Positions 1 through 64,000 of a stretch of DNA of 64,000 nt are shown here, one piece after another. Each line of letters starts with the position of its first letter. Within the stretch, counting starts at the first letter, position 1. Where the stretch lies: positions 1 through 64,000 of the forward strand of contig JAENYG010000017.1 in assembly GCA_016841875.1 (NCBI GenBank), given 5' to 3'. The DNA is from Syntrophomonas sp. Lineage in GTDB: Bacteria > Bacillota > Syntrophomonadia > Syntrophomonadales > Syntrophomonadaceae. The notes below the pieces were generated by a model. It saw only the letters and a program-made list of their open reading frames with translations, was not told the DNA's origin and made no database searches. Made by a program: the position numbers and the translations under genes.

Positions 1-209
1 AGACGAAGTATTGGTTTAGTGGCATGAGTAAGTCCAAAATAATGTCCGCACCCCCTTTCTGTCCATTTTAGTTTAACGGTTACAATTGACAGCAACTCCG
101 TCCCCTCGTCACCTGTAGTCGGGAAAAAAGTATCATCGAAAAACCTGGTGGTGGGGATCAACACCGCCAAGAGAAAAAAAGCCACATTTGCTCCGGCAAG
201 CTTAATCAT
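1..209 (-). other. Window-edge region with a doubtful partial ORF
   Basis: An open frame begins with ATG at 209, overlaps the stop of the M23 gene, and stays open to the window edge (about 69 codons). Its first residues are hydrophobic, so a signal-peptide-like start is possible. There is no good ribosome binding site of its own, no family is recognised, and the frame runs through a copy of the dispersed repeat at 86-118. It may be the remains of a mobile element end rather than a gene. Confidence 0.2.
86..118 (+). repeat. Dispersed repeat, copy paired with 5703-5735
   Basis: A 33-nt segment with TTGACA at one end and a CGTCACCT block at the other, containing the core CCGTCCCC. A second copy with only a few changes lies at 5703-5735. 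It belongs with the GGGGACGGTTC palindromes found elsewhere in the window. Confidence 0.6.
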
Positions 210-1653
210 TAAGTTTTTCTTTTAGAAAGGGAGTTGGATCAAGGAAGTACTTATCTAGCTCTTCGATGGTCTTGCACAAGTAACTTCCTTTGCCATCATC
301 ATCCATATTTTTTCTTATTTCTAAATGCAAATGAGGCGTATTAAGTCCAGCTTTTTTCAATTCTTCTTTATTTAGCATTCTTGCTATTTGTGTGTTTTCG
401 TCAACTATATCTCCAACGTTTACTGAAATATCAGCAACATGTACATAGCTGGAATATACTTGTGCTCCATTAGGCAGATTGTGTTTAATCAGAACAGCTA
501 AGTTAGGAAAACTATATAAAATATCTGCTACCTGACCAGAAGCTATTGGATACACTGGTTCAGTATAATCCGCCTTTAAATCCAATCCTGCATGTACATG
601 TCCTATTCGATAAGCTCCAAATCCGTCCATGGAACGAATTTCAATTGATGAATAACTATCCCGGTCCTCATCTAAGGCAAATGGAGTATAGAATTTACTG
701 CAAATCAATTGGGAGCTTTGAGAGTTATTATTAGGTTGATCAGTTTCAGTTTTATCTTTGACGGCTCTAAAGGAAAGGTAACCGTAACCATCTATCTTTC
801 TTTTATCATATACACCGCCGTCATAAACGATAATGTAAGCTTGATTCACATCTTGAATTGAGGTGTCTGCCGTCCAATAATAAATGATCTTTGAATTTAC
901 GTCCCATAGCGGAGACTCCTTGTCAGGTGTTTTTTCATATGTGGCTCTTTCTTCGCTCGCGTTCCATACGCCGCCGGAATTCTCCCCGTGCAGCAGCATG
1001 GAACGGACCGCCTCGTCGACCGTCGGCAGGCGCCAGATATTCTGCTCCGTTTCCATGATCGTTAAGCCGTCTTCGGACAGATATTTGCAGATCTCCTGCG
1101 CCTCTTCCCAGGATACGCCGCGATCCGGCCAGCCGGGGCCTCTCGGCGCCCAGGCCAGCGTGACGTCGTTTCCCTCGACGATTCTTATTCCAAAATCGCC
1201 GTCGTCTATACGCTGGGAGACCTTGATCCCCTGGGGGATCGATATCGCAATGACGATGATAAGCGGCACGAATATGATCAGCCTTCTCGCCCATTTCAGG
1301 GGCTCCGGATTCCCGTAATAATAGATAAGTCCCAACGCCGCGAAAGGGATGACGATCATAAGGCCCAGGACACTGAAACTGGCTCCAGAAAAGAACCAGA
1401 CGCAGAAAGCGCCGGTGAGAATATGAACGACGAGGCCGATTTTCTTCCATTTGAGAATAATCAGCGCCAGGACCACGAAAATAATGGTGAATAATAAGTA
1501 TTGGAAAAACAACATAAAAATGTTTTCCCAGACGGAAGTGGAATACCAACCTTCGTGAAAGTTTTCAAAAGCGCCCCAATAGGCCCAGATACTTGAAAAA
1601 ACAACGGTGATGGATACGCCGATCCATCCTAAAATTCTTTTTTTCCTCTCCAT
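202..1653 (-). CDS. Membrane protein with DUF1566-like region and M23 peptidase domain
   Basis: A 483-residue protein in three parts. The first 150 residues or so hold about five hydrophobic segments. The middle (about 150-315) resembles the DUF1566/Lcl C-terminal fold, rich in Trp and Gly with a WRLPT motif. The last 160 residues are a lysostaphin-like M23 domain: HAGLD supplies the first zinc His and Asp, and HLHLE supplies the HxH motif, so the peptidase looks intact. It probably cuts or remodels peptidoglycan outside the membrane. The base composition changes sharply inside the gene: the part above about position 950 is GC-rich, while the M23-encoding part is AT-rich like the flanks, which suggests a domain fusion or acquired segment. 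No operon partner is evident. Confidence 0.75.
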   Translation of the reverse strand: MERKKRILGWIGVSITVVFSSIWAYWGAFENFHEGWYSTSVWENIFMLFFQYLLFTIIFVVLALIILKWKKIGLVVHILTGAFCVWFFSGASFSVLGLMIVIPFAALGLIYYYGNPEPLKWARRLIIFVPLIIVIAISIPQGIKVSQRIDDGDFGIRIVEGNDVTLAWAPRGPGWPDRGVSWEEAQEICKYLSEDGLTIMETEQNIWRLPTVDEAVRSMLLHGENSGGVWNASEERATYEKTPDKESPLWDVNSKIIYYWTADTSIQDVNQAYIIVYDGGVYDKRKIDGYGYLSFRAVKDKTETDQPNNNSQSSQLICSKFYTPFALDEDRDSYSSIEIRSMDGFGAYRIGHVHAGLDLKADYTEPVYPIASGQVADILYSFPNLAVLIKHNLPNGAQVYSSYVHVADISVNVGDIVDENTQIARMLNKEELKKAGLNTPHLHLEIRKNMDDDGKGSYLCKTIEELDKYFLDPTPFLKEKLND

Positions 1654-1851
1654 ACTATCCTCCGTTCATGATAATAGATGTATTATTGAGGGTATGCGAT
1701 GCGATCAGAAACATCATAAAAATATATCTGACACTTATCACAGAATCTTCGGGATTGAGACTGTGGACTTGGCAGTTCTTGATTTATCTATCGACCGATA
1801 AACAATCCTTTTTTGTTATTCTGCTTCCCTCAATCGCTCAACAATAGTTGA

Positions 1852-2015
1852 TTTATAAATAGAGCGGTACGCATTTTCCGACGTAATAATACAGACGGTT
1901 TGCTCAAAACGCTTGGCACAACTCCAAAACAAATTAAACGTGTTGTCATCGGCCAAATCGTTCGGCTTTGTATATTTGGAATACCTATTGGCGCAGCGGC
2001 AGCCTTTCTGCTTTC
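1852..2015 (+). pseudogene. Inverted internal fragment of an FtsX-like ABC permease
   Basis: Reading the plus strand from 1861 gives the hallmark of an FtsX-like permease: GLLKTLGTTPKQIKR followed by a hydrophobic GIPIG segment, the part of the fold after the large extracellular loop. The adjoining N-terminal part of the same kind of protein is on the opposite strand (2016-2198). The two pieces therefore come from one permease gene whose middle was lost and whose later part was inverted. The fragment has no start signal and runs into a stop upstream at 1849-1851. Confidence 0.65.
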
Positions 2016-2198
2016 ATTCGTTAGGCGCGTTTCCTGCATCTTCATTGATTCCATAAGGCTCATGCCGATGCTGAAAACAGAAGCCATAAGCAGTGTCGTA
2101 AGCGCAATGGCTGTGATTATAAAAAAGTTTCTCTTTTTATTGGATTTAAGGCTTCTGCCTGTAAGTCGCCTTATAACAGCGCCGTTGTTATTCTTCAT
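2016..2198 (-). pseudogene. N-terminal remnant of an FtsX-like ABC permease
   Basis: The ATG at 2198 begins a typical BceB/FtsX-like N-terminus: a basic stretch (SLKSNKKRNFF), one transmembrane helix, then MESMKMQETR. Homology stops near 2016, where the frame enters inverted sequence. The start lies two bases beyond the restored stop of the ATPase gene (2201), so ATPase and permease once formed a translationally coupled pair. The product of the open frame (122 residues) cannot be a working permease, which would normally have several hundred residues. Confidence 0.7.
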
Positions 2199-2200
2199 TC

Positions 2201-2877
2201 TCAGCCACGTCCTTCCCGGACTATTTTGCCGTCCTCTATATGGATAACGCGGTCCGAAAGCTGGGCGATTTGCTCGTTATGGGTAATCATCATCCTGGTC
2301 TGATGAAATTTGGTGGAAGTCATTTTCAGAACACCTAAAACATCCTGACTGGTTTTCGCGTCTAAATTGCCGGTAGGCTCATCTCAAGTAAAATAGACGG
2401 TTTTGTTGCAAGCGCGCGGGCAATCGCTACGCGCTGCTGCTGACCGCCGGAAAGCATATTGGGCAGATTATTGCGTTTCTCGCCAAGCCCCAGCGTGTCA
2501 ATAATCTCGTCTATAAAAGCTCCGTCTATTGTACTGCCATCCAGTTCAATCGGTAGCACGATATTTTCATAAACGCTTAAAATCGGGACGAGATTGTAAC
2601 TCTGGAACACAAATCCCACATTACGCCTGCGGAATATGGTTAGCTGTTCATCCGACATTTCAGCAAGCTCGTGTCCATCAACAATCACTTTCCCGTCTGT
2701 CGGCTTGTCAAGACCTCCCAGCATATGCAGAAGCGTACTTTTACCGGAGCCGGACATTCCTACAACTGCCACAAACTCTCCAGCTTCCACGGCTATATCA
2801 ACGCCATCAAGGGCGCGGACAATATTCGGTTCCTTTTCATAGTATTTTTTAAGTCCCTGCGTTAACAAAACCGGCAT
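2201..2877 (-). pseudogene. ABC transporter ATPase, frameshifted before Walker B end
   Basis: MacB/BceA-type ATPase. Walker A (GMSGSGKST), Q-loop (FVFQSYNLVP) and signature (LSGGQQQR) are intact. At about 2384 the expected LLADEP becomes LLEMSLP: one base is missing, giving a stop at 2362. In the next frame the sequence resumes DEPTGNLDAKTS and continues through the switch-histidine region (MITHNEQIA) to a natural stop at 2201. The full-length protein would have been about 225 residues. The break removes the catalytic Glu and H-loop, so the product should be inactive. It is followed by the permease remnant and preceded by a broken histidine kinase, as in antimicrobial-peptide sensing and export modules. 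Confidence 0.85.
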
Positions 2878-2948
2878 TTCTTCACGCTCCTTTCGCTTAT
2901 GCTTTTATCATAAATTGCAATTCTTACAGGCTCCTAACAAAACACGAT

Positions 2949-3782
2949 TTATTTCTTACAGTTTTGTAAGAACATTGAGAATGTCGTATATTTCCCCGGC
3001 TTGGAATCTACAAGGATATAGCCACTCTGTTTGTGAAATATCAGTGAAGCTAAATAAAGTCCTAATCCAGCCCCGTCAACCCCTTTTGTGTTTCATCCCC
3101 GATAAAACCGCTTGAAAATAGAGTTCCACTCGTCGGGAGCAATGCCAATACCATAATCGGTAATTCTGATTTTTGTATAGATAGGCAGGGTTTCCACGGA
3201 TATATTGATTTCTCCGTTGGATGGGGAATATTTGATCGCATTTTCCAAAATATTTGTGATCGCTTCACTTCTCCATTTGCGGTCATGCAGCAACGAAATA
3301 TCCTCAAAATAAGCCGTTTGAATGGAAATGTTCTTCTTGACCGCCGCGCCATATACGGTGCTGATACTGTCGGAAATGGTCTGTTTGATGCCTGTGGAAA
3401 CAGGGGACAATTCTATGGCTCCCACCTCTAGCCTTGACATTTTTACAAGGCTGTCCATCATCCATTGCAATTTTTCCGTTCCCGTTTTGACACGCGACAG
3501 AAATTCCTGCCGCTCGGCTTCGGTAATACGTCCTTCTAGCAGCAGGTCGGTATACATAGCGACACCGGATAGAGGCGTTTTCATTTGATGGGACATATCC
3601 GAAATAAAGCTTTGTATAATTTCTTTCTCCTGCTTGGTTTGGGAAATATCCATTGTGTTCATCTGAATGATTTTAACGGCTTTATGCGTCAGCTTGGAAA
3701 GTCTGCTGTCTGCTGCTTCAGATGAAAGCTCTGCATTCCTGGCTAATACACTGTCCAAATATTTTTTTGCCATCTGTCCCAT
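2949..3782 (-). pseudogene. Sensor histidine kinase remnant, frameshifted at the C-terminus
   Basis: The readable part has the phosphoacceptor motif FISDMSHQMKTPLSG, the N-box (NILENAIKYSP) and the start of the G1 box (DYGIGI). After FKRFYRG a one-base loss causes a stop near 3093; the next frame gives GDETQKG, and after a further shift come GAGLGLYLA and the terminal beta strands up to a stop at 2949. At least two frameshifts are therefore present. The usual N-terminal membrane part is missing, so the 5' end is lost too. It resembles VncS/BceS-type kinases of peptide-antibiotic resistance loci. No cognate response regulator remains. Confidence 0.8.
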
Positions 3783-3893
3783 CGTTCCTTTATAGAAATG
3801 TATTTTACCATTTCCTTGCGATTTTGAACTGCACTTTTATCGTATCACTTACTTACTCCCTTTTAATTTTCTTACATTTATAATATACCCAAC

Positions 3894-4364
3894 TCATCCA
3901 GAAGACTTTTTTTTTGAATCCTCATTAAGATATCTAGTTGGTATTATTTTAGCAGTAATCCCGCTTAAATAAATAAGTATCATATCATCATAAACTTTTA
4001 CAGACTTTATACTTTCCCTTGATATTGTCTCCGAAATATGTTCGCCTAAGAATTTTATATTATCCTCATCTATTACCAAAATCTTTCTACCAAAAATAGA
4101 AGAATTATCACCTTCCTGCAACAACTTTTTAGTTGTTCGTTTTATCAGTTTTTTATATTGCTTAGGATACAAAATCATCCATATTACTGCAAATAATATG
4201 GCAAAGGTTAAACTTCTCACTATGGCATATATAGGTACTATAAATAGTAACGGCACTGCATATCTTAATAAATTATATGACTTTTTATGTGACGGTGAAT
4301 TTTCTAAATGATATAAATTAAATTTAATATAATCTTCTTCTGTTATTTCAAACTTAATTTCTAT
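3894..4364 (-). CDS. YcxB-like family membrane protein
   Basis: Two hydrophobic helices near residues 35-70 are followed by a YcxB-like C-terminal domain (WMILYPKQYKKLI, a G-R-K-hydrophobic strand, ending in IIPTRYL). The function of the family is unknown. The first ATG in frame, at 4256, would remove about 36 residues that continue the family pattern (IKFEITEEDYIKFN). Upstream, an AGGAGG ribosome binding site (4373-4378) lies eight bases before an ATA codon at 4362-4364. Starting there gives 156 residues, normal for the family. ATA is a rare start, so either it is used weakly or an ATG has mutated; the upstream frame is closed by a stop with no other start. Confidence 0.6.
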   Translation of the reverse strand: MEIKFEITEEDYIKFNLYHLENSPSHKKSYNLLRYAVPLLFIVPIYAIVRSLTFAILFAVIWMILYPKQYKKLIKRTTKKLLQEGDNSSIFGRKILVIDEDNIKFLGEHISETISRESIKSVKVYDDMILIYLSGITAKIIPTRYLNEDSKKKSSG

Positions 4365-4427
4365 ATTAAACGCCTCCTCTCTAAAACATTTTAATTTAAC
4401 ATCTAAAGAAACGGGGACGGTTTACTT

Positions 4428-4471
4428 TGCTTCGTTTTTCCCAGGATTATTTTTCCCACCAGCGGGTCGCA
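4428..4471 (+). repeat. 44-nt dispersed repeat, copy 1
   Basis: The block starting TGCTTCGTTT, with CCCAGGAT inside and GGTCG near the end, recurs at 7418-7461 with few differences. It lies just after a degenerate GGGGACGGTT core (4413-4422). Read on the minus strand both copies contain a short RPAGGK-like frame ending soon after, so this may be the tail of a vanished mobile gene. Confidence 0.5.
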
Positions 4472-4536
4472 GTTTATATGGCAGGATGAAAGATCGGTAC
4501 CGGGCTTGCTGCTTGCAGAAGAATGGATTGCTGGTC

Positions 4537-5451
4537 TTAATTTACCACGACAGCATGGGCCAAATGTACGTGATCGCTTGCCGCATAACCTTCATTACAT
4601 TCCTCGAAGTATCTCTGTTGTATCTCTTCGGGCCCTAAATTATCTAGCAGTCGTAATCCCAGAGGAGCCAGTTCCATGCCAAGTTTTGATGGGTCAAATC
4701 CTGTAATGATGGTCTCTCCGATTCTCTTTGTAGTATTCATAATATATTTAATACGGTTTGATGCTTTATCGGGATCAAAAGCTGATTTATCGTAGTAATC
4801 GAATACAATCTCGCTACCGGCACTTGATAAACCTATGATATCCTTGAGTGTTAACAATAACGCCTCAAGTGGCAAGTACTGGGTTACCCCCATCCAACTA
4901 AAAAAACTTACTTGCCCTGAATCATATTTTGATTCTAAAAGGGCCGAGGCCAGGTTATCCTTAGTAAAATCTATCGGAATGTAGTGCAGGTAATCCTGTT
5001 TTTCAAGGTTTAGACGACCCAACAATTGGCGTTTTATTTCTTGTGTAGGAGGTAAATCAAGCTCAAAAATTTGGAGGCGGCCTGCCAGGTCAAGACGGCG
5101 ATGAGCAAAGGTATCAAATCCTGCGCCCAGAATTACATATTGACTTATGCCTTTTCGGACGGCTTCTTCAAGTAGTTCTTCCACAAATCGTGCTCTGGCT
5201 AGGACGGGACCGGCCATGGTTCGCACAGCCAGGCGTAAAGAGGTCTCAGTATCAGTACACTCTTTTGCTAGCTCCGGGGCCATTTCTGCAGCGGATTCAA
5301 TTAAATGTTGTTTAAATGCTTCCCTAACCTCCTCGGGTAATAAATCATAAGCAAGTGAATCATTAAATATTTTTGCATTATCATAAACTGCGTGGAATCC
5401 TCGTAGAAATGCCATCATAAAGGCAGTGCCAATAGGGTTTCTACTGTCCAT
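4537..5451 (-). CDS. Class I SAM-dependent methyltransferase, TIGR00027/LCMT type
   Basis: A 304-residue protein that reads as a leucine-carboxyl-methyltransferase-like (Pfam LCM) enzyme. The SAM-binding glycine motif is VILGAGFDTFAHR at about residues 106-118, followed by the acidic strand FELDLPP that binds the ribose. FFSWMGVTQYLP is the typical motif IV/V of the family, and RTMAGPVLARARFVEELL is the conserved region before the SAM site. Bacterial members are often linked to secondary metabolism, but the substrate is unknown. It is a single gene between the worn accessory region and the holin-like operon, with an independent start after a GGGAGGGAT-like site. Confidence 0.8.
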   Translation of the reverse strand: MDSRNPIGTAFMMAFLRGFHAVYDNAKIFNDSLAYDLLPEEVREAFKQHLIESAAEMAPELAKECTDTETSLRLAVRTMAGPVLARARFVEELLEEAVRKGISQYVILGAGFDTFAHRRLDLAGRLQIFELDLPPTQEIKRQLLGRLNLEKQDYLHYIPIDFTKDNLASALLESKYDSGQVSFFSWMGVTQYLPLEALLLTLKDIIGLSSAGSEIVFDYYDKSAFDPDKASNRIKYIMNTTKRIGETIITGFDPSKLGMELAPLGLRLLDNLGPEEIQQRYFEECNEGYAASDHVHLAHAVVVN

Positions 5452-5702
5452 TGATATCCCTCCCTAATTTGTCAAGTTCTCCTGAAGCGGGGACGTTCTT
5501 TTTGTATTCGGTTCCCCGGCTTATATGTAATCTCTTCGCCGCCTAATCTGTTAATTCCTGTAAAATATGATTAAGGCCGAGCATGATGATACGCGGCCTT
5601 CAATAGCAATCTTTTTCATCTTCTCTGGTGAGTCAGTGTGTCTTTTTCAAAAGGCAATTATACGTTATTGATGTAAGTCAAGAGGCGTACCAACCTATAA
5701 GG

Positions 5703-5735
5703 TTGACAACAACCCCATCCCCTCGTCACCTATGG
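5703..5735 (+). repeat. Dispersed repeat, copy paired with 86-118
   Basis: TTGACAACAACC, a CATCCCC core and CTCGTCACCTAT match the copy at 86-118 in all but a few positions. It lies directly after the 3' end of the holin-like gene. The stretch 5456-5702 upstream also holds a weaker GGGGACG core near 5492 and no gene. Confidence 0.6.
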
Positions 5736-5736
5736 C

Positions 5737-6087
5737 TTAAGTTGGAGAGTAACGATAAAGTCTTTTGGCAGCTGAGTTGCACAGCCCGACAATTACTCCC
5801 GTAACGAGAGCCAACCAGAATTGTGGTATTTGCCAGCCCTGAATTAGCCAGTCGGTAAGCATGACCATCCAGGCATTGATGATCAGGACAAATAAACCTA
5901 CAGTTATCAAGTTTATTGGCAGAGCTACCAACATAATTACCGGCCTTAACATCCAGTTGAATACTGTCAGCAATACAGCTGCTTCCACCAGGGTTAGAAA
6001 ACGGTCCCATTGGATGGAGGGAAATATCATACCCACCAGGTATAAAGCTAATATATTGGAAAGACCGATATATATAAACTTGCGCAT
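5737..6087 (-). CDS. Phage holin family 4_2 (YvlD-like) membrane protein
   Basis: A 116-residue protein with four hydrophobic helices, matching the holin superfamily IV/YvlD family (NWMLRPVIMLVALPIN and VGLFVLIINAWMVMLTDW are typical). In Bacillus, YvlD lies in the sigma-W regulated yvlABCD envelope-stress operon. Here it is the last gene of a minus-strand cluster with a SHOCT-like protein and a DUF2089 regulator, which supports an envelope-stress role rather than phage lysis. No phage genes are nearby. The start at 6087 follows a GGAGGGG-type site. Confidence 0.75.
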   Translation of the reverse strand: MRKFIYIGLSNILALYLVGMIFPSIQWDRFLTLVEAAVLLTVFNWMLRPVIMLVALPINLITVGLFVLIINAWMVMLTDWLIQGWQIPQFWLALVTGVIVGLCNSAAKRLYRYSPT

Positions 6088-6115
6088 GGATAGTCCCCTC
6101 CCATAGGTATCTTGT

Positions 6116-6406
6116 TTACTGTAACTTCACTACGATTTCGGCTTCCGGGGTCTTAACCTCAATTATATCCATTGGCCGCAGGGTTCTAATCTCTCGAAGA
6201 ATATCTCCTCCAGCTTGCAACCAGCTGCAAGTGGTGGAAAGCCAGGATCCTTCTCGGTTATATACCCATTTCCAAAATGCCATCCAATCGTTGACCTCTT
6301 CCAGGGTTTCGTCCAACAACGGAAGAAGCAGCGGAAAAACCAAATTGAATCGGGAGGGGACACGAACTTTAACCAACAGAAATGTACTTTTTTTTCTATT
6401 CCACAT
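6116..6406 (-). CDS. Hypothetical protein of the holin-like/DUF2089 cluster
   Basis: A 96-residue frame that starts inside the end of the SHOCT-like gene (11-nt overlap) and stops 28 bases before the holin-like gene, consistent with translational coupling. It has a basic start, a hydrophobic central run (LVFPLLLPLLDET), a Trp-rich segment and a C-terminal strand resembling that of neighbouring small proteins. I recognise no family. Its position and tight packing are the main evidence that it is real. Confidence 0.5.
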   Translation of the reverse strand: MWNRKKSTFLLVKVRVPSRFNLVFPLLLPLLDETLEEVNDWMAFWKWVYNREGSWLSTTCSWLQAGGDILREIRTLRPMDIIEVKTPEAEIVVKLQ

Positions 6407-6806
6407 AAACTTGAACCGTCATTTTTCCTTCCTGTGGATCTTCCACCTCGATGTCTACCAGTTTGCCATCCGTCAAGCCCTGCTCAATCAGCTTGACTAA
6501 CTCGTTAAAGTCTATTTGACTTAGATCAATACCTTGTTTGTTCATTTCGTCCCGAGCCTGTGCGGGAATGAAGTTCATACCCATGCCTGTAAATTTTGAT
6601 GCTACCCTGATCAGACTCAAGGGAATATTAACATTGACTTTGGTTTTATCTCCATCCACTTTAACCCGGAATTTTCTATCCTTATCACTAGTGCTGGGAG
6701 TATCCTTATTGCTCACGTCCAGAGCCTGAAGCAGCTCTAATCCTTCAGCAGTACTTATCTTCCCCTCCTGAATCATTTCCAAAATTTTTAGTTTATCCGT
6801 GCTCAT
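6396..6806 (-). CDS. SHOCT-like domain protein
   Basis: The N-terminal 35 residues (KLKILEMIQEGKISTAEGLELLQAL) form a SHOCT-like helical hairpin like that at the start of YvlB/LiaX-type proteins. The rest (about 55-137) is an alpha/beta region predicted to form strands (FRVKVDGDKTKVNVNIPLSL) with a C-terminal beta pair. Such proteins are typical of cell-envelope stress operons. The start chosen is the ATG at 6806, preceded by AAGGAGT at proper distance; an ATG seven codons earlier lacks a site. It lies 25 bases after the DUF2089 gene and was probably co-transcribed from the promoter at 7252-7280. Confidence 0.7.
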   Translation of the reverse strand: MSTDKLKILEMIQEGKISTAEGLELLQALDVSNKDTPSTSDKDRKFRVKVDGDKTKVNVNIPLSLIRVASKFTGMGMNFIPAQARDEMNKQGIDLSQIDFNELVKLIEQGLTDGKLVDIEVEDPQEGKMTVQVYVE

Positions 6807-6830
6807 TATTTGCACTCCTTTCTCCATTTT

Positions 6831-7223
6831 CTATTTTTTCATCTCCCTTAGCTGCTCTATGGCTTCCTGTGGATCAATTATTCCTTTATCTAAGGCTTCT
6901 AGAACTTCAGTTCGAAGCTTAGACTGATCTACACTAATCTCTGGTCTTTCAATTCCATATCCCAATGCTTGAATAACTCCATCCAGACGGTTGCGTACGG
7001 TGGGATAGGATATACCTAACTCTTTTTCAACCTCTTTTATGTTACCCCTGCATTTTAAGAAAACTTCCACAAATTCTATTTGATCGGCAGGAAGCTGGCA
7101 AAATTTACAGGTATCGAATTCACCCTCCAGGCTGCTATTGCATTGTGGGCAATTAAGACGGCTAACTTTAAATTCTCCATTACAAACAGGACATTTGCCG
7201 GGAGCTTTGTAAGCTATGATCAA
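6831..7223 (-). CDS. DUF2089 zinc-ribbon/HTH protein, likely autoregulator
   Basis: CPVC and CPQC form a zinc ribbon near the N-terminus, followed by CKFC; then comes the DUF2089 signature (FVEVFLKCRGNIKEVEKELG) and an HTH core SYPTVRNRLD. The last 30 residues resemble a SHOCT-like hairpin (LDKGIIDPQEAIEQL), matching the start of the downstream protein. I use the TTG at 7223, preceded by AGGAAAGGAG. Extending upstream would turn the promoter (TTGACA at 7280) into a false hydrophobic N-terminus. It is the first gene of the operon and the best candidate to bind the palindrome overlapping its promoter. Confidence 0.75.
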   Translation of the reverse strand: MIIAYKAPGKCPVCNGEFKVSRLNCPQCNSSLEGEFDTCKFCQLPADQIEFVEVFLKCRGNIKEVEKELGISYPTVRNRLDGVIQALGYGIERPEISVDQSKLRTEVLEALDKGIIDPQEAIEQLREMKK

Positions 7224-7251
7224 CACTCCTTTCCTCAATGCGTATATCAAT

Positions 7252-7290
7252 AATATAAACACCAATATTAATATTGTCAATGTTTATGTT
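7252..7290 (-). promoter_or_regulatory. Sigma-70 promoter overlapped by a palindrome
   Basis: On the minus strand TTGACA (7280-7275) and TATATT (7257-7252) are separated by exactly 17 bases. The interval 7252-7290 is an imperfect inverted repeat: AATATAAACA on one side, TGTTTATGTT on the other, around the centre AATATTAATATT. This looks like an operator covering the whole core promoter of the DUF2089 operon. Confidence 0.7.
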
Positions 7291-7417
7291 AATTTATTTA
7301 AGTTTGTTTTTTATTATATTAAGGCGAAAAGGAAATTCGTGGATATATAAGATGCTATCGCGAAATTGAATAAGAAATGTAAAACCGTTTTTTCTTAGAA
7401 CATATTATTTTTATTAT

Positions 7418-7461
7418 TGCTTCGTTTATTCCCAGGATCAATTTTTCCGCCAGCAGGTCGT
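7418..7461 (+). repeat. 44-nt dispersed repeat, copy 2
   Basis: Second copy of the block at 4428-4471. It is followed at 7504-7538 by a complete small palindrome of the GAACCGTCCCC family, so block and palindrome may be parts of one mobile repeat unit. Confidence 0.5.
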
Positions 7462-7503
7462 ACAATGCTATATATTTCTCTGTCGACAAGCAACATCAAC
7501 AAT

Positions 7504-7538
7504 AATGCGACAAATCGAGAACCGTCCCCTGTCGCATT
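7504..7538 (+). repeat. Palindromic GAACCGTCCCC repeat
   Basis: AATGCGACA and TGTCGCATT form perfect 9-bp arms around a loop that holds the core GAACCGTCCCC. It lies just upstream of the glycan island. The region 7224-7579 otherwise contains the promoter described and no gene. Confidence 0.75.
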
Positions 7539-7609
7539 GGAACGATTTGTTAACTTTTTACATATCATAAATAGCAAACATGCCAGATATACTCAGGATG
7601 GTGTACTTT

Positions 7610-8659
7610 ATGAGCAGATGGAAGAACTCTTTGATATCCCCTGAAGCCACAATATTAGAAGCTATACAGATTATAGACTGTTCTGCCCTGCAGATAGCTC
7701 TGGTAGTAGATGAAGCTAATCACCTGCTGGGAACAGTTACTGATGGAGATATTCGCCGGGGTATCTTAAAAGGCATAAACCTTGATAATCCGGTGAGACA
7801 AATAATGAACTCTAAACCCAGTGTAATACGGACTAATGACAGTCGGATAAACGCTTTAGCTCTGATGCGCAGTACCACCTTACATCACATACCGGTAGTT
7901 GATGAGAATTATTGTGTGGTTGATCTGGAGTTCATTAATGAATTCATCAGCACCGAGCAAAAGGATAATCCCGTGATTCTGATGGCTGGAGGGCTGGGGA
8001 ATCGTCTGAAACCTCTCACTGAAAGCCGCCCCAAACCGCTGCTGGATGTCGGGGGAAAACCTGTTTTGGAAACGATACTCGATAGTTTTATTGAGCAGGG
8101 ATTTAAGAACTTCTATATCGCTGTAAATTATATGGCCGATATGATCAGGGAATATTTTGGTGACGGCTCCCGCTGGGCAGTGCAGATTGAATATATTTAC
8201 GAAGACCGACCCCTGGGTACTGCAGGAGCGGTGGGCCTCTTCTCAGGAAGAACTGATAAAACCATCATCCTTATGAATGGGGATATATTAACCAAAGTGG
8301 ATTTCCGCCGCCTGTTGAAGTTCCATGCCAGACAGGATGCTGCAGCCACGGTATGTGTGCGGGACTATTCTCTGCAAATCCCGTATGGGGTTATAAAAGT
8401 AGATAAACAGCTGGTATATGATATTGAAGAAAAGCCCCTGCTCCATTTCCTGGTTAATGCAGGCATATATGCCCTGAGTCCGGAGGTACTGGATTATATC
8501 TCCCCTAATTCATATCTGAAAATGACAGATTTTTTAACAACGCTCATGGAGAAAAATAAAAATGTCTCGGTTTTCCCTATCCGTGAATACTGGATAGATA
8601 TCGGCCACATTAATGATTATGGCCGGGCTAACGGAGAATTTGCAGAGGTGTTTATTTAA
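7610..8659 (+). CDS. CBS-domain sugar nucleotidyltransferase (PtmE-like)
   Basis: The first 115 residues contain two CBS motifs (VTDGDIRRGIL closes the first), followed by a nucleotidyltransferase domain with MAGGLGNRLKPLTESRPKPLL, the nucleotide-binding loop with catalytic Arg and Lys, and MNGD for metal binding. This order matches the PtmE type of legionaminic-acid pathways, which makes GDP-glucosamine; mannose- or glucose-1-phosphate guanylyl or thymidylyl transfer is also possible. It is followed after one base by a NeuB-like gene, so it is probably the first step of a nonulosonic-acid route. The ATG at 7610 gives the normal CBS start; the one at 7580 is less likely. Confidence 0.7.
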   Translation: MSRWKNSLISPEATILEAIQIIDCSALQIALVVDEANHLLGTVTDGDIRRGILKGINLDNPVRQIMNSKPSVIRTNDSRINALALMRSTTLHHIPVVDENYCVVDLEFINEFISTEQKDNPVILMAGGLGNRLKPLTESRPKPLLDVGGKPVLETILDSFIEQGFKNFYIAVNYMADMIREYFGDGSRWAVQIEYIYEDRPLGTAGAVGLFSGRTDKTIILMNGDILTKVDFRRLLKFHARQDAAATVCVRDYSLQIPYGVIKVDKQLVYDIEEKPLLHFLVNAGIYALSPEVLDYISPNSYLKMTDFLTTLMEKNKNVSVFPIREYWIDIGHINDYGRANGEFAEVFI

Positions 8660-8660
8660 T

Positions 8661-9719
8661 ATGAAACCTTATATTATTGGAGAAACCGCCTATCATCATG
8701 AGGGCAATCTGCCCTACCTGTATAAAATGATAGATGACATTGCCGAACTGAAACTGAGTGCAGCAAAATTCCATCTGCTTCTGAATGCGGATACTTACCT
8801 GCAGAGGAAACATCCTCTATTTAATGCCACTCAGAAATCAATATTTACCCGATCTGAGTGGACTAATGTATTTGATTATTCAAACAGTAAAGGCCTGGAT
8901 ATTATCGCTCTCTGCGATGATATTGAATCTATTGACTACATCCTTGCTGAGCATCCTGATATTACTGCACTTGAGTTACATGCCACTTCCATAAATGATT
9001 ATTATTTATTAAGAAAATCAGTACTATTTCCCGGACAAATCATCCTCGGGGTCAGCGGTTCAACTATTGATGAGATCAACTATGCGGTCAGCATACTCAG
9101 GGAGTCAGGCAAGAAAGATATCCTGCTGATGTACGGATTTCAAGCTTATCCCACCAATTATCACGATATTAATTTTTCCAGGATGCTCAAATTAAGGCAT
9201 CTGTTTGACCTGCCGGTTGGCTATGCAGACCATACCGGACATGATGACGAAAACAATATCTATATATCAGCCCTGGGAGCAGCCATGGGCATCAATATAC
9301 TGGAAAAGCACTATACCCCGGAACCTGGTATAAAACGTATTGATTATCAATCAGCTGCCGGCCAGGAAGTAATACTCCAAATAAAGAACCTCATGGAAAT
9401 ATACCTTACCGCCTATGGTGATGGCGCGCTATCTATGTCTAAAAAGGAAATCTCTTACGGGATAACCGGCCCTATGAAGAAAGCCATAGTAGCCCGCAGG
9501 GCCATCAAAAAGGGTGAAAAGCTGTCATTGGAAAACCTCTGGTTCAAGCGGACCATAGAAGAGTCCCCTCTCAGGCAAAATGAGCTGCTGAATCTGCTGG
9601 ACCTGGAAGCAGCTCGGGATATTGAAGAAGATGAAATAATAGATTATCACAATGTCCGACATGAATTCAGCGCATCAGATTATTCCCGGTTGACCGGAGG
9701 CTTGGAGGAAAAATCATGA
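8661..9719 (+). CDS. NeuB-family nonulosonic-acid synthase-like protein with SAF domain
   Basis: A 352-residue protein with the NeuB TIM-barrel order: an N-terminal GETAYHHEGN motif, a YADHTGHD motif late in the barrel, EKHYT, and a C-terminal SAF/antifreeze-like domain (RAIKKGEKLSLENL). NeuB enzymes condense phosphoenolpyruvate with a six-carbon amino sugar. It is divergent: the usual AEIG-NHNG start reads GETA-YHHEG, and the normal KFQ after the first helix is KFH. The reaction could differ or use another acceptor. The start at 8661 follows GAGGTG, and the stop overlaps the next gene's ATG. Confidence 0.7.
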   Translation: MKPYIIGETAYHHEGNLPYLYKMIDDIAELKLSAAKFHLLLNADTYLQRKHPLFNATQKSIFTRSEWTNVFDYSNSKGLDIIALCDDIESIDYILAEHPDITALELHATSINDYYLLRKSVLFPGQIILGVSGSTIDEINYAVSILRESGKKDILLMYGFQAYPTNYHDINFSRMLKLRHLFDLPVGYADHTGHDDENNIYISALGAAMGINILEKHYTPEPGIKRIDYQSAAGQEVILQIKNLMEIYLTAYGDGALSMSKKEISYGITGPMKKAIVARRAIKKGEKLSLENLWFKRTIEESPLRQNELLNLLDLEAARDIEEDEIIDYHNVRHEFSASDYSRLTGGLEEKS

Positions 9720-10525
9720 AAATAGGATTTTTAATCACCGCCCGGCTCAAATCATCCCGGCTGCCTTTAAAGATCTTAAAAGATTTAAACGGCAAAACCG
9801 TAATAGAGCACATTATAGACCGCTGCCGGAAGGTTCAGGACATATCAGAAATAGTCCTCTGTACTTCCACTAATCCGCAGGATAAACCACTGCTGGATAT
9901 CGCCCAAAAAAACGATATCTATTATTTTAATGGCAGCGAGGATGATGTTTTGTCCCGCCTGCATCAGGCAGCCCGTCTTTTCGGTCTGGATTATTTTTTG
10001 AGCATCACCGCTGATAATCCCCTGTTCGCTATAGACTATGCCAACCTGATAGTTGATACCTGCAAACGGGATAAAAGTGATTTTATCAAAATAACCGGTC
10101 TTCCCCTGGGTACTGCACCTTATGGCATAAAAACCAGGGCCGCAGAAATCGTATGCCGTTTTAAAAGTATCGTTAATACCGAAATATGGGGTTACCTGCT
10201 GGATCGGCCGGATTTCTTTGCAGTAAAAGAAATTGAAGCTGCAGGAAGATTAAACCGACCTGATCTGCGCTTGACCCTGGATTACGAAGAAGACTACCTG
10301 CTGCTCAAGAAAATCTATAACAGTGCAGCGTATACCGGGGTGCTAAATTTATTTGATGTTATTGATTTTTTATCAGCTAATCCGGATATTGCCGCATTAA
10401 ACCAGGATTGCATACAGCGTGATCTTGATCAGAATACCAAAGAGATTATCGATAAGGAATTCACTGATAAAAGAGATGAATTACTGAAAATCCAAGCCCA
10501 GGTATATGCCGGGCAGGCTACATAA
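9716..10525 (+). CDS. NeuA/SpsF-like cytidylyltransferase
   Basis: A 269-residue protein beginning with the CMP-sugar synthetase motif FLITARLKSSRLPLK, the Arg/Ser-rich CTP-binding loop. It then has a metal-binding ITADNPL motif and the RLTLDYEEDY motif of SpsF/NeuA-type enzymes. It probably activates the product of the adjacent NeuB-like enzyme with CMP, for transfer to a surface protein or polymer. ATGA overlap with the preceding stop indicates translational coupling. The last 40 residues are acidic and basic helical sequence not needed for the fold. Confidence 0.7.
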   Translation: MKIGFLITARLKSSRLPLKILKDLNGKTVIEHIIDRCRKVQDISEIVLCTSTNPQDKPLLDIAQKNDIYYFNGSEDDVLSRLHQAARLFGLDYFLSITADNPLFAIDYANLIVDTCKRDKSDFIKITGLPLGTAPYGIKTRAAEIVCRFKSIVNTEIWGYLLDRPDFFAVKEIEAAGRLNRPDLRLTLDYEEDYLLLKKIYNSAAYTGVLNLFDVIDFLSANPDIAALNQDCIQRDLDQNTKEIIDKEFTDKRDELLKIQAQVYAGQAT

Positions 10526-10549
10526 GCAAATACAGTGGAGGGATTAGAA

Positions 10550-11320
10550 ATGAAAGTGGTAATACTGGCCGGGGGATATGGGACCAGGTTAAGTGAAGAA
10601 ACTGATTTGAAACCCAAGCCCATGGTAGATATAGGGGGCGAGCCTATTCTGCTGCATATAATGAAGATTTTTGCTCATCAGGGATTTAACGAATTTGTCA
10701 TCTGCTCTGGTTATAAGAGCTATATAATCAAGGAATATTTTTCTAATTATTATCTGCATTTAAGCGACCTGACCTTGAACTTGATGGACAACTCCATCGA
10801 AATCCACGACAGCCAGGCTAAACCCTGGAAAATCACCATAGTGGATACCGGACTGAATACCTTAACCGGCGGCCGGGTGAAACGAATCCAAAAATATGTA
10901 GGTGATAACCCCTTCATGCTGACATATGGAGATGGAGTTGCAGATATCGTCCTTAAGGAATTAGTCAGTTTTCATCAACAGCATAATAAAATTGCCACAG
11001 TCACTGCTGTTCAGCCGGCTGGACGCTTTGGCAGTCTGCAGATCAATGATGATGATATAGTCACTTCGTTTATCGAGAAGCCGGATGGTGACGGCACCTG
11101 GATAAACGGCGGCTTTTTCGTAATGCAGCCGGAATTTTTCGATTATCTGGAAGGTGATAACACCAGCCTGGAGCGGGAACCCCTAGAGAAATTAGCCCAG
11201 GAGGGGCAGCTGGCAGCGTATAAACACAGGGGATTCTGGCAGCCCATGGATACCCTGCGGGATAAAAACCGGCTGGAAGAACTATGGAACTCCGGCCAGG
11301 CCCCCTGGAAGGTGTGGTAG
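10550..11320 (+). CDS. rfbF: Glucose-1-phosphate cytidylyltransferase
   Basis: A 256-residue RfbF-type enzyme: ILAGGYGTRLSEETDLKPKPM is the nucleotide-binding signature and YGDGVAD the metal site. HRGFWQPMDTLRDKN near the C-terminus is characteristic of RfbF. It makes CDP-glucose from CTP and glucose 1-phosphate. The next gene encodes the dedicated CDP-glucose 4,6-dehydratase, starting two bases after the stop, so the pair defines a CDP-deoxysugar branch. GGAGGG lies before the ATG at 10550. Confidence 0.9.
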   Translation: MKVVILAGGYGTRLSEETDLKPKPMVDIGGEPILLHIMKIFAHQGFNEFVICSGYKSYIIKEYFSNYYLHLSDLTLNLMDNSIEIHDSQAKPWKITIVDTGLNTLTGGRVKRIQKYVGDNPFMLTYGDGVADIVLKELVSFHQQHNKIATVTAVQPAGRFGSLQINDDDIVTSFIEKPDGDGTWINGGFFVMQPEFFDYLEGDNTSLEREPLEKLAQEGQLAAYKHRGFWQPMDTLRDKNRLEELWNSGQAPWKVW

Positions 11321-11322
11321 TA

Positions 11323-12426
11323 ATGAATAGAATACTTGATGATTTTTATTGTGGAAAAAAAGTCATGATTACCGGCCATACCGGTTTTAAAGGAAGCTGG
11401 TTAGCCCTGTGGTTAAAACATCTGGGCGCCGATGTAAGCGGTTATGCCCTACACTCTCCAACGAATCCCAGTATTTTTGATTTATGCCATACAAGTAAGG
11501 GTATGACAAGTATCTATGGGGATATCAGGGATTTCAGACATTTACATTCAACAATACAAGAAGTACAGCCGGAAATAATTTTTCATATGGCCGCTCAGTC
11601 TCTGGTAAGACGGTCATATATAGAACCAGTTGAAACCTATTCTACAAACATCATGGGAACAGTACATCTCCTGGAAACAGTTCGTCAGAGTTCTTCAGTC
11701 AAAGCTGTAATCATTGTAAGCAGTGATAAATGCTATGAAAATAGAGAATGGGTCTGGGGTTATCGTGAAAATGACATCCCGGGTGGTGATGATCCATACA
11801 GCAGCAGTAAGGGATGCTGTGAATTGATAACTGCCGCTTATCAACGTTCTTACTTTAATCCATCTGCATACAATAATCATGGCCTTGCACTGGCATCAGT
11901 CCGAGCAGGCAATGTGATCGGCGGCGGAGACTGGGCCGAAGACCGCTTGATTCCGGACTGTATACGAAAATTAAGTCAAAAGCAGCCCATTATCATACGC
12001 TCCCCCGGTGCAGTGAGACCCTGGCAGCATGTACTCGAACCGCTTAGTGGTTACCTCCTTATAGGACGAGAATTATACCTTAAAGGAGAATCCTTCAGCG
12101 GTGCCTGGAATTTTGGCCCTGACTATGATGACGCCCAGCCTGTCAGCTGGATTGTCTCCTCTCTAATCACACTTTGGGGTAACGAAACTGCCTGGAAAAT
12201 AGATGAAAATTCTCATCCCCATGAAGCAAATATTCTAAAACTGGATTGTTCTAAAGCGAAAACAGTACTTAACTGGAAACCTAATTGGAATTTAGAACAG
12301 GCATTAGAAAAGACAGCCTCCTGGTATAAATCTTATTTTAACCAGGCGGATATGCTGAAAGTCACTTTGGAGCAGATATGCAGTTTCGAAAATACTTTTT
12401 ATGAGAAAGCAGGTTTGATTGAATGA
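11323..12426 (+). CDS. rfbG: CDP-glucose 4,6-dehydratase
   Basis: A 367-residue extended short-chain dehydrogenase. TGHTGFKGSWL is the RfbG-specific form of the NAD-binding glycine motif, HMAAQSLVR lies on the next strands, and YSSSK supplies the catalytic Tyr and Lys. WNFGP and HPHEA are conserved late motifs of the family. It converts CDP-glucose to CDP-4-keto-6-deoxyglucose. It overlaps the following C-methyltransferase by four bases. Confidence 0.9.
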   Translation: MNRILDDFYCGKKVMITGHTGFKGSWLALWLKHLGADVSGYALHSPTNPSIFDLCHTSKGMTSIYGDIRDFRHLHSTIQEVQPEIIFHMAAQSLVRRSYIEPVETYSTNIMGTVHLLETVRQSSSVKAVIIVSSDKCYENREWVWGYRENDIPGGDDPYSSSKGCCELITAAYQRSYFNPSAYNNHGLALASVRAGNVIGGGDWAEDRLIPDCIRKLSQKQPIIIRSPGAVRPWQHVLEPLSGYLLIGRELYLKGESFSGAWNFGPDYDDAQPVSWIVSSLITLWGNETAWKIDENSHPHEANILKLDCSKAKTVLNWKPNWNLEQALEKTASWYKSYFNQADMLKVTLEQICSFENTFYEKAGLIE

Positions 12427-13649
12427 GATGCCGTTTTTGTAATAGAGAGCTTAAACACAAACTGCTCTCTTTAGGTACTGCACCTTTGTCTAATTCTTTT
12501 TTAAGTGAAAAACAATTATCTGAAATGGAACCTCATTATCCATTGGAAGTATACCTTTGCGACCAGTGTTTTCTGGCACAAACAGCAGAATATGCCCATC
12601 CGGAGGATATCTTTAACAAAGATTATGCTTACTTCTCTTCTTATTCAGATAGCTGGCTTACCCACTGCCGGGAATATACAGAAAAGATGCTGCAGCTTTT
12701 CTCATTGGGTCAGAATGACCAGGTCGTTGAGATAGCCAGCAATGACGGCTACCTCCTGCAGTATTTCATGGAAAAGGGTATTTCCGTTTTGGGAATTGAA
12801 CCAGCGGGTTCTGCTGCAGATGCCGCTATTGCCAAGGGCATTTCAACCTTAAAAGTTTTTTTCGGAAAAGAAAAAGCTCAATCGTTAAAATCAGAAGGAA
12901 AAAGTGCCGATTTGCTGATAGGCAATAATGTACTGGCCCATGTACCGGATATCAATGATTTTGTAAGCGGGCTTAAAATACTGCTTAAACCACAAGGCGT
13001 AATCACCATGGAATTTCCACATCTAATGAAACTAATTGACCTGGTACAATTCGATACTATCTATCACGAACATTTTTCTTATTTCTCACTGATTTGTGCA
13101 GAAAAAATTTTTTCCGCCCATGGTTTAAAGATATTTGATGTAGAAGAAATCCCTACCCACGGAGGTTCCCTTCGCATCTATGCCTGCCATCAGGGAGATA
13201 CTTCAAAATCATCCTCGATAAAGGTCAAGCAGTTGATAAAACGGGAAATAACAGCCGGGTACACTGATACAGAAATTTACCTGTCTTTTACAGAAAAAGT
13301 ACAATCTTTAAAAAGAGAAATCCTCTTATTTCTTATTCTGACCCGAGAAAATGGTAAAAGTATTGCTGCATATGGAGCTCCTGCTAAAGGGAATACCCTG
13401 CTGAATTACTGCGGGATAGGTACTGATTTTATAGATTATACAGTTGATAAAAATCCTCATAAACAAGGACAATTCCTTCCCGGTTCGCATATACCAATAG
13501 AAAATATAAATATATTGGAAACTAGCAAACCTGATTATATTATTATTTTGCCCTGGAATCTCAAGGAAGAAATACGCGAGCAGCTGGCTTATGTAAGACA
13601 ATGGGGAGCCAGGTTGGTAACATTAGTACCTCATGTGAAGGTGTTTTAA
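12423..13649 (+). CDS. Sugar C-methyltransferase, TylC3/NovU-like
   Basis: A 408-residue protein with three parts: an N-terminal zinc-binding region (CRFC, then CDQC), a SAM-binding core (VVEIASNDGYLLQYF, with IGNNVLAHVP) and a C-terminal Methyltransf_14-like domain (AYGAPAKGNTLLNYC). The motif YHEHFSYFS contains the His-Glu-His catalytic residues known from TylC3-type enzymes. These put a methyl group on C3 of a 4-keto-6-deoxysugar. Next to rfbF-rfbG this suggests a CDP-activated branched sugar. Confidence 0.8.
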   Translation: MRCRFCNRELKHKLLSLGTAPLSNSFLSEKQLSEMEPHYPLEVYLCDQCFLAQTAEYAHPEDIFNKDYAYFSSYSDSWLTHCREYTEKMLQLFSLGQNDQVVEIASNDGYLLQYFMEKGISVLGIEPAGSAADAAIAKGISTLKVFFGKEKAQSLKSEGKSADLLIGNNVLAHVPDINDFVSGLKILLKPQGVITMEFPHLMKLIDLVQFDTIYHEHFSYFSLICAEKIFSAHGLKIFDVEEIPTHGGSLRIYACHQGDTSKSSSIKVKQLIKREITAGYTDTEIYLSFTEKVQSLKREILLFLILTRENGKSIAAYGAPAKGNTLLNYCGIGTDFIDYTVDKNPHKQGQFLPGSHIPIENINILETSKPDYIIILPWNLKEEIREQLAYVRQWGARLVTLVPHVKVF

Positions 13650-13650
13650 G

Positions 13651-14184
13651 ATGATATTTCAGGAACTATCTCTGCCAGGGGTCTATATCATAGAAGCTGA
13701 GCCAATACGAGATGATCGCGGCTTTTTCGCCAGAACCTTCTGTCAGCAGGAATTTAAGGCCAAAGGGCTTAATCCGTGTGTAGCTCAATGTAATATTTCT
13801 TACAGCCAAAAAGCCGGTACCCTGCGGGGTATGCATTATCAAGCCGCTCCTTATCAGGAAGCCAAACTGGTCAGCTGCATAAAAGGGGAAGTATATGATG
13901 TAATCCTGGATCTTCGTAAGGATTCCTGTACATTTATGAAGTGGCAGGCAGTAAATTTGAGTGAAAGAAACCGAAAAATGCTTTATATTCCAGAAGACTT
14001 TGCCCACGGTTTTCAAACTCTCCAGGACAACACTGAATTATTTTACCAGATATCAGAATATCATCATCCTGAATATGCCCGGGGTATAAGATGGAACGAT
14101 CCGTCTTTTCTTATAGATTGGCCACAAATTCCTAATGGATTAATTTCAGAGAGAGATATGACCTGGGGAGATTACACTGTATGA
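13651..14184 (+). CDS. 4-keto-6-deoxysugar 3,5-epimerase, RmlC-like
   Basis: A 177-residue cupin of normal RmlC length. DDRGFFARTF and CNISYSQKAGTLRGMHYQ include the catalytic His; DLRKDS and IPEDFAHGFQTL complete the RmlC pattern. In this context the substrate is more likely the C-methylated CDP-4-keto sugar than dTDP-4-keto-rhamnose, since no dTDP-glucose genes are present. Its end overlaps the next ATG by four bases. Confidence 0.8.
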   Translation: MIFQELSLPGVYIIEAEPIRDDRGFFARTFCQQEFKAKGLNPCVAQCNISYSQKAGTLRGMHYQAAPYQEAKLVSCIKGEVYDVILDLRKDSCTFMKWQAVNLSERNRKMLYIPEDFAHGFQTLQDNTELFYQISEYHHPEYARGIRWNDPSFLIDWPQIPNGLISERDMTWGDYTV

Positions 14185-15092
14185 AAAAAATAGTAGTTAC
14201 TGGTGGCGACGGTTTTGTCGGCAGGCACTGCCTGGATTTGCTCTTGCAAGCAGGCTTTGAAGTTCACTCTATAAGTTTTCCAGGGGAACTGCCAGAAAGT
14301 GAAAATTTATATTGTTATTGCTGCGATTTGCATGATTATTCACAAATTTCCGATTTGTTTATGAATATCAGTCCGACCTATCTGCTGCATCTGGCATGGT
14401 ATACCGAGCCGGGCCAATATATTAATTCTCCAGAGAATATTAGATGGGTGCAATCCAGCTTAGAATTGCTAAAGATTTTCAAGCAATATGGCGGAGAAAG
14501 ATTAGTTGCTGCTGGTACATGTTCAGAATATGACCTTAAATATGGATATCTGGTTGAATATGCAACTCCCGATGGTAACGATTCCATTTATGGAACCTGT
14601 AAATCCAGTCTGGCCAGGATAATGGGAGCATATTCCCAGATGAATGATCTCAGTTTCGCCTGGGGACGTATCTTCTATTTATATGGTCCATATGAAAACC
14701 ACACACGTTTAGTGCCATACGTGATCGATCGCATATTAAACAAAAAAACAGCTTTCTGTTCCAACCCGGAAACAATACTTGATTATATGTTTGTTAAAGA
14801 TGCAGCATCTGCTTTTGTTGCATTACTACAAAGTGATGTTACGGGGATTATTAATATTGGTTCCGGAATTCCTATTAGCTTGTATGATTTGCTATGCAAA
14901 ATCGACCTTAAATTGGGAAAACAAAACCTCGTTTCTTTCAAACATAGTACTACTGCAAGTAAGGCAGAAGCATTTATAGTGGCCAATAACGAAAAACTTA
15001 GAACTCAACTGGGATGGAGTCCAATATACACTCTGGACGAAGGATTAGATGAAACCATAGCCTGGTGGAAAGTCGAACATGGAAGAAGGTAA
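14181..15092 (+). CDS. NAD-dependent epimerase/dehydratase, probable 4-ketosugar reductase
   Basis: A 303-residue extended short-chain dehydrogenase: VVTGGDGFVGRHCL binds NAD(P), YGTCK supplies the catalytic Tyr/Lys, and GRIFYLYGPYE is a typical substrate-lobe motif. Following the dehydratase, C-methyltransferase and epimerase, it probably reduces the 4-keto group to finish the CDP-deoxysugar. The downstream gene begins within its last codons. Confidence 0.75.
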   Translation: MKKIVVTGGDGFVGRHCLDLLLQAGFEVHSISFPGELPESENLYCYCCDLHDYSQISDLFMNISPTYLLHLAWYTEPGQYINSPENIRWVQSSLELLKIFKQYGGERLVAAGTCSEYDLKYGYLVEYATPDGNDSIYGTCKSSLARIMGAYSQMNDLSFAWGRIFYLYGPYENHTRLVPYVIDRILNKKTAFCSNPETILDYMFVKDAASAFVALLQSDVTGIINIGSGIPISLYDLLCKIDLKLGKQNLVSFKHSTTASKAEAFIVANNEKLRTQLGWSPIYTLDEGLDETIAWWKVEHGRR

Positions 15093-16272
15093 GCACTTGA
15101 ATATTGTAAGATGTCCGGTATGTGGTTCAGAAGAACTTGAATTGTTTTATCAAAAGGGGCAGGTACCGGTACACCAGAATATGCTCATAAATGACTATCA
15201 AATGGCACTGGCTGTCCCCCGGGGTAATATCGAACTAAACTTATGTCTTAATTGCAGTTTCATTTATAATTCGGCTTTTGATTTCGATTTGATGCAGTAC
15301 CATATATATTATGATAACAACCAGGATTGTTCGCCATTTTTCCAGTCCTATGTAAAGGATATAATTGATTATTTACAGGATGATTTGCATTTACAAAACC
15401 AGACCATTATTGAAGTGGGATGCGGCCAGGGAACGTTTTTGAAAACATTTATCGAAACTGCCGGTGGAACAGGTTATGGATTCGATCCAGCTTATAAGGG
15501 GCCCAAAACAACTGCAAACGCTAAGATAACTTTTATTCAAGATTATTATGGACCAAAATATAAGGGAATCTCTGCTGATCTGATAATTTGCCGTCATGTA
15601 ATCGAACACATTGAAAAACCTTTAGATTTGTTAACCCAAATTTGTGGGGCATTAAAAAATTCTCCCCAGGCGGTAGTATTTCTTGAAACACCTTCAGTGG
15701 AATGGATATTAAAAAACACGATAATTTATGATTTCTTTTATGAACATTGTTCCTATTTCAATATGACTTCGCTTGATTTCGCCTGTCAGAAAGCAGGATT
15801 CAATGTAATAGATAAAAGAGAGGTATTCAATGACCAGTATATGTGGTTCAAGGCCCGGGTAAAGAACTATGAATCGGAGCCTCTAAAATGCATTGAAATT
15901 AACCGTTCAATCAGACAACTAGCCCTCTTATATTCTGGGTCCGAAAAAAAAATAGAGACACTTTGGCTTAATAAATTAGCAGAATTTCATAAAGATGGGA
16001 AACTGGCCATATGGGGTGCAGGAGCAAAAGGTGTTACTTTTCTGAATTTGATAGACCCACTAAGAAAATATATTGATTGCGCCATAGATTTGAACCCCAA
16101 TAAACAAGGAAAATATATAGCTGGCACCGGGCATCCCATATATCATTACGAGGCACTCAGGGAGAGAAACATTAAAACAATCATTGTGATGAATGCTAAT
16201 TATATGGAGGAAATATCTATGTTATTGAAATACTCTGGAGTTACTGCATCTATGCTAGCATGGGAGGCTTGA
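15079..16272 (+). CDS. Class I SAM-dependent methyltransferase with zinc-ribbon start
   Basis: A 397-residue protein with the same plan as the gene at 12423: an N-terminal zinc site (CPVC, then CLNC), a SAM core (IIEVGCGQGTFLKTF and CRHVIEHI), the EHCSYF motif equivalent to the EHFSYFS catalytic region, and a C-terminal IWGAGAKGVTFLN domain. It probably methylates carbon on another sugar. The ATG at 15079 overlaps the previous gene by 14 bases; a TTG at 15097, six bases after AGAAGGT, is an equally good start and removes six residues. Confidence 0.7.
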   Translation: MEEGKHLNIVRCPVCGSEELELFYQKGQVPVHQNMLINDYQMALAVPRGNIELNLCLNCSFIYNSAFDFDLMQYHIYYDNNQDCSPFFQSYVKDIIDYLQDDLHLQNQTIIEVGCGQGTFLKTFIETAGGTGYGFDPAYKGPKTTANAKITFIQDYYGPKYKGISADLIICRHVIEHIEKPLDLLTQICGALKNSPQAVVFLETPSVEWILKNTIIYDFFYEHCSYFNMTSLDFACQKAGFNVIDKREVFNDQYMWFKARVKNYESEPLKCIEINRSIRQLALLYSGSEKKIETLWLNKLAEFHKDGKLAIWGAGAKGVTFLNLIDPLRKYIDCAIDLNPNKQGKYIAGTGHPIYHYEALRERNIKTIIVMNANYMEEISMLLKYSGVTASMLAWEA

Positions 16273-16273
16273 A

Positions 16274-17038
16274 GTGAAAATAACTATTGATACTGATAAG
16301 AAGATCATTCACATTGAAGATAACGATAAAACAACCCCGCTCGATCTTTACAGCAGAGAGGCTTTTGAAGCTATATCGGAGCAATGGATCAAAATAGGCT
16401 GGAATGAGAAATATGCCTATACTTTCACCTGGTTGGGGATACCCATTATTCAGCTGCCAGAAGATATGCTGCGGGTACAGGAAGTAATATATCGCATCAG
16501 GCCAGATGTGATTATTGAAACAGGTATTGCCCATGGTGGTTCTTTGATTTATTATGCAAGTCTATGCAAAGCCATGGATAATGGCAGAGTTATAGGAGTA
16601 GACATAGATATACGCCAGCATAATCGCAGGTTGATAGAGGATCATAAGCTATCCCCTTTTATAACATTGATCGAAGGTGATTCAATTGATCCATTGATTA
16701 TCAGTTCCATAAAATCCAGGGTTAACCCAGAAGAAACCACATTAGTTATTCTGGACTCGTGCCATTCAAAAAATCACGTTTTCGAGGAGTTAAGAGCTTA
16801 TCATGACCTGGTAACACCAGGTTCATATATTATTGCAACAGATGGAATAATGAAAGAATTGGACGACACCCCTCGGGGTGACATGGAGTGGACCTGGAAT
16901 AATCCAATAGAGGCAGCTATACAATTTGTAAAATTACATCCTGATTTTGTAATAGAACAACCACCCTGGATATTCAATAAAAGCGAGTTGAAAAAAAACA
17001 TAACCTACTGGCCTGGTGCATGGTTACGCAAAAAATAA
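16274..17038 (+). CDS. CmcI-family (cephalosporin hydroxylase-like) methyltransferase
   Basis: A 254-residue CmcI/rhamnosyl O-methyltransferase family protein. IIETGIAHGGSLIYYASL is the SAM-binding loop, GVDIDIR the acidic ribose-binding strand, and LDSCHSKNHVFEELRAY contains the metal-binding Asp and His region of the family. Members usually O-methylate sugars. It starts with GTG at 16274 after GGGAGG, one base after the previous stop. It probably decorates the glycan made by this island. Confidence 0.75.
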   Translation: MKITIDTDKKIIHIEDNDKTTPLDLYSREAFEAISEQWIKIGWNEKYAYTFTWLGIPIIQLPEDMLRVQEVIYRIRPDVIIETGIAHGGSLIYYASLCKAMDNGRVIGVDIDIRQHNRRLIEDHKLSPFITLIEGDSIDPLIISSIKSRVNPEETTLVILDSCHSKNHVFEELRAYHDLVTPGSYIIATDGIMKELDDTPRGDMEWTWNNPIEAAIQFVKLHPDFVIEQPPWIFNKSELKKNITYWPGAWLRKK

Positions 17039-17087
17039 CTAGAGGCATGAATAAACCTCAGGGAAATTTATATCGTAGGAGAATGCT

Positions 17088-17975
17088 ATGAACTCTGCTA
17101 AATCAACTATATTGATCCCAACTTATAACCGTTCGGATTATCTTTCTCGATTGCTTCAATTCATGGTTGCCAACTTTAACCCCGAACTGGTAAAGGTAGT
17201 AGTCTTAGATGGTTCTGATAAAGAAGCATCTAAGAATAAAGAACTATGCTTAAAAACAGGAATTGAATACCGCTATTATGGTCCAGAAATTCCAATATTG
17301 GAAAGATGGCTGGCTGGTATCAGATCAACAGAAACTGAATTCGTCTCTTTTCTGGCTGATGATGATATCCTGCAGCCAGACGGTTATTATGATTGTCTGA
17401 ATTTTCTTCAATCCTATCCGCAATATTCAATAGCCCACGGTAATTATGTCTGGTTTCTGGAACAAAATGAGCAGACCCTACTCTATCCAGGATATCAAAC
17501 TTTTTCTATTGAGCATGAGTCCTCTCTAGAGAGGCTTTTTTATTTTCTCGCTGACTATATACCCATCACCTATGGTGTTTATCGAACTGATATATTAAGA
17601 ACTGCTTACGAGGAGACTATATCCAATTTAGCATTAGATAATTTACATTTTACCGAGCTCTTGAGCGGATGTATACCTGTATTACTGGGCAAAGTTAAAA
17701 AGCTGGCTACAAACTATTACGGTAGAAACATGGGAGATTCATCTCCCCGCCCAGTAATGATATATCCCAAATTAGTCTTTGCTGAAGACTTTTCCTATCG
17801 ATATGGACAGATCAAAAGCACATTAAAAAATATTTTAAACGATAACATAAATCCAGAAATTGCAGAAGATGCACTTGATTACTGCTTTGGCGCCTATTAT
17901 GGGAAAATATTGAATAGAGCTAACGTAACCCAACATTTTACCAGGCTGTTGGATAGTGCAATAAATTCTGGTTAG
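17088..17975 (+). CDS. Family 2 glycosyltransferase (TIGR00180 type)
   Basis: A 295-residue GT-A transferase: STILIPTYNRSDYLSRLL is the nucleotide-sugar-binding start and FLADDDIL carries the metal-binding DxD-type motif. The sequence resembles TIGR00180 proteins. A signal peptide and transmembrane helices are absent, so it is cytoplasmic. It is the last gene of the tightly packed row from 7610 and may use the CDP- or CMP-sugar made upstream. Confidence 0.75.
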   Translation: MNSAKSTILIPTYNRSDYLSRLLQFMVANFNPELVKVVVLDGSDKEASKNKELCLKTGIEYRYYGPEIPILERWLAGIRSTETEFVSFLADDDILQPDGYYDCLNFLQSYPQYSIAHGNYVWFLEQNEQTLLYPGYQTFSIEHESSLERLFYFLADYIPITYGVYRTDILRTAYEETISNLALDNLHFTELLSGCIPVLLGKVKKLATNYYGRNMGDSSPRPVMIYPKLVFAEDFSYRYGQIKSTLKNILNDNINPEIAEDALDYCFGAYYGKILNRANVTQHFTRLLDSAINSG

Positions 17976-18322
17976 CCATCCCCCCAACCATCATAATCGA
18001 AAGCTGCTAGAATGAATTTATTCCAGCCTCTCGCCACGTCCGTGTCGCTCCCCACCTGGTGCCGATCGCCTTCAGAGCAGCAGATAGAAAACGAGCGAAG
18101 GAGTATAATAATTCGGCCCAACGGGTAAGGATCGTCGCCCCCTGCAAAGGTCCGCCAGTATATTTATGCATATCCAGAAACAAATTCGCTGATTTTTCTT
18201 GTGGGACTAATTATTTTCACAAAAAATATTTTTAACCATAATATGTATATTATTATTCTATTTTAAGCATATGATGCTGCCGATACAGATGCAGGGAGGA
18301 GATTATCATACTTTACAAAAAT
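17976..18322 (+). other. Intergenic region before the Maf-HAD gene
   Basis: No gene is seen. A GC-rich block at about 18020-18150 contains a segment (GAAAACGA, then GGAGTATAA) related to one at about 21345-21390 on the other side of the Maf gene. At 18279-18286 GCCGATAC matches the -10 box of flagellar sigma-D/sigma-28 promoters in seven of eight positions, but no good TAAA box is seen at the right distance. GGGAGGAG lies at 18294-18301. Confidence 0.4.
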
Positions 18323-20674
18323 ATGAACCTGCTGAAAACACATTTTCCCCTGGTATGGAGCAGGCTTAAAGAACTTGAAAATAATCTGGATCCGGGATTA
18401 GTTAAAACACTTGACCCTATTGATGGTTTTCCAAATCTTATCCTAGATATACCACCTAACTATATCCATGATAAACACAATCCGTTTCTCGAAGCCCAAA
18501 ATGTAATTGAACAACAGGAAAATCCAGAAGAATATTCCGATATCCTCTTTTATGGAATAGGTCTGGGATATCACCTGAACGCATTCATAAAGAAATACCC
18601 CGGCATAGCTTTTTCTATATATGAACCGGTTCCAGAAATATTTTTTCAATTTTTGTCTTATGTGGATTTGACTGATATACCCCTGTCTTTAATAAAATAT
18701 ATCTTTGTGGAAGGAAAACCCGATGATATACGGGTGTTTTCCCATGAATATGTTAATCAAATGCGAGACTCGGTATTGGTAATAGACTTCCCCTCCTACA
18801 AGGATATTTTCTCAGACCGGTATGTAGATTTTTTTTTCCAGTTCGAATCTGCGGTCAATGAACGCAGGAGTGCAGTAAATGTAACCACTGCCTTTGAAAA
18901 ACGATGGACTCTTAACAGTATGCTGAATTTTAATACAGTGCTATCCACCCCCAACATTATTTTGGAAAAGAAAGACGCTTTCAAAAACCAGCCCGCATTA
19001 CTGATCGCATCAGGTCCATCTCTGGAAGAAGAAATTGAAAATATTCGTTATATTAAAGAAAATGGCCTGGCCTATGTATTTTCGGTTGGTTCAGCTGTCA
19101 ATACATTGATAGACTATAATATTCACCCCCATGCCGCCTGCAGCTATGATCCCTCCCCTAAAAACCAGGTTGTTTTCCAGAAACTAGTTGAACAGAACCT
19201 TGTCGATATTCCCCTTATCTTCGGCAGCAGTATAGGTTTTGAAACATTAACCAGATACCCGGGTCCCAAATTCCATATGCTGACTAAACCAGACCACATT
19301 TCTCCTTTCTATCTAAAATCAAAATCAGGAATAGAATTGGATACTATTAATGATGCCCCATCTATCTCGGTTATTGCGTTACAGCTTCTTAAGCAGCTGG
19401 GGTTTAATCCCATTGTCCTGGTGGGACAAAATTTCGCTTATAAGGATAATAAACAGCATGCGGAAGGGCTGAATTACAGCAAAGCAGCTATTGACCAGAA
19501 GCTGCTTGAGGATGCATTGGAGATTGAGGACGTAGATGGGAATAAAGTATTTAGCAATCCAAGCTTTAACCGAATGCGGATGCAGATGGAGATATATATC
19601 AGCAGGTATAAAGAATGTGAAATAATAAATACCACCCGGGGCGGAGCAAAGATAGAGGGCACTGCCTTTAAAACACTGGATGCAGTTATCGAAGATATTC
19701 TGCAGGGCAGGACAGTTGATGAAAACTGGCTCAGCCTGGAAGGTTTCAATTATGACTTAAATCACTTGATACAACAATACCTCACCATGAAGCAGGCCCG
19801 GGATAAAATGGATGATTTGATTGAAACAATGAATAATTTTTTAAACAAAATCAATAAACAGGCTGAAAACTTCGGCTTTAGGCAGATGGATCACATATTC
19901 ACAGCTCTGGAAAACGCTTATGCCCATCTAAAACAAAACGCATTTTTCGCAACCTTTATAATGCCCATGAACCAGATAGCAGATCAAATTCTACAGCGAG
20001 CCATAATTAATATAAATATAGAAAAAGATAACCATAAGAAAGCAAAAATGACGGTAGCCGAATTTGAAGAATATATTTACAGCTGTGAAAATGATATTCA
20101 AATGATAACTCCTGTTTTTCATGAAATGAATACCGCGGTTGAGGCCTTCCTTCGTGATTACTTCATATTCAAAGCCAGCAAAATAAAAATCCTTCTAATG
20201 AACTGTGATGGTATTCTAACTGATGGGGGATCATATTATTCCGAAAAAGGCAGTGCAGAGATTAAATTAAACAGCCGTGATATCTCAAGTCTGATACGCC
20301 TGCAGCAGAAGGGTATCAAAATCGTGATCGTTTCCAATAAATACAACAAAATTATAAAGAATGTATTCAGTCAATCAGGAATTGAATGTCTGCTTATTAA
20401 TGACAAAGATAAATATCAAGAAATTGAGAAAATTTGTTCAGTGCTGGCAGTAACCTATGACCAGATAGCCTGCATAATAGATGATATTAAAGACCTTGAT
20501 CTAATAAGATATTCCGGCTTAAGTTTCTGCGTAAACGATGCCATGGATGAGGCAAAAAAACAGGTTGATTATTTATCCACATTTAAAGGAGGGGAAGGAG
20601 TATTGCGGGAAGTTGCCCAGGTGCTCCTTTTGGAAAGCTTTCCGATCCAGGGAACAATAATACGAACCATATAA
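18323..20674 (+). CDS. Maf-type (DUF115) glycosylation protein fused to a KdsC-like HAD domain
   Basis: A 783-residue protein. Residues about 1-610 match the motility accessory factor family: an N-terminal Maf region (DILFYGIGLGYHL) and a central DUF115 core (LLIASGPSLEEEIENI, IALQLLKQLGFNPIVLVGQNFAY). Maf proteins transfer nonulosonic acids to flagellin, fitting the NeuB/NeuA-like genes upstream. Residues about 620-783 form a KdsC-like HAD domain (DGILTDGG, VIVSNK, DDIKDL). The usual nucleophile Asp of DxD is Asn627, so phosphatase activity is unlikely. The GGGAGGAG site is 22 bases before the ATG but seven before an ATA in frame at 18308, which may be the real start. Confidence 0.75.
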   Translation: MNLLKTHFPLVWSRLKELENNLDPGLVKTLDPIDGFPNLILDIPPNYIHDKHNPFLEAQNVIEQQENPEEYSDILFYGIGLGYHLNAFIKKYPGIAFSIYEPVPEIFFQFLSYVDLTDIPLSLIKYIFVEGKPDDIRVFSHEYVNQMRDSVLVIDFPSYKDIFSDRYVDFFFQFESAVNERRSAVNVTTAFEKRWTLNSMLNFNTVLSTPNIILEKKDAFKNQPALLIASGPSLEEEIENIRYIKENGLAYVFSVGSAVNTLIDYNIHPHAACSYDPSPKNQVVFQKLVEQNLVDIPLIFGSSIGFETLTRYPGPKFHMLTKPDHISPFYLKSKSGIELDTINDAPSISVIALQLLKQLGFNPIVLVGQNFAYKDNKQHAEGLNYSKAAIDQKLLEDALEIEDVDGNKVFSNPSFNRMRMQMEIYISRYKECEIINTTRGGAKIEGTAFKTLDAVIEDILQGRTVDENWLSLEGFNYDLNHLIQQYLTMKQARDKMDDLIETMNNFLNKINKQAENFGFRQMDHIFTALENAYAHLKQNAFFATFIMPMNQIADQILQRAIININIEKDNHKKAKMTVAEFEEYIYSCENDIQMITPVFHEMNTAVEAFLRDYFIFKASKIKILLMNCDGILTDGGSYYSEKGSAEIKLNSRDISSLIRLQQKGIKIVIVSNKYNKIIKNVFSQSGIECLLINDKDKYQEIEKICSVLAVTYDQIACIIDDIKDLDLIRYSGLSFCVNDAMDEAKKQVDYLSTFKGGEGVLREVAQVLLLESFPIQGTIIRTI

Positions 20675-20700
20675 ATCCTGTTTTTTTACCGAAAAGGTAA

Positions 20701-20728
20701 TGAGGCTGTCCCTGAAGGGATGGCCTCA
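20701..20728 (+). terminator. Hairpin between convergent genes
   Basis: TGAGGC and GCCTCA close a stem of about 13 base pairs (TGTCCCT pairs with AGGGATG) with a tiny loop, between the Maf gene and the convergent DUF6385 gene. There is no T-run after it on the plus strand, but a TTTTTTT tract precedes it, so it may serve mainly the minus-strand transcript. Confidence 0.6.
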
Positions 20729-20757
20729 TCACTCAATCATCCGGTATCTGCTTTAAA

Positions 20758-21213
20758 TTATGATTGTTTCCTTCCCTGGAAATACCAGTTAACGGTACCG
20801 TCTACCCCCCCTGATACTGTTACTGCTATACGGGCATATTTGAGGAAAGTATCCGCCACAAAATATTTCCAATCACCGCTGGCAATTGTAGCAAAGGTAC
20901 CATTTTCATCATACCAATCATTTCCGCTTCCGGTAGCACTAACTTCTAATTTGACCTGGGTAGTACCGCTGCCGGAAACCTTATTGATCGCATAGGTCCA
21001 GGTTGAATAATCCAAGACTGGCCATATGGTGGTTCCGGAGTTAGCACCGCTGGCAAAAGTGGCAGTTGTTCCGGAATCTATGGTAGAAATATCCTGGGTG
21101 ACTACTAAAGCTCCGCTGTCCATCTGTAATGCTGTAGCAGTACCACTTTGTGAAGCATATAGTTTTACCCGCAAATTTTCGGGTACATCCTGAAAGACTC
21201 TATAGTTTGGCAT
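20758..21213 (-). CDS. DUF6385-domain protein
   Basis: A 151-residue protein, low in Cys and rich in Ser, Thr and Gly, which I place in DUF6385 (VKLEVSATGSGNDWYDENGT and a C-terminal VNWYFQGR). Function is unknown. The pattern suggests a beta-sandwich structural or surface-attached protein. I use the ATG at 21213 because GGAG lies 12 bases upstream; an earlier GTG at 21225 is too close to that site. It faces the Maf-HAD gene across a hairpin. Confidence 0.6.
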   Translation of the reverse strand: MPNYRVFQDVPENLRVKLYASQSGTATALQMDSGALVVTQDISTIDSGTTATFASGANSGTTIWPVLDYSTWTYAINKVSGSGTTQVKLEVSATGSGNDWYDENGTFATIASGDWKYFVADTFLKYARIAVTVSGGVDGTVNWYFQGRKQS

Positions 21214-21225
21214 TGTATTTCTCAC

Positions 21226-21668
21226 TCCTCTCTATTGGGATTCTCTATATCTTATGAAACAGAGTCACTGTTAGTTAATGTTATTTTAGGAATAATTAGG
21301 CGAATACAATGATAATTTTTCTTGTATCCTGTCAGCCTGGCGCTCGCCCGCTCAGTCGACTTTGCAGCATCATATTGAAAACGACCAGAGGGAGTATAAG
21401 TTGTACCCCCAACCTTAATAGTGCAGTAACGAAGTGAATGCACATCAGTTGTCCCGTTTCGGGGTAGTACCCGAAGGGTGAAGGGTGGGGGTTGCTCCAT
21501 GCTTCGCAGGCAGGTTATATTTTTACCTGGTCTCAATACCGAACATGAGCTGTTCAATGGCATCCCAGTACATTATTATGAAGTATAAGCTTATACAAAA
21601 AGATGCTAATATAGTTAAATGAATGGAAACACTCATCAATAGATGTCACCTTAGACTGACAGGAAAGG
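21226..21668 (+). other. Intergenic region before the iron transporter gene
   Basis: No convincing gene. A minus-strand frame at 21252-21563 reads through GC-rich sequence with a VGGTTYTPSGRF stretch, but it lacks a start signal. The part near 21345-21390 is related to sequence near 18060-18100. It may be the debris of a duplicated structural gene. Confidence 0.35.
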
Positions 21669-22544
21669 ATGATGCATGTGAAAAAATCAGTTATACAAGC
21701 ACTAATTACAGAGCAAAAAGATGAAATTACATCACATCATATCTACCAGAGGCTGGCAGATAAATTGGAACCATCACAAAATGCAGAAATACTTAGATCT
21801 ATAAGCTCAGACGAGTTGAAGCACTATAATAGTATCAAGGAAACTACCGGGATGGAAGTTAAACCTAATTGGTGGAAAGTATATTTTTATTATATGGTGT
21901 GCATAATATTTGGTATCACCTTTGGGGTTAAATTACTGGAAAAAGGTGAAGGGACCGCTATAAGCAGTTACCAGGCTCTGGCCGATTCTTATCCCCAGCT
22001 GCATGAGGTCATTAAAGACGAGGAAGAACACGAAAAACAGCTTATAGGTATGATTAATGAAGAACGCCTGCAGTATATCGGTTCCATCGTACTGGGGTTA
22101 AATGACGCTCTGGTCGAGCTGACCGGGGCACTGGCTGGTTTTACCTTTGCTTTCCAAAACACCAAATTAATCGCATTGACCGGGCTGATTATGGGAATTT
22201 CAGCCTCTTTTTCCATGGCCTCGGCTGAATATTTGTCCAACAAGCAGGATAAGAGCAGCCGGGAATCCTTACAAGCAGCCTCGTATACGGGAGCCGCTTA
22301 TGTGGTTACAGTTATATTATTGATTCTCCCGTATTTGTTGATTGGCAATCCTTTTATAAGCCTGGCAGTCACTTTATTAACCGCACTGCTGGTAATTTTC
22401 TTCTTCAACTATTATGTAGCAGTGGCCAAAGATCTGGATTTCAAAAAGCGATTCCTGGAAATGGCAGCAATCAGCCTGGGAGTGGCAGCAGTTTCATTCC
22501 TGGTTGGAGTGCTGGTAAAACAATTTTTCGGTATAGAAATATAA
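21669..22544 (+). CDS. Erythrin-vacuolar iron transport (VIT1/CCC1-type) protein
   Basis: A 291-residue fusion. The first 135 residues are a ferritin-like/rubrerythrin domain with paired metal ligands (SSDELKHYNSI and later KDEEEHEKQLI). The remainder is a VIT1-type transporter with about four to five helices and the conserved GLNDALVELTGALAGF and SMASAEYLSNKQ motifs. It probably exports Fe(II) or Mn(II) across the cytoplasmic membrane. One hydrophobic segment at residues 74-92 lies between the helices of the erythrin part. AGGAAAGG directly abuts the ATG at 21669, so GTG at 21678 may be the true start. Confidence 0.8.
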   Translation: MMHVKKSVIQALITEQKDEITSHHIYQRLADKLEPSQNAEILRSISSDELKHYNSIKETTGMEVKPNWWKVYFYYMVCIIFGITFGVKLLEKGEGTAISSYQALADSYPQLHEVIKDEEEHEKQLIGMINEERLQYIGSIVLGLNDALVELTGALAGFTFAFQNTKLIALTGLIMGISASFSMASAEYLSNKQDKSSRESLQAASYTGAAYVVTVILLILPYLLIGNPFISLAVTLLTALLVIFFFNYYVAVAKDLDFKKRFLEMAAISLGVAAVSFLVGVLVKQFFGIEI

Positions 22545-22630
22545 ACCAGGATTTTGGCAGCAGGCAATGAAGTTGTATGAATTAATAATCTATTATGGGC
22601 AAAAATTTAAATATATACTTTAAGCAGAAG

Positions 22631-22659
22631 GTGGACAGGAGAACCGTCCCCTTGTCCAC
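22631..22659 (+). repeat. Palindromic GAACCGTCCCC repeat
   Basis: GTGGACA and TGTCCAC form perfect 7-bp arms around a loop with the core GAACCGTCCCC. It lies just upstream of the GTG start of the AbiGi-like gene. Confidence 0.75.
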
Positions 22660-22676
22660 ATATCGGAGGGATAAAA

Positions 22677-23489
22677 GTGGGAGTAAGCAGCAGCCCGTCT
22701 ATCAGTGCTAATACCTTATTTCATTTCACCGATACTTTTGAAGATTTAGAAAGCATTTTTTTTAACGACTTCTCCCCGCACTACTGCCTGGAAGACCAGA
22801 GTTATCTAGTACCCGATAATCTGCCCCAGTATGCAGCCATCCCCATGGTCTGTTTTTGTGATGTGCCCCTTTCCCAGGTTAATTATCACACCGCCACTTA
22901 TGGATACTACTGCCTGGGTTTGACCAAAGAATGGGGGCAGGAAAACGGGATCAATCCCATTATGTACGCTGTCCCCAATTCCTATTCTACCCTGCTGCTG
23001 AAAAAATGCTTCGGTGATTTATATCCATTGAACCCTAAATTATTGCTTTATAAAACTGATGAACCTGATCTGTCCAGCCGCAATGTGGCGACCATGCTTT
23101 ATTCCTTTTTCACTTTTTTAAAACCTTATGAAGGTGAATTCTGGAAAAATGGTTCCTTGGTTCAGAGCGGGGTCAGGTTTTATAATGAACGGGAATGGAG
23201 ATATGTACCGCCCCTGGATAAGCTGAACGATATCGGATTAAGCCCGATAATGAGCCAGGAACAATATCATGATCGCAGCTTCCGGCACCACTACAATAAT
23301 GTGCTGCAGGAGTCTTTTAAGTTAACATTTACTGCCCGGGATATTAAATACATTATCGTTAGGGAAGAATGTGAAGTCTTAAAAATGGCACAAAAAATAG
23401 CAAATTTTAAATCCAGATATTCTTCTGAGGAAGAAACACTGCTTACAACTCGAATCATATCCATGAAACAGATACTGGAAGACTTCTAA
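22677..23489 (+). CDS. AbiGi-family protein (putative abortive-infection antitoxin)
   Basis: A 270-residue protein with the AbiGi pattern: LFHFTDTFEDLESIF at the start, IPMVCFCDVPLSQVNYH, YGYYCLGLTKEWG and NEREWRY. In lactococci AbiGi pairs with the nucleotidyltransferase AbiGii in phage-abortive infection, but no AbiGii-like partner lies on either side here. It starts with GTG after GGAGGG. The family assignment is fairly secure; a defence function is only inferred. Confidence 0.7.
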   Translation: MGVSSSPSISANTLFHFTDTFEDLESIFFNDFSPHYCLEDQSYLVPDNLPQYAAIPMVCFCDVPLSQVNYHTATYGYYCLGLTKEWGQENGINPIMYAVPNSYSTLLLKKCFGDLYPLNPKLLLYKTDEPDLSSRNVATMLYSFFTFLKPYEGEFWKNGSLVQSGVRFYNEREWRYVPPLDKLNDIGLSPIMSQEQYHDRSFRHHYNNVLQESFKLTFTARDIKYIIVREECEVLKMAQKIANFKSRYSSEEETLLTTRIISMKQILEDF

Positions 23490-23548
23490 GTTGGAAACTT
23501 GGTCACGTTCTTAAATGGTATGCCCTTAACCCTGGTGCCGGTTCATGC

Positions 23549-24235
23549 TTATGAATTAAACCGGTAGCCGCTTCCCCACAAGGTTTCTATATATGCCGGA
23601 TGGGCCGGGTCCTTCTCAATCTTTTTACGTATCTTTTGAATATGAACCGCTACTGTGGTGGTGTCTCCATATTGCTCTTCACCCCATAGCGCATCATAAA
23701 GATGTTCCTTATTAAAAACCATGTTGGGGTTGGAAGCCAGGAAGAGCAATAACTCATATTCCCTGGTGGTCATCTTGACATCTTTACCGTTTACAGATAC
23801 TTTTCGTGAAGCGGTATTTATCTCTAAAGCTCCATGGCTGATTATTTCCTGGCTGCTCTTGCTGCCCCTGAGCCGTTCATACCTGCTGATATGTGACTTG
23901 ATCCGGGCAATTAGTTCTGCCAGGCTGAAAGGCTTGGTTATATAATCGTCTGCGCCAAAGCCCAACCCTCTTATCTTATCGATATCTTCACTGCGGGCTG
24001 AAACTATTATCAACGGTATTTCCATCTTCTTTCGTATTTCTTGAATTACTTCCAAGCCATTTTTCCCTGGCAGCATCAAATCAACAATGATCAGATCATA
24101 GCTCCCATTAAGTGCTTTTTGAAGACCTTGATCCCCGTCCTGAACGATATCCACTCTATACCCGCTCATCTGCAAATAATCTCGCTGCAGTTCAGCAATA
24201 TTCAGATCATCCTCAATCACCAGGATCTGTTTCAT
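23549..24235 (-). CDS. OmpR-family response regulator
   Basis: A 228-residue two-domain regulator. The receiver has the acidic pair EDD near residue 8, the phosphoacceptor in DLMLPGKNG (about Asp51), the Thr/Ser position in IIVSAR and the Lys in ITKPF. The C-terminal winged helix ends in TLWGSGYRF. It overlaps the kinase gene by 23 bases, so both are translated together. Likely targets are the histidine-rich protein and small membrane protein upstream, but no binding site could be assigned. Confidence 0.9.
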   Translation of the reverse strand: MKQILVIEDDLNIAELQRDYLQMSGYRVDIVQDGDQGLQKALNGSYDLIIVDLMLPGKNGLEVIQEIRKKMEIPLIIVSARSEDIDKIRGLGFGADDYITKPFSLAELIARIKSHISRYERLRGSKSSQEIISHGALEINTASRKVSVNGKDVKMTTREYELLLFLASNPNMVFNKEHLYDALWGEEQYGDTTTVAVHIQKIRKKIEKDPAHPAYIETLWGSGYRFNS

Positions 24236-25403
24236 CGATATTCTCCTTTATTAACCGTGTATTAGGAAGGGATAGGGTAAAGCATGACCCTTTCCCTTCT
24301 ATACTGGAAGCTTCAATCTTTCCGCCATGAGCTTCAATCAATTCCCGGGCAATCGCCAAACCTAATCCAGTGCTCATCAGGTCCTTGGTTCGTTCGCTGT
24401 CGATACGATAAAAGCGCTCAAATATATGCTGTAGTTTATCCTCGGGTATCCCGGGCCCATTGTCTTGAATGGCCAGGCATATAAAATCTTCTTGCAGATA
24501 CAGATCGTTCTTGATAATCAAACCCTGATCCGGCCCGTATTTAACCGCATTCCCTATAACATTGCGAACCGCCTGGTAAAACCTTTTAGGGTCTATGTGG
24601 ACCGTACAGTCCTGCTCCAGCATGTTAGTATACGATAGTTGAGCATTTTTTTCCTCCAGTTCCAAGTGAAACTCCTCCATAAGATCATGCATATAAGCCT
24701 GGATCTGCACCTCTTCAAAATTAAAATCCAGTTTGTTCATATCCAATTGAGAAAACAGAAGCAGGTCGTCAATCAGCTTGTTCACATAAGCTATGTTGTA
24801 ATCGATGATTTTTAAATACTTTTCCACTTTTTCCGAGGATCTTGCCGTGCCATCCAAAATGGCCTCAATATACCCCTGAATTGCGGCGATGGGTGTTTTT
24901 AAATCGTGGGATATGTTAGCGACCAGGTTCTTTCGATTCTCTTCATAGTTCTGCTGCAAGATTTCTCCCGCCTGAAGTTTTTCGGCCATATTGTTGAAAG
25001 ATGTGATGAGTAGTCCGATTTCATTTTCAACCTTGCTCTCGATGAATACCGAGTAATTCCCCCGGGCAATTTCCTGAACACCACGGTTAAGGCTGGCTAT
25101 AGGCTGGAATACCCTCTTTTCCAACCGCCACAGGAAAAACAGCTGCAGGATCTCCTTAATGCTGATAAATACGGCAAAAATGACAGCGATAGTCTGGTTG
25201 CCGGCCCAGGCAAACAACAAATAGATCACCAAGAGATAGAATAATAAAGCAAAATACCGGGAAAACCTTAAAACTCTATGGTATTGGTGAAACTCATCAT
25301 GATGCTTGTGGATGTATTGGTGAAACTCATGATGATGCTTGTTAAATCTGGCATGCGGATGTCTATATTTCCAATCTGTCATTTTTCTTTGCTCCGATGT
25401 CAT
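24213..25403 (-). CDS. Histidine kinase with histidine-rich cytoplasmic N-terminus
   Basis: A 396-residue kinase. Residues 10-45 contain two copies of an 11-residue unit (KHHHEFHQYI, KHHDEFHQYH). Two adjacent helices (about 47-65 and 70-92) follow with only a few residues outside, so there is no external sensor. Then come a HAMP domain, the phosphoacceptor motif NISHDLKTPIAAI, an N-box (NVIGNAVKYGP), G1 (DNGPGIP) and G2 (GLGLAIA). The histidine array could bind Ni, Zn, Co or haem inside the cell, making this an intracellular metal sensor; this is an inference. Confidence 0.85.
   Translation of the reverse strand: MTSEQRKMTDWKYRHPHARFNKHHHEFHQYIHKHHDEFHQYHRVLRFSRYFALLFYLLVIYLLFAWAGNQTIAVIFAVFISIKEILQLFFLWRLEKRVFQPIASLNRGVQEIARGNYSVFIESKVENEIGLLITSFNNMAEKLQAGEILQQNYEENRKNLVANISHDLKTPIAAIQGYIEAILDGTARSSEKVEKYLKIIDYNIAYVNKLIDDLLLFSQLDMNKLDFNFEEVQIQAYMHDLMEEFHLELEEKNAQLSYTNMLEQDCTVHIDPKRFYQAVRNVIGNAVKYGPDQGLIIKNDLYLQEDFICLAIQDNGPGIPEDKLQHIFERFYRIDSERTKDLMSTGLGLAIARELIEAHGGKIEASSIEGKGSCFTLSLPNTRLIKENIDETDPGD
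25282..25342 (-). repeat. 33-nt tandem repeat encoding the histidine array
   Basis: The 28-base segment beginning TATTGGTGAAACTCAT occurs at 25282-25309 and 25315-25342, differing at one base, with a period of 33 (11 codons). The near-identity shows a recent duplication within the kinase gene. Confidence 0.8.
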
Positions 25404-25523
25404 TTATTTATGTGAACAGGTTACTGTAATTAATCATACCATTATTAAGCATTACTGCTGTAGTTCTTGCTGTTTTTTATTCAACTTGATCCCTCTGTTA
25501 AAAAAACCCAAAGATAACTTTTT

Positions 25524-25568
25524 AATGCATAAGTATTCAGGAGATTGACAATGGAATATTTATGCATT
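25524..25568 (+). repeat. Inverted repeat with TGCATAAnTATTC half-sites
   Basis: AATGCATAAGTATTC (25524-25538) and GAATATTTATGCATT (25554-25568) are inverse complements with one mismatch around a 15-base loop. The half-site resembles an ARG box (ArgR operator) and recurs at both ends of the MITE-like element at 38490-38735. Confidence 0.55.
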
Positions 25569-25599
25569 CAAAATCACCAATCTTACTTTTGCGGTTTAA

Positions 25600-25746
25600 T
25601 CAATTTTGCTTTTCACGTTTCTCGTCTAAACCGATAAGGTTTCCATAACAATCTCTGATTTCTTTCCTGATAAAGAAACTGTACCCTTTATAAATTAAGT
25701 ATGCCCCAGCACCCAGTAGTATCAGCCCCAGTACCAAATAATCCAT
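25600..25746 (-). CDS. Small single-pass membrane protein, 48 residues
   Basis: An ATG at 25746 is preceded by AGGAGGAG at ideal distance. The product starts with a hydrophobic helix (LVLGLILLGAGAYLIY) and ends in a basic/acidic tail (IRKEIRDCYGN, then EKREKQN). No family is recognised. It lies between the histidine-rich protein gene and the kinase gene on the same strand and may belong to that operon as a sensor accessory. It is short, but its strong ribosome binding site and clean membrane segment make it credible. Confidence 0.6.
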   Translation of the reverse strand: MDYLVLGLILLGAGAYLIYKGYSFFIRKEIRDCYGNLIGLDEKREKQN

Positions 25747-25819
25747 TTCAGTCTCCTCCTTGACTTACACAGCCGCATCAGCGGGGCCCAGGCCCCGTGA
25801 TGCTATCTGCCCAACTGTA

Positions 25820-26467
25820 CTACACAGCTATATTAATCACCGAATTGAGTGTAAGATCATGGATTTTATCATCCTGTTCCAGTTTTCCTTTAATGTCTAT
25901 CAGGATATCCTCCACCTCATATTTCTTATTAATCCTGCATTGAACTGTTCCTTCATCCATAGAGCAGGAGCCTTTGAAAAAGAACTGCGGGCCATGATGC
26001 CCGTGCATGTGATGGAGATGGAGACCTGTCTTTAAATCTTCAGGAATGTTCTTTAAATCCAGCGATAGCATTAATGATTTGTCCTCCTGTTCATCAACCT
26101 TCATATCATTGAGTGCACCCAGTACAACCATTAACCTGTCCAGCTTCTCTTTTGCCCCCAGCCTGTGCTTACAGGCATGATGCCGGTGAAAGAACATTGG
26201 CCTTTTATAGTCCTGCTTCTCATCCTCGGGGTCCTGATATACATTAAACTCAGTATTGCTCTCATGTTTGATCTGTTTGCCGTCATAATCAACTATGCTG
26301 GTAATCCTGGACCTGCTCGTCCCGCTCAACATATCTTTGCTGAATTCATTGTCTACCCGGAATGCCTCCACTCCATCTTTCAGCCCGCTGATTTTAACAG
26401 TCCCGTTTAGAGTATCCTTATCTCTCATCACCCTGGCCACATCGTATAAAAGTTTGATTTTGTTCAT
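25820..26467 (-). CDS. Uncharacterised histidine-rich protein
   Basis: A 215-residue protein without signal peptide or membrane segment. I recognise no family. Two histidine clusters stand out: FFHRHHACKHR in the middle and LHLHHMHGHHGPQ near residue 168. Charged alpha/beta sequence surrounds them (MNKIKLLYDVARVMRDKDTL at the start). The start at 26467 is set by AAAAGGAGG. With the histidine-rich kinase downstream on the same strand, a role in metal storage, buffering or sensing is plausible but unproven. Confidence 0.55.
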   Translation of the reverse strand: MNKIKLLYDVARVMRDKDTLNGTVKISGLKDGVEAFRVDNEFSKDMLSGTSRSRITSIVDYDGKQIKHESNTEFNVYQDPEDEKQDYKRPMFFHRHHACKHRLGAKEKLDRLMVVLGALNDMKVDEQEDKSLMLSLDLKNIPEDLKTGLHLHHMHGHHGPQFFFKGSCSMDEGTVQCRINKKYEVEDILIDIKGKLEQDDKIHDLTLNSVINIAV

Positions 26468-26798
26468 TAAAATGACCTCCTTTTTATTTGCTTCAAGGTC
26501 ATTGTATAGAACAGGGATAAAACCCAATTAAAGATTTCATAAAATTTTTATAAAATAATGAAAAAATTTATTTGCCTATACGGAGAATATCAATTTGCCT
26601 ATGTGGAGAATGGGAGTAGGTATATACATTACCTTACATCCCAATCGCCTTTTTCAGCGGCAACTAGTTGGCTCCCCCGGATAGTAAGAAGGCTGAACCG
26701 GCATAAGCCGATCCAGCCCTTAAATTTGTTCCACAATCGTTTCTGTTCAGACAATTTGCTAGTTATTTAGGGCGGTATTAACATGGCCGCCCCTTGAC
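26468..26798 (-). other. Intergenic region between the histidine-rich gene and nuoN
   Basis: No gene, clear hairpin or repeat is evident. Short AT-rich stretches near 26540-26570 could hold the promoter of the histidine-rich gene on the minus strand, but no box pair stands out. Confidence 0.4.
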
Positions 26799-28217
26799 TC
26801 ACATCAGTATCTGTATGGCATATCCGGCCAGTTCGGATAATGGTCCGGGATAAACCCCCAGCAGGATAGTGGCCAGAACACATATCCACAGAGCGACGGT
26901 ACTGCCACCAGTTGTCAGCACCGGGGAATCATTTTCGTTTTCTCCAATATACATGGCTTTGGAAACGCCCAGATAGTAGTATACTGATACCATGCTCATG
27001 ATCAAACCGATCACCGCCAGCCACAGGTATCCGTTTTGTACGGCACCGGCGAATAGATAGAATTTACCGGCAAAGCCTGCCATGGGCGGAATCCCAGCCA
27101 GGGACAGCATACATATGGTCATTATGGCGGCCAGCATGGGTGAGCGTTTGCTGAGTCCGGCAAAGGCCTCTATTCCGGTTTTGCCGGTATCTACCTCTAC
27201 CGCCGTAGCTACTGCAAATGCGCCGGTGTTGGCAAACACATAGATCATAGCATAAAACAGTACACCCTTTAATCCAAAAGAGTTGGCTGCCACTACTCCC
27301 ACCAGGATATACCCGGCCTGGGCTATGCTGGAGTAGGCTAAGAGCCTCTTTACATCCTTCTGGCTCAAGGCGATAAGATTTCCTATTATGATGGTCAGAG
27401 CTGCTAATATAGCTAAGAGCATGCTCCAGTCAAAGGATGCGTCCGCTCCGTTTATGGCCACCATAAATACTCTTACCAGGGCAGCAAAACCGGCTGCTTT
27501 GGAACCAACGGACAGGTAGGTAGTAATCGGTATCGGTGCACCTTGATAGATGTCCGGTGTCCACATATGGAAGGGTACTACTGATATTTTGAAGGCAAAG
27601 CCGGCAATTATCAGTACTACACCGGCTAATAAAGCTGGCTGCATGGTAAAGGCGGCTGCTATTTCAGTAAACATAGTAGTTCCGGTCATAGCGTAAACCA
27701 GGCTTATACCAAAGAGCAGAATAGCTGAGGATACCGCACCTAAAATCAGATATTTTAATCCTGCTTCAGCTGACAGCTTGTCATTCTGCAGATAGGCCGT
27801 CAGGATATAAAAACTTATGGTCATCAGTTCTAACCCTACATAAAGGGTAATAAATTCACCTGCGGAAGACATCAGCATCATACCCAGTGTAGCCAGAATC
27901 ATCAATCCATAGAATTCAGAACTTTTTTCTTCAAAGCGGGATATATATTTACCTGCCATAAGCATTACCAGAATACCCGCGCTCAGGAATAGGAGTTTGA
28001 AATAGCTGCCGAACATGTCAATCTGGTAAACTCCATTAAAGAAACTCGCCTTCTGGGAAAACGCCGTTATCGAATAGGCCAGTATGGCAATCATACCCAG
28101 CAGAGCAAAGCGGTTTACCACCGTCTTGCCCCGAGCTGGAAGGGCCAGACCCAGTACCAGAACCAACAGACCTAAGAGGGCTACCATAATTTCAGTCAAT
28201 AATAACGAAATATCCAT
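26799..28217 (-). CDS. nuoN: NADH-quinone oxidoreductase subunit N
   Basis: A 472-residue antiporter-like membrane subunit of complex I with about 14 helices. Conserved motifs include LGLELMTISFYIL with the helix Glu, FKISVVPFHMWTPDIYQGAP and LSQKDVKRLLAYSSIAQAGY. It pumps protons in the membrane arm. It is the last gene of the nuo operon, and its ATG overlaps the nuoM stop by one base. Confidence 0.95.
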   Translation of the reverse strand: MDISLLLTEIMVALLGLLVLVLGLALPARGKTVVNRFALLGMIAILAYSITAFSQKASFFNGVYQIDMFGSYFKLLFLSAGILVMLMAGKYISRFEEKSSEFYGLMILATLGMMLMSSAGEFITLYVGLELMTISFYILTAYLQNDKLSAEAGLKYLILGAVSSAILLFGISLVYAMTGTTMFTEIAAAFTMQPALLAGVVLIIAGFAFKISVVPFHMWTPDIYQGAPIPITTYLSVGSKAAGFAALVRVFMVAINGADASFDWSMLLAILAALTIIIGNLIALSQKDVKRLLAYSSIAQAGYILVGVVAANSFGLKGVLFYAMIYVFANTGAFAVATAVEVDTGKTGIEAFAGLSKRSPMLAAIMTICMLSLAGIPPMAGFAGKFYLFAGAVQNGYLWLAVIGLIMSMVSVYYYLGVSKAMYIGENENDSPVLTTGGSTVALWICVLATILLGVYPGPLSELAGYAIQILM

Positions 28218-29725
28218 TAGAACAACCCTCCTATCTGTATAAGTGCCATTTGAGCCACCAGAGGTTCAACCCCATTGGTGATCAGATCCATAAGGGTGAA
28301 TGGTAAACATCCGCCCAGTATAATAGCCAGTCCCAATACCACCAAGGGTACTAGTTCGGGCCCTTTTAAATCCTGCAGGTGATCCCATTCTTCCTTGCGC
28401 GGCCCAAATAGCATCGTCCCTAAGGTGCGAAGTATATAAAGGGCGGTAAAGATTATGCCGGTGATGGCGATTATGGCAATCACTTTAAATGAGCTGAATG
28501 CACCTACGAATATGGTAAATTCTCCAATGAAGTTAACCGTTCCCGGTAATCCCAAAGAGGCCAATCCGGCAATCATAAAGCCAGTGGCCAGTTTTGGCAT
28601 CTGGTGAGCCAGCCCCCCAAAGTCTTCAATATTTCGGGTGTGGCTCTTTTCATAAAGATTTCCTATCATAGCAAAGAATAGCGCCGCCATTACTCCATGA
28701 GCAAACATCATAATAACTGCACCGTTTATACTTATGATGTTTAATGCCGCAATGCCTATGAGAACATATCCCATGTGGCTTACACTGGAGTAACCCACGA
28801 TATATTTAAGATCCTTCTGACTCAAACAGATATAGGCTGCATAGACCACATTACCTATCGCCAGTACGGCTATAACCGGTGCTACAAATTTGGCTCCGAT
28901 CGGCAGTATAGTGAGGGCGATACGAATCAGCCCGTAACCACCGATTTTCTTTAATACCCCGGCATGAATCATACTTACCGCTGTTGGCGCTCCCGCATAT
29001 CCATCTGGAGACCAGGCATGAAATGGGAACATCGATAGCAGAGTACCGAAGCCAAAGGCCATAAAAGCAAACACTAAAATCTGAAATCCGCTGGAATAAT
29101 CCAAAGTACCCAAAAATGCCATATCCATACTGGGTACACCGCTGATCGCTTTAGCTTTGATAAACAGTGCGATTAAACCTGCCAGCAGGAAGGCACTTCC
29201 TATCAGCAGATATATAGTCAATTTCATACCAGCATATTCCTTGCTAACCCGCTTGGTGCTGCCGAACATGATTACCAGCAGATATATGGGTATGACCACT
29301 ACTTCATAAAACAGGAAGAATATAAATAAATCTGTAGTAATAAATGTTCCCATAACTCCTGAGATCAATATCAACAGCAGGGTGAAAAATTCTTTGGCCC
29401 GCTCCTCTATTTTCCAGGAAGCATATATGGAACTGAAACCGATCAGGTTGGTTAAGAGCAGCATGGGAATGCTTATCCCATCCACTCCCAGAGCATAATT
29501 TACTCCCAGATCTTTTATCCAGGGTATAGTTTCAATAAACTGCATGCCTCCGAGTGCTTTATCATAACCTATAAATACGGCCAGCGATAAAACCATACTG
29601 ATGAAGGTGGTGACAGCAGCAGTATATTTTATCGATTTGTGCTTATCTGCGGGCAGGCACATGATAATTATTGCTCCCAGCAAAGGCACCAGTAAAGTTG
29701 TTGTTAATACTGGAAATCCACTCAT
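28217..29725 (-). CDS. nuoM: NADH-quinone oxidoreductase subunit M
   Basis: A 502-residue proton-pumping antiporter-like subunit. FFLFYEVVVIPIYLL carries the conserved Glu, FPFHAWSPDGYAGAPTAVS is the NuoM signature, and LSQKDLKYIVGYSSVSHMGY the second half of the channel. It joins NuoL and NuoN in the membrane arm and lies 15 bases after nuoL. Confidence 0.95.
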   Translation of the reverse strand: MSGFPVLTTTLLVPLLGAIIIMCLPADKHKSIKYTAAVTTFISMVLSLAVFIGYDKALGGMQFIETIPWIKDLGVNYALGVDGISIPMLLLTNLIGFSSIYASWKIEERAKEFFTLLLILISGVMGTFITTDLFIFFLFYEVVVIPIYLLVIMFGSTKRVSKEYAGMKLTIYLLIGSAFLLAGLIALFIKAKAISGVPSMDMAFLGTLDYSSGFQILVFAFMAFGFGTLLSMFPFHAWSPDGYAGAPTAVSMIHAGVLKKIGGYGLIRIALTILPIGAKFVAPVIAVLAIGNVVYAAYICLSQKDLKYIVGYSSVSHMGYVLIGIAALNIISINGAVIMMFAHGVMAALFFAMIGNLYEKSHTRNIEDFGGLAHQMPKLATGFMIAGLASLGLPGTVNFIGEFTIFVGAFSSFKVIAIIAITGIIFTALYILRTLGTMLFGPRKEEWDHLQDLKGPELVPLVVLGLAIILGGCLPFTLMDLITNGVEPLVAQMALIQIGGLF

Positions 29726-29740
29726 TGATCACCCACCCCC

Positions 29741-31630
29741 TTACACTATCACAGACACAGCAGCTATCGTTGCTACGACTACCAGAATCATTATTCCAGC
29801 CACCATATACAGCGCATAACTCTGAACCTGTCCATCTTCGGTGTATCTTAAAACATCTCCGCTCTTACCGGTGAGAAACGCGATGCCGTTTACTAGTCCA
29901 TTCACCACATGTATATCAAACCAGAACATCGCCCGGGCAGCTCCGAAAACGAAGATATCGCCCAGCCTAGCATACAGCTCATCAACATAGTATTTGTTTT
30001 TCAAAAGATTATATATCACACTGTATTTATCCCGCAGTGCTTCATGACTGATAAGCTTTTTCTGATAAATCACCCAGGCCAGAATGATCCCGGCCAAGGC
30101 TATCAAGGTAGAGGAAATCATAATAGCTGTGCTCGGTTCCGGTTGTATCCCTGCCGGATTGTTCACAAAATGCCCAAAAGCATGATGCATAAGGGGTGAA
30201 TTCACAAATCCCGCAAAAACCGCAGCGATAGCCAGGATAATCAAAGGTATGGTCATCACACCAGAATTCTCATGGGCTTTCTCTTGTCCGTAAGTATTGC
30301 TACCAAAGAAAGCTACAAAAATCAGACGGAACATATAAAAGGCAGTAAGGAAAGCTACCAATGCTCCCAGAACATATAATCCGGTATTTCCGCTGGCATA
30401 AGCCGCCAGCAGTATTTCATCCTTGCTCCAGAATCCTGCTAATGGAGGTATTCCGCAGAGCGAAAGGGCGCCTATAACGAATGTCCAGGTGGTAATAGGC
30501 ATCTTCTTATACAGATTTCCCATCTTCCAGATATCCTGTTCCTCATGCATAGCCACGATAACACTTCCTGCTCCCAGGAATAATAGGCTTTTGAAAAATG
30601 CATGGGTCATTAAATGGAACATCCCCGCAGTCATAGCTCCTACGCCCATAGCCATCATCATATAACCCAGCTGACTCAAAGTGGAATAGGCCAGGATTCT
30701 TTTTATGTCATTCTGGGTGATAGCGATAGTGGCAGCAAATATGGCAGTGATACCACCAATAACGGCTATGAAGGTCATAGCCTGAGGAACACTGCTGAAT
30801 ATAAAGAAGGCGCGGGCGACCAGGTAAACCCCTGCGGCTACCATGGTGGCCGCATGGATCAGAGCACTGACCGGGGTGGGCCCTTCCATAGCATCCGGCA
30901 GCCATACATGCAGCGGAAACTGAGCAGATTTACCCATCGGTCCAAAGAACAGCAGTACCGCAACCGGGATCAATACTGCCATATTGGTATAACCGGCCAT
31001 TTCCTGAGATAATCCTGCAAAATTCAGAGTACCAAAAATAATCTGCAGGAAGAGTATACCTAATAGAAAACCAAAATCTCCCACCCGATTGGTAACAAAC
31101 GCCTTAATAGCAGCGTTTTTGGCTGATTCCTTGCCAAACCAGAAACCGATCAGGAAGTAGGAACATATGCCAACCAGTTCCCAGAATACGAACATCTGTC
31201 CGAAGTTATTGGCTACCACCAGGCCCAGCATGGAAGCAGCAAATAAACTTTGATAAGAATAGTAGCTGGCTATCCCGGGATCACCTTTCATATAACCCAG
31301 CGAATATATCTGTACCAGGGATGCGATAGATGTTACTACTATCAGCATGACTGCAGTTAATGGATCGAGTAAAAGACCCATATCAATATTCAATCCTGGC
31401 ATACTTAGCCAGCGGGTAGAAAATTCAAATACAGCTCCACCCTCTTCAGCAAATACAGCTGCCGCTATGGGTAAAGATAATATAAATGCTGCCGCTATGG
31501 CAAATATCGATAATCCTGCCGATACTTTGGGCCAGCGATGCAAAAATAATCCTATTAACGCAAAAGCCAGAAAAGGCAGGGCTGGTATCAACCAGGCATT
31601 GGGTAAAATAAATTCATACATATGCATCAC
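29741..31630 (-). CDS. nuoL: NADH-quinone oxidoreductase subunit L
   Basis: A 629-residue subunit with the usual antiporter fold plus the C-terminal lateral-helix region. MFVFWELVGICSYFLIGFW contains the conserved Glu, AQFPLHVWLPDAMEGPTPVSA the Lys/His channel, and LAYSTLSQLGYM the second half-channel. The start region reads MMHMY; any of the first three Met codons could be used, with AGGTG just upstream. The nuoK stop ends one base before it. Confidence 0.95.
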   Translation of the reverse strand: MMHMYEFILPNAWLIPALPFLAFALIGLFLHRWPKVSAGLSIFAIAAAFILSLPIAAAVFAEEGGAVFEFSTRWLSMPGLNIDMGLLLDPLTAVMLIVVTSIASLVQIYSLGYMKGDPGIASYYSYQSLFAASMLGLVVANNFGQMFVFWELVGICSYFLIGFWFGKESAKNAAIKAFVTNRVGDFGFLLGILFLQIIFGTLNFAGLSQEMAGYTNMAVLIPVAVLLFFGPMGKSAQFPLHVWLPDAMEGPTPVSALIHAATMVAAGVYLVARAFFIFSSVPQAMTFIAVIGGITAIFAATIAITQNDIKRILAYSTLSQLGYMMMAMGVGAMTAGMFHLMTHAFFKSLLFLGAGSVIVAMHEEQDIWKMGNLYKKMPITTWTFVIGALSLCGIPPLAGFWSKDEILLAAYASGNTGLYVLGALVAFLTAFYMFRLIFVAFFGSNTYGQEKAHENSGVMTIPLIILAIAAVFAGFVNSPLMHHAFGHFVNNPAGIQPEPSTAIMISSTLIALAGIILAWVIYQKKLISHEALRDKYSVIYNLLKNKYYVDELYARLGDIFVFGAARAMFWFDIHVVNGLVNGIAFLTGKSGDVLRYTEDGQVQSYALYMVAGIMILVVVATIAAVSVIV

Positions 31631-31631
31631 C

Positions 31632-31940
31632 TCACCACTTCAACAGGTTGAAATCATTTAAATCAACCGATTTTCTCTGCTGGTATATAGAAATAACCAG
31701 GGCCAGGCCCACAGCTATTTCCGCAGCGGCTACAACAATAATGAATACGGAAAATAATTGTCCCACAGCCGCAGCATCATTCATAAACTTGTTGGCTGCG
31801 ACAAAATTGATATTTACCGCATTCAGCATCAGTTCTACCGACATCAGAACCGCGATAGCGTTTCTTCTAGTCAGTACTCCATAAACACCAATACTGAATA
31901 TAACGGCACTCAGTAATATATAATGGGGTAACCCTATCAT
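31632..31940 (-). CDS. nuoK: NADH-quinone oxidoreductase subunit K
   Basis: A 102-residue, three-helix subunit of normal length. VLMSVELMLNAVNINFV has the conserved channel Glu in helix 2, and FIIVVAAAEIAVGLALV the second Glu in helix 3. It links the quinone module to the antiporter subunits. Its ATG overlaps the nuoJ stop by four bases. Confidence 0.95.
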   Translation of the reverse strand: MIGLPHYILLSAVIFSIGVYGVLTRRNAIAVLMSVELMLNAVNINFVAANKFMNDAAAVGQLFSVFIIVVAAAEIAVGLALVISIYQQRKSVDLNDFNLLKW

Positions 31941-32464
31941 CTGTTTTCAACCCCCTTCGCAAGAATGATAGCTCCAATCACTGCTACCAGCAGCAATATG
32001 GCGGCCGCTTCAAAGGCAATAACATAATCACCCAGCATCAGCTCCGCCAGCATTCCGACTGAATTATCTACTCCCTGCAGAGCAGTTTTGGGCCATTCGG
32101 TAAACCCTACTGCCGCAATTATGGAGGCCAACATCATCATGGTTATAGTCCCTCCGGCAAACCATGCCTTGGTACGGGGAGTTGGCAGGTTGGTCCTTCT
32201 CGCATCTTTATCCATCAACAGCATTACTGCAAAGATAATCAATACCGAAATGGCACCTGCGTAAACCAGAATCTGGATAGCTCCCAGAAATCCAGCATTC
32301 AGCTGAAAGTATATGGCAGCCACTCCTAGCATTGTAAATACCAGACTCAATGCACTGTAGATAATGTTTCTAAATAAAACTACCCCCAGGGCTCCTAATA
32401 TGGTTACCCCACCTATAGCCAAGAATGCGGCATCATACAGTGAGAAGGCAGAGAATTCAAACAT
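31937..32464 (-). CDS. nuoJ: NADH-quinone oxidoreductase subunit J
   Basis: A 175-residue, five-helix subunit. FLGAIQILVYAGAISVLIIFAVMLL is recognisable here and split over the family's helix 3 with its pi-bulge region. It overlaps nuoI by one base and nuoK by four, so these genes are translated as a block. Confidence 0.93.
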   Translation of the reverse strand: MFEFSAFSLYDAAFLAIGGVTILGALGVVLFRNIIYSALSLVFTMLGVAAIYFQLNAGFLGAIQILVYAGAISVLIIFAVMLLMDKDARRTNLPTPRTKAWFAGGTITMMMLASIIAAVGFTEWPKTALQGVDNSVGMLAELMLGDYVIAFEAAAILLLVAVIGAIILAKGVENR

Positions 32465-33153
32465 TATTCCTCTCCTCCTTTCTCAGCCTGTAAGCGGTTT
32501 TTCTTTTCTTTAGTTACGAAACCGGCTGCCACTTTGGCAGCCTTTTCCTTATCTTTAACCAGAAGCTCTGCCATTTTCAAAGCAGTTTTTTCGCTCTCCT
32601 GTACCAGTTCCGATAGTATCTTGATATCTTCCTCCTGTTCCAGTACTTGGGCAAGAATCTTCGCCGGATTTTTCTGCAAAGCTTTACTCATGGCTTCAAT
32701 CTTGTTCTGCTCTTTATTCTCTTGCTCATCCTGCATGGATGCAGTTTCCACTTCTTCCTCTTCATCCATTTCTGCCGGACGGAGATACACCCGTTTAATA
32801 TCGTCACGGCTGAATGTTGATAATTCAAAATCATGATCAAAATGCAGGCAATCTTTAGGACAACCTTCTACACATAGATTACAGAACATGCAGTATTGAA
32901 AGTCTATGGTATAGCTCAAGAGTTTTTTCTTTTTACTGTTTTCACTCTTCTCGGTTTCAAATGACAGCACATCATTGGGGCAGCTGTTAACACAAATGCC
33001 ACAGGCTATGCATTTTTCAAATTCAAACTGCAGGCAGCCCCGAAAACGGGGAGCAAGCTCTGGCATTACATCGGGATACTGTTCGGTTATTTCTTTCTGG
33101 AAGAAATGCTTTAAGGTAATACCCAGTCCTTTTATTAAACCCTGTCCATTCAT
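32464..33153 (-). CDS. nuoI: NADH-quinone oxidoreductase subunit I with long charged C-terminus
   Basis: A 229-residue subunit. Residues about 45-115 carry two ferredoxin motifs, CIACGICVNSCP and CMFCNLCVEGCP, for the [4Fe-4S] clusters N6a and N6b that lead electrons towards NuoB. After the normal end of the domain (about residue 125) follow roughly 100 extra residues rich in Glu, Lys, Gln and Ala that look helical (ILAQVLEQEEDIKILSEL). Because NuoE, F and G are missing, this tail could form part of a docking site for another electron donor; that is a guess. Confidence 0.92.
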   Translation of the reverse strand: MNGQGLIKGLGITLKHFFQKEITEQYPDVMPELAPRFRGCLQFEFEKCIACGICVNSCPNDVLSFETEKSENSKKKKLLSYTIDFQYCMFCNLCVEGCPKDCLHFDHDFELSTFSRDDIKRVYLRPAEMDEEEEVETASMQDEQENKEQNKIEAMSKALQKNPAKILAQVLEQEEDIKILSELVQESEKTALKMAELLVKDKEKAAKVAAGFVTKEKKNRLQAEKGGEE

Positions 33154-33156
33154 AAC

Positions 33157-34197
33157 TTAACACCACCCCATCCATTTACAGAAATAGATTCCCGCACCAG
33201 TAAGTAAAATATTGCCCAGACTGACTGGAACCAGCACCTTCCAGCTGAAAGACATCAGTTGATCCATCCTGATACGGGGGAAAGTCCATTTCACCCAGAA
33301 GAATACCAGGATCACCCCATAAGTCTTGATTATTATCCACAGCCACGATGGTAGCCAGGGACCCTGCCATCCTCCCAGAAAGACCGTGGCCATCAAGGCG
33401 GAGACCGCCACCAGGTTGGTATATTCGGCCAGGAAAAACAGAGCCCAGCGCATACCGGTATATTCGGTATAAGCACCGCCGGTAAGTTCCTGCTCAGCTT
33501 CCGGCATATCAAAAGGCCCCCGGTTTAATTCGGCTGTAGCTGCTATGAAATAGGTTATAAAGGCAATCGGCTGCAGGATGATAAACCACAGGTTATCTTG
33601 CGCTGCCACAATGTCCTGGAGGTTTAATGAGCCGCTGATCATCACTACGCCCAGCAGGGAAAAAGCCAGGGGAATCTCGTAACTTATCATCTGGGCCACC
33701 GACCGCACGGCCCCCATCAAAGACCATTTATTATCCGAACCCCACCCGGCCATTAATAAAGCGATGGTGCTCAGGGACCCAATAGAAATAAAAAATAAGA
33801 GCCCGATGTTCAAGTTGATTACTTCCATGCCTTGACCCAAAGGTATGACCGTATACAGCATGACTGCCACCACTATGAAAAACATGGGCGCGGTTTTAAA
33901 AATAAGTTTGTCTGCTGCTGATGGCACAATATCTTCTTTGGTCAGAAGCTTGATGGCATCAGCGATGGTCTGGAATATCCCGAAAGGCCCCAGCCGATTA
34001 GGTCCCAGTCTTTCCTGGAAAAAGGCACTGACCTTCCTCTCCAGCCATATCAAGACAATAATGTTCAGGGTGATTATGGTTATTATTATTATCCATTTAA
34101 CTAATAACAAAATAATATCGGCCCATACCGGTGATAGACCGAGGGTTATCATCCACCCGGTAAAGGCTGCCGCCAGATTTGTAAACAAATGTTCCAT
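33157..34197 (-). CDS. nuoH: NADH-quinone oxidoreductase subunit H
   Basis: A 346-residue, eight-helix subunit that forms much of the quinone chamber. WLERKVSAFFQERLGPNRLGPFG is the conserved loop (here split at its two ends), and ELNRGPFDMPEAEQELTGG plus EYTGMRWALFFLAEY are the family hallmarks with channel Glu residues. It follows nuoD after a 55-base gap and precedes nuoI by three bases. Confidence 0.95.
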   Translation of the reverse strand: MEHLFTNLAAAFTGWMITLGLSPVWADIILLLVKWIIIITIITLNIIVLIWLERKVSAFFQERLGPNRLGPFGIFQTIADAIKLLTKEDIVPSAADKLIFKTAPMFFIVVAVMLYTVIPLGQGMEVINLNIGLLFFISIGSLSTIALLMAGWGSDNKWSLMGAVRSVAQMISYEIPLAFSLLGVVMISGSLNLQDIVAAQDNLWFIILQPIAFITYFIAATAELNRGPFDMPEAEQELTGGAYTEYTGMRWALFFLAEYTNLVAVSALMATVFLGGWQGPWLPSWLWIIIKTYGVILVFFWVKWTFPRIRMDQLMSFSWKVLVPVSLGNILLTGAGIYFCKWMGWC

Positions 34198-34252
34198 ATA
34201 ACAGTCGCTCCTCTAGATTCTGATTGATCAACTGGATTAGCTAACTATTTAC

Positions 34253-35353
34253 CTATCTATCCGATTCTCCCAGTATAGGGTCCAGGGTAGCAATATTGGT
34301 TATGATGTCTTGAAACACCCCTCCCCGACATACCAGGGGCAGGACCATCAAGTTGATAAAAGATGGAGCCCTTACGTGCAGACGGTAAGGTTTTTTCCCC
34401 CCATCGCTGACTATATAGTAGCCCAATTCGCCTTTGGCTGATTCTATCCGGTGATAAACTTCTATCCCCGGTTCAGGTTTCAGCACCTTGGGAACCCGGG
34501 CGGTTATTTCACCTTCCGGCAGGTTATCCAGTGCCTGTTCAATAATTCGCCCGCTCTGCCTGAGTTCCTCGATCCGAACCTTCCATCGGTCCAGGGAATC
34601 TCCCCTGCTGCCGACAGGTATGTCAAAATCGAAACGATCGTAGATCCCATAGGGTTCAGCTTTCCGAATATCATAGGCTATCCCGCTGGCTCTCAGGTTG
34701 GGCCCGGTAACACCGTATTTAACAGCATCTTCCAGGCTTAGAATGCCAACTCCCTGCATGCGTGCAGCCCATATTTCATTACCGGTCATCAGACCATTGT
34801 ATTCATCTATCATCAGGGGAATATCATGGGCAAAACTCCTGACCACAGGAATGAATTCCTTCGGTATATCCGCAGCAACTCCCCCGATTCTGATATAAGA
34901 AGATAACAGTCGCTGACCTCCGGTCATTTCGAAGATATTCATGATCCTTTCCCGGTCCCGCATGCCATACATCAGGCCGGTGGTAGCTCCCAGGTCTATT
35001 CCCGTGGCGGCAATAGCTATCTGATGAGAGGCAATCCTGGACAGTTCAGCCATAATGACCCGGATATACTCAGCTCGTTCTGGCACCTGGATACCCAGCA
35101 ATTTCTCAACGGTCTGGCAGTAGCCCAAAACCGGCAAATTGGTAGCCAGATAATCAAGCCGGGCGGTATAAGGGACAAACTGCTGGTAAGTCTTGCTTTC
35201 CGCAATTTTTTCCACGCTTCTATGTACATAACCCAGGTGTACTATAACATCCTGAATGATCTCTCCATCCATTACTGCTTCAGCATGTAAACCACCATGG
35301 GTACTGGGATGAATAGGACCAACATTAACCGTATATATATCGCTTTGCATCAA
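34253..35353 (-). CDS. nuoD: NADH-quinone oxidoreductase subunit D
   Basis: A 366-residue, 49-kDa-type subunit related to the large subunit of NiFe hydrogenases. GPIHPSTHGGL contains the quinone-site His, and LGYVHRSVEKIAE follows. The Tyr-bearing quinone-site segment near NRGDSL-like sequence reads SRGDSLDRWKVR. NuoC and NuoD are separate, unlike in E. coli. The usual Ni-binding Cys residues of hydrogenases are absent, as expected for complex I. Confidence 0.95.
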   Translation of the reverse strand: MMQSDIYTVNVGPIHPSTHGGLHAEAVMDGEIIQDVIVHLGYVHRSVEKIAESKTYQQFVPYTARLDYLATNLPVLGYCQTVEKLLGIQVPERAEYIRVIMAELSRIASHQIAIAATGIDLGATTGLMYGMRDRERIMNIFEMTGGQRLLSSYIRIGGVAADIPKEFIPVVRSFAHDIPLMIDEYNGLMTGNEIWAARMQGVGILSLEDAVKYGVTGPNLRASGIAYDIRKAEPYGIYDRFDFDIPVGSRGDSLDRWKVRIEELRQSGRIIEQALDNLPEGEITARVPKVLKPEPGIEVYHRIESAKGELGYYIVSDGGKKPYRLHVRAPSFINLMVLPLVCRGGVFQDIITNIATLDPILGESDR

Positions 35354-35356
35354 TTT

Positions 35357-35806
35357 TCATCGCCCTCCCATCACAAAATCTTTGCGCAGGGGGTGCCCGG
35401 CAAAATCGTCCGGGAGCAATACCCGGATGAGGTTGGGATGACCTTTAAAATTGATCCCCATCAAGTCATATACTTCTCTTTCCTGCCAATCGGCAGTGGG
35501 CCATATATCGATAAGAGAATCTACTTCAGCCGAATTTCGAGAAACCCTGGTCTTAACACAGACCTTATTATTATCGGGAATCGAATAAAGATGATAAACC
35601 ACTTCAAACTCCTCACCATAATCGACCGAGCTCAAATTGGCCAGGTAGTTAAAGCCATAATCATCTCTCAGCTCCCGCATTAATTTTAATAATTCACTGG
35701 AGTCTATATTTAACACAGTAAAAAACTGGTCCCTTTCCGTTCTTATTTTATCTCCCAGCTGCTCTTCTATGTTCTGAACCATCTGTTCTAGATCAAATTC
35801 TTGCAC
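35357..35806 (-). CDS. nuoC: NADH-quinone oxidoreductase subunit C
   Basis: A 149-residue 30-kDa-type subunit, ending in the signature WQEREVYDLMGINFKGHPNL and LPDDFAGHPLRKDF. It stabilises the peripheral arm together with NuoD. The stop lies three bases before the nuoD ATG, and its own ATG five bases after the nuoB stop. Confidence 0.95.
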   Translation of the reverse strand: MQEFDLEQMVQNIEEQLGDKIRTERDQFFTVLNIDSSELLKLMRELRDDYGFNYLANLSSVDYGEEFEVVYHLYSIPDNNKVCVKTRVSRNSAEVDSLIDIWPTADWQEREVYDLMGINFKGHPNLIRVLLPDDFAGHPLRKDFVMGGR

Positions 35807-35810
35807 CTTA

Positions 35811-36323
35811 TCAACTCCTCCGGTATTCGCCCTGCTGGACTTTCTTTTTTAATTCCAGCATACCGTGAAACAAGGCTTCCGGCCTCACCGGGCATCCTGG
35901 TATATACACATCTACGGGTATAATTGAGTCAACCCCCGGCAGTACACTGTAGCCATCTTTAAAAGGACCACCGCTGATAGCACAGTTGCCCATGGCAATC
36001 ACCCACTTGGGCTCCGGCATCTGTGCCCACACCCGCTCAATCGCCGGCTTCATCTTTAGCGTGATAGGGCCAGCCACGGTCAATAGATCAGCCTGACGCG
36101 GCACTGCCCTTACCACCTCATATCCAAAGCGAGCCTGGTCAAATCTACCTGCTCCGGCAGCCATGACCTCGATGGGACAGCAGTTACAGCCATAGTTCAA
36201 GGGCCAGAATGACCAGGATCTTCCCCAATTCCATAGTTTCTCAAAGGTAGTAACCAGTATATTATTTCCGGCCAGGTCTTCTACATCATTAAGGTCATTA
36301 TTATTCTTTGTATCTAATACCAT
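35811..36323 (-). CDS. nuoB: NADH-quinone oxidoreductase subunit B
   Basis: A 170-residue subunit that holds cluster N2, the last iron-sulfur cluster before quinone. Ligands are visible as the tandem Cys48-Cys49 in NCCPIEV, the Cys of [10 protein letters not shown] and the Cys of PGCPVRPE. The start at 36323 (MVLDTK) is preceded by AAGGAAGGGG; an ATG ten codons earlier would lie deeper in nuoA and lacks a site. The start overlaps the end of nuoA by ten bases. Confidence 0.93.
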
Positions 36324-36679
36324 TCCAGAGCCCCTTCCTTCCAGGCATACCATAAACCAATAAGCAGTATGGCAATGAAGATTATCATCTCAATAAAAGC
36401 AAAAGGTCCCAGCACCCCAAATTTAACGGCCCAGGGATAAAGAAATACAATTTCCACATCAAAAGCCAGAAATACCAGGGCATATAAAAAATAGTTCACT
36501 TTAAACCTGATCCAGGTTTTACCTTGAGTATTTACCCCGCATTCATAGGTAGTGAATTTCTCATCATCAGGTGCTGCTTTAGGTTTTGGCCGGAAAAGCC
36601 AGGCCAGGCCCATGGCGGTTACCGGAAAAGCTATGGTTATAAGAAAGAATATACCCAGGGCTGGATAATTTGTTAACAA
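36314..36679 (-). CDS. nuoA: NADH-quinone oxidoreductase subunit A
   Basis: A 121-residue, three-helix subunit. [19 protein letters not shown] is the conserved loop with the Cys that senses the quinone-site state, followed by [16 protein letters not shown]. The TTG start at 36679 follows AAAGGAGGG. This is the first gene of the operon. No NuoE, F or G genes are found at either end, so this is the 11-subunit form whose electron donor is probably not NADH directly. Confidence 0.94.
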
Positions 36680-37073
36680 TCCCTTTCCCTCCTTTCGATA
36701 TTCATTAATGTAAGTGTCCTCGATGCAATTATTTCCTTCTCTCCAATTTTCTGCATCTGCTCCTCTTTATATGCACAGTTTATACCAGATACTCTATTAA
36801 TCGGCAGAGGATATTAATTACTTCGAAAATACGCAACTCATATGATACACGATTTTACCATGTATATCCATAATGTTTACATAAAGTTAATTTGCCCCAT
36901 AATTTTAGTTTACGAACTTTACGGTTCAGTATTACTTTCCGGTCTATTTGTGTTTTTTTGTACAATCTTGTCTTATTATAATACATTCATCTGGTAAAAC
37001 AAAATACTTATGATAGCAGATTTATATTTTATATCCAGTTGATCGTTTTTGCGAATACTTCCAAGGTCATGCA

Positions 37074-37102
37074 TTGACAGTTTTGTATTATATAGGTAGA
37101 AT
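37074..37102 (+). promoter_or_regulatory. Sigma-70 promoter of the double-cubane reductase operon
   Basis: TTGACA (37074-37079) and TAGAAT (37097-37102) with a spacing of exactly 17. The leader to the start codon is about 245 bases, long enough for regulation, and contains the palindrome at 37155-37170. Confidence 0.6.
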
Positions 37103-37154
37103 TTTTATAACATATGTAAAATTATTATACTTATTATAATATTTTATTATTATG

Positions 37155-37170
37155 TGTAAAGTCTTTTACA
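37155..37170 (+). promoter_or_regulatory. TGTAAA-N4-TTTACA palindrome
   Basis: A perfect 6-bp inverted repeat separated by GTCT, about 50 bases downstream of the -10 box. The geometry suits a dimeric regulator such as a CRP/FNR-type or Rex-like repressor, but matches no consensus exactly. Confidence 0.45.
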
Positions 37171-37355
37171 TCACTATTACATAAACAACTAGAAAGAAAT
37201 CTTTATAGGAAAATTATGAGCCCGGGAAGTAAACAATCCCTCCAAACTCTGGCAAGAGGCCCGGATTATCAATATCGTTATCATAAGAAACTCACTTTTT
37301 CGCCAATACACATCTGCGGAGACCGGATTAAATTTTAATGAAAGGAAGAAATATA

Positions 37356-38480
37356 ATGACAACTAGTATTGACAGTTTTTCGGGGATAAGAGAAATCGCT
37401 ATTATGCAGCTCAAGTCGTTCAAGGAAACAGGCGGCAAAGTGGTGGGCCGCTACTGCGCCTATACTCCCACTGAACTCATCCTGGCAGCTGGAGCAGTGC
37501 CGGTAGGTCTGTGTGGGACCAGCGAAAAGCCCATTCCAGCTGCGGAAGAAGTGCTGCCCCGAAATTTATGCCCCCTGGTAAAATCATCCTTTGGTTTTGC
37601 CGCTACCGACACCTGCCCCTTTTTTCATTTTTCAGATTTTATCCTGGGTGAAACTACTTGTGATGGAAAAAAGAAGATGTTCGAGATTATGCAGGATATA
37701 AAACCGGTACACGTTATGCAGCTTCCTTATGCGGGTTTCGAACATGCACTGGAGATGTGGACCGAAGAACTGCGCCGGCTGCGCCGACATCTGGAAGACC
37801 AATTTGAAGTAAAGATAAGTGATGATGATATTTGGCAGGCCATCCACCTGGTTAACCGGGAAACAGCAGCCCTTAAAGCGGTATGCGATCTCAACCAGGC
37901 AGACCCCCCACTTATGAGCGGAAAGGAATTATTATCTGTATCCTGGTCCCGCAGTTTCAGCACCGATGTAGAAGAAGTGATAATGATGCTGGAAGAGCTT
38001 AGAGCCAGCCTTACTGCCACTCCCAGCAGTAAGCAGGCCGGCCTGCCCCGCATTCTTCTAACTGGCTGCCCGGTCGGAACCGGCACCGAAAAGGTGATCG
38101 TACTGGCTGAAGACCTGGGAGCTAACGTAGTAGCCATGGAACTTTGCAGCGGCTACAAAACCCTCAGTCTGCAGACTGATACCTCCTATGATGACCCGAT
38201 TACTGCCCTGGCCAACAAATACCTGCAGATTCCCTGTTCTTGTATGAGTCCTAATCAGGGGAGACTGGAACTCATACAACAGATGATCAAGGATTTTCAG
38301 GTAGATGCGGTAATAGATCTGACCTGGCAGGCCTGCCACACTTATAATATTGAAGCTTATAAAGTCGGCCAGCTGGTCAGAAGCCTGGAATTGCCCTACC
38401 TGCAGTTGGAAACCGACTATTCCCAGGCTGATTTGGAAAGCTTGAAAGTTCGGATAGAAGCACTTTTGGAGATTATATAA
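37356..38480 (+). CDS. Double-cubane-cluster reductase (2-hydroxyacyl-CoA dehydratase D-like), copy 1
   Basis: A 374-residue HgdB/FldB-family protein of the single-subunit double-cubane-cluster type. Cysteine motifs are in order: RNLCPLVKSS, DTCPFFHFSDFILGETTCDG, a Cys in MELCSG, and PCSCMSPNQGR. ETTCDGKKKM is typical of this group, which binds an [8Fe-9S] double cubane and performs low-potential reductions of small substrates. The ATG at 37356 follows AAAGGAAG; an ATG six codons upstream lacks a site. A paralogue follows at 38782 after the MITE-like element. Confidence 0.8.
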   Translation: MTTSIDSFSGIREIAIMQLKSFKETGGKVVGRYCAYTPTELILAAGAVPVGLCGTSEKPIPAAEEVLPRNLCPLVKSSFGFAATDTCPFFHFSDFILGETTCDGKKKMFEIMQDIKPVHVMQLPYAGFEHALEMWTEELRRLRRHLEDQFEVKISDDDIWQAIHLVNRETAALKAVCDLNQADPPLMSGKELLSVSWSRSFSTDVEEVIMMLEELRASLTATPSSKQAGLPRILLTGCPVGTGTEKVIVLAEDLGANVVAMELCSGYKTLSLQTDTSYDDPITALANKYLQIPCSCMSPNQGRLELIQQMIKDFQVDAVIDLTWQACHTYNIEAYKVGQLVRSLELPYLQLETDYSQADLESLKVRIEALLEII

Positions 38481-38489
38481 ATGATTTTA

Positions 38490-38735
38490 CTGCAAAAAGG
38501 TATAATGTGCTGGCTTGGATGCATGAATATTCCGTCGCCAAGACTCCTCATGGGAAACACCAACTGCTCGTCTTGCGGCTTCAGGGGGACGTTCCAATTC
38601 CGCATCCGTGCGGAGCGTCACTCTCGCCCCGTCCATGGGGCTCGCCCCCTTCCGTCGTTTCACCTCGCCGGGTGTTTCTACTATGCTTCGTCGACGGCTC
38701 CTGCATATTTATGCATCCAAACAGGGTTTTTGCAG
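38490..38735 (+). mobile_element. MITE-like element with nested terminal inverted repeats
   Basis: About 246 bases between the two reductase genes. The outer ends are CTGCAAAAA and TTTTTGCAG (perfect inverse). Inside are TTGGATGCATGAATAT (38515-38530) and ATATTTATGCATCCAA (38705-38720), inverse with one mismatch, and further in GAAACACC (38558 region) and GGTGTTTC. The centre is GC-rich with small hairpins (CCGCATCCGTGCGG, CCCGTCCATGGGG). No transposase frame is present. It sits within the operon and may fold as a large RNA structure. Confidence 0.6.
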
Positions 38736-38781
38736 GTGAATAATAAATAGCATCTTAATAATATAAAAGGAGTGGAGAAAT

Positions 38782-40056
38782 ATGGCTGATTACCGTCAGA
38801 TGTGGAGCGATCTGGGGATGGATCTGGAAAAACATGATATTTTATGCGAAGTCCTCCCCGATGCTTTTGGGGGGGTTTATCTCTCCCAGGAAAACCGCCC
38901 CGAGGGGATGGATTACTTTAATTTTGTCGTAGCTGAAATTCATGGAGTTAGACCTGCTGAATTGATAGAGCATCAACAGAATGGAGGTAAGGTTTTTGGC
39001 ACCTTCTGTGTTTACGTTCCAGATGAAATAATATTTGCTGCTGGGGGCATTGCCACAGGATTATGTGGAGGTTCTCAGTTCTGGGTACCGGGTGGGGAGA
39101 AAGTCCTGCCGGCTAACACCTGCCCGTTAATCAAGGCCTCGGTTGGTGCTCGTTTGGATGGCACCTGCCCCTTTTTTAAGATAGCTGATATGTACATTGG
39201 TGAGACTACCTGCGATGGCAAGAAAAAGGCCTGGGAAATTCTTAATCAGGATGTTCCGGTTTATGTAATGGATCTCCCGCAGATGAAACGAGAAAAAGAC
39301 CTCCAAGCCTGGGAAGGTGAAATCAAATCTCTTATGCAAAAGGTCGAAGAAGTAACCGGCAATAAAATTACCATAGAGGCACTGGCAGAAAATATAAAGC
39401 TTATTAATGAAAAAAGGAATGCCCTGGCCCGCCTATATGCATTCCGCAAGAATTCACCGGTACCAATCAGCGGCAAAGATGCTCTTTTAATAACCCAGAT
39501 CGCCTTTTATGATGACCCGGGCCGCTTCACTGACCAGCTTAACTCACTATGCGACGAACTGGATAAAAGAGTATCCGCCGGCGAAGGAGTTTTCCCGGCT
39601 GATGTTCCCCGTATAATGATTACTGGAACACCCATGGCTATACCCAACTGGAAACTGCATCACGTAGTGGAAACCCTGGGAGCAGCAGTAGTAGTAGAAG
39701 AATTATGTACTGGAGTACGTTATTTCGAGAACCCGGTGAACCAGAGCGGCAGCAGCCTGGATGAACAGGTGCAGGCTCTGGCAGAACGCTATATGAAGAC
39801 CAACTGTGCCTGCTTCACTCCGAATCAGGGTCGGGTTGAAGATATTCTGCGACTAGCCGAAGAATATGGAGTAGATGGAATAATCGATTGCAACCTGCAG
39901 TTCTGCGGCCTTTACTCCACAGAGAGTTATCTGGTACAGCAGGCTCTAAAAAAGGCTGGAATTCCAGTGATTCATATAGAAACCGATTACAGTGAACAGG
40001 ATTTTGAGCAAATCAGAACCCGAGTAGAAGCATTCCTGGAAATGCTTGAAAAATAG
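38782..40056 (+). CDS. Double-cubane-cluster reductase, copy 2
   Basis: A 424-residue paralogue of the gene at 37356 with a 45-residue extra N-terminus. Motifs: NTCPLIKAS, GTCPFFKIADMYIGETTCDG, VEELCTG and NCACFTPNQGR. The spacing of Cys residues is the same, so it should bind the same cluster type. AAAAGGAGTGG precedes the ATG. The ATP-driven activator (HgdC-type, ASKHA fold) that normally feeds electrons to such enzymes is not in the window. Substrate unknown. Confidence 0.8.
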   Translation: MADYRQMWSDLGMDLEKHDILCEVLPDAFGGVYLSQENRPEGMDYFNFVVAEIHGVRPAELIEHQQNGGKVFGTFCVYVPDEIIFAAGGIATGLCGGSQFWVPGGEKVLPANTCPLIKASVGARLDGTCPFFKIADMYIGETTCDGKKKAWEILNQDVPVYVMDLPQMKREKDLQAWEGEIKSLMQKVEEVTGNKITIEALAENIKLINEKRNALARLYAFRKNSPVPISGKDALLITQIAFYDDPGRFTDQLNSLCDELDKRVSAGEGVFPADVPRIMITGTPMAIPNWKLHHVVETLGAAVVVEELCTGVRYFENPVNQSGSSLDEQVQALAERYMKTNCACFTPNQGRVEDILRLAEEYGVDGIIDCNLQFCGLYSTESYLVQQALKKAGIPVIHIETDYSEQDFEQIRTRVEAFLEMLEK

Positions 40057-40064
40057 GTACTTAT

Positions 40065-40334
40065 ATGGATAATACCCAGGGAATATATACATATTACATA
40101 TTGTTTCCTAACCACCATGAAGGATTGAAGGCCCACAAGTACCTGAAGGAAGCCGGGATAAAATGTACCATTTCCCCGACTCCCCGAGAGGCCAGTAAGT
40201 CTTGCGGCATTTCCCTGCTGATCGACGAAGAAAATGTTAGCTCGGCCAGGAACGCTATTGAAGATAGCAGTATAAAAATCGATGGTATAGTAAAGATTCT
40301 GAGCAAGAATCAAAATGGATACCGGTCTTGTTAA
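40065..40334 (+). CDS. DUF3343 protein (putative Se/S carrier-like)
   Basis: An 89-residue protein with the DUF3343 pattern: YYILFPNHHEGLKAHKYLK, then CTISPTPREASKSCGISLLI, where a conserved Cys lies in the SCG motif. The family is often encoded next to double-cubane-cluster or selenium-related genes and may carry sulfur or selenium; the evidence is contextual. It starts nine bases after the reductase gene and ends at a strong terminator. Confidence 0.75.
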   Translation: MDNTQGIYTYYILFPNHHEGLKAHKYLKEAGIKCTISPTPREASKSCGISLLIDEENVSSARNAIEDSSIKIDGIVKILSKNQNGYRSC

Positions 40335-40349
40335 ATAGTTCTGCGAAAA

Positions 40350-40392
40350 AAGGAGCGTCCTCTATATGCAAACGGACGCTCCTTCTTTTTTT
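40350..40392 (+). terminator. Rho-independent terminator of the reductase operon
   Basis: AAGGAGCGTCC and GGACGCTCCTT form a perfect 11-bp stem with a 13-base loop, followed by CTTTTTTT. Confidence 0.95.
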
Positions 40393-40653
40393 AAAAAATT
40401 TATCACCTGATATTAATTAAGCTCAAATCATGGTGGCTGCCTTTTTATTGGTTTTGAAAACGGGAGGAACTCCTGTTAAAAATATTTTTTAGTTTCAAAG
40501 AGAGTTAACTAACCGAGACCGTGCATAGAATAATATAAAGCTAAGCAAAATTTTATATTGAAATTTATTTACAAATTTGAGAAAATACAAGAGTAGGAAT
40601 AAATGCCAGCTCTAAGTTGGTTTTAAGTAAATGTAGAATTAATATTCTCTTAT

Positions 40654-40768
40654 AAGGTAGGAAGGTTAGAACGGTAGGTAAAAGAATGAGGTATTAAAAC
40701 CTGTTTTTCGTTCTCTTAACGGGATGAGGTATTTAATGCTGTTCTTTGACTCCTGCGGGAGTTTTTTT
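40654..40768 (+). ncRNA. Candidate regulatory leader RNA, copy 1
   Basis: A block GGTAGGAAGGT, ACGGTAGGTAAAAG, AATGAGGT is followed by a variable stem and by a terminator (ACTCCTGCGGGAGT then T7). AAAGAA near 40680 pairs with TTCTTT near 40742. After the terminator comes GGAGG (about 40793) but no gene; the triplet at start position is ACG. This copy thus seems to have lost its gene. I know no riboswitch class with these motifs. Confidence 0.6.
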
Positions 40769-40909
40769 GTTACCTTGATATTTGAGGCAAAGGAGGCGAA
40801 GACGACTAGTATCATAGATTGTGTTAATCACCATTGTTATTTGATACTGCAGTTCAAAAGCCCTTCAAGGTTTTTTAAAGTAGTATTGTAGGATGGCTAA
40901 ACAAGTAAA

Positions 40910-41027
40910 AAGGTAGGAAGGTAAGACGGTAGGTAAAAGAATGAGGTGTTAAACCTGGTAATCCTGGCTGCACTTTGCGCGAGCAGGATTCAGCACCATT
41001 CTTGGGACTCCTATGGGAGTTTTTTTT
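40910..41027 (+). ncRNA. Candidate regulatory leader RNA, copy 2, upstream of dctP
   Basis: Copy 2 repeats the 5' block of copy 1 almost exactly (GGTAGGAAGGT, GACGGTAGGTAAAAGAATGA). The stem arms are different in sequence but keep pairing: AAGAAT...GGTGTT with AGCACC-ATTCTT, and AATCCTG with CAGGATT. It ends in ACTCCTATGGGAGT plus T8 at 41007-41027, 33 bases before the dctP start. Conserved 5' box, covarying stem and terminator are the pattern of a riboswitch or protein-controlled attenuator. Confidence 0.65.
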
Positions 41028-41059
41028 CTTGCCTGAAGCCAGTTACAAGGAGGAGAAAA

Positions 41060-42157
41060 ATGCAAGAATTGTTGGGTAAAAAAGGATCTAAAAGCATTAC
41101 CGGAATAAGTAAAAAGCTCTTATCTCTGCTGATTATTGTGATACTGGGTGCTGCTATGGGATGTTCAAATACCAGCAGTGACCCTGGACAGAAGCAGGCA
41201 GAGGTGGTTGAACTGCGACTGGCACATTTTTTCCCCAGTACTCACCCGGCTGAGACTGAATTAATCCAGCCCTGGATTAAAGCTGTAGAAGAAGCAACTA
41301 ATGGACAGGTGAAAATAACCAGTTACCCCAATCAAACCCTCTTGAATGCTGATTCCATATATGCCGGGGTAGTTGATGGCAGTGCTGATCTGGGGCTTTC
41401 ATGTTTTTCATACACCCGGGGTCGTTTCCCGATACTGGAAGCCTTTGAACTGCCAGGGGTTACTTATAATAATTCCAAAGCTGCCAGCAAAGTGGCCTGG
41501 GAAGGCATACAAGAACTTAATCCCCCAGAAATTCAGGATACCAAACTTATGATGGTACTAACTACCGGCCCGGGTGACTTGTATACCAAGGATCCAGTTA
41601 GTAACCTCCAGGATCTGCAGGGCATGGAAATCAGAGCTACCGGCCTTAGTGCCAAAACCCTTGAAGCTCTGGGCGCTGTCCCAGCAGCTATGCCCCAGTC
41701 GGACGCATATGAAGCTCTGACCAAAGGTGTAGTCAAGGGAAATCTTGGCCCGGTTGAAGTCCTGAAGGGATGGAAACAGGCAGAAGTTACCAGTTATATC
41801 ACCGAGACCCCGTTCTTATATAATACTTTGTTTTTCATTACCATGAATCTTGATAAATGGAACTCACTGGACCCGGATATTCAAGAAGCAATTGAAGCCG
41901 TCAATGATGAGTATTTTGAACAGGTAGCTATAGGTTTATGGGATAAACAAAATGAGGATGCCTTAAAGTATGCAGTCGATGAGCAGGGCATGGAGGTCAT
42001 CACCCTCTCCCAGGAGGAAAGCGATAAGTGGATTGATCTGGTCCAGCCCATTCAAGACGAGTTTGTTGCCAGAATGGATGCAGCCGGCCAGCCTGGACAG
42101 GAAATACTGGACACGGTTAAGCGCCTGGCTGATAAATACAACGCCGAATACCAATAA
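41060..42157 (+). CDS. dctP: TRAP transporter solute-binding lipoprotein
   Basis: A 365-residue DctP-family receptor. The signal peptide ends in a lipobox (GAAMGC, Cys35), so it is anchored to the outer face of the membrane. LRLAHFFPSTHPAE starts the mature fold; GMEIRATGLSAKTLEALGA contains the conserved Arg that binds the substrate carboxylate. The substrate is therefore probably an organic acid. AAGGAGG precedes the ATG at 41060. Expression is probably controlled by the leader RNA upstream. Confidence 0.9.
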   Translation: MQELLGKKGSKSITGISKKLLSLLIIVILGAAMGCSNTSSDPGQKQAEVVELRLAHFFPSTHPAETELIQPWIKAVEEATNGQVKITSYPNQTLLNADSIYAGVVDGSADLGLSCFSYTRGRFPILEAFELPGVTYNNSKAASKVAWEGIQELNPPEIQDTKLMMVLTTGPGDLYTKDPVSNLQDLQGMEIRATGLSAKTLEALGAVPAAMPQSDAYEALTKGVVKGNLGPVEVLKGWKQAEVTSYITETPFLYNTLFFITMNLDKWNSLDPDIQEAIEAVNDEYFEQVAIGLWDKQNEDALKYAVDEQGMEVITLSQEESDKWIDLVQPIQDEFVARMDAAGQPGQEILDTVKRLADKYNAEYQ

Positions 42158-42179
42158 GGGATGAGGAGGTGCAGATGAT

Positions 42180-42665
42180 ATGAACAAGTTAGCCCGGCTG
42201 GCAAAGGACATAAGCCAGTATATGGATTATCTGGCGGGATTATGTATTGTGGCAGTGATGCTGCTGGTAGTAAGCAATGTAGTGCTTCGCACGCTTTTGC
42301 ATCGGCCTATACTGGGAACCTACGAATATGTGAACATGCTTACCGCTGTAGGTGTTGGCCTGGCCTTAGCATACTGCGCCTATCAGAATGGTCATATTGC
42401 GGTAGATTTCATAATCGAGCGTCTTTCGCAAAAACTGCAGGCAGCGGCCGATGTGCTTACCAATGTTATAGCTCTATCATTCTGGACTCTGTCCGCCTGG
42501 TATGTGGCTAAATATGCAGGAACTATGTTTGAAAGCAACACTGTATCACCAACCACCCAGGTACCATTGTCTCCAGTGGTCTATCTGATTGCTTTGGGGC
42601 TCCTGGCTTTAAGCCTGGTATTATCAGTTAGGCTAACGGAATCAGTAAAGAGGGCTTTTAGATGA
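42180..42665 (+). CDS. dctQ: TRAP transporter small membrane subunit
   Basis: A 161-residue, four-helix DctQ protein (FIIERLSQKLQAAADVL in the conserved cytoplasmic loop region, preceded by ALAYCAYQNGHIAVD). It forms a complex with DctM. The stop overlaps the dctM ATG by four bases. Confidence 0.9.
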   Translation: MNKLARLAKDISQYMDYLAGLCIVAVMLLVVSNVVLRTLLHRPILGTYEYVNMLTAVGVGLALAYCAYQNGHIAVDFIIERLSQKLQAAADVLTNVIALSFWTLSAWYVAKYAGTMFESNTVSPTTQVPLSPVVYLIALGLLALSLVLSVRLTESVKRAFR

Positions 42666-43972
42666 ATTCTCTCGCTGCCGGACTTTTAGGATTAGCGGCC
42701 TTTATGCTGCTCTTGATACTTCGTATGCCGATTGCGTATGCTATGGCCCTGGTCGGATTTGTAGGTTTTAGCTGCCTTACTTCTGTATCTTCAAGTTTCA
42801 GTATGGTAGCCAAGGAAATCTACAACACTTTTTCTTCATATTCTCTAAGTGTTATTGTAATGTTCATCTGGATGGGATTTCTTGCCTATTACTCGGGCAT
42901 TGGAACTCGATTGTATGTGTTTGCATATAAGCTGATTGGACACTGGCCGGGCGGCCTGGCCATAGCTACTCAGCTAGCCTGTGGGGTTTTTGGCGCCATC
43001 TGCGGTTCTAATACGGCTACGGCAGCAACCATGGGTGCGATTGCCCTGCCAGAAATGAAAAAATATAATTATGATATGTCCCTGGCTACTGCGAGCATTG
43101 CTGCTGGCGGAGTGCTGGGGGTACTAATTCCTCCCAGCGTGATATTTATTGTTTACGGTATGGCTACCGAACAGTCTATTGGAAAACTGTTTATGGCCGG
43201 TATCATCCCGGGCATTATGCTTATGTTGTTTTATATTATCACCATCTGGATTTTAACTTTGCGCCAATCTGCTCTGGGTCCGGCTGGACCCAGAGCAGAT
43301 TGGAAAGAGCGTTTTGACAGCCTGCGCGGCGGCCTGGCCGAAGTGCTGTTTGTGTTTGCCTTATCCATGGGCGGCCTGTTTGCGGGATGGTTCACTCCCA
43401 CCGAAGCTGGGGCAGTAGGTGCTGCCGGTGTACTGCTGGTGGCACTGCTGGGTAGAAACTTGACTATAGAAAATTTCAAAAAATCTCTTTTCGATGCCAC
43501 CCGCACTACAGCCATGATTATGCTGATGATTGCTGGAGCTATGATATTCGGCCGCTTTATGGCCATCAGCCGGGTCCCTTTTGAACTAGCTTCCTGGGCC
43601 GGATCATTACCCCTTCCTCCGGTTGCGGTAATGGCCATTATTCTACTTATCTATCTGATCCTGGGCTGCTTTATCGATGCCCTGGCACTTATTCTATTGA
43701 CCATACCTATCTTCTTCCCGGTGGTGGTAAATACTCTGGGTTACGACCCGATATGGTTTGGAGTGATCATGGTTATGGTAGTAGCTATGGGGGTGATCAC
43801 TCCTCCGGTAGGTATGAATGTCTATGTGATCAAAGGAGTAGCACCAGAAATTCCGATAGAACTAATATTCAAGGGTATATGGCCTTTTCTCATCGCTTTG
43901 ATAATTTGTTTGATAGTATTAATAGCCTTTCCCTCCATCGCCACCTTCCTCCCCTATTCACTAATGAAATAA
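42662..43972 (+). CDS. dctM: TRAP transporter large membrane subunit
   Basis: A 436-residue, roughly 12-helix DctM transporter. CGSNTATAATMGAIALPEM, GVLGVLIPPSVIFIVYG and GWFTPTEAGAVGA are the family motifs around the ion and substrate sites. It couples sodium or proton flow to uptake of the acid bound by DctP. The segment coding ALGPAGPRADWKE contains a 40-nt perfect palindrome (43264-43303), yet the protein sequence there is normal for the family. Confidence 0.93.
   Translation: MNSLAAGLLGLAAFMLLLILRMPIAYAMALVGFVGFSCLTSVSSSFSMVAKEIYNTFSSYSLSVIVMFIWMGFLAYYSGIGTRLYVFAYKLIGHWPGGLAIATQLACGVFGAICGSNTATAATMGAIALPEMKKYNYDMSLATASIAAGGVLGVLIPPSVIFIVYGMATEQSIGKLFMAGIIPGIMLMLFYIITIWILTLRQSALGPAGPRADWKERFDSLRGGLAEVLFVFALSMGGLFAGWFTPTEAGAVGAAGVLLVALLGRNLTIENFKKSLFDATRTTAMIMLMIAGAMIFGRFMAISRVPFELASWAGSLPLPPVAVMAIILLIYLILGCFIDALALILLTIPIFFPVVVNTLGYDPIWFGVIMVMVVAMGVITPPVGMNVYVIKGVAPEIPIELIFKGIWPFLIALIICLIVLIAFPSIATFLPYSLMK
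43264..43303 (+). repeat. 40-nt perfect palindrome inside dctM
   Basis: An 18-base arm starting CCAATCTGCTCTGG is exactly inverse to the arm ending CAGATTGG, with loop GGCT. It lies fully within the reading frame. Confidence 0.9.
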
Positions 43973-43973
43973 T

Positions 43974-44035
43974 ATATGTCAATGGGGACGGTTCCGCTTG
44001 ATAATATGAAACCGGAACCGTCCCCATTGACATAT
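43974..44035 (+). terminator. Long palindromic GGGGACGGTTC repeat after dctM
   Basis: Perfect 23-bp arms (43974-43996 and 44013-44035) containing ATGTCAATGGGGACGGTTCC, with a 16-base loop. It starts two bases after the dctM stop and probably acts as a terminator or mRNA 3' end stabiliser. The remaining gap to 44314 has a weaker CTGCGGC/GCTGCGG hairpin followed by TTTTT near 44180-44200. Confidence 0.85.
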
Positions 44036-44314
44036 TGTATGTATTTTCTAACAATATTTCTTTCCATAAGACTATAAACTTAAATTGAGTGTTTTTACAT
44101 GATTTGCATCCTATTGATTAATAAGCAAATAATGTGTATCATGGGAAAAATTAGTATCCAACTAACATCGACATGCAAAACTGCGGCTGAGGCTGCGGTT
44201 TTTGTAATCTTAACGATATTTACATTATCTGGATGTTGATAATTGGAAAAAATACATGATTTTTGATAATCTACCTGATAATTTGTCTAAGGTGTTTGGA
44301 GGGGAGGGGTATTA

Positions 44315-46624
44315 TTGATAGCCACTGCCAGCAAAGGTAATCATCTATTGAAGTTATACGAGAAGCGCATGGCCGAACTCAAGGTCGAACGAGATAATGA
44401 AGCGGTCCTGCGTAAACAGGCTGAAGAAAAATATTGTTCTTTCCAGCATTACATTGAAAGTCTCTTTGATAATATGACCGATATTATCTTTACCCTGGAT
44501 AAAGAATGGAAATTTATCAGTTTAAACAAAAGAACCGAACAGGGCCTGGGCCGACCTAAGCAAGACCTTATCGGCACCAGCGCAGTAGATTTATTGCCCC
44601 GCTGCATTGGTAATAATGTATATAGCCAATGTGTGAAGGCTATGCAAGAAAATATGGAAGTCCATTTTGATTTATACGAACCTGATCTAAACCAATGGCT
44701 CGAAGTAAATACCTACCCGCACCAGGATATTCTGGCAGTATTTATTCGTGATATCACGAAACATAAAGTGGCGGAAGAGGCTTTCAGGGGATCCAAGCAG
44801 GTTATCGATGACATTATCAATTTTCTGCCCGATGTAACTATTGTCGTTGACTGCCAGGGCCGGGTCATCGCCTGGAATCGAGCTGCCGAAGACATGACCG
44901 GAATAAAGTGTGATGATATTTGGGGTCAAGGTGATTATGCCTATGCTGTGCCCTTTTATGGTGAAAGGCGCCCCATACTGGTTGACCTGGTGCTGAAACC
45001 GGAAGAGCAGTGGGAAAAAGAATACGAAAAAATATATAGGAAGGGTAATGTCTTAATCGGGGAAAGAAGTTATGCCCTGGCCAGAGTATCGGGTTTGTAT
45101 CTCAGGGGTACGGCGGCACCCCTTTATGACCCTGCCGGTAACATCATCGGAGCTATCGAGTGCATAAGCGATATAAGCGATCACCGGCGTACAGAAGAGG
45201 CCTTACGAAACAGTGAGGAAATGTATCGCTGCATTGTCGAGACAGCCAATGAGGGGATCTGGCTGCTGGATCAAGATAATAAAATTATTCTGGTTAATAA
45301 AAAAATGGCTCAAATGCTCGGCTATGATATAGATGAGATTATGGGGGAGTCATTATATAAATTTATGGATGAGGAATGGGAAATTATCGCCCGAAAATAT
45401 AGCCTCCTGAAGCAGCAGGGCTTGGTTGAAACTTGTGAGTTTAAATACCTGCGCAAAAATGGAGATGCACTCTGGGCCCTATCATCAATAACTCCTGTTT
45501 ATGATAAAGAGAACAATTTCTCAGGTTCGCTGGCTATGATCACCGACATAACTGAAAGAAAAAAGGCAGAAGAGGCATTACGAAATAATGAAGAAATGTA
45601 CCGCCGAATTGTGGAAACAGCCAACGAAGGGATAGGTATGACTGACGATGTCGGTACGGTATTATTTGCTAACCATAAATTGGCTGAAATGCTTGGTTAT
45701 GATGCTGATGAAATGATCAATATGTCACTATATGATTTTACTTTTAAAGATGACAAATTGTTGATTGATGACCTTATGGAAAGACGGCGCCGGGGAGTTA
45801 AAGAAGTCTATAATATCAAATACCGACGTAAGGACGGTTCTGCTTTATGGGCAATTGTTGTCGTCCAACCTATTGTAGATAACTCCGGGAACTATGTAGG
45901 TTCGCTAGGTATGGTTACTGATATCAGTGAAAATAGAAAGTTGGAAATGGAAGTGGCCTATCTAGACCGTCTAAATCTGGTGGGAGAAATTGCTGCGGGT
46001 ATCGGCCATGAAATAAGAAATCCTATGACTGCAGTACGTGGTTTCTTGCAAATACTGGGCCAGGACGAAAAGTACCTCCATGATAAGGAACATTTTAATC
46101 TGATGATTGAAGAATTGGACCGCGCCAACTCCATCATTACAGAATTTCTCTCCTTGGCTAAAAATCGGGAGGTTAAGCTGGAAGCAGGCGACCTCAATGA
46201 TGTAATAGCAGCCATCCTTCCCTTGATACAAGCAGAGGCCATAGTCCATGATAAACATATCAGCATTAATCTGAAACCAATACCAGATCTCCTGTTGGAT
46301 GAAAGAGAAATCCGCCAGTTGATCCTGAACCTGGTTCGCAATGGATTGGATGCCATGCAGTCAGGGGGAATTCTGAGCATAGAAACATTTACCAGCAATA
46401 ACGAGGTGGTTTTGGCTATCAAAGACCAGGGAAGCGGATTAGATGAGAGTATACTGGATAAACTTGGCACTCCCTTTATTACTACTAAAGAGAATGGGAC
46501 CGGGTTGGGCCTGCCAGTGTGCTATAGTATTGCAGCTCGACACCGTGCTCGAATAACATTGGAGACAAGTCCTGATGGCACCAATTTTTATGTCATATTC
46601 CATGTGCCGCATATTGACTGTTAA
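44315..46624 (+). CDS. Four-PAS sensor histidine kinase
   Basis: A 769-residue soluble kinase with a coiled-coil start (about 10-45), then four PAS domains at roughly 47-150, 157-295, 300-420 and 425-545. The third and fourth are close relatives (EEMYRCIVETANEGIW and EEMYRRIVETANEGIG), a recent internal duplication. The HisKA domain has GIGHEIRNPMTAVRGF with the phosphorylated His near 565; the ATPase domain has NLVRNGLDAM and GTGLGLPVC. The TTG start at 44315 follows GGAGGGGAGGGG. No response regulator gene is adjacent, so its partner is unknown; it may control the TRAP or reductase genes. Confidence 0.88.
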   Translation: MIATASKGNHLLKLYEKRMAELKVERDNEAVLRKQAEEKYCSFQHYIESLFDNMTDIIFTLDKEWKFISLNKRTEQGLGRPKQDLIGTSAVDLLPRCIGNNVYSQCVKAMQENMEVHFDLYEPDLNQWLEVNTYPHQDILAVFIRDITKHKVAEEAFRGSKQVIDDIINFLPDVTIVVDCQGRVIAWNRAAEDMTGIKCDDIWGQGDYAYAVPFYGERRPILVDLVLKPEEQWEKEYEKIYRKGNVLIGERSYALARVSGLYLRGTAAPLYDPAGNIIGAIECISDISDHRRTEEALRNSEEMYRCIVETANEGIWLLDQDNKIILVNKKMAQMLGYDIDEIMGESLYKFMDEEWEIIARKYSLLKQQGLVETCEFKYLRKNGDALWALSSITPVYDKENNFSGSLAMITDITERKKAEEALRNNEEMYRRIVETANEGIGMTDDVGTVLFANHKLAEMLGYDADEMINMSLYDFTFKDDKLLIDDLMERRRRGVKEVYNIKYRRKDGSALWAIVVVQPIVDNSGNYVGSLGMVTDISENRKLEMEVAYLDRLNLVGEIAAGIGHEIRNPMTAVRGFLQILGQDEKYLHDKEHFNLMIEELDRANSIITEFLSLAKNREVKLEAGDLNDVIAAILPLIQAEAIVHDKHISINLKPIPDLLLDEREIRQLILNLVRNGLDAMQSGGILSIETFTSNNEVVLAIKDQGSGLDESILDKLGTPFITTKENGTGLGLPVCYSIAARHRARITLETSPDGTNFYVIFHVPHIDC

Positions 46625-46625
46625 G

Positions 46626-46699
46626 GTGTCGCGGGGACGGTTCTTTTGACACCCCCGCAAAGATCGGATAGCGTGTCAAAAGAACCGTCCCCGCGACAC
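46626..46699 (+). terminator. Bidirectional palindromic GGGGACGGTTC repeat
   Basis: Two 27-base arms (46626-46652 and 46673-46699) are perfect inverse copies, starting GTGTCGCGGGGACGGTTC. It fills the space between two convergent genes. Confidence 0.9.
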
Positions 46700-46700
46700 T

Positions 46701-47756
46701 TTACTGATTAATAAATCGTGGTACTTTGGGGACCGGGTTTACCCGGTCTAGATCATACAGTACTATCATAGGATCGATGGAATAGGGAGCAAGTTTCTCC
46801 TGTACCAGATTTTTTTCATTATCCAAATCGGAACTGGCTGGGATCCAGATGTCTATAAGTATGGGCCTTTCCTGTTCGGACATCGGGTTGACTATCTCCA
46901 GGGCTAAAACACAAACCTCACAGTGGCTGGAGAAAAAGAGAATATAGTCTTTATTGATGTCAATTTGGACCGGACTTCCGTCAGCACTATAAAAAGTCGT
47001 CAAAGTATTTTCAGGATCTTCTGGCTGGATGACCTCCGCGGTTTCCCCTTCAGCAGTCCTATCAGTCGTAGCGCTGCCGACCTCTTCACTCTTTTGATTA
47101 TCATCAATCAGACCTTCATTAACGTTTTCTGTCTCTTTCCCATCTGCTGCCGTCTCCGAGGATTTTCCTTCCCCCAGGTTGATATCTGCTACCGCTTCCT
47201 TATCAGGTTCCTGGGATATAACTGTTTCTTTTTCGTCTGTAATCTGAGCTGCCTCGACAGCATCAAAGGAATTCATCCTTTTGTCAGGCTGGTTTGCGGT
47301 ATCACCATAAGGCAGCACCAACATAATAAAAACCCCTGCCACCAGTATCGGGGCCAGGGGCATGAACCTGGCTAGAGTCGATTGCCGCTCCTGATACCAC
47401 AGCAACAGCCATAAAGTAATCATTATTCCTGCTGATATCATGCAAAAAACACAGAATTGTTTGAGAATAAAAGCCTGTATGATGATCAACATCATAGATG
47501 TTACAGCACCGGCAGCAGTTAACAATAATCCATAATTTCTATTTCCGGTTTTTATGCAGATATAAATCAACCCATATCCCAGTGCGCCAAAATATGCTAT
47601 GGGTATTCCGAAAGGCTGACCCCATATGCTGTTATGGACCGTCTCACATATTTCACACCCATATTTCGTCAGGCTGATGTACAGACTATCGATTAATCCC
47701 ATTATGGCAAGTAATTTAATAAGCAGGTTATTATTAAGCAGGATAATGCCCCCCAT
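46701..47756 (-). CDS. VKOR-family membrane oxidoreductase with thioredoxin-like tail
   Basis: A 351-residue protein. The first 150 residues are a four- to five-helix vitamin K epoxide reductase domain: CEIC in the first loop, and the active-site CVFC on the last helix. A low-complexity acidic linker (about 165-255, rich in Glu, Asp, Thr, Ala) leads to a C-terminal thioredoxin-like region with SSHCEVC. VKOR proteins oxidise thiols and pass electrons to quinone, so this could make disulfides in exported proteins or keep thiols ready for cytochrome c maturation nearby. The tail's CxxC would be the redox partner. The Pro-cis loop region is not clear. Confidence 0.8.
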   Translation of the reverse strand: MGGIILLNNNLLIKLLAIMGLIDSLYISLTKYGCEICETVHNSIWGQPFGIPIAYFGALGYGLIYICIKTGNRNYGLLLTAAGAVTSMMLIIIQAFILKQFCVFCMISAGIMITLWLLLWYQERQSTLARFMPLAPILVAGVFIMLVLPYGDTANQPDKRMNSFDAVEAAQITDEKETVISQEPDKEAVADINLGEGKSSETAADGKETENVNEGLIDDNQKSEEVGSATTDRTAEGETAEVIQPEDPENTLTTFYSADGSPVQIDINKDYILFFSSHCEVCVLALEIVNPMSEQERPILIDIWIPASSDLDNEKNLVQEKLAPYSIDPMIVLYDLDRVNPVPKVPRFINQ

Positions 47757-47959
47757 GACACAGTTTTCTAATTTTTATATATGTTTAATATGTTACCATT
47801 AGATTCCTCAAGGATAAAGATAAAGTATTGATCTCTATTTACTGTTTTCTCCTACCTGCCACTATTAAAAACCGCTGCATAAATATGCTGCTTTTAAAGG
47901 AACTTGTAAACTTTTATAGAAGTTCATTTAAATTGAATGCCATTTAATAGGAGGAAAAT

Positions 47960-49768
47960 ATGAAATTTTATGGACGCAGGTATGTGTGTTTGCTCATCGT
48001 TTTTCTAATGGGTATAAATTTATTCTGCATACCGGATAGAGGATATGCCGAAGCAGAAGCAGTTGAATCAAAAATAAAGCTGGAGCTAGAAGAGAATTCA
48101 CTTACCCATCGTCCTTATATTGGGACAGTATGTGGTTCAAAAGAAGGTCTGCAAATCAAACTGAATTTCCCGGGCATAAAAGAGGGCAGTTTAAAAGTTA
48201 AGCCTCCTAAGCTGGGTATAATTCAAGGAAACTCTTTAGGTTGGAACGATAAAATAAAACTGGAGAACAACAGCGGCATAATAAATTACATTCCCCCAGA
48301 TTATCTGGCCGAATGGCAGTTAAAAGACCAGGATCCTCAAACTTCAAAATGGTATACCCTGGATATAGTTGCTTTGACTTATCTGGATGCAAATGACAAC
48401 GAACAGGAAATAACTGCTGATATCCGTCTTTACCGCCCTCCTATAATACTGACATCTGGATTCACAGGAGACGATAAGATTTGGGCTAACTGTTCCCTAT
48501 ACCTTAATGAACAAAAATTTGATACGCAAATATGCAGTTGCAATGCCCTGGATGAATCTATGAGAGCTCAGACCCAGACACTTCAGCAGAGCATCGACAT
48601 CAAAAAGGAGGAATACCTGCAGCAGGACATAAAGATCCAGCAGGTAGATATGGTGGCCCATGGCATAGGCGGCCTAATCGGCCGGTTTTATGTGGAAAAC
48701 AATCAAGATAGTAATATTGATATTCGCAAACTCATTATGGTAGGTACTCCCAATCATGGTATCAATATAACCGACCTGCCTGCTTCCAGCCTGCAGGCCC
48801 AGCTTTTATCGGGGCATGAATCTAGTATAAAACAGATTAATAAAAATAGTGATTTTCTTAGAGCGCTGAATGAAGGAGAAACATACGGCACTCACCTTAA
48901 TGATAATGTTCAATACGCAAACATTTATAGTTATTCACCTTATCCGGGCTATTATTCCGGAGACATGCTGATAACGGCAGCATCAATATATTTGAATGGA
49001 GTTCCGGGCTATGCAGTCTCTGGTGATGTGCACTCCACTGCTTTCCCGGGAACCCCTATAGCAGATGACCCCCGGGTGTGGGAAGCTATCACCGCCTGGC
49101 TTAACCAGGAAATTTATCGTCCTGATTTGGATCGTCTGAGCATTGGAGTATGCAAAACCGAAGGTGAGGTAACTATCAGGAAATATACTGAAGAGATAAC
49201 AGATATTAAAGTTCAAGATACTTCAACCAGGCTAACGGCCGGGGAAGATTTATGCACCGAAGATGGGAAATGTGTGCTCAGATTTATGATCAACGGAAAC
49301 AGCTGGGCTTACGTTTACCTGGACCGTAATACAGAAGCTGCATTTGACTATATATCTCCTGAACTTATAGAAATAAGGGTAAAACGAGGAAATGTAAGGT
49401 TTAATACCTTAAAAGAAGGTGGTCATTTTTCGGTAGTATTGGTGGAAGATGCTAACATTCAAAGAATCAGGCTAACGGACCGAGATACTGATTTCATAGT
49501 GTCCTTAAATGATAACATTGAGGTATATACATTTACCGGCCAGGTTTTTGCAGGGGTCATGAATACCAGCAATGATATGGAGATCCGCACTTTAAGAAGT
49601 GCCGAAGGCATCCTGTTAGATACAAATAATAATGTTCATAATTTAGTTACAGTATCTGATCTCTGGTACGAAGATGATTTTTATAAATTTACGTTCTGGG
49701 ATAAAGTAAAGGAATATCTGATCCAATTAAAGGAAAAAGCTCAAATACTGGTCAAGCGCATCCTGTAG
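47960..49768 (+). CDS. Secreted lipase-like alpha/beta hydrolase without nucleophile Ser, FecR-like tail
   Basis: A 602-residue protein with a signal peptide (hydrophobic 8-25, cleavage near GYAEAEA). Residues about 155-390 form an alpha/beta-hydrolase fold: PIILTSGFTGD as oxyanion-loop strand, VDMVAHGIGGLIGRFYV as nucleophile elbow, and LIMVGTPNHGI. In active lipases the elbow reads GHSxGG; here Gly235 replaces the Ser, so catalysis is unlikely. The C-terminal 180 residues resemble a FecR-like beta domain (VRFNTLKEGGHFSVV). It may bind an envelope lipid or polymer rather than cut it. GGAGG precedes the ATG. Confidence 0.7.
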   Translation: MKFYGRRYVCLLIVFLMGINLFCIPDRGYAEAEAVESKIKLELEENSLTHRPYIGTVCGSKEGLQIKLNFPGIKEGSLKVKPPKLGIIQGNSLGWNDKIKLENNSGIINYIPPDYLAEWQLKDQDPQTSKWYTLDIVALTYLDANDNEQEITADIRLYRPPIILTSGFTGDDKIWANCSLYLNEQKFDTQICSCNALDESMRAQTQTLQQSIDIKKEEYLQQDIKIQQVDMVAHGIGGLIGRFYVENNQDSNIDIRKLIMVGTPNHGINITDLPASSLQAQLLSGHESSIKQINKNSDFLRALNEGETYGTHLNDNVQYANIYSYSPYPGYYSGDMLITAASIYLNGVPGYAVSGDVHSTAFPGTPIADDPRVWEAITAWLNQEIYRPDLDRLSIGVCKTEGEVTIRKYTEEITDIKVQDTSTRLTAGEDLCTEDGKCVLRFMINGNSWAYVYLDRNTEAAFDYISPELIEIRVKRGNVRFNTLKEGGHFSVVLVEDANIQRIRLTDRDTDFIVSLNDNIEVYTFTGQVFAGVMNTSNDMEIRTLRSAEGILLDTNNNVHNLVTVSDLWYEDDFYKFTFWDKVKEYLIQLKEKAQILVKRIL

Positions 49769-49771
49769 CTA

Positions 49772-49840
49772 AACATCATGAAAAGGGACCGTCCCTCTTC
49801 CCGCTAACGCAGAACAGATGGGACAGTCCCTGATGTTTCC
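49772..49840 (+). terminator. Hairpin with degenerate GGGACCGTCCC repeats
   Basis: AAACATCA at the left pairs with TGATGTTT at the right; inside are AGGGACCGTCCC and GGGACAGTCCC. It lies just after the lipase-like gene and is a variant of the dispersed palindromes. Confidence 0.6.
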
Positions 49841-49918
49841 CAGCACAGCCCCTGGAATTATATTTTCAGAGGCTATAGGAGGGCTTTATTCCTAGCTCTA
49901 TCTTAGCAGGGTAGATTA

Positions 49919-50101
49919 TTATTTTTCAGCCAAATCATCCAGATAGTCATCTGTTTCCTCTCGGGCTTTCTTGAAATTGCTCAGGGCTTTACCTATCGAT
50001 TCCCCTACCTTGGGCAATTTGCCGGGTCCTACTATTATTAATAAAATAACAAGAATAAATACCATTTCCCAGGGGCCAAAGTTGCCAATCAGTCCAAACA
50101 T
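49919..50101 (-). CDS. tatA: Sec-independent translocase protein TatA
   Basis: A 60-residue TatA/E protein: one N-terminal helix (EMVFILVILLIIVGP), the FGP/GPGKLP hinge, and an amphipathic helix (GKALSNFKKAREE). It forms the Tat pore for folded exports such as the FAD lipoproteins at 53469 and 59558. AGAGGAGGAAG precedes the ATG. The adjacent tatC is incomplete. Confidence 0.92.
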   Translation of the reverse strand: MFGLIGNFGPWEMVFILVILLIIVGPGKLPKVGESIGKALSNFKKAREETDDYLDDLAEK

Positions 50102-50120
50102 AGTTCTTCCTCCTCTTTCT

Positions 50121-50432
50121 TTAGGCTGGGCTGCCCACAGTTTCCATCCGCCTGCTGCCCGTTATTCTCGCTACTACAACACTTATTTCAAATAGGATAT
50201 ATACTGGAATGGCCATCAAGGCCATGGAAATTGGGTCTCCACCGGGAGTTAAGGCCGCGGATAATACCGCGATAGTCAATATAGCATATTTGCGATTACT
50301 CGATAAGAGCTGGTGGTTAATTATTCCCAGTCTGCTCAAAAGCCATGACAGCACCGGCAGTTCAAATACCAGCCCAAAAGGCAGGGTAAAAGCCAAAATA
50401 AATCCGGCATACTCAGTTGGATGGATACCCCG
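50121..50432 (-). pseudogene. tatC: C-terminal fragment of tatC
   Basis: The open frame reads FTLPFGLVFELPVLSWLL, then LTPGGDPISMALMAIPVYILFE, matching the last part of TatC (conserved FELP and TPxxD motifs). A full TatC has about 240 residues and six helices; here only about 100 residues remain before a stop at 50433-50435, and the ccsB gene ends eight bases away. The N-terminal half, which recognises the twin-arginine signal, is gone. A working tatC should therefore exist elsewhere, or the 5' part has been displaced. Confidence 0.75.
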
Positions 50433-50439
50433 CTAATTT

Positions 50440-51225
50440 CTAACCGTAGCTGTGCAGTCCAGATAATAGATAGTTAACTCCGAAAAAAGTAAAGAGCACT
50501 AAAATGAAGCCTGCTAGCGCTATAAGGTTAGCATTACTGCCTTTCCAGCCTTTGCTGCGATATATGTGGAGATATATAGCATAAATTATCCAGGTTACCA
50601 GGGCCCAGGTTTCTTTGGGATCCCAGCTCCAGTAGGTTCCCCAGGTCTCCTCCGCCCATACGCCACCTAAAACTATAGATATAGATAACATTACAAAGCC
50701 TCCGGCTACAGTCCGATAAACATTAAAATCGCCATTTTTTTCTTTCTTCATTAGCTGTACTAATGCCAGGGCTGCACCGAGGGTAAAGGCACTGTAGGCA
50801 ATTACTGCTGTTAATACATGACTGGTCAACCACGGGCTCTTAAGGGCGGGCATCAACGGGCTAACTGTTCCATGTTGGTTCGGCATAAGAATAAACACCG
50901 ATGCCAGCAATAAAGCCGCAATGAACATCAATACTGCCCCACCATTTTTGCTCTGACTCATCTTTTCATACATCAGATACAGCAGCACACTTACAAAAGT
51001 GAAGCTGAGTATGAATTCATACCCGTCAGTTAAAGGTAATCGGCCGCTTAATATAGTCCGTACCACAAGAGCAGTCATATTAGCAAGAACACCAATAACT
51101 GCTGATGCTGATGCCAGCACTAACAGATTTTTTCCTCTATTTTTCAATCCTACCATATAGAAAACGCTGCTTATTAAATACATAAATAGTGCCAGACCTA
51201 CACCTGTTTTAATCAGTACTGCCAT
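50440..51225 (-). CDS. ccsB: Cytochrome c biogenesis protein CcsB/CcsA (ResC type)
   Basis: A 261-residue, eight-helix haem-handling protein. The tryptophan-rich WGTYWSWDPKETWAL motif binds haem, with conserved His residues in SHVLTAVIAYS and HIYRSKGW. With ResB it forms the system II cytochrome c synthase that attaches haem to CxxCH motifs. The ATG at 51225 is seven bases from GGAGG; a closer ATG at 51231 is too near. It overlaps resB by 17 bases. Confidence 0.9.
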   Translation of the reverse strand: MAVLIKTGVGLALFMYLISSVFYMVGLKNRGKNLLVLASASAVIGVLANMTALVVRTILSGRLPLTDGYEFILSFTFVSVLLYLMYEKMSQSKNGGAVLMFIAALLLASVFILMPNQHGTVSPLMPALKSPWLTSHVLTAVIAYSAFTLGAALALVQLMKKEKNGDFNVYRTVAGGFVMLSISIVLGGVWAEETWGTYWSWDPKETWALVTWIIYAIYLHIYRSKGWKGSNANLIALAGFILVLFTFFGVNYLLSGLHSYG

Positions 51226-52237
51226 TATCATTCCTCCGCCCGGAAATCTGAGACCCATTCTCTGCTTTCCTTCTGAAAATACTAATCTCTGCCAGAGCTG
51301 CCCCGATCATGAATATTATCCCTCCGGCTCCTGCGTATGGCAGACCTGGATCTTCTTTTACTTTGAAAATCGAATAAGTTCCTAAGCCATTAAACTGTAC
51401 CCAGGAGGTGTCATCAATTTTGATCTCTTCTCCGAAAGGTGCTGCACCTACCCCTAATAGTACATCACCCTTATAAACAGAATAGATTACTCTGGGATTA
51501 TTAGCTTGCATTGATCTACTCTCCATACCATAAGCGGGATCAAAATCCGGTACATACTTGAAAACCTTCACTCTCCAGTTTCCACCTGGTATGTCAAGTA
51601 CTTCACCTTCAACTGCTGTATGGTTTTCAGCTTTTTCCTCCCCTTGAATCGTTACATCTACCATATTGCCATAACTCTGCTGGTATACTTTTATCCCCTG
51701 GTATTGCAGTGGATTATTAACACTGATAATGGACTGTAGTTCCAGGCTCTCACTTTTATATAGCTGTACTTTCGAGTAGTACTGGGAAGGCATATCGTTT
51801 TCATAACGTTCGATCTCAAAATCTTCTAAGAACAAGCTTATCTTTTCTCCAGCTTCATTCTCTGCAATAACCGCTCTTTCTCCTTCTGCAATCTGTACGG
51901 TCCCACTTTGCCCTACGCAAGTATTAATAATTCCCCCCACCAGAATTAATATTAATCCAATATGCAAAGCCAGCAGCCCCCACTGTCTTATCTGATTCAT
52001 AAGATTATGCTGCTTTATAAACACTTGTCTTCTAAGTTGGATAAGCCGGTTTATGGTACATAATACCAGGTTTATAAATAACATTATCATTAAAAGATTA
52101 AACAGCAGCAATCGATAAAATATATCCGGGAGTATACTGGTTCCTAATGCTGAAAATATTCCCAATAAAGCCAGCAGCACCAATCCGGTTTTCATAGAAT
52201 AGGAAGTTTTGAGCAGTATATATAAAAATTGACGCAT
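51209..52237 (-). CDS. resB: Cytochrome c biogenesis protein ResB/Ccs1
   Basis: A 342-residue ResB family protein: two N-terminal helices (MKTGLVLLALLGIFSALGTS, and LFNLLMIMLFINLVLCTINR), a third near residue 95, a large extracytoplasmic domain (KVQLYKSESLELQ, VKVFKYVPDFDP) and a last helix near 300. It works with CcsB to hold apocytochromes and haem. The multihaem genes at 52437 and 58601 are the obvious clients. Confidence 0.9.
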   Translation of the reverse strand: MRQFLYILLKTSYSMKTGLVLLALLGIFSALGTSILPDIFYRLLLFNLLMIMLFINLVLCTINRLIQLRRQVFIKQHNLMNQIRQWGLLALHIGLILILVGGIINTCVGQSGTVQIAEGERAVIAENEAGEKISLFLEDFEIERYENDMPSQYYSKVQLYKSESLELQSIISVNNPLQYQGIKVYQQSYGNMVDVTIQGEEKAENHTAVEGEVLDIPGGNWRVKVFKYVPDFDPAYGMESRSMQANNPRVIYSVYKGDVLLGVGAAPFGEEIKIDDTSWVQFNGLGTYSIFKVKEDPGLPYAGAGGIIFMIGAALAEISIFRRKAENGSQISGRRNDNGSTD

Positions 52238-52436
52238 ACGCTTGCTCCTTTATGCAGTAAACCAGGACGGTTTTAAACCAGCCCTCTGCTTCTCTATGTT
52301 ATACAGCTTGTTTATTGGTTACACGTTATTTACATTGTACAGTTTTTATATTTAAATGCCTTTGGATAAATCACCAATATTGAAGCACTTTGTTTGTACA
52401 GCTGTCTAAAACCAACCTTTTACGATATTAACCACT

Positions 52437-52988
52437 TTAAATTTCTGCCCCTGCCCACCCATCGTCTAGTTCGTCGATCCAATCAAACATGTGACACTCT
52501 GAACACATTACCTCTGAGGGCTGATGCATGCTGTGACAGACATTACATTCCATTTTCCCATTGTGCGAATCATGAGGGTTGGATTCTTCAAAATTAGTTG
52601 CTGCTTTAACCGCAGTATCAAAATCATCATGGCATTCCAAACAAAATTCCCGGGAAAACTCACGCTTCTCCAGGGGTATCTGGTAATCTCCGGTAATAAA
52701 TTTAAAACCTTCCTCGGCCTGTATCGCGATTGAACTTTCATGACAGTCGTGGCATACCAGATCCGCTTCAGCGTGCTTATTGGCTAATAGATCACTGTCA
52801 TGATAGGAATTGTAATAGGACTGCATAATATGACAGGTAGCACAGAAAGCTGGTTTTTCACTGGCTTTTACTAGATAAGCTCCTACCCCAACTCCCATAA
52901 TAACAGCTAATCCCAATGCTGCAAGCAGTACTTTTTTACTGAATACAGCTTTCCATCCCTTTTTACCCTTTTCTGCATCATTTTCCAC
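52437..52988 (-). CDS. NapC/NrfH-like pentahaem quinol dehydrogenase, copy 1
   Basis: A 183-residue protein with an N-terminal signal-anchor (KVLLAALGLAVIMGVGVGAYL) and five haem sites: CATCH, CHDCH, CLECH, CNVCH and CSECH. NrfH normally has four, so one extra haem is present. It should take electrons from menaquinol and hand them to a reductase outside the membrane. Divergent from it is the Tat-exported FAD protein at 53469, which lacks haems of its own and is the likely partner. Confidence 0.88.
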   Translation of the reverse strand: MENDAEKGKKGWKAVFSKKVLLAALGLAVIMGVGVGAYLVKASEKPAFCATCHIMQSYYNSYHDSDLLANKHAEADLVCHDCHESSIAIQAEEGFKFITGDYQIPLEKREFSREFCLECHDDFDTAVKAATNFEESNPHDSHNGKMECNVCHSMHQPSEVMCSECHMFDWIDELDDGWAGAEI

Positions 52989-53468
52989 TTAAAGCCCTCC
53001 CTGTTTTGTTTAAGTGCTATTTATTTTAATGTTGTTGCATATAAAGCAGCGTACATTATAATGATCTTCTCTGTTTAATCGCAGAACGTATTGATTTGTT
53101 AGATTCAACCTTTTTAAGCATTATTTGGTTTATGATATAGCGTTTACTCTGAGTCTGCTGCTTTAAGGAGCCTTCGCAGGGCATCTATACTTTCCCCTCC
53201 TCACTGTACAAAAGGACCGTTCACGTTTATAATTAACAACGTTGGTAAAAATCCATATTAAAAAAACACCTCATAAATAGCACCTCAATTATAATCTATC
53301 CACCAGCTAATTTCTTTTAGAGCACACCCCAAGTTTTTGACCACATTTTAGTATCGCCCCCTAATCGTATATCTTAATTCCGCGTGGTACCATTAAGCTA
53401 AACTCAATACTTTTTTTACATTGTTCGCGTTTTTTTTACAAATTACCAATAAGAGAGGAGAAGGATCT
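52989..53468. other. Divergent intergenic region, copy 1
   Basis: No gene is seen. Near the flavoprotein end are two T-tract/ACA elements (CTTTTTTTACATTGTT at about 53408 and TTTTTTTTACAAATT at about 53430). A similar TTTTTTTTACAATGTT lies in the equivalent region of the second module (about 59267). Confidence 0.5.
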
Positions 53469-55187
53469 ATGAGTTTAGAAGAAAATGGTAGCAAAGGTAT
53501 CTCCAGAAGAAAATTCATCCAGGGCACAGCCATTGGGGCTGTAGGCTTAGCTTCAGCAGGCATGCTGGCCGGCTGCAGCCCGAATGAGGAAACCCCTTCG
53601 GAAGGACAGGCCGGCACATCAACTGACAGCAAATGGAGTTGGGATACTAAGCCTGACCCGATACCTGCCTCTGAAATCAAGAAAACCGTTGATACCGAAG
53701 TTTTAGTAATTGGTGCCGGACTGGCTGGCACAGTTGCAGTTTTATCAGCTCACGAAGCAGGGGCCAAGACTATTCTTATCGACAAAAATGATACTACGGC
53801 AGCTCGCGGAGGTCATATCACCGCTTTTGGCACCAAGCTGCAGCATGAAATGGGCATAGAGGTAAAGTACCGCGAGGTCATAAGGCGTTGGATTTACTGG
53901 GCTCAAGGCAGATGTAAGGAAGATTTACTCTGGCTCTTTGCAGAAAAGAGCGGCGCCTGTTTCGATTGGGTAAGGGACCAGGTTGAACCCCGGGGATTGA
54001 AAATAGCCATGTGGGACGGATATTTTAAAGGGCCTGATTATACCGAATATCCTGTTACTCATTTCTTCTATCAGGACGGCACCGACTTTATGTACCAGAA
54101 TGGTAACATCGAAGGGGCTGGCAACGCAGTTTTGCTTCCTATTCTGGAACAGATCATCAAGGAAAACGGAATTGAAATCCATTATAAAACCCCGGCTGTA
54201 CAGCTGGTTAGGGATGGAGATGGACCGGTTACCGGCATAATTGCAGGAGAAGCAGGCAACTATATCCAGTATAATGCCAGCAAAGGCGTAATAATAGCTA
54301 CCGGTGACTATGCCTCTGACAAAGAGATGGTAGAAAGATACGATCCTTTCGCTCTGCAGGCTGATTCCCAGATTTATTTCCCCAACAAATGTAATACCGG
54401 TGATGCTCATAAAATGGCCATGTGGGCCGGCGGAGCCATGCAGAAGGTGGAACCCCATGCAGCAGTTATCCACCTGGAATCTGGCGCGCAAAGCTATGCT
54501 TTCCTGCATGTTAATGCTTTAGGGAATCGCTTCAAAAATGAAGATGTGAACACCCAGTCCAAGAGCTGTACCAAGGAATATGAACCGGAAGGTATCGCCT
54601 GGACGGTATATGATGCTGATGGTTTATCCGAGGTTAAACAGCAGATTGATGCCGGCATCGGCGGCGGATTATTCTATGGTCAGACCTTCCAGCGCATAGG
54701 GACCAAATTCGACCTGGCAGCTGAACAGCAGGTGTTGGATCTGCATTTGAGCAACGGCAAAGTGGTCACTGCTAATACCCTGGAAGAACTGGCAGCAAAG
54801 ATGGAAGTACCGGTTGATAACTTTGTAGCTACGGTTAAGCGTTATAATGAAATAGTGGCAGATAAAAATGATGTGGATTATGGTAAACGGGCTGAGCTGC
54901 TAACTCCAATAGTAAAGGCACCTTTCTACGCTGGAAAACTCCTGAGTACGGTACTGACCATGGTAGGCGGACTGCGTACCAATACTAACTTGAATGTACT
55001 GGATGAAGATGACCAGCCTATCGAAGGTCTTTTTGTAGCCGGGTCGGCTGCTGGGGACTTCTTTGCCAACGACTACCCCACTATTTGCCCTGGTATAGGA
55101 CATGGTCGCTGTATTACTTTCGGTCGTCTGGCTGGAATTATTGCGGCTGGCAAGTCAGTTGATATTGTTCCATCAATAGAAGTATAA
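53469..55187 (+). CDS. Tat-exported FAD lipoprotein reductase, copy 1
   Basis: A 572-residue FAD_binding_2 (fumarate-reductase-like flavoprotein) protein. The signal has the twin-arginine motif SRRKFIQG (Arg13-14) and a lipobox LAGC (Cys36), so it is a folded, membrane-anchored lipoprotein. VLVIGAGLAGTVAVLSA binds FAD; the C-terminal FAD region reads EGLFVAGSAAGDFFANDY, CPGIGHGRCITFGRLAG. It differs from the HGxNRLGGN type of classical fumarate reductases, so the substrate is probably another enoate or carbonyl. It has no haem domain, so NrfH-like cytochrome must feed it. AGAGGAGAAGG precedes the ATG. Confidence 0.85.
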   Translation: MSLEENGSKGISRRKFIQGTAIGAVGLASAGMLAGCSPNEETPSEGQAGTSTDSKWSWDTKPDPIPASEIKKTVDTEVLVIGAGLAGTVAVLSAHEAGAKTILIDKNDTTAARGGHITAFGTKLQHEMGIEVKYREVIRRWIYWAQGRCKEDLLWLFAEKSGACFDWVRDQVEPRGLKIAMWDGYFKGPDYTEYPVTHFFYQDGTDFMYQNGNIEGAGNAVLLPILEQIIKENGIEIHYKTPAVQLVRDGDGPVTGIIAGEAGNYIQYNASKGVIIATGDYASDKEMVERYDPFALQADSQIYFPNKCNTGDAHKMAMWAGGAMQKVEPHAAVIHLESGAQSYAFLHVNALGNRFKNEDVNTQSKSCTKEYEPEGIAWTVYDADGLSEVKQQIDAGIGGGLFYGQTFQRIGTKFDLAAEQQVLDLHLSNGKVVTANTLEELAAKMEVPVDNFVATVKRYNEIVADKNDVDYGKRAELLTPIVKAPFYAGKLLSTVLTMVGGLRTNTNLNVLDEDDQPIEGLFVAGSAAGDFFANDYPTICPGIGHGRCITFGRLAGIIAAGKSVDIVPSIEV

Positions 55188-55234
55188 TCCTTACCTGTCA
55201 AAATCAAAGTTGTGTAGAGTCAAAATATGAGTAT

Positions 55235-55267
55235 ATAGGGAGCATCGATATATCCGATTCTCCCTAT
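55235..55267 (+). terminator. Hairpin after the first FAD reductase
   Basis: ATAGGGAG and CTCCCTAT form an 8-bp stem with a 17-base loop; the T-run is weak (TTAC). Confidence 0.5.
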
Positions 55268-55453
55268 TACTTACACTCAGAAATACAATAGTTTATCATT
55301 TCCTGAGACAATAATAATAAACTTAAGCTAGAATATTATCATAAAGAATGAAATACCTGACTGGGGAGCATCACAACTTCTTTTACTAGCCATACTATGA
55401 AAAGCCGTAAACACTAAACTAGCATTGGTTTAAAAATATTGGTGGTGTATTTT

Positions 55454-56653
55454 ATGTCAATGGACTTTAAAATTTCCCATTATTTACTGGAAGGTATGCT
55501 GGATGCTGGTCTGCCTTTCATAGGTGCCTATCTAGAGAAAAAAATTGGCAAAGCCGTAACTATAACTGATGCATCCGGCAGAATAATCTACCCGGATAAA
55601 TCAGATGCGGTATATAAAGCCAACGATTTGTTTTTAGATATTCCAGATGAGTTTACTACCCATGCCAATTCCCTATTAAATGATCATGGTCTTTATTATA
55701 AAATCCAACACAACTCTACCTGCAGCGGTTATGTAATAATAGAAAATATGTCCCAGGAGAACACAGCTTCAGTGCTGGCGATTCTAAAAGAAAGTAATCT
55801 GGCTTTAAAATATCACTTTTTTATGTATAATGAGATGATTAAAAATAAGGAAGATTTTGGGCAGAGCCTTTATGATAATTTCTTCTTATCGGCCGATGTA
55901 AGCATTCCGGATAAGCTAAAAATGTATGAACAGAAGATGGACATCAATAATTATTATTTTGTGTCGGTCTTAGATATCGAAGAAAGTCCTCCCAATCTGG
56001 ACTGGACTACACTTCGTTCCTATATCAATGCAACTATGAACAAAGATGGTTCAGAATATATCAGTTCCATTATAGCCCCCGGCCGCCTGGTCAACATTTT
56101 ACGGGCGAATCCTAAAGGCGGTCCTATGGATATAGATCCTGACTGGCCGGGCAGGGAAACGGCCACTGCAACTAAACAGACTATCGAGAACAGATTCAGC
56201 CTAACTTATTCTCAGGGCTTAGGACGAATATGCAAGCCATCGGGTTTACTGCAGAGTTATCAGGAAGCTTGTATCGCCATAGCCCTGCCCCGCCTGATGG
56301 GTCAAAAACAGTTTATTCAATATTTTTCTCAATTAGGTGTATTTTCCATAATATTTTCCCATGATTCTCAAACGGTCAAAAATTACTGCCTGCAGGTACT
56401 GGGTCAGTTGATAAAACATGATGAAAAATACGGGACTGATTTAGTGGACACTCTAAGAATTTTACTGGATAATTCGTGCAGCTGGACAACAACTGCTAAC
56501 CAGATGTATGTGCATGTTAATACTGTTTATTACAGGATGTTCAAAGTGCAAAAACTTCTCAATGTGGATTTTTCTTTGTTTGAAACCCGTCTTCATCTAT
56601 ATACGGCTATTAGAGCCTGGGATACTCTTAATGCCTGCAATTTCCTGGAGTAG
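55454..56653 (+). CDS. PucR/CdaR-like transcriptional regulator
   Basis: A 399-residue regulator. The first 130 residues form a sensor-like domain (LLEGMLDAGLPFIGAYLEK, VTITDASGRIIYP). The middle is a GGDEF-like remnant typical of the PucR family, and the C-terminus is a PucR-type HTH_30 (LDNSCSWTTTANQMYVHVNT, VYYRMFKVQKLL). It sits between two FAD reductase genes and probably controls one or both in response to their substrate. The N-terminal domain is shared with the partial gene at 63736. The ATG at 55454 is preceded by GGTGGTG. Confidence 0.8.
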   Translation: MSMDFKISHYLLEGMLDAGLPFIGAYLEKKIGKAVTITDASGRIIYPDKSDAVYKANDLFLDIPDEFTTHANSLLNDHGLYYKIQHNSTCSGYVIIENMSQENTASVLAILKESNLALKYHFFMYNEMIKNKEDFGQSLYDNFFLSADVSIPDKLKMYEQKMDINNYYFVSVLDIEESPPNLDWTTLRSYINATMNKDGSEYISSIIAPGRLVNILRANPKGGPMDIDPDWPGRETATATKQTIENRFSLTYSQGLGRICKPSGLLQSYQEACIAIALPRLMGQKQFIQYFSQLGVFSIIFSHDSQTVKNYCLQVLGQLIKHDEKYGTDLVDTLRILLDNSCSWTTTANQMYVHVNTVYYRMFKVQKLLNVDFSLFETRLHLYTAIRAWDTLNACNFLE

Positions 56654-56834
56654 ATCATGTTCTGGCAACAAAACAAAGATTCCACAGATCAAGCTTTTTT
56701 TGGACTAGCTAAATTAGAGTTGCAGTTAAAAATAGAAAATGATTTTGTAGATCAATGTTTTAAGAAAGTCATTATTTCTAGTATTATTAATAAGGGAAAT
56801 TATTACCAGAGCTTTATCAATGGGGGATGATTTT

Positions 56835-58388
56835 ATGAACACTCCAAATTGTAAATGGAGTTGGGAAAAGCAGCCTTTACCAATCCCGTCTACCGAAATT
56901 AAGAAAACACTGGATACCGACATAGTGGTGATTGGGGCCGGACTGGCCGGAATGGTGGCCGCCCTGTCTGCCCGGGAAGCAGGGGCCAGTCCCATCATTA
57001 TTGAAAAAAACTGGACTTTCTCGGCGCGGGGCTATCATAATGCTGCGTTTGGCAGCAAGTTGCAGCAGATGATGGGTATCGAGGTGGATTACCGGCAGGT
57101 CATCCGGGATTGGATAAGATGGTCTCAGAGTAAAGCCGACGAGGTGTTGCTCTGGGAGTTCGCAAGAAAGAGCGGGGCATGCATGGACTGGCTGGTAGAT
57201 ATTGTTGAAGCCGGTGGAATGAAAGCAGGTATCTGGGATGGTTATTACAAAGGGCCTGATTATACCGAATATCCGGTAACACATATGTTTTATGCACCAG
57301 ATGACCCAGATAATTCCTGGAATTACGGTTTAAGCAAGATCCTGGAGAGAAACATAAGAAATTGTGGCATAGACATCCAGTACAATATGCCTGCAGTACG
57401 ATTGATTAGAGAAGACGATGGTCCGGTTACCGGGGTTATTGCTGGCAAGCCTGGGGAGTATACTCAGTATAATGCCAGTAACGGTGTCATAATTACTACC
57501 GGTGATTATGCATCGGATATGGAGATGCTGGAGAGATACAATTCCTTTGCCCTGGAAGCTGATGCCCAGGTTTATTTTCCCCAGGAAACCAACGTGGGCG
57601 AAGGCCATAAAATAGCCATGTGGGTAGGAGCAGCCATGCAGAAAGTTGAACCCCATTCTACAGTTATTCACCTGGAAGCCGGAGCCATGAGCTACTTCTT
57701 TCTGCACGTTAATGCTAAGGGTAAACGCTTCAAGAACGAAGATGTGAATACCCAATCAAAAAGCTGTGGTAAACTGCTGGAGCCCGGCGGTATAGCATGG
57801 ACCGTCTATGATGCCAATGGTCTGTCCGATGTTCAAGAAAGTATCGCCAGCGGTATCGGCGGCGGCTTGTTCTGGGATCAAACTGAACGCTTGAAGGGCC
57901 AGAAATGGGATATGAAAGCTGAACAGGCCGTGCTGGAGGAGCATATCAAGGCTGGCAAGGTAGTTACCGCCAACACCCTGGAAGAACTGGCCAAGAAAAT
58001 GAAGGTTCCGGCAGATAATTTTAAGGCCACGATAGCTCGGTATAATGAACTGGCTGAACAAAAAGATGACGAGGACTTTGGTAAAAGGCCCGAGCTGCTT
58101 ACCCCGATTGTAAAACCTCCCTTTTACGCCGGTAAACTGCTGGCAACAATACTGACTGCATCAGGTGGTCTGCGTACTAACACTAATTGCGAAGTGTTGG
58201 ATGCGGATGATGAACCTATTAAAAACCTTTATGTGGCAGGATCCACAGCGGGTGGTTTCTTTGCTAATGATTATCCTACTATCTGCCCGGGCATAGGGCA
58301 CGGCCGCTGTATTACCTTTGGACGCATCGCTGGCATTGTTGCGGCCGGGAAAAATGTCGATGATATTATCCCTTCCAGGAAAATTTAG
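56835..58388 (+). CDS. FAD reductase, copy 2, without export signal
   Basis: A 517-residue close paralogue of the protein at 53469; most residues agree over the entire catalytic part (FAD motif VVIGAGLAGMVAALSA, KGPDYTEYPVTH, CPGIGHGRCITFGR). The twin-arginine signal, lipobox and linker are missing: the protein begins at the segment CKWSWE that follows the linker in copy 1. The ATG is preceded by GGGGGATG, so the start is credible and no signal peptide is coded upstream. It would stay in the cytoplasm unless carried with a partner, and may use another electron donor. Confidence 0.83.
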   Translation: MNTPNCKWSWEKQPLPIPSTEIKKTLDTDIVVIGAGLAGMVAALSAREAGASPIIIEKNWTFSARGYHNAAFGSKLQQMMGIEVDYRQVIRDWIRWSQSKADEVLLWEFARKSGACMDWLVDIVEAGGMKAGIWDGYYKGPDYTEYPVTHMFYAPDDPDNSWNYGLSKILERNIRNCGIDIQYNMPAVRLIREDDGPVTGVIAGKPGEYTQYNASNGVIITTGDYASDMEMLERYNSFALEADAQVYFPQETNVGEGHKIAMWVGAAMQKVEPHSTVIHLEAGAMSYFFLHVNAKGKRFKNEDVNTQSKSCGKLLEPGGIAWTVYDANGLSDVQESIASGIGGGLFWDQTERLKGQKWDMKAEQAVLEEHIKAGKVVTANTLEELAKKMKVPADNFKATIARYNELAEQKDDEDFGKRPELLTPIVKPPFYAGKLLATILTASGGLRTNTNCEVLDADDEPIKNLYVAGSTAGGFFANDYPTICPGIGHGRCITFGRIAGIVAAGKNVDDIIPSRKI

Positions 58389-58555
58389 AATGATTTTATT
58401 AATCCAGATGATGTTTCTCCCTTTTCGTTCCGCCAGCCGACACAGAGAGGTTTATCTTTGCTGCCTCCTTAATTATCTGCGAGATATGCTTACCAGGTGC
58501 AAATTAGCAAATTGTACCATAATGGTATTGCAATGAAATGACGGTACATCAGCTA

Positions 58556-58585
58556 CCCTGGTATGGGATGATACCCGTACCGGGG
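58556..58585 (+). terminator. Hairpin between convergent genes
   Basis: CCCTGGTATGGG pairs over 12 positions (three wobble) with CCCGTACCGGGG around a 6-base loop. No T-run follows; it separates the FAD reductase gene from the minus-strand cytochrome gene. Confidence 0.45.
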
Positions 58586-58600
58586 CTCATCTATAAAATC

Positions 58601-59146
58601 TTATATTTTTTCCCATCCATCGCCTAACTCATCAATCCAGTCAAAGATATGACACTGGGAACACAGTACCTCGGATGGTTGATGCATACTGTGGCAAACA
58701 TTGCATTCCATTTCCCCGTTATGCGAATCATGAGGGTTGGATTCTTCGAAATTGGTTGCTGCTTTAACGGCAGTATCAAAATCATCATGGCATTCCAGGC
58801 AAAAGTCCCGTGAAACCTCTAGTTTCTCGAGCGGTATAGTGTAGTTTCCGGTAATAAAAGCCCATCCTTCCTCAGCCTGTATTGAAATTGAACTTTCATG
58901 ACAGTCGTGGCATACTAGATCCGCTTCAGCATGCTTATTGGCTAACAGATCACTGCCATGATAAGAATCATAATAGGGCTGCATAATATGACAGGTAGTA
59001 CAGAAAGCTGGATTGTCACTGGCTTTCACTATGTAGATACCCCCCCCTGCTCCAACAACAACTATTACCAGAACCATTATCAGCAGTGCCTTCTTATTTA
59101 GAAACCTTTTACGGAAACCATCTGGTTTAATATCTTCTTTTTCCAT
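58601..59146 (-). CDS. NapC/NrfH-like pentahaem quinol dehydrogenase, copy 2
   Basis: A 181-residue protein with a signal-anchor (ALLIMVLVIVVVGAGGGIYI) and the haem motifs CTTCH, CHDCH, CLECH, CNVCH, CSQCH. Apart from the anchor it is nearly the same as the protein at 52437, also at the DNA level (long runs of identity in the CHDCH to CNVCH part), so the duplication is recent or the copies are being homogenised. The start at 59146 follows AGGAGG. It is divergent from the third FAD reductase, repeating the arrangement of copy 1. Confidence 0.88.
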   Translation of the reverse strand: MEKEDIKPDGFRKRFLNKKALLIMVLVIVVVGAGGGIYIVKASDNPAFCTTCHIMQPYYDSYHGSDLLANKHAEADLVCHDCHESSISIQAEEGWAFITGNYTIPLEKLEVSRDFCLECHDDFDTAVKAATNFEESNPHDSHNGEMECNVCHSMHQPSEVLCSQCHIFDWIDELGDGWEKI

Positions 59147-59557
59147 AGTCAGTCCTCCTAATTGATAGCATTTTACAGAAAATCTACCTGAAATCATAAT
59201 AATAATAATATAAATTTGTCGAGTTTAAATATATTTTACAATATTAATTCGCATTCCGCCTTTGGTTTTTTTTACAATGTTTATTTAAATCTTTCGTAAG
59301 TACCTCCAATGTCTGTTAAACTACTGAGTGCTATACTGAAATCAAACAATATCCATAATTGAGGACTTGACTTTATTTGCCGAGCAGCTAAATAATACAG
59401 CCCCCTCTCTGGGGTTCACCCGGTGGGGGAAACTAAGGAAACCTTCATTTTGTTGCGGCACCATAATACAGGACGCAATTTATGCTCGGCAGGGGAACAA
59501 CGCTAAGGAAGCGAAAAAGTAGTATTTGCTTAGTAGCTAAGGAAGGGAGATAAGATT
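59147..59557. other. Divergent intergenic region, copy 2
   Basis: No gene. It holds TTTTTTTTACAATGTT at about 59267 like the first module, and a possible plus-strand promoter TTGACT (59367-59372), 16-base spacer, TAAATA (59389-59394). An AT-rich stretch near 59200-59225 may serve the minus-strand cytochrome gene. Confidence 0.45.
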
Positions 59558-61246
59558 GTGAGTGAAGAAGAAAAATTACCTAAAGGCATATCACGCAGGA
59601 AGTTTATCCAGGGAGCAGCCGTTGGTACAGTAGTACTCGCTTCGGGCAGCACCTTAATTGGTTGCAGCCCCAATGAAGAGACACCTGCCCCATCAGAAAC
59701 GACGGGCGAAAGTTCAATTCCCAGTTTTTTAAAAAAACCGGATCCCATTCCGGACAGTGAGATTAAACAAACTGTCACTGCTGATGTGGTTGTAATTGGA
59801 GCAGGAATGTCCGGTTTATGCGCTGCCATGGCCGCCGCTGAAGAAGGTGCCAAAGTGGTTATTTTGGAAAAGACCGAAAGGGTCAACTTCCGCGGTAATG
59901 ATTATGGAGCCATTGGAACTAAGATGCAGAAGCAGATCAACAATGAAATAAACAAAATGGACGCCGTCCAGGAGATCATGAGGTACAGTGCTTACAAAGG
60001 CAACCAGAGAGTTGTTTCCCTGTGGGCAGAAAACAGCGGTGCGGTTGCTGACTGGATAATGGCCAAAGCAGAAAGCTATGGCTGCCAACCTAAACCGGTA
60101 CCCCTGGATGAAACCGTGACCCCGGGAACTACGATCAAAGGCTATCCCACATTAAGTTTCAGAATGGATCCCAGTGAAGCAGCGGTAGCAGATGCACCAA
60201 CCGGAACCGATCCCTGGACTGCTTCGATGCGTTACGCTCTAAAAAAAGGCTGTGAAGATGCTGGTGTAGAATTCCATTATGAGACTCCGGCAGCCCAACT
60301 GGTGCGCGAGGAAAACGGCCGGGTCACAGCAGTCATTGGCGGAGCCGAAGGAGCTTATACCAAGTTTGTTGGTAATAAAGGGGTTGTCATCTGCTCCGGC
60401 GACTACAATGCCAATCAGGAAATGCGTGAATACTATATTCCTTCCACCAAAAATATGCACGCCAACATGTATGAGATGGTAACCGGCCCATGTAATACCG
60501 GGGATGGACAAAAGATGGGCATGTGGGTTGGAGCAGCCATAGATGAATTCCCTCATGCGCCGATGTATTTCGATTTTGCGGTTCCGGGAGCCCCCATCCT
60601 GGCCGATGCCTTGATGCGTCAGCCCTGGCTGCATATCAATGTCCGCGGCCAGCGTTTTGAAAATGAAGAACTGCCCTATGCCTATCTCTGCAATGCAATG
60701 CGGCAACAGCCGGAACACTTTAGATGGGCAATTTGGGACGCCAAATGGACGGAAGAAGCACCCTCTTTTAAACTGGTGGCCTGCAAGGACATGCGGACCA
60801 ATTTCCATAATCCTGAAAATGTAAAGGCCTACATCGAAAAAGGTTATATCCGCAGTGCTGAAACGCTGGAGGAACTGGCTGGCAAAATAGAAGTCCCCAA
60901 AGAAGTATTTTTGAAAACTGTAGCGCGCTACAATGAACTGGCCGAACAGGGTGTAGACCTCGATTTTGGCAAGCGGGCGGCCTGCCTGACCAAGATCGAA
61001 AAACCCACTTTCTATGCAGTACCATTGGGCACTGCGCTCCTGGTTACTCTGGGTGGGTTGCAGATCAATGAACAGCTGCAGGTACTGGATGAAGAAAAGA
61101 ATGTCATCCCTGGCCTTTATGCCGCTGGCAATGCCTCGGGAAGCTATTATGGCAATGATTATTGCGTAAACCTGCCCGGCAACAGCCACGGACGAGCTTT
61201 TACTTTTGGTTACCTGGCCGGTAAGAATGTACTGAGTCTGGGTTAG
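59558..61246 (+). CDS. Tat-exported FAD lipoprotein reductase, copy 3
   Basis: A 562-residue FAD_binding_2 protein. The twin-arginine signal ISRRKFIQG (Arg13-14) and lipobox LIGC (Cys36) match copy 1, but the catalytic part is more distant: VVVIGAGMSGLCAAMAA, then VNFRGNDYGAIGTK, and a C-terminus IPGLYAAGNASGSYYGNDY, LPGNSHGRAFTFGYLAG. A different substrate is likely. The GTG at 59558 follows AAGGGAGA. It is divergent from the second NrfH-like gene, its probable electron donor. Confidence 0.83.
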   Translation: MSEEEKLPKGISRRKFIQGAAVGTVVLASGSTLIGCSPNEETPAPSETTGESSIPSFLKKPDPIPDSEIKQTVTADVVVIGAGMSGLCAAMAAAEEGAKVVILEKTERVNFRGNDYGAIGTKMQKQINNEINKMDAVQEIMRYSAYKGNQRVVSLWAENSGAVADWIMAKAESYGCQPKPVPLDETVTPGTTIKGYPTLSFRMDPSEAAVADAPTGTDPWTASMRYALKKGCEDAGVEFHYETPAAQLVREENGRVTAVIGGAEGAYTKFVGNKGVVICSGDYNANQEMREYYIPSTKNMHANMYEMVTGPCNTGDGQKMGMWVGAAIDEFPHAPMYFDFAVPGAPILADALMRQPWLHINVRGQRFENEELPYAYLCNAMRQQPEHFRWAIWDAKWTEEAPSFKLVACKDMRTNFHNPENVKAYIEKGYIRSAETLEELAGKIEVPKEVFLKTVARYNELAEQGVDLDFGKRAACLTKIEKPTFYAVPLGTALLVTLGGLQINEQLQVLDEEKNVIPGLYAAGNASGSYYGNDYCVNLPGNSHGRAFTFGYLAGKNVLSLG

Positions 61247-61280
61247 AAAGTTACCAATACTTTTATGCTAAATGAAAATA

Positions 61281-61310
61281 AAGAGAGTCTGAGTTTTTTC
61301 AGACTCTCTT
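61281..61310 (+). terminator. Bidirectional terminator
   Basis: AAGAGAGTCTGA and TCAGACTCTCTT form a perfect 12-bp stem with loop GTTTTT, between the FAD reductase and the convergent sigma-54 activator gene. Confidence 0.9.
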
Positions 61311-61376
61311 TATATTACAATGTTATTAAATCGTTATCTGCTAAGAAGAATATTCAGGCAATAATTGATTGTAAGC

Positions 61377-63452
61377 TTATTCTTTTGGTCTTATCTGATC
61401 AAGCAGATTAAATTCCTTTATCTTTCTATAAAGGGTAGATCTGCTCATCCCTAATATGCTTGCAGCTTCCGAGACATTAGATCCTGTTTGCAGCAGAGTC
61501 TGAATGATGGTTATTTTTTCTATCTCCTTAATAGATAGGCTGTTTTCAACAGCTGTATGTTCTGGCATATAATCAAGTTTATCCATTTCATGGCTGGCAG
61601 CAGCAAATAAGCCGCTGATTTCCTCCGGAAGATTATTAGGTTTAATAACCCCATCGATGGAGGTATTGACAGCGTAAAGCATAGCGTTTTCAAGTTCCCT
61701 GATATTACCCGGCCAATTGTACTGACACAAGCGGAATATGGTTCCGTCATCCAGAGAAGGTACGGGGATTTCCTGCTTTTGAGCTATGGTATTTATAAAA
61801 TATTTGGCCAGCCTTATAATATCTGCCCCCCTATCCCTGAGAGGCGGAATATATATCTTCAGCACCTTTAAGCGATAGTACAGGTCCTCCCGAAAGTGTT
61901 TGTCATGTATTAAATCCAGCAGGTCTTTGTTAGTGGCGGTAACCAATCTAAAATCAACTGGGATATACCTGCTCCCTCCAACCCGCATTAATTTTTTTTC
62001 TTCCAAAACCCTGAGCAGTACCGGCTGTATTTCCAAGGGCATATCACCGATCTCATCCAGGAACAAGGTTCCCCCATCAGCCATCTCGATTTTTCCCGGC
62101 CGCCCTTGACGTTCGGCTCCGGTAAATGCTCCCCCTTCATAGCCAAACAACTCACTTTCAATCAATGTTCTAGGTATAGCCGCGCAATTCACAGCTATAA
62201 ATGGTCCCTCTGGCCGGCTTTCATTATGAATAGCCTGAGCATACACCTCTTTTCCGGTACCGCTTTCCCCCTGGATGAGTATATTGGCATCCAGGGGAGC
62301 AAATTTTCTGGCCATATTCTTAGATTCTGCCAGCTGGGGAGAACTGCCAATTATCTTATCAAAGGTAAATCTTGCTTCTGCACCACTTATTTTAATGCTG
62401 CCTATCTTCTTAATCCGGTCGATTTTTTTCAATGTCAATACACAGCCGAAATTTTTGCCATAGTGATCTTTAACCGGTTGGGCAGAACGCAAGTGCAGCC
62501 GCTGGTTCCATCTCTCAATTTCTATCTCGGCATCCAGTATCGGCTTTCCTGTTTCCAGCACCTCTCTTATTAATGGTTGATTCCCCAGTGCAGCTTCAAC
62601 TTGCATACCTACCAGGTCTCTATCCAGATATTTCACTATCTTTTTAGCCGTTAAATTGGCCTTGGTGATTATTCCTGCTTTATTAATCGTTATTACCGCC
62701 TCTTCGGCCGATTCCAGAGTAACACTTAGAAGCTCGTTATTCAAGGCTAGTTGAAATTCATTCTGAACCGCCCAGGCCATTGAGACCACCAGACCCAGAG
62801 AATGATAACTCTGCTGGTGAAAACTGGGACTGACTATACAAAGAGTACCTGCCATATTGCCATTCCCATCATAAATCGGAGCAGACGAACAAGAAATCTG
62901 CTCATAGGTTTCGCAATAATGCTCAGGACCGCATATCTGCATAGGAGTACCTGATATCAAGCTTATTCCATGAGCGCAAGTACCTACTGTCTCTTCGGTC
63001 CAAACCGAACCCGGCACTAAATGGAACCTTTTATTCTGTTTCTTTAATTGCTCATTACCTGCAATTACCCGAAGCATCGCGCCCTGTTCGTCAGATAAGA
63101 GAATTATGCATTCCGATTTTGATAACATGGTCTCTAGCTGACGAAGATATGGATCAGCCGCCTGAATCAGCGGGTCTTTTTCTCGCAGCAATTCTGTAAA
63201 TTCGGGTTTATCTAAAATTGGGCCGTAATTGTAATTAAAGAGATCCAGGCCATAATTATATGACCTGATCCATGATTCTACTACCTCCGGGAGAACCCTA
63301 TCAACCTGGGATGGGCTGATACGTTGATAAACTACATCAATTTTTTGCTTTTGGATTTTTTCCATTAGCATAATATCACTTTGATCAAGAGTTTGGGCAA
63401 TGATACCTCGGTTTTTAATCATCGGGCTCAGCATCTGTTCCAGCGATTTCAT
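61377..63452 (-). CDS. Sigma-54-dependent transcriptional activator (AcoR-like)
   Basis: A 691-residue activator. The first 230 residues form a GAF-type sensor region of the AcoR kind; a PAS domain follows at about 240-345. The AAA+ domain (about 365-600) has Walker A GESGTGKE, the sigma-54-contacting GAFTGA loop, Walker B GGTLFLDEIG and the arginine region. The C-terminus is a Fis-type HTH (VSEAASILGMSRSTLYRKIKE). It starts 226 bases from a -24/-12 promoter that faces the other way and drives the PucR-like gene at 63736. It may also act on the FAD reductase genes. Confidence 0.9.
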   Translation of the reverse strand: MKSLEQMLSPMIKNRGIIAQTLDQSDIMLMEKIQKQKIDVVYQRISPSQVDRVLPEVVESWIRSYNYGLDLFNYNYGPILDKPEFTELLREKDPLIQAADPYLRQLETMLSKSECIILLSDEQGAMLRVIAGNEQLKKQNKRFHLVPGSVWTEETVGTCAHGISLISGTPMQICGPEHYCETYEQISCSSAPIYDGNGNMAGTLCIVSPSFHQQSYHSLGLVVSMAWAVQNEFQLALNNELLSVTLESAEEAVITINKAGIITKANLTAKKIVKYLDRDLVGMQVEAALGNQPLIREVLETGKPILDAEIEIERWNQRLHLRSAQPVKDHYGKNFGCVLTLKKIDRIKKIGSIKISGAEARFTFDKIIGSSPQLAESKNMARKFAPLDANILIQGESGTGKEVYAQAIHNESRPEGPFIAVNCAAIPRTLIESELFGYEGGAFTGAERQGRPGKIEMADGGTLFLDEIGDMPLEIQPVLLRVLEEKKLMRVGGSRYIPVDFRLVTATNKDLLDLIHDKHFREDLYYRLKVLKIYIPPLRDRGADIIRLAKYFINTIAQKQEIPVPSLDDGTIFRLCQYNWPGNIRELENAMLYAVNTSIDGVIKPNNLPEEISGLFAAASHEMDKLDYMPEHTAVENSLSIKEIEKITIIQTLLQTGSNVSEAASILGMSRSTLYRKIKEFNLLDQIRPKE

Positions 63453-63677
63453 GATTATCAGTCACCCCTTTTCAGGCTTACCCTAACTTCCTTCATCAGC
63501 AATATAATATCTCTATTCTAATTAAAACAAATTCGGCAATCTATTAACCTAATGAAGATTCTCATTTTAGTACACATTCAAAAATTAATATATAGGATTA
63601 TCTTTTTATGACCGATTTTAAGAACCCTTTAATTCTATTAAACGACGATTTAGGCTGAAAGTCAAAGTGCAAAAAGC

Positions 63678-63693
63678 TGGCATATTTATTGCA
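63678..63693 (+). promoter_or_regulatory. Sigma-54 (-24/-12) promoter
   Basis: TGGCATATTTATTGCA has GG (63679-63680) and GC (63691-63692) with exactly 10 bases between, as needed for sigma-54. It lies 42 bases before the ATG at 63736 and next to a divergently coded sigma-54 activator. Confidence 0.75.
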
Positions 63694-63735
63694 ATATGGT
63701 TATTTAGACTACGGTTATGATAAGGAGGATGTTTT

Positions 63736-64000
63736 ATGGCTTTAGCGCGTACAGCACCTAAAAGTGTCTATCAGCTAGTTGATGGGGTTCTTGATGAAGG
63801 CCTGTCTTTCGTAGCTTCCTATCTGGAAAAAATGACTAATCGTCCTATAATAATAACCGACACCAATGGTCAAATACATTATCCGGATATAACTGGAAAA
63901 CCTGAGGAAATTAATGATATTTCTATTCAGCTTCCTATGCATATAACCCAAAATGAGCCTTATTACCATGAATGGGAAAAGTCTCTATATTACCGGGTTG
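63736..64000 (+). CDS. PucR-like regulator, N-terminal part (cut by window end)
   Basis: The ATG at 63736 follows AAGGAGG at good distance. The 88 visible codons begin with a domain like that of the regulator at 55454: LVDGVLDEGLSFVASYLEK versus LLEGMLDAGLPFIGAYLEK, then IIITDTNGQIHYP. The DNA-binding part lies outside the window. Its promoter is sigma-54 dependent, so this regulator is probably made only when the activator upstream senses its signal. A full-length PucR-like protein of about 400 residues is expected. Confidence 0.75.
   Translation, partial: MALARTAPKSVYQLVDGVLDEGLSFVASYLEKMTNRPIIITDTNGQIHYPDITGKPEEINDISIQLPMHITQNEPYYHEWEKSLYYRV

Follow-up and report, generated by a model that had tools for sequence, protein, structure and literature searches.

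The window, that is, the whole 64,000-nucleotide stretch of Syntrophomonas sp. DNA analysed here, encodes on its forward strand a TRAP transporter, with the genes dctP for the solute-binding protein (41060-42157, Pfam PF03480, E = 3e-48), dctQ (42180-42665, PF04290, E = 4e-25) and dctM (42662-43972, PF06808, E = 1e-100). The solved structures nearest to the window's DctP include 4n6d, 4pgn/4pgp and 4nap, of which 4pgn/4pgp and 4nap are presumably the Desulfovibrio proteins solved with indole compounds. Upstream of the leader, positions 37338-40334 hold two genes for 2-hydroxyacyl-CoA dehydratase D components, then a Se/S-carrier-like gene; at the S. wolfei locus, no such genes adjoin dctP in the ORF lists.

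Two tandem leader elements 5' of dctP

A preliminary description of this DNA had reported, at 40654-41027, two elements of about 115 nt that share a 5' block and end in an ACTCC/GGAGT terminator, the second of them leading to dctP. We found all of this in the sequence, with T7 after the hairpin of copy 1, T8 after that of copy 2, and the dctP ATG at 41060. The two copies, the only ones found in the 3.97-Mb genome, are 75% identical across ~115 nt (E = 3e-12). The 5' limit given for them proved too short, since an additional cluster of GNAG motifs is located 20-60 nt 5' of each block.

Copy 1, on the forward strand like copy 2, is composed of a first cluster of NAG triplets recognised by GTAG enrichment (40593-40636, with GUAG at 40593 and 40633 and a small hairpin between them), a second cluster corresponding to the described 5' block (40656-40678, GGUAGGAAGGUUAGAACGGUAGG), a stem P1 (40681-40747) and an intrinsic terminator (40748-40768, GACTCCTGCGGGAG followed by T7). 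In the same way, copy 2 contains a first cluster with GCAG at 40849 and GUAG at 40880 and 40888, the last two 8 nt apart (40849-40891), the block (40912-40933, GGUAGGAAGGUAAGACGGUAGG), P1 (40937-41003) and the terminator (41006-41027, GACTCCTATGGGAG followed by T8). The sequence of P1 is unlike in the two copies and pairing is present in both, as the preliminary description had it, and also in homologues. A candidate promoter of the leader, TTGAAA-N17-GAAAAT, was found at 40558-40586 on the forward strand by sequence match only; by eye, the four sister species carry the same -35/-10 pair, also spaced by 17 nt, at this spot.

Two smaller features accompany the copies. At 40784-40800, 3' of the copy 1 terminator, a Shine-Dalgarno-like AAAGGAGGCGAA without a suitably spaced start codon is present in all five species of the genus, perhaps as a remnant of the leader duplication. 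The U-tract of each copy (40770-40774 and 41028-41033), like that of most dctP leaders, is followed by a TTACC/TTGCC-like motif that could pair with GGYAA just 3' of the block (GGUAA:UUACC, GGCAA:UUGCC).

The tandem pair lies at the same locus in 5/5 available species of the genus, and the block, with three mismatches or fewer, was found at 28 sites in 24/63 genomes of the order, against 2 sites for the reversed-pattern control; the pair is therefore not due to chance. Single copies are located directly 5' of dctP in Syntrophomonas wolfei subsp. methylbutyratica, in the genome taken to be S. wolfei Goettingen, and widely among other Syntrophomonadales. A search of 84,980 species genomes with the exact block pattern gave 21 stretches, 18 of them upstream of dctP and 3 noise. 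In the pattern searches, matches within coding sequence, or in Streptococcus, Neolewinella or a Nitrospirae MAG, were discounted as noise. A variant block precedes the same dctP in two further genera (g3 and g4), and one genome outside the class also carries the dctP leader.

Across 25 non-redundant homologues, the terminal stem has on average 10.2 pairs compared to 3.1 in dinucleotide shuffles, with a mean fold z of -3.1. Among the only five rows of the genus, 95% of the cells were paired and the covariation score was not above that of column shuffles; a covariance model built from trimmed leaders retained the terminator pairs alone. No Rfam family attained its gathering score in the window, and 40654-41027 itself gave at best a weak match with E = 1, in agreement with the claim that the element matches no known class. 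Neither of the outcomes named beforehand as refuting, an Rfam hit or an absence of covariation in homologues, was obtained: Rfam gave no hit, and the homologues retain the pairing of the stem. Scanned in turn, the homologous leaders showed no family at the array coordinates, three of them containing a known RNA elsewhere. A leader peptide encoded 3' of the block (MRC*, MRY*) was rejected, as sister species do not conserve it.

The NAG-triplet array and the genes that carry it

Upstream of the block, the homologues, related sequences included, exhibited 65 GTAG for 17.3 expected and 23 GCAG for 8.7 expected, with successive GYAG within clusters mostly 8 or 9 nt apart. The block itself reads NAG-N6-NAG-N4/5-NAG, the middle triplet being UAG, AAG, GAG or CAG. 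Each leader thus carries its NAG triplets in two clusters, the upstream GYAG cluster and this NAG-type block, separated mostly by 18-28 nt in dctP leaders and by 14-26 nt in aroF leaders. In many leaders the first cluster comprises 2-5 triplets, in some dctP leaders it is degenerate, and additional GUAGs in some species occupy the position of the small hairpin in others. A leader contains about 4-6 GYAG at a period of 8-9 nt, and both the number and the padding of the repeats vary. The genes that arrays precede are unrelated, as are the structures downstream, and some arrays overlap a Shine-Dalgarno sequence without any terminator. Such a periodic array looks like the site of an oligomeric single-strand RNA-binding protein, rather than a ligand pocket.

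Two other readings of the motif were discarded. A two-tier G-quadruplex in the block, judged from its sequence only, was disfavoured by the conservation of the UA/AA loops and by the GCAG variants, both of which favour a sequence reading. An ops/RfaH-like element, to which GGCGGTAG in one homologue had pointed, was dropped after the periodic NAG arrays emerged.

Outside dctP, the array is found at aroF, coding for DAHP synthase. The pattern GTAGTATGGTAGGATGGTGGGAA, with three mismatches or fewer, is present in 35/63 genomes of the class, the window's own genome among them, and absent for the reversed control (0); nearly all sites inspected are directly 5' of aroF. In these leaders the spacer pairs with the 5' arm of the terminator in an alternative hairpin of -7.2 kcal/mol compared to -4.2 kcal/mol in shuffles, ranking at 0.05 or better in 9/21 cases, and this hairpin is a predicted antiterminator beside the array. 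Some aroF copies of the class (three loci) have a T-box-like leader (GGGTGGTACCAC) in place of the NAG array.

The array was found also 5' of tyrA in S. wolfei. Genes for tryptophan ABC binding proteins of the TrpX type carry it in G053, in G180 and in four genomes that belong to another family; the three TrpX-type proteins scanned matched NCBIfam NF041285 with E of 1e-97 to 2e-107, under its curated cut-off. An MFS transporter gene follows the element in four genomes belonging to two families, and the one scanned matched the NCBIfam L-lactate MFS transporter SfMCT (409 bits for a cut-off of 320). Weaker cases, of one or two loci each and with the array near the start codon, are an LctP-like permease, a sodium:solute symporter and a PaaK-like ligase. 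Arrays are present at hutP and aroH as well. Aromatic amino acids and aryl acids are the theme that these genes share.

A HutP homologue encoded beside aroH

A HutP homologue (PF09021) was detected in 54/63 genomes of the class and in 35/35 of the good ones. The protein of the window's genome belongs to the family, scoring 166 bits against PF09021 where B. subtilis HutP scores 111 and the cut-off is 25, and 15 other homologues are 69-83% identical to it. Its AlphaFold2 model (pLDDT 90.8) has the HutP fold, all strong PDB matches being HutP with TM up to 0.76. Against PDB sequences, neither single-sequence nor profile searches with the homologue retrieved a HutP, and hhalign was weak, so that homology rests on Pfam and on the fold comparison. 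The B. subtilis reference sequence was confirmed against PDB 1vea; its positions H73, H77 and H138, which we take to be the L-histidine and metal site, are not histidine in the clostridial proteins.

The chorismate mutase gene aroH is directly 3' of hutP in 29/30 class loci examined, and aroF is nearby in many. Upstream of hutP, at four loci, we observed a GFGGQGV-motif gene, like the gamma subunit of a 2-oxoacid:acceptor oxidoreductase. Genus g4 (G010-G013) encodes a second, diverged HutP (E about 1e-32; e.g. G013:C2:390252-390668), located about 8-13 kb away from the variant leader of dctP.

GYAG pairs at exactly 8 nt are concentrated around hutP: 8 were counted in the 90 nt downstream in the class, whereas in the phylum sample, whose hutP loci are the best-scoring ones and not random, the 300 nt upstream held 8 and the 90 nt downstream held 12. 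Other distances gave 0-3, and control DNA of the same loci was flat. An array with a terminator lies in front of hutP at four loci, and at five loci an array overlaps the aroH Shine-Dalgarno sequence, which is what autogenous control would look like. These flanking arrays mirror the HutP site of B. subtilis, located between hutP and hutH. HutP was present in 22/23 array-bearing genomes of the phylum compared to 235/375 others (Fisher p = 6e-4, uncorrected for relatedness), the exception being G180, which is 80% complete. This co-occurrence is weak evidence, since HutP is common (257/398 sampled genomes of the phylum).

Proposed reading of the arrays and its rivals

We infer that the HutP homologue binds these arrays, and consider it probable that such attenuators, of which copies 1 and 2 are a tandem, place a regulon of aromatic amino acid and aryl-acid genes under the control of a HutP-family protein. 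Each copy would be a protein-dependent transcription attenuator, in which two single-stranded NAG clusters separated by about 20 nt, with mainly GUAG or GCAG triplets at intervals of about 8 nt, are followed by the P1 hairpin and an intrinsic terminator. The protein, encoded elsewhere beside aroH, would bind both clusters as the RNA emerges and set the dctPQM terminator, and the same protein and type of site would control aroF, tyrA, aroH, hutP, TrpX-type transporters and dctP. Two attenuators in series, as in this genus, would sharpen the response, and the effector would be an aromatic metabolite.

The bound protein would lower expression, the bound RNA being the terminated one; this sign is favoured because arrays overlap the aroH Shine-Dalgarno sequence and, at aroF, adjoin antiterminators. 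An antiterminator formed by the block and the 5' arm of the terminator, although such pairing is available, was rejected: it gave 6.6 pairs for 6.1 expected with shuffled blocks and a mean rank of 0.46 over 51 leaders, four trpX leaders being the exception (mean rank 0.11). Being not above that of shuffled blocks, this pairing does not decide the sign at dctP.

The known systems closest to these leaders are the HutP-dependent antiterminator of the B. subtilis hut operon, the TRAP (MtrB) attenuator of its trp operon and the T-box leaders of aromatic amino acid genes. Within a cluster, the triplets of the B. subtilis HutP site have a period of 7 (4-nt spacers), whereas the period in these leaders is 8-9. 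The HutP-dependent RNA site comprises two clusters of three NAG triplets ~20 nt apart, beside an intrinsic terminator (PMC7430163). The leaders share with the B. subtilis hut antiterminator two NAG clusters separated by ~20 nt, with an intrinsic terminator beside them, a homologous protein (PF09021) and a site adjoining hutP. They differ from the hut system in that the targets are aromatic genes and not those of histidine use, that the metal-binding histidines are missing from the protein, and that the probable sign is repression instead of antitermination. T-box leaders of aromatic amino acid genes likewise exert amino-acid-responsive control on a terminator, and a T-box-like leader serves some aroF of the class, but no Rfam T-box match was obtained in the window or in the array-bearing leaders tested, nor was GGGTGGTACCAC seen in them by eye.

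The TRAP protein MtrB, which controls the B. subtilis trp leader, could read the arrays in place of HutP, and we hold this weaker rival to be unlikely. MtrB (PF02081) is encoded in 45/63 genomes of the class, including that of the window, and the trp attenuator resembles the present leaders in its (G/U)AG-type repeats, its aromatic amino acid targets and, at aroF, the antiterminator against a terminator beside the array. The spacers of MtrB sites are of 2-3 nt, and here they are of 5 nt. MtrB binds (G/U)AG repeats and needs about 7-11 of them (PMC4027176), whereas these leaders, with about 4-6, have fewer and wider-spaced repeats than a TRAP site. Moreover, two genomes that have both leaders and HutP, G013 (20 contigs, 100% complete) and G040 (98%), gave no MtrB, and the arrays flank hutP, the gene whose flanks were examined.

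The preliminary description had proposed a riboswitch or an attenuator, and of these the attenuator stands. In a metabolite riboswitch, block and P1 would form an aptamer that binds a carboxylate or an aromatic metabolite and acts on the terminator directly. Such a riboswitch would account for the strongly conserved block and the covarying stem and terminator; tandem copies are known among riboswitches, and the protein reader is a proposed one. It is nevertheless very unlikely, because there is no Rfam match, repeat number and padding vary, arrays lacking a terminator overlap Shine-Dalgarno sites, and among the dctP, aroF and trpX leaders the downstream structures differ, only the periodic NAG array recurring. 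A butyrate riboswitch, to which the S. wolfei annotation had pointed, was dropped because the leader is common to aroF, tyrA and TrpX. The repeats might also be DNA operators of a transcription factor downstream of the promoter, with the terminator a separate feature, as direct repeats of near-constant period occur there too. This we regard as highly improbable: a terminator or Shine-Dalgarno sequence invariably follows the arrays on the same strand, their spacing shifts by 1 nt between homologues, which would rotate the sites on DNA, and the triplet code fits known RNA-binding proteins and not palindromic sites.

Control by the HutP homologue, the reading we prefer, also bears on the substrate of the transporter. 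The Syntrophomonas TRAP transporter has been read as a butyrate importer (PMC11087674), and we infer that the matched S. wolfei dctP operon is the operon of that study; as its leader groups with those of aromatic genes, the butyrate reading is in question. No paper with both HutP and chorismate mutase was found in the literature searched, which covers few subscription papers so that novelty is provisional, and none of the HutP papers found describes such an aromatic regulon in its title or abstract.

HutP is known as the regulator of a single operon, that of histidine use in Bacillus, and we know of no target for the clostridial homologue, which about two thirds of the sampled phylum genomes encode. 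In the class this protein is near-universal, extremely conserved and linked to aroH, and it is plausibly one of the main regulators that act after initiation on the aromatic amino acid genes of anaerobes. The chances seem to us evenly balanced that clostridial HutP is, in parallel to T-boxes and MtrB, a global sensor of aromatic metabolites that would use a period-8 NAG-array RNA code on terminators and Shine-Dalgarno sequences. If so, the HutP family would gain a function and a regulon, and the control of aroF would be explained where the T-box is absent.
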